From positions 1-20,238 of IMG/VR virus record IMGVR_UViG_3300035698_005350: DNA of 20,238 bases; one strand, 5' to 3'. This document shows positions 1 through 20,238 of this stretch, in pieces. This stretch comes from a virus. Under the pieces are notes generated by a model, which worked only from the letters and a program-made list of their open reading frames with translations, had not been told where the DNA came from and ran no database searches. Every line of letters begins with the position of its first letter. Position 1 is the stretch's first letter. Both the position numbers and the translations under genes were made by a program.

Positions 1-179
1 CCAGCATATTGAGTGAGTAACTCAAAGTCTATAATTTTACCTGATTTAAAATCTGACAGCTTTCTAACTGATACTTTAAGATGTTTACTTAATTCTAATT
101 GTGTGAAAATTTTTGCATGATTGCCATTCAATTCGGCAAGAATTTGCATATATTTTTGTTTATCTGATTCGCAAAACAT
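1..179 (-). CDS. Small helix-turn-helix protein (C-terminus beyond window)
   Basis: The reading frame starts with ATG at 179 and runs leftward off the window, giving 59 visible residues. After a polar N-terminus (MFCESDKQKYMQIL) comes a helix-turn-helix-like stretch: TQLELSKHLKVSVRKLSDF at about residues 27-45, then SGKIIDFELLTQYA. This resembles the DNA-binding core of XRE/Cro-type regulators, with a second helix beginning SVRKLSDF. It is the last visible gene of the leftward operon, and its start lies about 25 bp downstream of a TAAC/GTTA palindromic element at 199-230 that contains a promoter-like TAACTTTA. Inferred role: phage repressor or another small regulator, possibly self-regulated. 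The C-terminus, which would separate a repressor from a Cro-like protein, is not in view. Confidence 0.6.
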   Translation of the reverse strand, partial: MFCESDKQKYMQILAELNGNHAKIFTQLELSKHLKVSVRKLSDFKSGKIIDFELLTQYA

Positions 180-198
180 TGGTATCTAGTTTTTTAGA

Positions 199-230
199 TT
201 TAAAGTTACATATACAACGTAGTTAGCGTT
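199..230 (-). repeat. TAAC/GTTA palindromic element, copy 1
   Basis: Read on the minus strand, the stop codon of the lipoprotein-like gene is followed by CGCTAACTACGTTGTATATG and then TAACTTTAA. This is the same TAAC-N3-GTTA(G)-TATATG-TAAC-TTTAA arrangement as at 8629, 8866 and 10018. The inner near-palindrome GTTACATATACAAC (plus strand) is at 205-218. TAACTTTA resembles the Bacteroidetes -7 box TAnnTTTG, so the element may double as the promoter of the HTH gene at 179. Whether it is an operator, a cassette boundary or both is unknown. Confidence 0.55.
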
Positions 231-465
231 AATTTGCCATCGCTTTTACTAATTCCTCATATTCTTTAATCATTCTGCGTGTATAATATTTCGTGCTATC
301 TGCACAATTTTCCATTTCCCCAATGTCGTTATCCAATTTCGCCTCCCAGAATAAACTATCATACTTAAGCATGGTATAATATGCAACGTCATACTCTATA
401 TTTAAACTATCTACTTTTATTTGATATTCTGTTGGCTGTTTCTCTCCATTGCACCCACCGCACAA
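229..465 (-). CDS. Lipoprotein-like small protein, probably 5'-truncated
   Basis: The open frame codes for about 78 residues, and the only available start is a TTG at 465. Upstream codons back to an in-frame TAG read VLLVV, so the frame reads VLLVVLCGGC followed by NGEKQPTEYQ. That looks like the hydrophobic core and lipobox of a lipoprotein signal peptide whose positively charged N-terminus is missing. The mature part is acidic and probably helical (YYTMLKYDSLFWEAKLDNDIGEME). It overlaps the preceding leftward frame (407-601) by 59 bp in another frame, which suits a deletion junction better than normal operon packing. Alternatives are a cytoplasmic protein starting at TTG, a sequencing indel, or a decayed gene. 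Function unknown. Confidence 0.4.
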   Translation of the reverse strand: MCGGCNGEKQPTEYQIKVDSLNIEYDVAYYTMLKYDSLFWEAKLDNDIGEMENCADSTKYYTRRMIKEYEELVKAMAN

Positions 466-601
466 AACAACAAGTAAAACCTATAATCAAATCGCCTTCC
501 ACATCGTCACATATAACGTGTTCAGTCCCTGATTCGTCTAGGTCATAACTTCGCACCTGATGAATTTCTTCGCTGTCATATCTTTTTACGTATAATGCCA
601 T
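407..601 (-). CDS. Unknown 64-residue protein, tail perhaps aberrant
   Basis: ATG at 601 lies four bases after the stop of the preceding leftward gene (606), so the two are probably co-transcribed from the promoter at 993-1022. The first 40 or so residues look like a genuine soluble protein, rich in acidic residues (YDSEEIHQVRSYDLDESG, ICDDVEGDLIIG). The last 20 or so (CCFVRWVQWRETANRISNKSR) change to a basic, tryptophan-rich composition exactly where the frame overlaps the lipoprotein-like gene. The native C-terminus may therefore have been lost at a junction near 480-490. No family recognised. Confidence 0.45.
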   Translation of the reverse strand: MALYVKRYDSEEIHQVRSYDLDESGTEHVICDDVEGDLIIGFTCCFVRWVQWRETANRISNKSR

Positions 602-605
602 GATA

Positions 606-968
606 TTAGTTTTTATATGAAATTAGAAGTTCAATTTCCTTGGCAATATCCAATCCGTTGACTGTCATTTCAACAGCTTCACCGTCAAGGTAGCAAGAAA
701 CATCAATGCTGTTCATCCAGCGGCCAGTCATTTCAAAATACGACTGTTCGTCACCAGTGGCCCCATCTTCTCCTGACACACAGTAATTACCTGATACGTT
801 CAACCCTACTTCATAGTTACCTACTTTTGTGTTAATTTCAATATCAAACTCAGACACATACTCACCTCCGCCTATTGATTTACAATCACACTCTAACATA
901 GATTCATAAATCTGGTAAAATATTTTGTCGCTTAGTAAGTTGATTGATTTGATTTGTAATTCGTTCAT
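606..968 (-). CDS. Unknown 120-residue acidic early protein
   Basis: The frame is open back to 1025, but the start is placed at ATG 968 (MNELQIKSINLL) because a consensus leftward promoter lies at 993-1022, inside the longer frame. This gives an untranslated leader of about 18 nt. The protein has an N-terminal amphipathic helix (residues 1-30), then a beta-rich, very acidic part (SEFDIEINTKVGNYEVGLNVSG and a second similar strand pattern near residues 85-105) and a short helical end. It is first in the leftward operon that ends with the HTH gene. No enzymatic motif is visible. Small acidic phage proteins sometimes bind host proteins or mimic DNA, but nothing here shows that. Confidence 0.6.
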   Translation of the reverse strand: MNELQIKSINLLSDKIFYQIYESMLECDCKSIGGGEYVSEFDIEINTKVGNYEVGLNVSGNYCVSGEDGATGDEQSYFEMTGRWMNSIDVSCYLDGEAVEMTVNGLDIAKEIELLISYKN

Positions 969-992
969 GATTATTTGTTTTTTTGTACACAT

Positions 993-1022
993 CAAAGATA
1001 AAACATTAATCCGAGACACCAA
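993..1022 (-). promoter_or_regulatory. Leftward Bacteroidetes-type promoter
   Basis: On the minus strand a TTG (complement of 1020-1022) is followed after exactly 19 bp by TATCTTTG (complement of 993-1000). This is a perfect match to the Bacteroidetes promoter pattern TTG-N19-TAnnTTTG. The expected transcription start, near 986-988, puts the ATG at 968 about 18-20 nt into the message. Confidence 0.75.
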
Positions 1023-1057
1023 CAACTTATTACAAATATTTTACAATTATTATATAT

Positions 1058-1067
1058 GTTATATAAC
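1058..1067. promoter_or_regulatory. Perfect GTTATATAAC palindrome, candidate operator
   Basis: The 10-bp sequence GTTATATAAC equals its own reverse complement. It lies 2 bp upstream of the -33 box of the rightward promoter and about 35 bp upstream of the leftward one. The same GTTA...TAAC half-sites recur in the elements at 199-230, 8629-8666, 8866-8907 and 10018-10056. The position would suit a regulator controlling the divergent promoters. Binding is inferred only. Confidence 0.4.
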
Positions 1068-1069
1068 AG

Positions 1070-1099
1070 TTGCTAATTAAAAATATTATATTAATTTTA
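1070..1099 (+). promoter_or_regulatory. Rightward early promoter
   Basis: TTG at 1070-1072, a 19-bp AT-rich spacer, then TAATTTTA at 1092-1099, one mismatch from TAnnTTTG. The expected start near 1105 leaves a leader of about 18 nt before ATG 1123. It is divergent from the leftward promoter at 993-1022. Confidence 0.65.
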
Positions 1100-1122
1100 C
1101 ATCGTAATCAAAAAATATAATC

Positions 1123-1767
1123 ATGAAAAATTTCAAATTAACAACAGAAACAAAAGTAAATTTTAGTGGAATTACATTATTCAGAATTGAGGCAATTGTT
1201 GACTTCAAATCAATTAAAAAAGGAGATAAGGGTGGGTGGGTTCAAAAAGAAAGTAATCTGTTTGAGAATGCATGGGTGTTCGGTGAAGCAGAAGTGTTCG
1301 GTGAAGCAAAAGTGTTCGGTGAAGCATGGGTGTTCGGTGAAGCAGAAGTGTTCGGTGAAGCAAAAGTGTTCGGTGAAGCATGGGTGTTCAGTGAAGCAAA
1401 AGTGGCTAATAACGCAAGAGTGTTCGGGGAGGCAAGGGTGTTCGGTGAAGCAGAAGTGTCCGGGGACGCAAGAGTGACAGGACACGCAAGAGTGACCGGT
1501 AACGCAAGGGTGACCGGTAACGCAATAGTGTCCGGGAGCGCAATAGTGTCTGGTGACACATGGGAAAAATCACCCTTGCAGATACAAGGAACAAGGCACT
1601 TCGTTTGTGAGTGCAAAAAAGGATTTCTTAAAATCGGATGTAAGGTTTATTCTTTCAAAGAATGGAAAAATCATTTTAAAGCTATCGGAAAATCTGATGG
1701 ATATTCTGAATCCGAAATTAAAGAATATAAATTATATATTAATCTAGCTATTGAATTAAACAAATAA
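1123..1767 (+). CDS. YdcK-like hexapeptide-repeat beta-helix protein
   Basis: The 214-residue protein has three parts. Residues 1-51 contain AIVDFKSIKKGDKGGWV, which resembles the start of the YdcK-like family (compare the DF...VK.G..GGWV signature). Residues 52-147 are 16 uninterrupted hexapeptides of the VFGEAx/VTGNAx type, expected to fold as a left-handed beta-helix. Residues 148-214 form a basic, Cys-containing tail (CECKKGFLKIGC). No acyltransferase catalytic His was recognised, so it is more likely a structural or binding protein than an enzyme. It is the first gene after the rightward promoter at 1070 and lies 2 bp from the next gene. Homologues occur in many phages without a known role. 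The repeat is nearly perfect at DNA level, suggesting recent expansion. Confidence 0.8.
   Translation: MKNFKLTTETKVNFSGITLFRIEAIVDFKSIKKGDKGGWVQKESNLFENAWVFGEAEVFGEAKVFGEAWVFGEAEVFGEAKVFGEAWVFSEAKVANNARVFGEARVFGEAEVSGDARVTGHARVTGNARVTGNAIVSGSAIVSGDTWEKSPLQIQGTRHFVCECKKGFLKIGCKVYSFKEWKNHFKAIGKSDGYSESEIKEYKLYINLAIELNK
1276..1563 (+). repeat. Coding 18-bp tandem repeat, 16 units
   Basis: Sixteen in-frame 18-bp units begin with GTG (GTGTTCGGTGAAGCAGAA type). Units 1-3 and 4-6 form a 54-bp block duplicated essentially base for base. Later units diverge towards GTGACCGGTAACGCA. Such DNA is prone to slippage, so copy number probably varies between relatives. It has no spacers and is not a CRISPR array. 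Confidence 0.9.
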
Positions 1768-1786
1768 TCATGGGAAAAGAAAAAAT
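1764..1786 (+). repeat. 23-bp direct repeat over a start codon (copy A)
   Basis: The leader ATAATC plus the first 17 bases of the pentapeptide gene are identical to 2561-2583, the leader and start of the next gene. The two copies precisely bracket the pentapeptide gene. Confidence 0.8.
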
Positions 1787-2549
1787 TGAAATTAAAAACA
1801 GATTTACCGGGGAAGTTATTTTCGAATATGAATCAGAAAATAATACAATATCTAATACTGTAAGGGAGGCAATAAAGCAAGGGGCCAACCTGAGCTATGC
1901 CAACCTGAGCTATGCCGACCTGCACTATGCCAACATGAGCTATGCCGACCTGAGCTATGCCAACCTGAGCGATGCCGACCTGAGCTATGCCGACCTGCGC
2001 TATGCCGACCTGAGCTATGCCGACCTGAGCTATGCCAACCTGAGCTATGCCGACCTGAGCTATGCCAACCTGAGCTATGCCAACCTTAGCGATGCCAACA
2101 TGAGCGATGTCAACCTGCGCTATGCCAACCTTAGCGATGTCAACCTGCGCTATGCCAACCTTAGCGATGTCAACCTGCGCTATGCCAACCTTAGCGATGC
2201 CGATTGTGATAAATTTAAACACCTATTTTGGCATATCCCTGAGGAAGGTTCTTTTATAGCATGGAAAAAATTAGCAAACAAATATATCGCTAAGATTGAA
2301 ATCCCTGAAAATGCAAAACGTACTTCATGCCTGATTAGTCGAAAAAACCGTGCTGAGTTTGTTAAAACATTACAAATAATTGATAATAACGGTATTGAAA
2401 TAAATGAAATGTGCGGAGGAAAAGACAGTAATACAATTTATAAAGTTGGTAAAATTACAAAAGCAGATTCATATAATGATGATGTTACAATTGATTGTAC
2501 AAATGGGATTCATTTTTTCATTACACGTAGAGAGGCTAAAGAATGGTGA
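1770..2549 (+). CDS. Pentapeptide-repeat protein with DUF5758-like C-terminus
   Basis: The 259-residue protein starts MGKEKIEIKNRFTGEVIFEYE. It continues with 21 consecutive pentapeptides of the A(D/N)LSY type at residues 39-143, which should form a quadrilateral beta-helix. A globular domain follows at about 144-259: FWHIPEEGSFIAWKK, IPENAKRTS, ISRKNRAEFV, and near the end GIHFFITRREAKEW. These match what I know of DUF5758, commonly fused to pentapeptide repeats in phage and viral proteins. Pentapeptide proteins such as MfpA and Qnr mimic DNA and protect or inhibit gyrase. A similar DNA-mimic role in early infection is possible but unproven. The start lies 2 bp after the previous stop and has the ATAATCATG leader seen at several genes here. 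Confidence 0.85.
   Translation: MGKEKIEIKNRFTGEVIFEYESENNTISNTVREAIKQGANLSYANLSYADLHYANMSYADLSYANLSDADLSYADLRYADLSYADLSYANLSYADLSYANLSYANLSDANMSDVNLRYANLSDVNLRYANLSDVNLRYANLSDADCDKFKHLFWHIPEEGSFIAWKKLANKYIAKIEIPENAKRTSCLISRKNRAEFVKTLQIIDNNGIEINEMCGGKDSNTIYKVGKITKADSYNDDVTIDCTNGIHFFITRREAKEW
1884..2198 (+). repeat. Coding 15-bp tandem repeat, 21 units
   Basis: Twenty-one in-frame 15-bp units of the type GCCAACCTGAGCTAT / GCCGACCTGAGCTAT span exactly 315 bp. The last part shows a 30-bp super-repeat (GTCAACCTGCGCTAT followed by GCCAACCTTAGCGAT) present three times. The composition is clearly more GC-rich than the flanks. Slippage or unequal recombination is the likely origin. Confidence 0.9.
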
Positions 2550-2560
2550 ACTTAAAAAAT

Positions 2561-2583
2561 ATAATCATGGGAAAAGAAAAAAT
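2561..2583 (+). repeat. 23-bp direct repeat over a start codon (copy B)
   Basis: This is identical to 1764-1786. Both copies contain ATAATCATGGGAAAAG and both carry a start codon, so the two genes share the N-terminus MGKEK. Confidence 0.8.
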
Positions 2584-2716
2584 GCCGGCATGGCTTCAAA
2601 CATTATGGAACGTTAACCCTGGACTTGCTGAAAAAGCGGAAAAGTACGTTGAAAGATGGCAGGATATTGAAAGTGATATGAACAATTTAGGTATTAGAAT
2701 TTTGAAAAAAAGTTAG
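2567..2716 (+). CDS. Small 49-residue protein, unknown
   Basis: ATG 2567 to TAG 2716 encodes MGKEKMPAWLQTLWNVNPG followed by a helical, charged segment (LAEKAEKYVERWQDIESDMN) and a basic end (RILKKS). The stop is one base before the methyltransferase start, so the two are tightly coupled. The first codons and leader are a direct copy of those of the pentapeptide gene. The helical part could form a short coiled coil. No function recognised. Confidence 0.6.
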   Translation: MGKEKMPAWLQTLWNVNPGLAEKAEKYVERWQDIESDMNNLGIRILKKS

Positions 2717-2717
2717 T

Positions 2718-3395
2718 ATGGAAGTACGAAAATTTACAGGACGTTCAAACATTAACTTTTATCGGTGCGACAATATGGGATTTATGAAGGATATACCGGA
2801 TGATTATTATCCTTTGGCTATTGTTGACCCACCTTATGGTATAGATATAAATAACCAAAAGCAAGGCGAAGGCGGAGGTGTTGCTAAAAAGATTAACTAC
2901 ACAAAAAAGGATTGGGATAAACAACCACCAAGTGAAGAGTATTTTAAGGAATTAATGAGAGTAAGTAAGAACCAGATTATATTTGGGGCAAACCATTTTA
3001 TTAGTAAAATTCCATTTGATAGTAGCTGTTGGATTATTTGGGATAAAGACAATGGAAAAACTGATTTTGCTGATTGTGAACTTGCTTGGACAAGCTTTAA
3101 CACAGCAGCAAGAAAATTCAAATGGCTATGGTCTGGAATGCTTCAACAAAACATGAAACACAAAAAGAAGCGAATACACCCGACACAAAAACCAATTGAT
3201 TTGTATAGGTGGGTTTTGCAAAACTACGCGAAAGAAGGCGACAAAATCCTCGATACTCATTTAGGTTCAGCATCAATAGCAATAGCATGTTGGGATTTAA
3301 AATTCGACTTAGACGGCTGCGAAAAAGATAAGGACTATTTCGCTGATGCCTGTAACCGGGTTGATTGGCATACACGACAAACTCAATTATTCTAA
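2718..3395 (+). CDS. DNA methyltransferase, N6-adenine/N4-cytosine type
   Basis: The 225-residue protein of the N6_N4_Mtase family transfers a methyl group from S-adenosylmethionine to an exocyclic amino group in DNA. Visible motifs are DPPYG at residues 37-41 (catalytic motif IV), HPTQKP at 154-159, and LDTHLGSAS at 178-186 (motif I, SAM binding, where DPFxGSGT is usual). Catalytic motif before SAM motif is the beta-class order. The protein is short, so the target-recognition region between residues 42 and 150 is compact. No restriction endonuclease partner is adjacent; the HNH protein at 3842 looks NinG-like. It probably acts as a solitary phage methylase protecting against host restriction. 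The recognition site cannot be read from the sequence. Confidence 0.88.
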   Translation: MEVRKFTGRSNINFYRCDNMGFMKDIPDDYYPLAIVDPPYGIDINNQKQGEGGGVAKKINYTKKDWDKQPPSEEYFKELMRVSKNQIIFGANHFISKIPFDSSCWIIWDKDNGKTDFADCELAWTSFNTAARKFKWLWSGMLQQNMKHKKKRIHPTQKPIDLYRWVLQNYAKEGDKILDTHLGSASIAIACWDLKFDLDGCEKDKDYFADACNRVDWHTRQTQLF

Positions 3396-3396
3396 C

Positions 3397-3657
3397 ATGA
3401 AAAAATCAAATAACATAACCCTATTTATAACAGCATTTCTGCAAGTGTTCTTAGTTTCAGCGAACACCTTATTTATTGCAAACTTATTCTACCCCGGCAT
3501 AATTATAGCCGGGTTTGGGATAAGCTGGTTCTGGTCTGGCAATGTTAAGAAAGTAAGCTTCTCAGGGGTTAAAACAAGATTAATCTATTCGCTTGGGGCC
3601 ACAATTGGTGGCGTCTCCGGGGTATTAGTAAGTAATTTAATAAACAAAATATTTTAA
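3397..3657 (+). CDS. Small integral membrane protein
   Basis: ATG 3397 follows the methyltransferase stop by one base. An earlier in-frame ATG at 3346 lies inside the methyltransferase gene and is not used here. The 86 residues contain two or three membrane segments: about 8-30 (LFITAFLQVFLVSANTLFIA), 32-47 (PGIIIAGFGISWFW) and 63-82 (YSLGATIGGVSGVLVSNLI). A basic loop, SGNVKKVSFSGVKTR, separates the last two. The position among early genes argues against a holin, though that cannot be excluded. A role in superinfection exclusion is conceivable but unsupported. Confidence 0.65.
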   Translation: MKKSNNITLFITAFLQVFLVSANTLFIANLFYPGIIIAGFGISWFWSGNVKKVSFSGVKTRLIYSLGATIGGVSGVLVSNLINKIF

Positions 3658-3659
3658 TT

Positions 3660-3845
3660 ATGCCACGTAAAAAGAAAACCAAGACAACAGAATTGGGTTC
3701 CAGCTGGATTAAGGCCGAGAAATTGAATGAAAAAACAAAAGCTCAAAAGATACTGGATAAGGAAAAAGCAAGAGAATTGTCCGGTAATTATAAGTACATT
3801 GAAATCTGCAACCGTCCACTAACCATGAAAATGGTAAAATTATGA
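3660..3845 (+). CDS. Small basic protein, unknown
   Basis: The 61-residue protein begins MPRKKKTKTTELGSSWIKAE and continues with a lysine-rich helix (KLNEKTKAQKILDKEKARELSG). The strong positive charge suggests nucleic-acid or virion binding. Its stop overlaps the start of the HNH gene by ATGA (3842-3845), the classic sign of translational coupling. No family recognised. Confidence 0.55.
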   Translation: MPRKKKTKTTELGSSWIKAEKLNEKTKAQKILDKEKARELSGNYKYIEICNRPLTMKMVKL

Positions 3846-4369
3846 AAATCAAATTAGACTGCGGCCATGTAGTTAATTGGCTTCCTATGCAGCGTAGGAA
3901 CAGCACAATTAAGCCGAAACCTCCAAAGATGTGTAAAGCATGCAGACGTAAGGAAAATGCCAATAAGGCCCTAAAAAAGCCTACTAAGGCGAATGATACT
4001 AAATCAATAGAAAAAAGATTGGATGATGCCTGGAGCTTATTAGTAAAATTAAATGCAGGATATAAATGTGAAGTTTGCGGATCGACAAAAAACTTAAATT
4101 CTCATCATATCTTTTCTAGGGCCAAAAAATCGGTTCGTTGGGATACTGACAATGGGATATGTTTATGCGTTGGACACCATATAGGGACTTACTTCTCAGC
4201 TCACAAAACTTCTGCAACTTTTATACGCTGGTTGGTAAAATACAAAGGAGAAAAGTTTATTGATTTATTGACAGCGAAGGCAAATCAAACATCTCATTTA
4301 TCTATTTTTGAAAAGGATATAATTTTGAAGGAATTACAAGTTGAAATTAAAAAACTACAAAATGATTAA
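3842..4369 (+). CDS. NinG-like HNH protein
   Basis: The 175-residue protein has an N-terminal zinc-binding-like part (CGH at 7-9, CKAC at 31-34). Its core reads LDDAWSLLVKLNAGYKCEVCG (about 60-80), then LNSHHIFSR (85-93), RWDTDNGICLC (99-109) and HH at 112-113. CxxC pairs flanking an HH...N...HH pattern define the HNH/treble-clef nuclease fold, and the arrangement resembles NinG/Rap-type phage recombination nucleases, which cut branched DNA. A homing HNH endonuclease is less likely because the gene is packed in the operon without disrupting anything. It overlaps both neighbours by a few bases, so it is translationally coupled. Confidence 0.75.
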   Translation: MKIKLDCGHVVNWLPMQRRNSTIKPKPPKMCKACRRKENANKALKKPTKANDTKSIEKRLDDAWSLLVKLNAGYKCEVCGSTKNLNSHHIFSRAKKSVRWDTDNGICLCVGHHIGTYFSAHKTSATFIRWLVKYKGEKFIDLLTAKANQTSHLSIFEKDIILKELQVEIKKLQND

Positions 4370-4544
4370 AATACAACAAAAAGCAACTGAACGTGTAAAT
4401 GAGTGTCTGGAAAGGAATTTGTTCAATAAAACAGAACTGTCACAATTCCTTGGACTTACCAGACCTACACTTAATCTTCGTCTTAAGAAAAGCAATTGGA
4501 GGAGAAAAGAGATTAAGATAATTTTTAGTATTACTGAATTTTAA
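4362..4544 (+). CDS. Small helix-turn-helix protein
   Basis: ATG 4362 overlaps the end of the HNH gene (ATGATTAA). The 60-residue product carries FNKTELSQFLGLTRPTLNLR, a textbook helix-turn-helix (about residues 22-42), then a basic segment (LKKSNWRRKEIK). It is small enough to be Cro-like or an accessory DNA-binding protein. Being at the end of the early operon and before an intergenic promoter, it may control the next unit. An earlier ATG at 4341 lies inside the HNH gene and is disfavoured. Confidence 0.65.
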   Translation: MIKIQQKATERVNECLERNLFNKTELSQFLGLTRPTLNLRLKKSNWRRKEIKIIFSITEF

Positions 4545-4578
4545 AGTAACATTAAAGGCTTTATATCAATAAAAAGAT

Positions 4579-4586
4579 TACATTTG
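4579..4586 (+). promoter_or_regulatory. Promoter -7 box before 4640
   Basis: TACATTTG is an exact TAnnTTTG match in the 95-bp gap between two genes. No TTG sits at the usual distance upstream, so the -33 box is weak or absent. Transcription would start near 4593, some 47 nt before ATG 4640. Confidence 0.45.
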
Positions 4587-4639
4587 TAGTACCGGATTGA
4601 AAGATTCGGTATTATTTGAACTTAAAAACAACATTTAGT

Positions 4640-4795
4640 ATGAAAAGAATAATAATCAGGAAAGACTTAATGAGTAAATCTGAATATTCTAAAAAATATA
4701 GAATAAACAGAACTTCAATTGACAAGAAAATCAGGGACGGCGAATTAGTAGTTGAAGAAATATCAGGTACACATTATATTAAACTATCTATGTAG
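4640..4795 (+). CDS. Small DNA-binding-like protein (51 residues)
   Basis: ATG 4640 to TAG 4795 encodes MKRIIIRKDLMSKSEYSKKY, then RINRTSIDKKIRDGELVVEE and ISGTHYIKLSM. The pattern of a helix, a turn and RTSIDKKIRDGEL is typical of short winged-helix/excisionase-like or MerR-like DNA-binding folds, in which the end reports 'I...HYIKL'. It sits between a promoter-like box and the helicase gene. This is a fold impression only; function not known. Confidence 0.55.
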   Translation: MKRIIIRKDLMSKSEYSKKYRINRTSIDKKIRDGELVVEEISGTHYIKLSM

Positions 4796-4831
4796 TTTTT
4801 TTTTGGCATTAGACTTTTACAAATTGTAAAT

Positions 4832-5989
4832 ATGAAATATAAATTAAGAGATTATCAATTAGATTCAGCAAGAGCAGCAGTTGACTATTTCAAAGAAGAT
4901 AGTAAAAAGAATGCGATGATTGTTCTACCTACTGGTTCAGGGAAGAGTTTAGTAATAGCAGAGATTGCATATAATTTACAAGAACCTGTAATAATATTTC
5001 AACCATCAAAAGAAATATTGGAGCAAAACTTTGCAAAACTTCAATCCTATGGAATAATGGATTGTTCGATTTATTCAGCTTCTTTTAATTCAAAAAAAAT
5101 AAGTAGAATTACACTAGCCACTATTGGCAGCGTAAGAAATAAACCTGAATTATTCACTCATTTCAAAAACATAATAATTGACGAATGCCATTTAGTAAAT
5201 GCAAAAAAGGGAATGTACAGTGAATTTTTAAGCAGTATTCCTTGTAAGGTGTTAGGATTAACTGCAACTCCTTATAGATTGACTACGGACGGTTTTGGAG
5301 GATCTATTTTAAAATTCCTAACCAGAACCAGACCAAGAGTATTTAATGACTTAATTTATTTTAGTCAAGTTTCAGAATTATTAGAACGTGGATATTTAAG
5401 TAAGATTGATTATTATCAGATAAAAGCAGTTGATACAAATCAATTACAACTAAACACAACCGGAGCCGACTACACGGATACTTCTGTCAAAAAACATTAC
5501 AAAGATATTCAGTTTCCAAATAAGCTGATTGAAATTATATCCAGGTTAATTAACGCTGACAGGCAAAATATTTTAGTATTTACAAGGTTTATAGAAGAGG
5601 CTCAATTTGTTGTTGATAATATGAACGGGGTTGCTAAAATAGTAACAGGGAAAACAAAGAAAAAAGACCGTGAAGTATTACTGGAAGATTTTAAGTCAGG
5701 CAAAACAAAGGTGATGGTGAATGTCGGAGTATTGACTACTGGATTTGATTTCCCGGAACTATCAACAATTGTATTAGCCAGACCTACCCGATCGCTTGCA
5801 TTGTATTATCAAATGGTTGGAAGAGGGATAAGGCCATATAAAAATAAAAAATCTGCATGGATAGTTGATTTATGCGAGAATTATAAACGATTTGGGAAAG
5901 TTGAAGATTTAAAATTAACATCTTCGAAGACTAATTTATGGTATATAGAGAGCAATAAAAAACAGTTAACTAATGTTTACTACGATTAA
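4832..5989 (+). CDS. SF2 DEAD/DEAH-type helicase
   Basis: The 385-residue superfamily 2 ATPase has all main motifs in order: RDYQLDS (Q-like, 6-12), PTGSGKS (Walker A, 33-39), DECH (Walker B, 117-120), TATPYR (motif III, 144-149), TTGFDFP (motif V, 302-308) and QMVGRGIRP (motif VI, 327-335). It resembles phage and RadD-like helicases that unwind branched DNA or assist replication. No extra domain is attached. It heads the replication block, 2 bp from the initiator gene. The short TTG/TACAAATTG stretch before the start might be a weak promoter. Confidence 0.88.
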   Translation: MKYKLRDYQLDSARAAVDYFKEDSKKNAMIVLPTGSGKSLVIAEIAYNLQEPVIIFQPSKEILEQNFAKLQSYGIMDCSIYSASFNSKKISRITLATIGSVRNKPELFTHFKNIIIDECHLVNAKKGMYSEFLSSIPCKVLGLTATPYRLTTDGFGGSILKFLTRTRPRVFNDLIYFSQVSELLERGYLSKIDYYQIKAVDTNQLQLNTTGADYTDTSVKKHYKDIQFPNKLIEIISRLINADRQNILVFTRFIEEAQFVVDNMNGVAKIVTGKTKKKDREVLLEDFKSGKTKVMVNVGVLTTGFDFPELSTIVLARPTRSLALYYQMVGRGIRPYKNKKSAWIVDLCENYKRFGKVEDLKLTSSKTNLWYIESNKKQLTNVYYD

Positions 5990-5991
5990 TT

Positions 5992-6657
5992 ATGAAATAC
6001 TTTCTTCACGATACTGATTCTTTTAATGATGAAAAGATTACCGAGCTTTATATGAAATTCGGGTTTGAAGGATTGGGGTTGTTTTATACTATTCTTGAAA
6101 AAATGGCAAAGCAAGAAAAACCTGTCAAAACAGACGTATTAAAACATCAATTAAAAATTGGTAAAAGGCTTAATAAATGTTGGTCGTTTATGGAAGAAAT
6201 AGAGATCATTTCATCAAACAATGGTGAAACTTTCAACAAACAATTACTAAACTTTAGTGAAAAGTATCAGATAAAAAAAGAAAAAAACAGGAAACGCATT
6301 TCAGAATGGCGTGAAAGTCAACCAGATACAAAAAATGTAACGTGTAACGAACAAGTACGTAACAGCCCTAAAGTAAAGAGAAGTAAAGTAAAGAGAAGTA
6401 AAGAAGTTAAAGAAACACCCCCAGATGTGAACCCATCTTTCTTAGAAATTAAGAATTATGGAAAGGAAAAAGGTTATAATCTTCCTGTTCAAAAAATAAT
6501 AGATCACTACACAAATGGAGGTGAATTAAAATACTGGATTGACGCGAATAATAAGAAAGTAATAAGGTGGAAAAGTAAAATAAGTTCAGTATGGTTAAAA
6601 GATGAATATAAAACTAAACAACAAAGCAATCAAAAAACATTTGATGCTATAAAATAA
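5992..6657 (+). CDS. Phage replication initiator-like protein (DUF4373 type)
   Basis: The N-terminal 100 or so residues (YFLHDTDSFNDEKITELYMK, FGFEGLGLFYTILEKM) match the DUF4373 / Lin1244-like pattern: a winged-helix DNA-binding domain found in phage DnaD/DnaA-like replication proteins. Residues 127-138 form a basic linker, KVKRSKVKRSKE, encoded by a perfect 15-bp tandem duplication at 6370-6399. The C-terminal part (about 145-205, FLEIKNYGKEKGYN, YWIDANNKKVIRWKSKISSVW) resembles the helicase-loading tail of such proteins. The gene lies between an SF2 helicase and DnaB, so it likely loads the DnaB-type helicase on the phage origin. No iterons were recognised inside it. Confidence 0.72.
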   Translation: MKYFLHDTDSFNDEKITELYMKFGFEGLGLFYTILEKMAKQEKPVKTDVLKHQLKIGKRLNKCWSFMEEIEIISSNNGETFNKQLLNFSEKYQIKKEKNRKRISEWRESQPDTKNVTCNEQVRNSPKVKRSKVKRSKEVKETPPDVNPSFLEIKNYGKEKGYNLPVQKIIDHYTNGGELKYWIDANNKKVIRWKSKISSVWLKDEYKTKQQSNQKTFDAIK

Positions 6658-6662
6658 ACAAC

Positions 6663-7979
6663 ATGAATAGAATAAGTAATGATAAATTACCTCCACAAGC
6701 AATTGAAATAGAAGAGGCCGTGCTTGGGGCTATGATACTAGAAAGGGATGCTTTCTTAAACAATCCAGTTAATCCGTCATGGTTTTATAAAGATGTTCAT
6801 AAACACATCGCAAGTACCATTAAGGATATGAACGATTCTGACATCCCGATTGACTTAGTACAAGTTACCAAAAAACTAAAAGATAATAATTTATTAGACA
6901 TTATCGGAGGCCCTAGTTATATCACAAGCCTAACACGTAGGGTTGCATCTGCGGCCCACATAGAATCTCACATAAGAATCATTCAACAAGAATACGCAAA
7001 ACGTGAAATAATCCGAATATCCTCAGAAATTATCAATTTAAGTTATGACAGCTCCTATGATGTGGATGATATTTTTACCAAAATTCAGAATGACTATTCT
7101 AAGGTCATGAGTTTTGGAGATGATAATTCAGCAACATTTAAAGAGGCATCTGAAAATTTAGTCGTTACCTTAAACTCAGAAATTGTATCTGGAATTAAAA
7201 CCGGGCTACATCTGTACGATAAGTTTACCGGAGGATTACATACCTCAGACCTCGTTATTATAGCTGGGGAGACTTCACAAGGGAAAACATCACTTGCACT
7301 TGCAATGTTCAAGAATTGTGTCTTAAATGGCTCCAGGGCGGCTATATTTAGCCTAGAAATGACAAAAGAGCAATTAGTGGCGAGAATTATATCCCAAAGG
7401 ACTGGAATCTCAGCGAAAAATATAATGTACAACAGATTATCAGTGGTTGAAAAAAGCACAGTCATAACAGAAATTGAAAATATTAAGAACATACCGATAT
7501 TTTTTGACGAATCAACAACTAACAACATCGACAAAATTTGCACAAGTATTAGGAAATTGAAACTTAAAAACGATATTCAGTTAGTCCTTGTAGATTATAT
7601 TCAGGATATGAAAGGCGCAAATGATGAGGCCGGTATTGCCGACATTGGCCGTAAGCTGAAAAATATAGCTAAAGAATTGAATATAAATGTGATTGCAGTA
7701 AGCCAATTATCTAGGGATAAATTAAACCCGGAACCAAATAGGGCTAGACTTCGAGGCTCCGGGCAATTAGAAGAGAAAGCAGACCAAGTAATACTACTTT
7801 ACAGACCAGAAGAGTATAATAAGACCTATTCAGAACCACATGAGATGGCCACAACATTAAACACGGCACAGCTTACAGTTGCAAAGGGTAGAAATGTAGG
7901 AACTGGTAGTTTTATTGTTGGATTCAATAAGCAGACTACTAATTTTTACGATTATATAGAGAATGAAAATGAATTTTAA
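6663..7979 (+). CDS. dnaB: Replicative DNA helicase, DnaB family
   Basis: The 438-residue protein has the full DnaB layout. The N-terminal domain (LPPQAIEIEEAVLGAMILE, about 9-27) is followed by a linker and a RecA-like ATPase. Walker A is AGETSQGKTS (201-210) and Walker B is QLVLVDYIQDM, with Asp310. Next come VIAVSQLSR and LRGSGQLEEKADQVILLYRP, the conserved C-terminal motifs. Length and order are normal. It unwinds DNA 5'-3' as a hexamer at the phage fork, probably loaded by the product of the preceding gene 5 bp upstream. It is the last gene of the recognisable replication block; accessory genes follow. Confidence 0.93.
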   Translation: MNRISNDKLPPQAIEIEEAVLGAMILERDAFLNNPVNPSWFYKDVHKHIASTIKDMNDSDIPIDLVQVTKKLKDNNLLDIIGGPSYITSLTRRVASAAHIESHIRIIQQEYAKREIIRISSEIINLSYDSSYDVDDIFTKIQNDYSKVMSFGDDNSATFKEASENLVVTLNSEIVSGIKTGLHLYDKFTGGLHTSDLVIIAGETSQGKTSLALAMFKNCVLNGSRAAIFSLEMTKEQLVARIISQRTGISAKNIMYNRLSVVEKSTVITEIENIKNIPIFFDESTTNNIDKICTSIRKLKLKNDIQLVLVDYIQDMKGANDEAGIADIGRKLKNIAKELNINVIAVSQLSRDKLNPEPNRARLRGSGQLEEKADQVILLYRPEEYNKTYSEPHEMATTLNTAQLTVAKGRNVGTGSFIVGFNKQTTNFYDYIENENEF

Positions 7980-7984
7980 ATTTT

Positions 7985-8152
7985 AACTATGAATTTTGGA
8001 ACGAAGCAATTCTCGAAGCCTCTTCAACTGCTAGGGCAAAAATAATATCTGTTCCTGAAACGATAAACAACAAGACTACTTACAGGAAGGCGTGTGTTGT
8101 AATTGAGAAATCAATTTTAAAACTACTAAAATCAATAAATAATAAAAAATGA
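7985..8152 (+). pseudogene. 55-codon frame without a usable start, possible gene remnant
   Basis: Straight after dnaB, a frame reads NYEFWNEAILEASSTARAKI, ISVPETINNKTTYRKACVV, then IEKSILKLLKSINNKK and TGA at 8150-8152. The composition looks protein-like and helical. However, no ATG, GTG or TTG precedes it before an in-frame stop, and the ATG at 7989 belongs to another frame that stops after 18 codons. It may be a gene that lost its start, a gene with a rare ATT start just after dnaB, or chance. The following ATGATG (8149) opens a 15-codon hydrophobic frame ending in the ATAACGG motif at 8166. Confidence 0.3.
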
Positions 8153-8241
8153 TGTTATACATCATAACGGTTGGCGTATTAATAGTACGGGAATAACGCA
8201 TGAAAAATTAAAACGAAGAACAAATAAAATTAAACTTTTAT

Positions 8242-8246
8242 GGAGG
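8242..8246 (+). promoter_or_regulatory. Strong Shine-Dalgarno GGAGG
   Basis: GGAGG ends 7 bases before ATG 8254. It is the only such site I see in front of a gene in this window, where other starts have A/T-rich leaders. A five-codon frame (ATGGAGGATTTAAGATGA) ends on the ATG of the gene, so coupling to a leader peptide is possible. Confidence 0.6.
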
Positions 8247-8253
8247 ATTTAAG

Positions 8254-8631
8254 ATGAATATAAAACAAGAAACAGTATTTAGATGTGAATTTTGCAACAA
8301 AGCAATGTTAGGTAAGGGTGCAATGAGCCTTCACGAAAGAATGTGTAAAAAGAACCCTAAAAACAAACACAAGTGCTTCCAATATTGTAAATGGCTAAAT
8401 AAAAATGTTGATGGAGCAACTGGATTCAGGTTCTTTTATTGCGGAAATGATAAATGTAAATTACACGAAAAAGACCTATACAGTTACAAGTTAGAGCGAA
8501 ATTACATCGGGCAACAACGAATTGAAGACGATAACCTTACACGTATGCCATTAGAATGTGATAATTACGAGATTGAAAACGGACATGATGACGAATGGCT
8601 GCGAGGGCAACTTGGAGTGCTTGAAGCCTAA
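8254..8631 (+). CDS. Zinc-finger-like protein, unknown function
   Basis: The 125-residue protein carries two likely metal sites. The first is C11, C14, H27, C31 (CEFCNKAMLGKGAMSLHERM), which resembles a C2H2/C2HC finger. The second is C41, C45, C63, C68 with H71 (CFQYC ... YCGNDKCKLH). The C-terminal third is acidic (LERNYIGQQRIEDDN, ENGHDDEWLRG). The fold suggests nucleic-acid or protein binding. It is the only gene here with a strong GGAGG ribosome site, suggesting a different origin from its neighbours, and its stop codon is the first TAA of a TAAC/GTTA element. Confidence 0.65.
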   Translation: MNIKQETVFRCEFCNKAMLGKGAMSLHERMCKKNPKNKHKCFQYCKWLNKNVDGATGFRFFYCGNDKCKLHEKDLYSYKLERNYIGQQRIEDDNLTRMPLECDNYEIENGHDDEWLRGQLGVLEA

Positions 8632-8666
8632 CAACGTTATATATGTAACTTTAACACAAAAAAACT
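8629..8666 (+). repeat. TAAC/GTTA palindromic element, copy 2
   Basis: The stop TAA of the zinc-finger gene opens TAACAACGTTATATATG, followed by TAACTTTAACACA. It holds TAAC-N3-GTTA and then the near-palindrome GTTATATATGTAAC at 8636-8649. TAACTTTA fits TAnnTTTG except the last base, with a TTG at 8620-8622 about 23 bp before it. Closely matches copies at 199, 8866 and 10018. Confidence 0.6.
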
Positions 8667-8677
8667 TAAATAGTAAA

Positions 8678-8696
8678 TAATTTTGAATTAAATTTG
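8678..8696 (+). promoter_or_regulatory. Two overlapping -7-like boxes before 8718
   Basis: TAATTTTG (8678-8685) and TAAATTTG (8689-8696) both match TAnnTTTG exactly, and lie 22-40 bp before ATG 8718. No TTG sits at the proper upstream distance, so promoter activity is only possible. Confidence 0.3.
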
Positions 8697-8717
8697 TTGA
8701 AACTAAAATTGATAATC

Positions 8718-8870
8718 ATGATTAACCGTTATAGCTTAATAACAATCCTACTGAAAGAAACCGGGTTAACAGAGAATGAAAGACCTTTTTTATCTTCTAT
8801 CTCAGATTCAATTTTACTTTCAGATAGTGGATATAAGTGTTTGAGATTTGGATTTTATGTGTTGGTATAA
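8718..8870 (+). CDS. Small unknown protein (50 residues)
   Basis: ATG 8718, preceded by GATAATC like several starts here, to TAA 8870. It encodes MINRYSLITILLKETGLTEN followed by ERPFLSSISDSILLSDSGYK and CLRFGFYVLV. It has no recognised motif and no clear membrane segment. The stop codon lies inside TATAACGG, the start of the next TAAC/GTTA element, just as for the gene before it. This supports a cassette-like arrangement. Confidence 0.45.
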   Translation: MINRYSLITILLKETGLTENERPFLSSISDSILLSDSGYKCLRFGFYVLV

Positions 8871-8907
8871 CGGTGAAGTTATATGTAACTTTAACACAAT
8901 AAACTAA
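8866..8907 (+). repeat. TAAC/GTTA palindromic element, copy 3
   Basis: TATAAC-GGTGAA-GTTATA is a perfect 6-bp inverted repeat containing the stop of the gene before. It runs into GTTATATGTAAC (8878-8889), then TTTAACACAATAAACTAAC. The last 17 bases (TAACACAATAAACTAAC) are shared exactly with copy 4. A TTG about 21 bp before TAACTTTA makes a promoter possible. A second block, TAACGGTTTGTACAAGTTG, starts at 8904. Confidence 0.6.
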
Positions 8908-9030
8908 CGGTTTGTACAAGTTGCGTTGAACACAGACGCTGATTAATTGAACTGACGTTAATATTTTATTTTTTAGGGATGGTTCTTAATCTTTTTTATC
9001 TTAATATTAGGATATTAAATATATTACCCT

Positions 9031-9038
9031 TATATTTG
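9031..9038 (+). promoter_or_regulatory. Promoter -7 box before 9066
   Basis: TATATTTG is an exact TAnnTTTG match. A TTA about 21 bp upstream stands in for TTG. A start near 9045 would give a leader of about 20 nt to ATG 9066. The rest of the 195-bp gap 8871-9065 holds element copy 3 and AT-rich DNA. A 23-codon hydrophobic frame at 8979-9050 overlaps this box and is not counted as a gene. Confidence 0.5.
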
Positions 9039-9065
9039 GGTATTGTTTAACGAAAAACTAAGATT

Positions 9066-9320
9066 ATGGAAGCAATTATTAGAGAACTTTGGGACACTGG
9101 AATAGACATTATTACAACTGAAAATGATGAAAACGAGATTCAATCTTTATCTGATTTAAGAAAATGTGAAAATGTACTTGTAGGCAAAAAAGCAAAAGGA
9201 GTACCATCTTATATGCCTACTGAGGTTATGATTGACGACCAAATAGTTTACGTAAATTTTAGAAATGCATCGCACCCAACAGGATTCGGGAAATTACGTG
9301 TATGTGAAATTGAATATTAG
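9066..9320 (+). CDS. Unknown 84-residue protein
   Basis: The start at ATG 9066 fits the promoter box at 9031. The protein begins with an acidic helix (MEAIIRELWDTGIDIITTEN, DENEIQSL). A beta-rich basic part follows (KKAKGVPSYMPTEVMIDD, QIVYVNFRNAS) ending FGKLRVCEIEY. No family is recognised. It is 4 bp from the following HTH gene and probably co-transcribed with it, so the pair may be an accessory two-gene module. Confidence 0.5.
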   Translation: MEAIIRELWDTGIDIITTENDENEIQSLSDLRKCENVLVGKKAKGVPSYMPTEVMIDDQIVYVNFRNASHPTGFGKLRVCEIEY

Positions 9321-9324
9321 CATT

Positions 9325-9513
9325 ATGATTGACTGGTTAAAGAAAAACAAAGACTCGTTAAGCCTAAGAGGTATTGAACGACAGTTAAAAATGCCTGATA
9401 CTACTTTAGTAAAAGCTGTAAACGGCTCTCAAAAACTTGCTAAACATTGGGAAGAACCACTAAAGCAATTCCTAAACAATTTGAAAAATTGTAAGAGCGG
9501 TGGCAAAAAATAA
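9325..9513 (+). CDS. Small helix-turn-helix protein (62 residues)
   Basis: ATG 9325 gives MIDWLKKNKDSLSLRGIERQ and LKMPDTTLVKAVNGSQKL. The run SLRGIERQLKMPDTTLVKAV is a helix-turn-helix with the usual hydrophobic spacing, followed by a helical WEEPLKQFLNNL segment and a basic end. An earlier ATG at 9265 lies inside the previous gene and is disfavoured. It is probably a small DNA-binding regulator paired with the unknown protein in front. Confidence 0.55.
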   Translation: MIDWLKKNKDSLSLRGIERQLKMPDTTLVKAVNGSQKLAKHWEEPLKQFLNNLKNCKSGGKK

Positions 9514-9629
9514 TTATGGCTAGTTTTCACGGGCGCTTGATTGAAATACGAACCTTTCTTACGCTTGTGTATAACGGTTTTGCTAAGTTGTTGTTATTTT
9601 ACGGATTTGAAACACTAAACAAAAATACA

Positions 9630-10010
9630 ATGATTAAAAAAGAACAAATACTAGAAATACTGGAAGATAGTACAGAATGGCTAAGGGATAACGATGTTAT
9701 TTTGAAAAGCGAACATAGCAATATTGCAGACAGAATAGTAAAATTATGCAATTTAGCTATTGTTACCACCCGTTTTTCTCCGACTGAAATTGAAAACGTT
9801 ATGCGCAAGGTAAAAAAGGCTGAGATAAGCCCTTATTTGAAACGTGTATTGCAAATGGAAACTGGAGATAGCTACGAAAGCGCAGATGACAAAGCCTTTT
9901 TGGATAAATACACTGGTAAAGTTGCAAATGTTTACGAATGGGCAGGTGATTGGTGGATTGCCGAAGATGATAACTATGTGATTACAGAAGATTGCTTTAC
10001 CATTCTTTAA
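9630..10010 (+). CDS. Unknown 126-residue acidic protein
   Basis: The frame is open from ATG 9516, but that N-terminal 38-residue stretch runs across the TATAACGGTTTTGC block at about 9570 and has a different composition. The start is therefore placed at ATG 9630 (MIKKEQILEILEDSTEWLRD). The protein is helical and acidic, with FSPTEIENVMRKVKKAEISP in the middle and a short beta-rich end rich in Trp and acidic residues (YEWAGDWWIAEDDNYVITED). No family is recognised. A TAAC/GTTA element follows the stop by about 8 bp. Confidence 0.5.
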   Translation: MIKKEQILEILEDSTEWLRDNDVILKSEHSNIADRIVKLCNLAIVTTRFSPTEIENVMRKVKKAEISPYLKRVLQMETGDSYESADDKAFLDKYTGKVANVYEWAGDWWIAEDDNYVITEDCFTIL

Positions 10011-10017
10011 ATGGGTA

Positions 10018-10056
10018 GTAACTATGTTATATGTATAACTTAACACAATAAACTAA
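10018..10056 (+). repeat. TAAC/GTTA palindromic element, copy 4
   Basis: TAAC-TAT-GTTA is followed by GTTATATGTATAAC (10026-10039), whose 6-bp arms GTTATA/TATAAC are perfect. The tail TAACACAATAAACTAAC is identical to that of copy 3. It ends four bases before ATG 10061, so if it carries the promoter the message is nearly leaderless. Confidence 0.6.
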
Positions 10057-10060
10057 CAAA

Positions 10061-10252
10061 ATGAAATTACAAGTATCAATCAATAAGCGCAACCGTAAAA
10101 CATTTGATAGTTTTCTCAATTCAATACTTACGCTGAGTTATCAGATAGATGTATTTAGTAATCATTCCGGGAACCGGTCAAGATACGAGATACCGTTTGA
10201 AAATGATAACCAGAAGCGGACTATTTTAGAGATTATGAAACTATTAAAATAA
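10061..10252 (+). CDS. Small basic protein, unknown (63 residues)
   Basis: ATG 10061 directly follows element copy 4. The sequence MKLQVSINKRNRKTFDSFLN, SILTLSYQIDVFSNHSGNRS, RYEIPFENDNQ and EIMKLLK suggests a compact alpha/beta fold with strands at both ends. No recognised motif. It is followed 5 bp later by a small membrane protein gene with an ATAATCATG start. Confidence 0.45.
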   Translation: MKLQVSINKRNRKTFDSFLNSILTLSYQIDVFSNHSGNRSRYEIPFENDNQKRTILEIMKLLK

Positions 10253-10257
10253 TAATC

Positions 10258-10380
10258 ATGAAAAAACTAAGGAAACAAATAACCCTGGACATTAAGGAAA
10301 ACAAAGTAAGAAACTACCATATAGTAATTTTAGGAATAATTATAATTTTAGGGTTGGTAATTGATGTGATTGTAAAATAG
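10258..10380 (+). CDS. Single-pass membrane miniprotein (40 residues)
   Basis: ATG 10258 to TAG 10380. MKKLRKQITLDIKENKVRNY is a basic cytoplasmic start. HIVILGIIIILGLVIDVIVK follows, a single transmembrane helix of about 18 residues. Its topology resembles the miniprotein at 11564, but the sequences are not obviously related. The role is unknown; small membrane proteins of phages include lysis, exclusion and toxin functions. Confidence 0.5.
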   Translation: MKKLRKQITLDIKENKVRNYHIVILGIIIILGLVIDVIVK

Positions 10381-10386
10381 TTTTTG

Positions 10387-10394
10387 TACATTTG
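10387..10394 (+). promoter_or_regulatory. Promoter -7 box before the hairpin region
   Basis: TACATTTG is an exact TAnnTTTG match just after the miniprotein stop. A TTG at 10361-10363 lies 23 bp upstream, longer than the usual 19-21. Transcription would begin near 10400, exactly ahead of the four hairpins at 10397-10597. Confidence 0.45.
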
Positions 10395-10396
10395 AA

Positions 10397-10597
10397 TATC
10401 CGAATCAGGATAAGTTCTTTCATGGTTGATTATAGTTTTAGTTGGATAGCGATGCAGATTGACTGTTTACCGGAGCAATACCGGCATCGCTACAAATTTC
10501 TTTAAAATTACATCGTGAATTTCCGGATACCATACCGGCACGATGTTTCTAGTTCTAAAATAAAGTCGCTTATAAGGTTTGGGGAGTAAAGAAACCT
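10397..10597 (+). ncRNA. Structured RNA or long leader with four hairpins
   Basis: Non-coding gap of 288 bp between genes. Stems seen: TATCC/GGATA at 10397-10412; TAGCGATGC/GCATCGCTA at 10447-10455 and 10484-10492, a perfect 9-bp stem; ACATCGTG/CACGATGT at 10510-10517 and 10539-10546, a perfect 8-bp stem; AGGTTT/AAACCT at 10575-10597, followed by a T-rich tract. The second and third share a design: inside each, CCGG pairs with a second CCGG, the 5' side has a bulge (about 14 and 5 nt) and the 3' strand is continuous (ATACCGGCA). A promoter box precedes and a coding gene follows at 10669. It could be a separate small RNA, a cis-acting leader or an antitermination element. Known riboswitch or tRNA features were not recognised. 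Confidence 0.5.
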
Positions 10598-10668
10598 ATT
10601 TTCTATTTAATTTAAACATACATTCAAAGGGGGGTCAATAAAGGCTTCCCTTTTAAACCAAATCAATC

Positions 10669-11490
10669 ATGAATGAAAGATTGCTAAAACAAATCAAAGA
10701 ATTAAGGGGAGTGAAAACAGTCGATGGTATAAGTGATAACCGGTTCGTTGTAGATTTTGAGACTGAACTGACATCAGTAAGATGTATGACTGCTGACCAA
10801 TTCAACTTTGCATTTAAAAAAGAAAACGGAACGCACTACAGGGATGTTGAAATGCTAGAAACAGGGTTGTGTGTTTATTTAAGTAATGAATGTGGATGTG
10901 ATTTACCAGAGGATGCAATTCGCAAAAGCAATGTTATCAGCTTTGAGAAGTATTTGAAATGCAATAGCAATACCACGGCATGGCGGAAATATCTATGGGA
11001 GCTTCTAATCATCCGTTATCCAGTCGGAAGCAAGTTTAAGATAGTCCATAACCAAAATGAGGTAAGAACCGTTAAGAACCACGAGAAGTACAATGAAACA
11101 TTTTTAGTTAACTTAAATGAGGAATTAAATGTTAATGTGAAGGTTGAAGAAAATGGAGATACCAACGGTGTTACTGTCTATAATAGCAAACTAGGATGGG
11201 CCGAAAAGGTTGAAAAAAAGGTTGAGCCGGAGCCAAAAGATGAGTACGTACAGGGTAAAATTTACTTGCTTAAAGATGGATGTTACAACCCTACATTAAG
11301 ATTTAAGGACATAAATAATGGCAGAATAGAATATTATTCAATGCTATATGCTGGGGATATTTTATTAAATGTAATTATTCCAATAGGAAAATTTACACTA
11401 ACCCCAGCAACAACAAAACAAAAGAAGAAACAAATCAAAAAAGAGGTAAAAAATGGTTTCTTCTGGGAAATAGAACGTGAGAAACTTTGA
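10669..11490 (+). CDS. Unknown 273-residue protein
   Basis: ATG 10669 (MNERLLKQIKELRGVKTVDG) has the CAATC leader seen at other starts. The protein looks soluble and mixed alpha/beta. An N-terminal part is about 1-100, with two nearby cysteines (NECGCDLP). A middle part follows (KYLWELLIIRYPVGSKFKIV). A Lys/Glu-rich linker at about 185-200 (KVEKKVEPEPKDEYVQG) leads to a beta-rich C-terminal domain (KIYLLKDGCYNPTLRFKDIN ... GFFWEIEREKL). The linker suggests two domains. It is a single-gene unit between the structured region and a strong terminator. No enzyme motif is seen; the position suggests a middle gene, function unknown. Confidence 0.55.
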   Translation: MNERLLKQIKELRGVKTVDGISDNRFVVDFETELTSVRCMTADQFNFAFKKENGTHYRDVEMLETGLCVYLSNECGCDLPEDAIRKSNVISFEKYLKCNSNTTAWRKYLWELLIIRYPVGSKFKIVHNQNEVRTVKNHEKYNETFLVNLNEELNVNVKVEENGDTNGVTVYNSKLGWAEKVEKKVEPEPKDEYVQGKIYLLKDGCYNPTLRFKDINNGRIEYYSMLYAGDILLNVIIPIGKFTLTPATTKQKKKQIKKEVKNGFFWEIEREKL

Positions 11491-11510
11491 AATAAACATT
11501 CAATAAAGGA

Positions 11511-11534
11511 AAGGGAGCTACGGCTCTCTTTTTT
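11511..11534 (+). terminator. Rho-independent terminator
   Basis: AAGGGAGC-TACG-GCTCTCTT forms an 8-bp stem with one G-U pair and a 4-base loop, running into six T residues. It lies 20 bp after the stop of the gene at 11490, and separates the early/middle genes from the packaging and head operon. Confidence 0.85.
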
Positions 11535-11563
11535 ATTTAGTACAAATTTTGTAACTTGCGCTT

Positions 11564-11659
11564 ATGAAATTTATAAAAGAAAATATAGAATACATCATTA
11601 CAATAGTTATTTTAATTCTTGCAGTAGTGGAAATTTACTATTTTAGGGGATATTTCTAA
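11564..11659 (+). CDS. Single-pass membrane miniprotein (31 residues)
   Basis: ATG 11564 to TAA 11659 encodes MKFIKENIEYIITIVILILA and VVEIYYFRGYF. A short charged start is followed by one hydrophobic helix of about 18 residues. The stop overlaps the terminase start in TAATG (11656-11660), indicating translational coupling. It is the first gene after the terminator. The gap 11535-11563 holds no exact promoter; TAACTTGC at 11552 is only a near match. Function unknown. Confidence 0.5.
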   Translation: MKFIKENIEYIITIVILILAVVEIYYFRGYF

Positions 11660-12093
11660 TGGCATATACAGAGAAACAAAAGATTGAATTAACAAATATT
11701 ATATGTGAGCAAATGTCTCTAGGTCGCTCATTAAGGAGTGTATTAAGGGACAAAGGAACACCGCATGATACAACGTTTTATAAGTGGATAAATGAGGATT
11801 CTGGTAAGTTAGTACAATATGTGTGCGCGTGTGAAAAAAGAGCTGATTCAATATTTGAAGATATGATAGATATTGCAGACAGCCAGGAAGGCGATATTAT
11901 AAAGTTGGAGGATGGCAGAGAGGTAACTAATCACGATGTTATTCAGCGCGCCAAGTTAAGAGTTGATACAAGGAAGTGGATATTATCTAAAATGCAGCCT
12001 AAGAAGTACGGTGACAAATTGGAATTAGAGAGCAACAATAAGAATGTTATTGAATATGTGAACGTTTCAAAACAGTTTCCGAATAAAAAGTAA
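11659..12093 (+). CDS. Terminase small subunit
   Basis: The 144-residue protein has a helix-turn-helix-like N-terminus (SLGRSLRSVLRDKGTPHDTT, FYKWINEDSG). Next come the conserved helices of the Sf6-type small terminase (RADSIFEDMIDIADSQE, RAKLRVDTRKWILSKMQPKK, YGDKLELE). These are the signatures of the phage DNA-packaging small subunit, which recognises concatemeric DNA and forms a ring. Its partner, the large subunit, follows after 75 bp. That gap holds two frames of 11 and 7 codons, too short to call. Confidence 0.88.
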   Translation: MAYTEKQKIELTNIICEQMSLGRSLRSVLRDKGTPHDTTFYKWINEDSGKLVQYVCACEKRADSIFEDMIDIADSQEGDIIKLEDGREVTNHDVIQRAKLRVDTRKWILSKMQPKKYGDKLELESNNKNVIEYVNVSKQFPNKK

Positions 12094-12168
12094 TAGAATG
12101 AAAGTTCATACGCTGAATGATTTTGAAAACTGAAAGTAAAATGAATAAAAAAGTATCAAAATGAAATT

Positions 12169-13368
12169 ATGTGGTATAAAACATCTACATATTATCTAAT
12201 CAGAGAAATAAAATCAAAGATACGTGTAATTCAGGGGGGCCAGGGAGCCGGGAAAAACATCTCTATTGCTCAAATGCTTCTCGAAGATTGCGAGCGTGAT
12301 AAGGATATAACAACAATTGTTTCTGACACTTACGACAACTTAAAGGATGGTGCAATAGCCGATTGTAAGATGCTATATGAAGCTGCTGGCCTTGACTGGG
12401 ATGCTAACTATAATAAAACAGAAAAGGATTTAAAGCATTTTGGCGGAGTTATTCAATTCAGATATGTTTCAGATGTAAAGAAACAGGCCGGTAAATCAAA
12501 GCGGCGTGGTAAACTTTACATAAATGAGGCTAACAAAATCGGATGGGAGGTTGCTAGTACTTACATAGGACGTACACACGGAGATACTTACATAGATTTT
12601 AACCCGGATTTTGAGTTCTGGTGTCATACTGAGGTTCCTAAATTAAAAGATGCAAAAGGTAATTCAATAAGCGAACAAATAATAGTAACGTTCAAAGACA
12701 ATGAGAAGTGCCCTGATAGTGAAATTAACTATATTGAATCACGAAGAGACAATAAGGAATGGTATCGTATCTATGGGCTAGGGCAGACAGGATATTACTC
12801 AGACAGACAGATTTATAATTATGAGTTTAGCGATATCCCAGATGATGCAAAGCGTATTGAGTCAGGTATGGACTTTGGGGTTTCTCCGGACCCGACAATA
12901 TTAATTGATGTATTCCAAAAAGGTAGCAATCTTTATGTTGATGAGAGGTTTTGCATGAATAACCTTTTGCCGGAGAAATTAGATGGAGCCGTGAGGATGT
13001 CAATAGTTGATGAGTTAGATGAGGTACAACATACTAAAGGTCATTTAATCATTGCTGACAGCGCAGGGGCCACCGAAATAAGAGACATACGGAAACATGG
13101 GTACAATATTCGAGGCGTTAAGAAACTGTCAGGCTCAGTTATGCAGGGAATAAATAAACTCAGAGGATATAATCTATTTATAACTTCAACTTCAACAAAT
13201 ATGAAGAAGGGTATTGAGAAATATCATTTTAAAGTTGACCAGAACGGGAAGATTATACCGGAGCCAGACGGGCACGAACCTGATGGACTTGCAGCATTAC
13301 GATATGTCATTATGGAACATAGCAAAAATAATATGGACGAATACTACAACGATATAAACTTCGATTAA
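12169..13368 (+). CDS. Terminase large subunit
   Basis: The 399-residue packaging motor ATPase/nuclease starts at ATG 12169. Walker A is GGQGAGKN at 23-30, where the final residue is Asn instead of the usual Ser/Thr. A Walker B-like motif LYINEAN at 116-122 contains a Glu. Nuclease-domain acidic residues are seen at SGMDFG (Asp235), LIIADSAG (Asp297) and HEPDGLAALRYV (Asp372). The protein cuts phage DNA and pumps it into the procapsid with the small subunit and portal. Length is near the lower end of the family. It begins the packaging block together with the gene before. Confidence 0.9.
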   Translation: MWYKTSTYYLIREIKSKIRVIQGGQGAGKNISIAQMLLEDCERDKDITTIVSDTYDNLKDGAIADCKMLYEAAGLDWDANYNKTEKDLKHFGGVIQFRYVSDVKKQAGKSKRRGKLYINEANKIGWEVASTYIGRTHGDTYIDFNPDFEFWCHTEVPKLKDAKGNSISEQIIVTFKDNEKCPDSEINYIESRRDNKEWYRIYGLGQTGYYSDRQIYNYEFSDIPDDAKRIESGMDFGVSPDPTILIDVFQKGSNLYVDERFCMNNLLPEKLDGAVRMSIVDELDEVQHTKGHLIIADSAGATEIRDIRKHGYNIRGVKKLSGSVMQGINKLRGYNLFITSTSTNMKKGIEKYHFKVDQNGKIIPEPDGHEPDGLAALRYVIMEHSKNNMDEYYNDINFD

Positions 13369-13401
13369 TAATTCTTCCAATATTTTAAAAAACTCAATAA
13401 A

Positions 13402-13746
13402 ATGAAAGTACCGATAGAAGATTTTAATATTAGGGAAGGTAAATATTGTGATGGAGATTTAAGTTTCTTTGTTGTTGATATTCATTCGATGGCTAAAAAT
13501 TTACAAGTATTTGAAATTCCATTAGCAGGGATTGATTTAGATGTATTTCCCTGGGGCAAAATTAATATGCTTTCTTTCTGCTATCACTCAAGGCGAATGG
13601 ATAAATCTGATTTTGAATTTCCAATTATATTGACTCCGACTGGTTATATTTGCGATGGATGGCATAGAGTTGTCAGGGCAATACTTGAAGGCGAAGAAAC
13701 CATAAAGGCAGTACGATTATTAACAATGCCACAACCAATCGAATAA
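13402..13746 (+). CDS. ParB/sulfiredoxin-like-fold phage protein
   Basis: The 114-residue protein contains FPIILTPTGYICDGWHRVVR and AILEGEETIKAVRL at about 72-106. This resembles the core of ParB-type nuclease/sulfiredoxin-like domains (P-I-...-G...DG.HR..A...G...I). The invariant 'DGWHR' is the ligand-binding turn. The DNA-binding domain of ParB is absent. It lies between terminase and portal, 33 bp and 80 bp from its neighbours. A catalytic function (nucleotide use, DNA nicking) is possible from the fold but not shown. Confidence 0.6.
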   Translation: MKVPIEDFNIREGKYCDGDLSFFVVDIHSMAKNLQVFEIPLAGIDLDVFPWGKINMLSFCYHSRRMDKSDFEFPIILTPTGYICDGWHRVVRAILEGEETIKAVRLLTMPQPIE

Positions 13747-13788
13747 AGTGCTTTGTAACATACCAAAAAACTTGCAATTATGAATTAT

Positions 13789-13818
13789 TTGTTTATTAAA
13801 AATAAATAACTAACTTTG
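13789..13818 (+). promoter_or_regulatory. Promoter of the portal/head operon
   Basis: TTG at 13789-13791, a 19-bp spacer, then TAACTTTG at 13811-13818: a perfect match to TTG-N19-TAnnTTTG. Transcription should start near 13822-13826, next to ATG 13827, so the transcript would be (almost) leaderless. Confidence 0.75.
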
Positions 13819-13826
13819 GTTGCAAT

Positions 13827-15605
13827 ATGATCATAAAGGATTTTCTGACCACGTGTAAATACAAAGCTGAAATTACAGAGGCAATCGCTTATGAGAATAA
13901 ACTTGCCTATTTCATTCAGACACACCTTAATTCTGACGTTTATAAAAATGATGTTTCAAGTATTGATAATACATGGCATTCGTCTAATCCGTTCATGAAT
14001 TGGGTACGCAGCTGGATGAGAAAAGAAAACTTTGATTCTTATATGAAGTTTCTACGTAACCCATTACCAACAGCTTCACTTATCCAGGATGACATAGTAC
14101 CGGAATTAAAAAAGGTATTTGATGCCACAAATTCATACTACAATTACAACTTTACTTCAAACGGCTCAAAGGCACTATCAAGTGAACTAATAAAAGACAA
14201 TGCCGGATATTGCAAGGATGTTATCTTTGATGCTCTAATAAATAACCATAACTCGATTGCAATAACTGATTACATTGAAAGCTCAAAGCCTTACAGGTAT
14301 TTAATCAATATTAGCAGTGTAAAAGGTATTAATCCAACAGCTGACGGCAAAATAAAAGAAATTGTTTTTGTTGGGATAAATAAAGACGGTGAAGAACGAT
14401 GGTATTATTATACCGATGAATTCTATGCTGTGTATATTAAAACCGGAGAAGGTACAGATGAAGAGTTCACAGAAGAATCTAGTAACCCACATAACATAAA
14501 GAAGTGTCCGGCAGACTTCATATCCGTGGAACCATTGAATGTTAATAAATTTGTAGTTCGGAAAAGTATATTTTCTAATTTCTCAGAAAAGTTTGAGAAT
14601 TACGTCAATTACTATACGCTTCAAAAGATGTGTTTACCACATGGCGCGATACCCGTTATCACCCATTATAAGAAAAATAATACTGCATGTGAAACTAAGT
14701 TTGAAAATGGTACACGATGTGTTAAAGGGTATCTATCTAGTGAAAATGGAGTCATCGGCAATAAAGATAAATTGATTCCTTGCCCGGTATGTAATTCAAA
14801 AACAATAATCCAAGCCGGTACTGTTATTGGGTTACCAATACCAAAGTTTGGAGACGGGGGCGAGAGACCTTTAGATTTAAACGCCAACTTTGTAAAATTT
14901 CATTACATACCTATTGATATACTGCAATGGTGGGATAAATTTGTAGATAAAAAGTACAGTGACATAAAATATCAATTAATAGGTAAAGGGGTTGAAGATT
15001 CAAATGGTCAGGCAAAGAACAAAGATCAGATTTCCAGAGGTAACCAGATACTTGAAAATACATTGATTGAGTTAAGCTCAAAGCTATCTAGATTGCAAAC
15101 ATCACTAGATAGTAAGATGCTGACAATTGTTTATGGTGATGCCTTTAAAAGCGCGTATATAGACAAAGGAACTGATTTTTATTTGGAGACCGAATTTGAA
15201 TTACGCGATTCATTGGCAAAAGCTATTGACCCGGTAGACAAAGGCAATATCATGAGCAGAATTAATTATTCATTATATAAGAATAACCCTAACGAATTAG
15301 AAAGGAATGAATTATTATATAAGTTACTTCCTTACTCTACGATAATAGATTCAGAATTTATCGGGCTGCAAGGTATTGACCCAAAATTAAGGGAGTTAAG
15401 ATTAAATTATCAATACTATATAAGTACGTTTGAGGCGGAATATGGCGCACTGAATGTATTCTTTAATGAATATTTTGGTGAAAACGTGTCGATGATTAAG
15501 AAAATGGAGATTGCTAACACATTATTATTTAAGTATATAAACATAACAGATTATGAGAGTATATCAAATGAAGCTGACACTGGGAAAAGAACCCCAGTAC
15601 AGTAA
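13827..15605 (+). CDS. Portal-like protein with zinc-ribbon insert
   Basis: The 592-residue protein, by length and position after terminase, is the portal (the dodecameric ring at the capsid vertex). Helix-rich regions (about 1-130) are followed by a beta-rich part (150-250). A four-cysteine insert follows: C288, C298, C319 and C322 (spacing 9, 20 and 2; the last pair reads CPVC), as in a zinc ribbon. Then come the long helices expected of a portal stem and crown (IELSSKLSRLQTSLDSKML at about 410-430). The identification comes from order and overall shape rather than a decisive motif. It overlaps the next gene by 38 bp in another frame and has its own consensus promoter. Confidence 0.65.
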   Translation: MIIKDFLTTCKYKAEITEAIAYENKLAYFIQTHLNSDVYKNDVSSIDNTWHSSNPFMNWVRSWMRKENFDSYMKFLRNPLPTASLIQDDIVPELKKVFDATNSYYNYNFTSNGSKALSSELIKDNAGYCKDVIFDALINNHNSIAITDYIESSKPYRYLINISSVKGINPTADGKIKEIVFVGINKDGEERWYYYTDEFYAVYIKTGEGTDEEFTEESSNPHNIKKCPADFISVEPLNVNKFVVRKSIFSNFSEKFENYVNYYTLQKMCLPHGAIPVITHYKKNNTACETKFENGTRCVKGYLSSENGVIGNKDKLIPCPVCNSKTIIQAGTVIGLPIPKFGDGGERPLDLNANFVKFHYIPIDILQWWDKFVDKKYSDIKYQLIGKGVEDSNGQAKNKDQISRGNQILENTLIELSSKLSRLQTSLDSKMLTIVYGDAFKSAYIDKGTDFYLETEFELRDSLAKAIDPVDKGNIMSRINYSLYKNNPNELERNELLYKLLPYSTIIDSEFIGLQGIDPKLRELRLNYQYYISTFEAEYGALNVFFNEYFGENVSMIKKMEIANTLLFKYINITDYESISNEADTGKRTPVQ

Positions 15606-16065
15606 GGAAGGAAAGTTAAAGAACCAGGTTATAGTGCCTAAATTTGATGAGTTTGAACTTGCAAATATATTGGATGATTGTAACTGGAAAAAGATCGGAG
15701 CCTGTGAAATGGAATGTATAAGTTGTAATGACTATACACCAAAGACGAAAACATCTCCGGCGGTTATCGCCCCGAATGAATTAAGAAAGGCTGAGGTTAA
15801 TTCTATTATCAATAACGGAATAAAAGCAGCTAAAAAGCCAAAGACCGCGGCACAGCAATTGAAAGACCAATCCGAGTTGATGGCTAACATGGCGAAGGAA
15901 ATTGAAGCATTGAAGAATGCCAATTTAGTTGAGGCCAAATCAGAGGATAGGGTTACATTGGAGCAAAAGGCAAACGAGCTAGGCATTTCATTTCGTAAAA
16001 GTATAGGTGATGAAAAACTTTTAGCAAAGATTGTCAATATTGAACCGGAATTTAAAAACGAATAA
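15568..16065 (+). CDS. Head-associated protein with SAP/HeH-like end
   Basis: Start placed at ATG 15568 (MKLTLGKEPQYSKEGKLKNQ); an ATG at 15553 is also in frame. 165 residues. The N-terminal part (FELANILDDCNWKKIGACEM) is followed by a predicted coiled coil (QQLKDQSELMANMAKEIEAL, about 95-120). A C-terminal segment, ANELGISFRKSIGDEKLLAK, resembles the helix-extended-loop-helix (SAP/HeH-like) motif found in some phage head proteins. Its role is unknown, perhaps portal or capsid accessory. It overlaps the portal gene and lies 2 bp from the next gene, so it belongs to the head operon. Confidence 0.5.
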   Translation: MKLTLGKEPQYSKEGKLKNQVIVPKFDEFELANILDDCNWKKIGACEMECISCNDYTPKTKTSPAVIAPNELRKAEVNSIINNGIKAAKKPKTAAQQLKDQSELMANMAKEIEALKNANLVEAKSEDRVTLEQKANELGISFRKSIGDEKLLAKIVNIEPEFKNE

Positions 16066-16067
16066 TT

Positions 16068-16355
16068 ATGTCAACAGAATCAAAAATAGAAATATTAAAA
16101 CAAGCGCAATTCTATGAGAAAGGATATCATGTACTTTCAGGAACGGCAGCGGCAACAGTAGGTACTTATTCAGGTTTTTATGTGGTAGGCGCTAATACTG
16201 TAATCACCTCAATAACAGGGGTAGATACCGATTTGATAAAGGGAGATAATGATTTCTCAGCACTAACATTACAGGATGGTATATTCATTCCTGTACCTGG
16301 AGGATTTACCACAATGACATTAAGCGCAGGAGCAACATTATTGATTAACGCATAA
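16068..16355 (+). CDS. Small virion protein, decoration-like
   Basis: The 95-residue protein has a short helical start (MSTESKIEILKQAQFY) and a beta-rich remainder with small and hydrophobic residues (SGFYVVGANTVITSITGVDT and FIPVPGGFTTMTLSAGATLL). This beta-sandwich-like composition between portal and scaffold is typical of capsid decoration or stabilising proteins. That is an inference from position and composition; no family signature was recognised. Confidence 0.5.
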   Translation: MSTESKIEILKQAQFYEKGYHVLSGTAAATVGTYSGFYVVGANTVITSITGVDTDLIKGDNDFSALTLQDGIFIPVPGGFTTMTLSAGATLLINA

Positions 16356-16379
16356 ATAACAAATAAAACATAACAGACT

Positions 16380-17231
16380 ATGTTAATTGAAGATTTTAAA
16401 ACAGAAGGAAAAACACCTGAACAGATTCAGGAGGCTTACGAAGCAGCATTTATAACAAAGGAAACTGAATTAAAGGCCCTTGCCAATAAAAATGCTGATG
16501 GTATTTTTAACGGTGCAGCGGAGAAATTAACTACGCTGACTGGAATTGCAAAAAATGATAAAGAACAGTTCTCTTCTTTCTTTGAAAGATTAGGTACTGA
16601 ATGGTTACCGGAGGCATCAAAAAGTAAAATCCAGGCAGCCGAAGAAAAAGTCAGATTGGCCGAAGAAAAGTTTAACAACCACAAAGGGGACGAAACGCTA
16701 AAATCTGAACTTAAAAAAGCACAAGATGAGTTAACCAAAATTCCAGACTTATTGAGTGCAAAAGAAACAGAATGGAAAACCAAGTTTGATGCGCTTGAAA
16801 CATCCAGTAGAACAGAGAAATTGAATAGGTCACTAATTGATTCAATGCCAAAATTCGATGATAATGTAAATAAATTCGAATTACAAGCAAAGAAAAGAAA
16901 TGCGATAGACCGTATTAGTGAAACTTACGAATTGTCTTACGATGAAAAAGGTAATTTAATCGGAACAAAAGATTACCAAAAACATTTAGTGTCAGATTTA
17001 TTGAATAATGATACTGAATTAAAAGACCTGATTCTGATAGACCAAGAGAAGGGCGGCGGCGGCAAAGGTGCTCCATCCGGGAAAACTATAAACATCCCAG
17101 AGGGAACATCAAAAGGTGCTGCGCAAAACATTATCGAGGCTTATATAATTGCAAATGAAGGGATTGAATTGCTAGACGATAAATATCCGGTGCGATTTAA
17201 AGAGCTGTGTAAAGAAAACAATGTACTTTAA
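16380..17231 (+). CDS. Scaffold-like protein
   Basis: The 283-residue protein is highly charged, with a long helical, coiled-coil-like centre (AAEEKVRLAEEKFNNHKGDE and LKSELKKAQDELTKI, about 75-130). A Gly-rich flexible stretch follows (GGGGKGAPSGK, about 225-236), then a helical end (YIIANEGIELLDDKYPVRFK). This pattern, directly before the capsid gene, is typical of scaffolding proteins that shape the procapsid and are then lost or cleaved. No protease motif is seen. The gap to the capsid gene is 49 bp and AT-rich. Confidence 0.65.
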   Translation: MLIEDFKTEGKTPEQIQEAYEAAFITKETELKALANKNADGIFNGAAEKLTTLTGIAKNDKEQFSSFFERLGTEWLPEASKSKIQAAEEKVRLAEEKFNNHKGDETLKSELKKAQDELTKIPDLLSAKETEWKTKFDALETSSRTEKLNRSLIDSMPKFDDNVNKFELQAKKRNAIDRISETYELSYDEKGNLIGTKDYQKHLVSDLLNNDTELKDLILIDQEKGGGGKGAPSGKTINIPEGTSKGAAQNIIEAYIIANEGIELLDDKYPVRFKELCKENNVL

Positions 17232-17280
17232 GCTAACAGACTATCTTGGTACAATTATTAATTATTAAAATTTAATTATT

Positions 17281-18351
17281 ATGGCAGACAGATTTATTGA
17301 TTTTTCGCTGCTGAACGCATACCAAGACCGCGTTACGCAAACGGAAAAAGAAAATCAAAGGTACGGCCTTATTGAGTGTTTAAAACACAACAGTCCTAAG
17401 AACAAAGTGCTTGCAAGCCCAGCGTTAAGAGCGCACCTGCAAACCGTTCAGGGACAAACAACTCAATATACCGGACTAAAAGAGGATGTTATCGCAACTA
17501 CCTCAGTAGAGAGTTTCACAATACCGGAACACCTTTCAGTGTCCGAACAAAAGACATTGACTTCGGTCTCTATCTTTTCAGGATTTAGAGTTTACCCTGG
17601 TTACTTTGTGAACAATACAATTGAAATGGACACCTACATACAAAATAAGTATGATGAGGTATTTGCAGCAATGGCAGCCGCAAAAGAAACTCAAATTGCA
17701 ACCGTGTTGAGTGCATACAAAACTCAGGTACTAGCGGGAGAGGCTCAAATTAATCACGGTGACGGTGCGTTTGCTTTTGATGGAGAACTTGACACATTAA
17801 CTTGTGATATGGCAGCTCAAAAAGATGTACTATTCAGCAACCTTAAAACTATTATGAGAATCAACAAAAAAGTTGGTAACTATAATATGGTTGTTAATGA
17901 AGGTGGTTTTAACCTGGCAATGAATGAGATTCTTAAATTTGGTCAGCAGAACGATGAAAACAGACAGTTCGCGTTAAATCAACTACCTATGTATTTTGAA
18001 ACTTTAGGTATTGCACCAAGTTCATTTCAGTTTGTCGCTTACTTGTTAAGAGATGGAGCTATTGGGAGCGTTCAGAACTATCCTTATGACTTTAGGAATG
18101 GAACAGTAGTTGATTCAAAAGTTTGGGGTATTATGCCAACACCAGCACCTTATATCGGTGAACGTTTGAATGTATATCATAACCGCGAGGCTGCTGATGC
18201 TTCAAGTTTAGGTGATACAACTTCTGAATTGCGAATGACTTCTTATGAAGAGTGGGGATTTTTAGATAAATTCTTCTTAGTACCTACTTATAACTCAGAT
18301 TTAACAGCGAATGTTAATGATATTGTAAAAGTAACAGGGGCAACCACTTAA
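17281..18351 (+). CDS. Major capsid protein candidate
   Basis: The 356-residue protein follows the scaffold gene, the usual place for the HK97-fold capsid protein. It has an N-terminal arm-like start (ADRFIDFSLLNAYQDR), a TQYTGLKEDVIATTSVESF strand region and a long helix (YIQNKYDEVFAAMAAAKETQ). An A-domain-like stretch contains VGNYNMVVNEGGFNLAMNEI and a tail includes TPAPYIGERLNVYHNREAA. The proposed fold rests on position, size and secondary-structure pattern. The 49-bp gap before it has a TTG at 17246-17248 but only a poor -7 match. No N-terminal prohead-protease cleavage site was recognised. Confidence 0.7.
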   Translation: MADRFIDFSLLNAYQDRVTQTEKENQRYGLIECLKHNSPKNKVLASPALRAHLQTVQGQTTQYTGLKEDVIATTSVESFTIPEHLSVSEQKTLTSVSIFSGFRVYPGYFVNNTIEMDTYIQNKYDEVFAAMAAAKETQIATVLSAYKTQVLAGEAQINHGDGAFAFDGELDTLTCDMAAQKDVLFSNLKTIMRINKKVGNYNMVVNEGGFNLAMNEILKFGQQNDENRQFALNQLPMYFETLGIAPSSFQFVAYLLRDGAIGSVQNYPYDFRNGTVVDSKVWGIMPTPAPYIGERLNVYHNREAADASSLGDTTSELRMTSYEEWGFLDKFFLVPTYNSDLTANVNDIVKVTGATT

Positions 18352-18362
18352 AATTAGAAGAT

Positions 18363-19160
18363 ATGACACATATAAAAGCTAATGCTGATGGAACAAGCGC
18401 ATTTGTACATGGGCAAAATACGTTAACTTCTAATAATGCCGCTGCAACTGTTATAAGAGTTGGAAGCGTTGCTGAATTGGAAGCCGCTGTTGCTGCTCAA
18501 ATTGCAGGACAAACTATTGAAGTAGTAGCAGGAGACTATACGTTAACTGAATCGTTAACAATTCTTTTAGCCGCAAATGGTGGAGGATTAAAAGCAGTAG
18601 GAACCGTGAATATTGTTGGCGCTGCCGCAGCCGATGAGGCTATCCTTATCGACCCGGCAGTAAGTACAGCAACATTTGAATATACTTTGGAGGGATTCAA
18701 TAGTATTAAGGGCGGAGCTGATAAAATTGGCCTTAATATAGCCAATACGAATGTCGATATGAAGGTTATTGTTTATTTAAAACAAACAAGCCTGAATGAT
18801 AACGGAAGTGGTAAGGCGTTAACAGCTATAAATACTGACGGCTCAAATGCTATTCGTGTTTATGCAAATGGCCCCGCTGAAATTGACGGCATGGCTATAA
18901 CTCCAAAAGATGCCGGAGACCGTTTGATAATGACCGGATATAATATCGAGGAAAATTTAGTTGCCGCTTCGGTTGATGTTGCAGCATCATTCTTTTTCAA
19001 GCAGTGTAAATTACCGCATGAAGGAATGACAGGAGGCCATGCAACAAATGTTATCTCAGTCGCTAATTGTTGGACTGAGGCAACTTCTTTTGTCCCGGTT
19101 CTTCCAGACACAGGGGACTTTCCAGGTGATTTTGCAGCAACTATTTATCCAGCATCGTAG
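18363..19160 (+). CDS. Beta-helix-like virion protein
   Basis: The 265-residue protein is rich in Ala, Val, Thr, Gly and Asn, with repeated short strands: VIRVGSVAELEAAVAAQIAG, QTIEVVAGDYTLTESLTILL and GLKAVGTVNIVGAAAADEAI. This is reminiscent of right-handed parallel beta-helices (pectate-lyase-like). There is no catalytic motif. Directly after the capsid gene (11 bp), it could be a head fibre, capsid decoration or receptor-binding protein. The C-terminal part contains a Cys-bearing region (FKQCKLPHEGMTGGHATNVI). Unknown function; virion location inferred from context. Confidence 0.5.
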   Translation: MTHIKANADGTSAFVHGQNTLTSNNAAATVIRVGSVAELEAAVAAQIAGQTIEVVAGDYTLTESLTILLAANGGGLKAVGTVNIVGAAAADEAILIDPAVSTATFEYTLEGFNSIKGGADKIGLNIANTNVDMKVIVYLKQTSLNDNGSGKALTAINTDGSNAIRVYANGPAEIDGMAITPKDAGDRLIMTGYNIEENLVAASVDVAASFFFKQCKLPHEGMTGGHATNVISVANCWTEATSFVPVLPDTGDFPGDFAATIYPAS

Positions 19161-19163
19161 ATA

Positions 19164-20238
19164 ATGTATAATTTAAGCGACATACAGGCAAAGTTTTTCA
19201 CTGATAAACTAATAACATTTAAGAGTTCGTTAAATAGCTCAACAAGTGTTTTGGACAGTGATATAACTGGCGTTTCGAAATCGAATAGGTATTTCAATTC
19301 TGGGGTTAACCCGGTGATTAATTTAGAAAACATTGAGGCTATGCTTCCGGTGCTTTCCGAATATACGATTGCCGAATATGCCGCCGGTACAACATACGGG
19401 AATTACAATAGTACATTTAGCATCGGTGATGTGGTTTTGGCAAGTTCAAAGTATTACATCTCGATTGCTGCTGCTAATATTGGAAATCTCGTTACAGATA
19501 CAGCCTATTGGAAGGAAACAACCTTAATGTCGTTGATTTTAAAGGACAAAATTAGAAGTTCGATAGAAACTGTAATAACTGATATGATTATACCTAACTT
19601 CATAGAAGATAGTGTTTTCATGTACAGGGTTGCAGATACAACGGATGATTTGATAGAAAATACAAGTAAGTTGGTCGGGTACAGGATTAATCCTATTTCG
19701 TCTGACCACTTACTTTTTATTATTAATCAGATTGGACTAGACTTCGAAAGTGATGAGACTATTGAATTTAAACTTTATAATCAGAATAAATTAATAAGTA
19801 CATTCTCAATTGATGCAACTGCTAAATTCTTTGAGTGGAAAGATATAACGCAACTTGAAATTACAAGCAATACGGGAGCATGGTATTTACTTTATGACCA
19901 AGACCAATTAACAGGTCGGGCGATTGGAAATAACTCTATCTTCTATAATTGCATGTATGAATATGCAAACATTACTCCTTTTGAAATTGATGAAATTTCA
20001 GATATTGCAGATGTTAGTGAATCGAATTTGACTTATGGAAAGACTTATGGGATTAATTTAAACTTTTCTATAAGCTACGATTTAACTGATTTTGTGAAAC
20101 AACACATGATGCAATTCGCTGAAAGTTTCCAACGACAATTTGAGTATGATATTTTAAGTGTGTTTGCTTATAATTCAAATATTGTAAGTAATCGGACTGA
20201 AAGAATAATAAATACCGATAGAGCATTTTTAGAGCTTA
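19164..20238 (+). CDS. Partial large structural protein
   Basis: ATG 19164, 3 bp after the preceding stop, opens a frame (MYNLSDIQAKFFTDKLITFK) that stays open to the window end: 358 residues and counting. Residues 72-116 (SIGDVVLASSKYYISIAAAN ... AYWKET) resemble a carbohydrate-binding module of type 5/12, a GD-V...Y...W pattern. The rest alternates polar strands and helices, ending QFAESFQRQFEYDILSVFAY. In this position it could be a head-tail connector, neck or adsorption protein. The C-terminus lies outside the window. Confidence 0.6.
   Translation, partial: MYNLSDIQAKFFTDKLITFKSSLNSSTSVLDSDITGVSKSNRYFNSGVNPVINLENIEAMLPVLSEYTIAEYAAGTTYGNYNSTFSIGDVVLASSKYYISIAAANIGNLVTDTAYWKETTLMSLILKDKIRSSIETVITDMIIPNFIEDSVFMYRVADTTDDLIENTSKLVGYRINPISSDHLLFIINQIGLDFESDETIEFKLYNQNKLISTFSIDATAKFFEWKDITQLEITSNTGAWYLLYDQDQLTGRAIGNNSIFYNCMYEYANITPFEIDEISDIADVSESNLTYGKTYGINLNFSISYDLTDFVKQHMMQFAESFQRQFEYDILSVFAYNSNIVSNRTERIINTDRAFLEL

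Follow-up and report, generated by a model that had tools for sequence, protein, structure and literature searches.

The window analysed here is the whole stretch of 20,238 nucleotides, positions 1 to 20,238 of IMG/VR virus record IMGVR_UViG_3300035698_005350. Two hairpins, hereafter hairpins 1 and 2, lie ahead of a gene at 10669, accompanied by a promoter-like box and two smaller predicted hairpins (Table 1). The protein of this gene has no relatives that could be found, and neither it nor five other small neighbouring proteins match Pfam or PHROGs. Elsewhere in the window, at 1770-2549 and 1123-1767, there are genes with many short internal repeats, one of them pentapeptide-like (ANLSYADLS) and the other specifying a second repeat protein.

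Table 1. Coordinates of the features in the window and of tRNA-like sequences in other contigs
Feature	Contig	Position	Strand	Remarks
TACATTTG box	window	10387..10394	+	fits TAnnTTTG
Short hairpin TATCC/GGATA, upstream of hairpin 1	window	10397..10411	+	prediction only
Hairpin 1	window	10447..10492	+	perfect stem; outer stem 10447-10454/10485-10492, 15-nt 5' bulge
Hairpin 2 (family hairpin)	window	10510..10546	+	model score; covariation with 14 further hairpins
Hairpin AAGGTTT/AAACCT, then T-rich sequence	window	10576..10598	+	prediction
tRNA-like	L044	12940-12822 and 12338-12277	-	
tRNA-like	L081	about 1592-1551	-	
tRNA-like	L185	2924-2862	-	
tRNA-like	L191	4846-4728	-	
tRNA-like	L152	2495-2602		
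tRNA-like	L154	about 2499-2670		

The two perfect stems of the original prediction are both present, TAGCGATGC pairing with GCATCGCTA (10447-10455/10484-10492) and ACATCGTG with CACGATGT (10510-10517/10539-10546). Inside its outer stem hairpin 2 has a 5' bulge AATTT (10518-10522), a CCGG/CCGG inner helix (10523-10526 and 10535-10538) and the loop ATACCATA (10527-10534). The sequence ATACCGGCA is present twice in the window, at 10478 and 10532. Both hairpins had been assigned the same inner build; hairpin 2 folds in this way, but hairpin 1, in which a CCGG/CCGG helix with the loop AGCAATA is possible, favours another inner pairing (-16.9 kcal/mol for the lowest-energy fold versus -13.6 kcal/mol with CCGG/CCGG).

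The folding energy of the hairpin region beats that of shuffled sequences (z -3.0), and a CCGG-loop-CCGG core with an outer stem of 7 or more bp and a bulge on the 5' side only was found twice in the window and in 0 of 300 dinucleotide shuffles. With any core allowed, the same general shape occurs three times in the window and 1, 1, 5, 3, 3 and 2 times in shuffles, so that the shape by itself proves nothing and the window alone could not decide the matter. The evidence for a family is drawn from relatives and not from these counts.

None of the 10 loci fetched as terminase-protein relatives of the window carries the hairpin. A loose CCGG pattern gave approximately 100 matches in IMG/VR, mostly due to chance, which were sorted by stem pairing; full hairpins were among them in contigs L044 and L081, the bulge and loop of which agree with hairpin 2 and disagree with hairpin 1. 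Patterns with unconstrained cores or stems added L130, L157, L158, L165, L185, L186 and L191. The last and most inclusive IMG/VR pattern returned exactly nine contigs, all of them known carriers, a sign that the collection is nearly exhausted for this form of the family. The family comprises 15 hairpins in 10 IMG/VR phage contigs (the window and nine others), representing several mutually unrelated phages, with one hairpin locus per carrier within the sequence examined. Half of the loci possess a single hairpin (L081, L130, L165, L185 and L191), and genuine tandem copies exist in four contigs other than the window. L151 is a probable eleventh carrier, its candidate hairpin (3093-3126, + strand; 31 bits) having an interrupted outer stem and lying directly before an HNH-like reading frame.

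Family members consist of an outer stem of 7-10 bp, a 4-bp inner helix, an 8-nt loop (consensus N-Y-A-Y-C-A-U-R) and a bulge of 5-6 nt on the 5' side only (consensus A-N-W-U-U). The stems vary while the 5' bulge and loop are the constant parts; the inner helices, for example, include CCGG/CCGG, CCGC/GTGG, CCGT/ACGG, CTGC/GCAG, CCGC/GCGG, TCGG/CCGA and CCGA/TCGG. In the alignment of the 15 hairpins 99.4% of the cells are paired, two-sided changes occur at 8 of the 11 pairs, and the covariation score is 0.808, four times the shuffled mean (0.203), falling to 0.18 or less when the alignment is slid. RNAalifold, unaided, arrived at the same structure. Since members had been chosen in part by their pairing, the least biased evidence comes from the last scan, to which no filter was applied. 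Its pattern places no constraint on outer pairs 4-7 or on the fourth inner pair, yet in its 11 hairpins these cells form standard pairs in 55 of 55 cases. A compensatory change, C-G to U-A, separates the close relatives L158 and L186. Wobbles on the hairpin strand are G-U in five cases and A-C in one, which weakly favours this strand acting as RNA. Taken as structure, the case for a conserved RNA hairpin family is strong.

Hairpin 2 has the fixed 5' bulge, the 8-nt loop and the covarying stems, and scores 50.7 bits against the family covariance model R2 (50.2 bits in a further comparison), in the training set of which it is itself included. Hairpin 1 scores 1.7 bits and falls outside the model, so the notion of two sister hairpins sharing one design breaks down at hairpin 1. 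Hairpin 1 is possibly a decayed tandem copy, and is best regarded as an unproven family member. An enclosing three-way junction was also predicted in the window; by eye, no such stem surrounds the tandem copies of L044, L157 and L158.

Two findings support the proposed selection on RNA structure: the covariation, which extends over phages independent of one another, and the absence of an Rfam match. No Rfam 15 family matches the window at gathering level, and at E-values up to 10 the segment 10250-10700 gave only implausible matches far below the cut-off. When L044, L081, L185, L191 and L157 were searched up to an E-value of 1, the cut-off was reached by tRNA alone, outside the hairpins; at gathering level in L201-L205, L158 and L186 the hairpins had no match and again only tRNA reached the cut-off. 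All nine carriers other than the window were thereby covered at gathering level or more loosely. The strict CCGG-core pattern produced 10 matches in 84,980 species genomes, nine without an outer stem and the tenth at the edge of a record. No family hairpin turned up in 395 Bacteroidota genomes, where one of the searches is a weak negative in that it scored few candidates per genome; these genomes alone formed the host search for cores other than CCGG. Within the genome sets searched, the same sequence did not turn up in hosts as it would for a CRISPR repeat or a mimic of a host RNA. BLASTN against GenBank phages and plasmids revealed no family hairpin, and literature searches with the hairpin sequence gave stray single-term matches (a 5S rRNA alignment, unrelated papers) and nothing relevant. 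The family has apparently not been described before, the Bacteroidetes candidates of Fremin and Bhatt having been compared by description only. Among these, HMP_4078 is likewise a candidate structured RNA, mostly from Bacteroidetes and near phage domains, but by its description it is 109 bp long, palindromic and present on both strands (PMC8040213).

The carriers most likely infect Bacteroidota, a judgement from sequence that is based chiefly on the terminase of the window, which is nearest to those of Polaribacter phages (45%). About 10 structural genes are common to L158, L186, L165 and L191, with L158 and L186 being the closest; L081 and L185 are related phages, and the helicases of the window and L157 are 52% identical. 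Not one protein family extends over all carriers; the most widespread occurs in 4 of 10. This points to a host partner, though several of the contigs are fragments and a common phage protein could have escaped.

In 9 of the 10 loci the hairpin has the same orientation as its neighbouring genes. TAnnTTTG, the promoter box of Bacteroidota, occurs within approximately 60 nt upstream in five loci (L130, L157, L165, L185 and the window; 0.38 expected), and a T-run directly follows the last hairpin in five (L130, L157, L158, L165 and L186; 0.35 expected); both expectations derive from the whole-contig background, which makes box and T-run appear rarer than they truly are in AT-rich intergenic DNA. 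A start codon follows the hairpin after about 17-40 nt in L081, L130, L157 and L185. In L158 and L186 a small cassette on the opposite strand, embedded among the structural genes, has the hairpins at its 3' end; in L165 the genes for connector and head closure are direct neighbours without the hairpin between them. The cassette (L158 9657-10179; L186 about 7830-8690) is moron-like, lies between structural genes and ends in the tandem hairpins, and that of L158 has a promoter-like box of its own.

The flanks of the window hairpins agree with the original prediction in part. The TACATTTG box is where it was said to be, but it is half a match only, as no TTTG/-33 element was seen by eye 19-21 bp upstream. 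Both flanking hairpins are predicted; no counterpart of the upstream one was noted in relatives, and the downstream one, a weak candidate for the 3' end, was not recognised in a scan of 10200-11700 for intrinsic terminators, which gave no site. The window hairpin is without a T-run, and the combination of a G+C stem and a T-run that marks an intrinsic terminator does not occur at the window locus but does at 5 of the 10 loci. A leader dedicated to the gene at 10669 is unsupported, since in other phages the hairpin occurs at 5' ends, at 3' ends or free-standing, beside unrelated genes.

While a phage RNA hairpin family is well supported, any function assigned to it is a guess. Changing stems around a constant bulge and loop are what is expected of a hairpin held in shape for some partner. 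Small hairpins with a fixed loop, a 5' bulge and free stem sequence are known from the iron-responsive element and the operators of MS2-type coat proteins; these resemble the family, also in possibly occurring in tandem, by analogy of design only, their bulge and loop sequences being different and the family having no known protein partner. Tentatively, and with a little less than even confidence, the hairpin is taken to be part of a small RNA or untranslated region, the bulge and loop of which are bound by a conserved host factor. It would lie close to the beginning of a short transcript or within an untranslated region, and its partner would be a protein, the ribosome or RNA polymerase, conserved among the hosts, that recognises bulge and loop in much the way in which an iron-responsive element or a coat-protein operator is recognised by its protein. 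Since it occurs at 5' ends, at 3' ends and free-standing, it more probably acts in trans or protects RNA than controls one particular gene. A more specific proposal, that the RNAs capture or mimic a conserved component of Bacteroidota translation or transcription and are possibly tied to anticodon-less tRNA-like RNAs, must be considered rather doubtful. To our knowledge Bacteroidota lack Hfq and CsrA, and little is known of small RNAs and RNA operators in their phages. Three other roles for the loop were discarded: antisense to phage start codons (in the contigs inspected, the 8-mer complementary to the loop has only a few additional sites), a loop-bulge pseudoknot (bulge variants occur without covariation in the loop, by eye) and mimicry of an anticodon loop (the geometry is wrong, by eye).

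Several other readings draw upon the same observations. The putL and putR sites of the lambdoid phage HK022, about 70 nt each and of another build as described, lie downstream of early promoters, fold into two stem-loops and require no dedicated protein (PMC9378689). Cis-acting antitermination or pausing of this kind, in which nascent tandem hairpins would bind host RNA polymerase and allow terminators to be read through, would accord with tandem bulged hairpins that are phage-only in the searches made, with a promoter-like box close upstream in five loci and with the lack of a phage protein common to the carriers. Nevertheless half of the loci carry a single hairpin, those of L158 and L186 sit at the 3' end of a gene cassette, and the T-run in five loci fits release rather than read-through; this reading is unlikely. 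The T-runs would suit a terminator or a stabiliser of 3' ends, on which a termination or RNA-protecting factor maintains the loop and bulge, but they are missing from the window, L044, L081, L185 and L191, and a plain terminator requires no fixed loop or bulge, which leaves this explanation improbable too. A small-molecule aptamer (riboswitch) could account for fixed unpaired bases inside variable stems, and for the short distance to a start codon in four loci; as the genes that follow the hairpin are unrelated to one another, and at some loci no gene follows on the hairpin strand, it is hardly credible.

Covariation would look alike in RNA and in folded single-stranded DNA, and the hairpin might thus serve as an origin, packaging or recombination site. 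Genome position and partner gene are inconsistent, however, and the excess of G-U wobbles and the orientation shared with neighbouring genes count against it as well, making a DNA structure very unlikely. The hairpin could also be the 3' module of a larger non-coding RNA with a tRNA-like domain. This is suggested by 4 of the 10 loci (L044, L081, L185 and L191), where a tRNA-like sequence whose anticodon arm is deleted or expanded lies beside the hairpin. The distance is 13-28 nt in L044, L185 and L191 (Rfam tRNA, 41-47 bits) and about 20 nt, by eye, in L081; the linker TATTTTT(T)GATAATCAAG is common to L081 and L185, which as related phages do not provide independent support. No tRNA-like sequence was seen by the hairpins of the window, L157, L158, L165 and L186, and a larger RNA is accordingly quite unlikely. 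A compact hairpin whose bulge and loop stay fixed across unrelated phages offers a direct handle for catching its partner, and the 15-sequence covariance model a means of finding further members.

The tRNA-like sequences retain acceptor and T arms, with the anticodon arm missing or greatly expanded, and ARAGORN is blind to them. Among the phages possessing them are Bacteroides phage BS-TP2 and Flavobacterium phage FL-1, which have the odd tRNA-like sequence in common but showed no hairpin in the stretches read.
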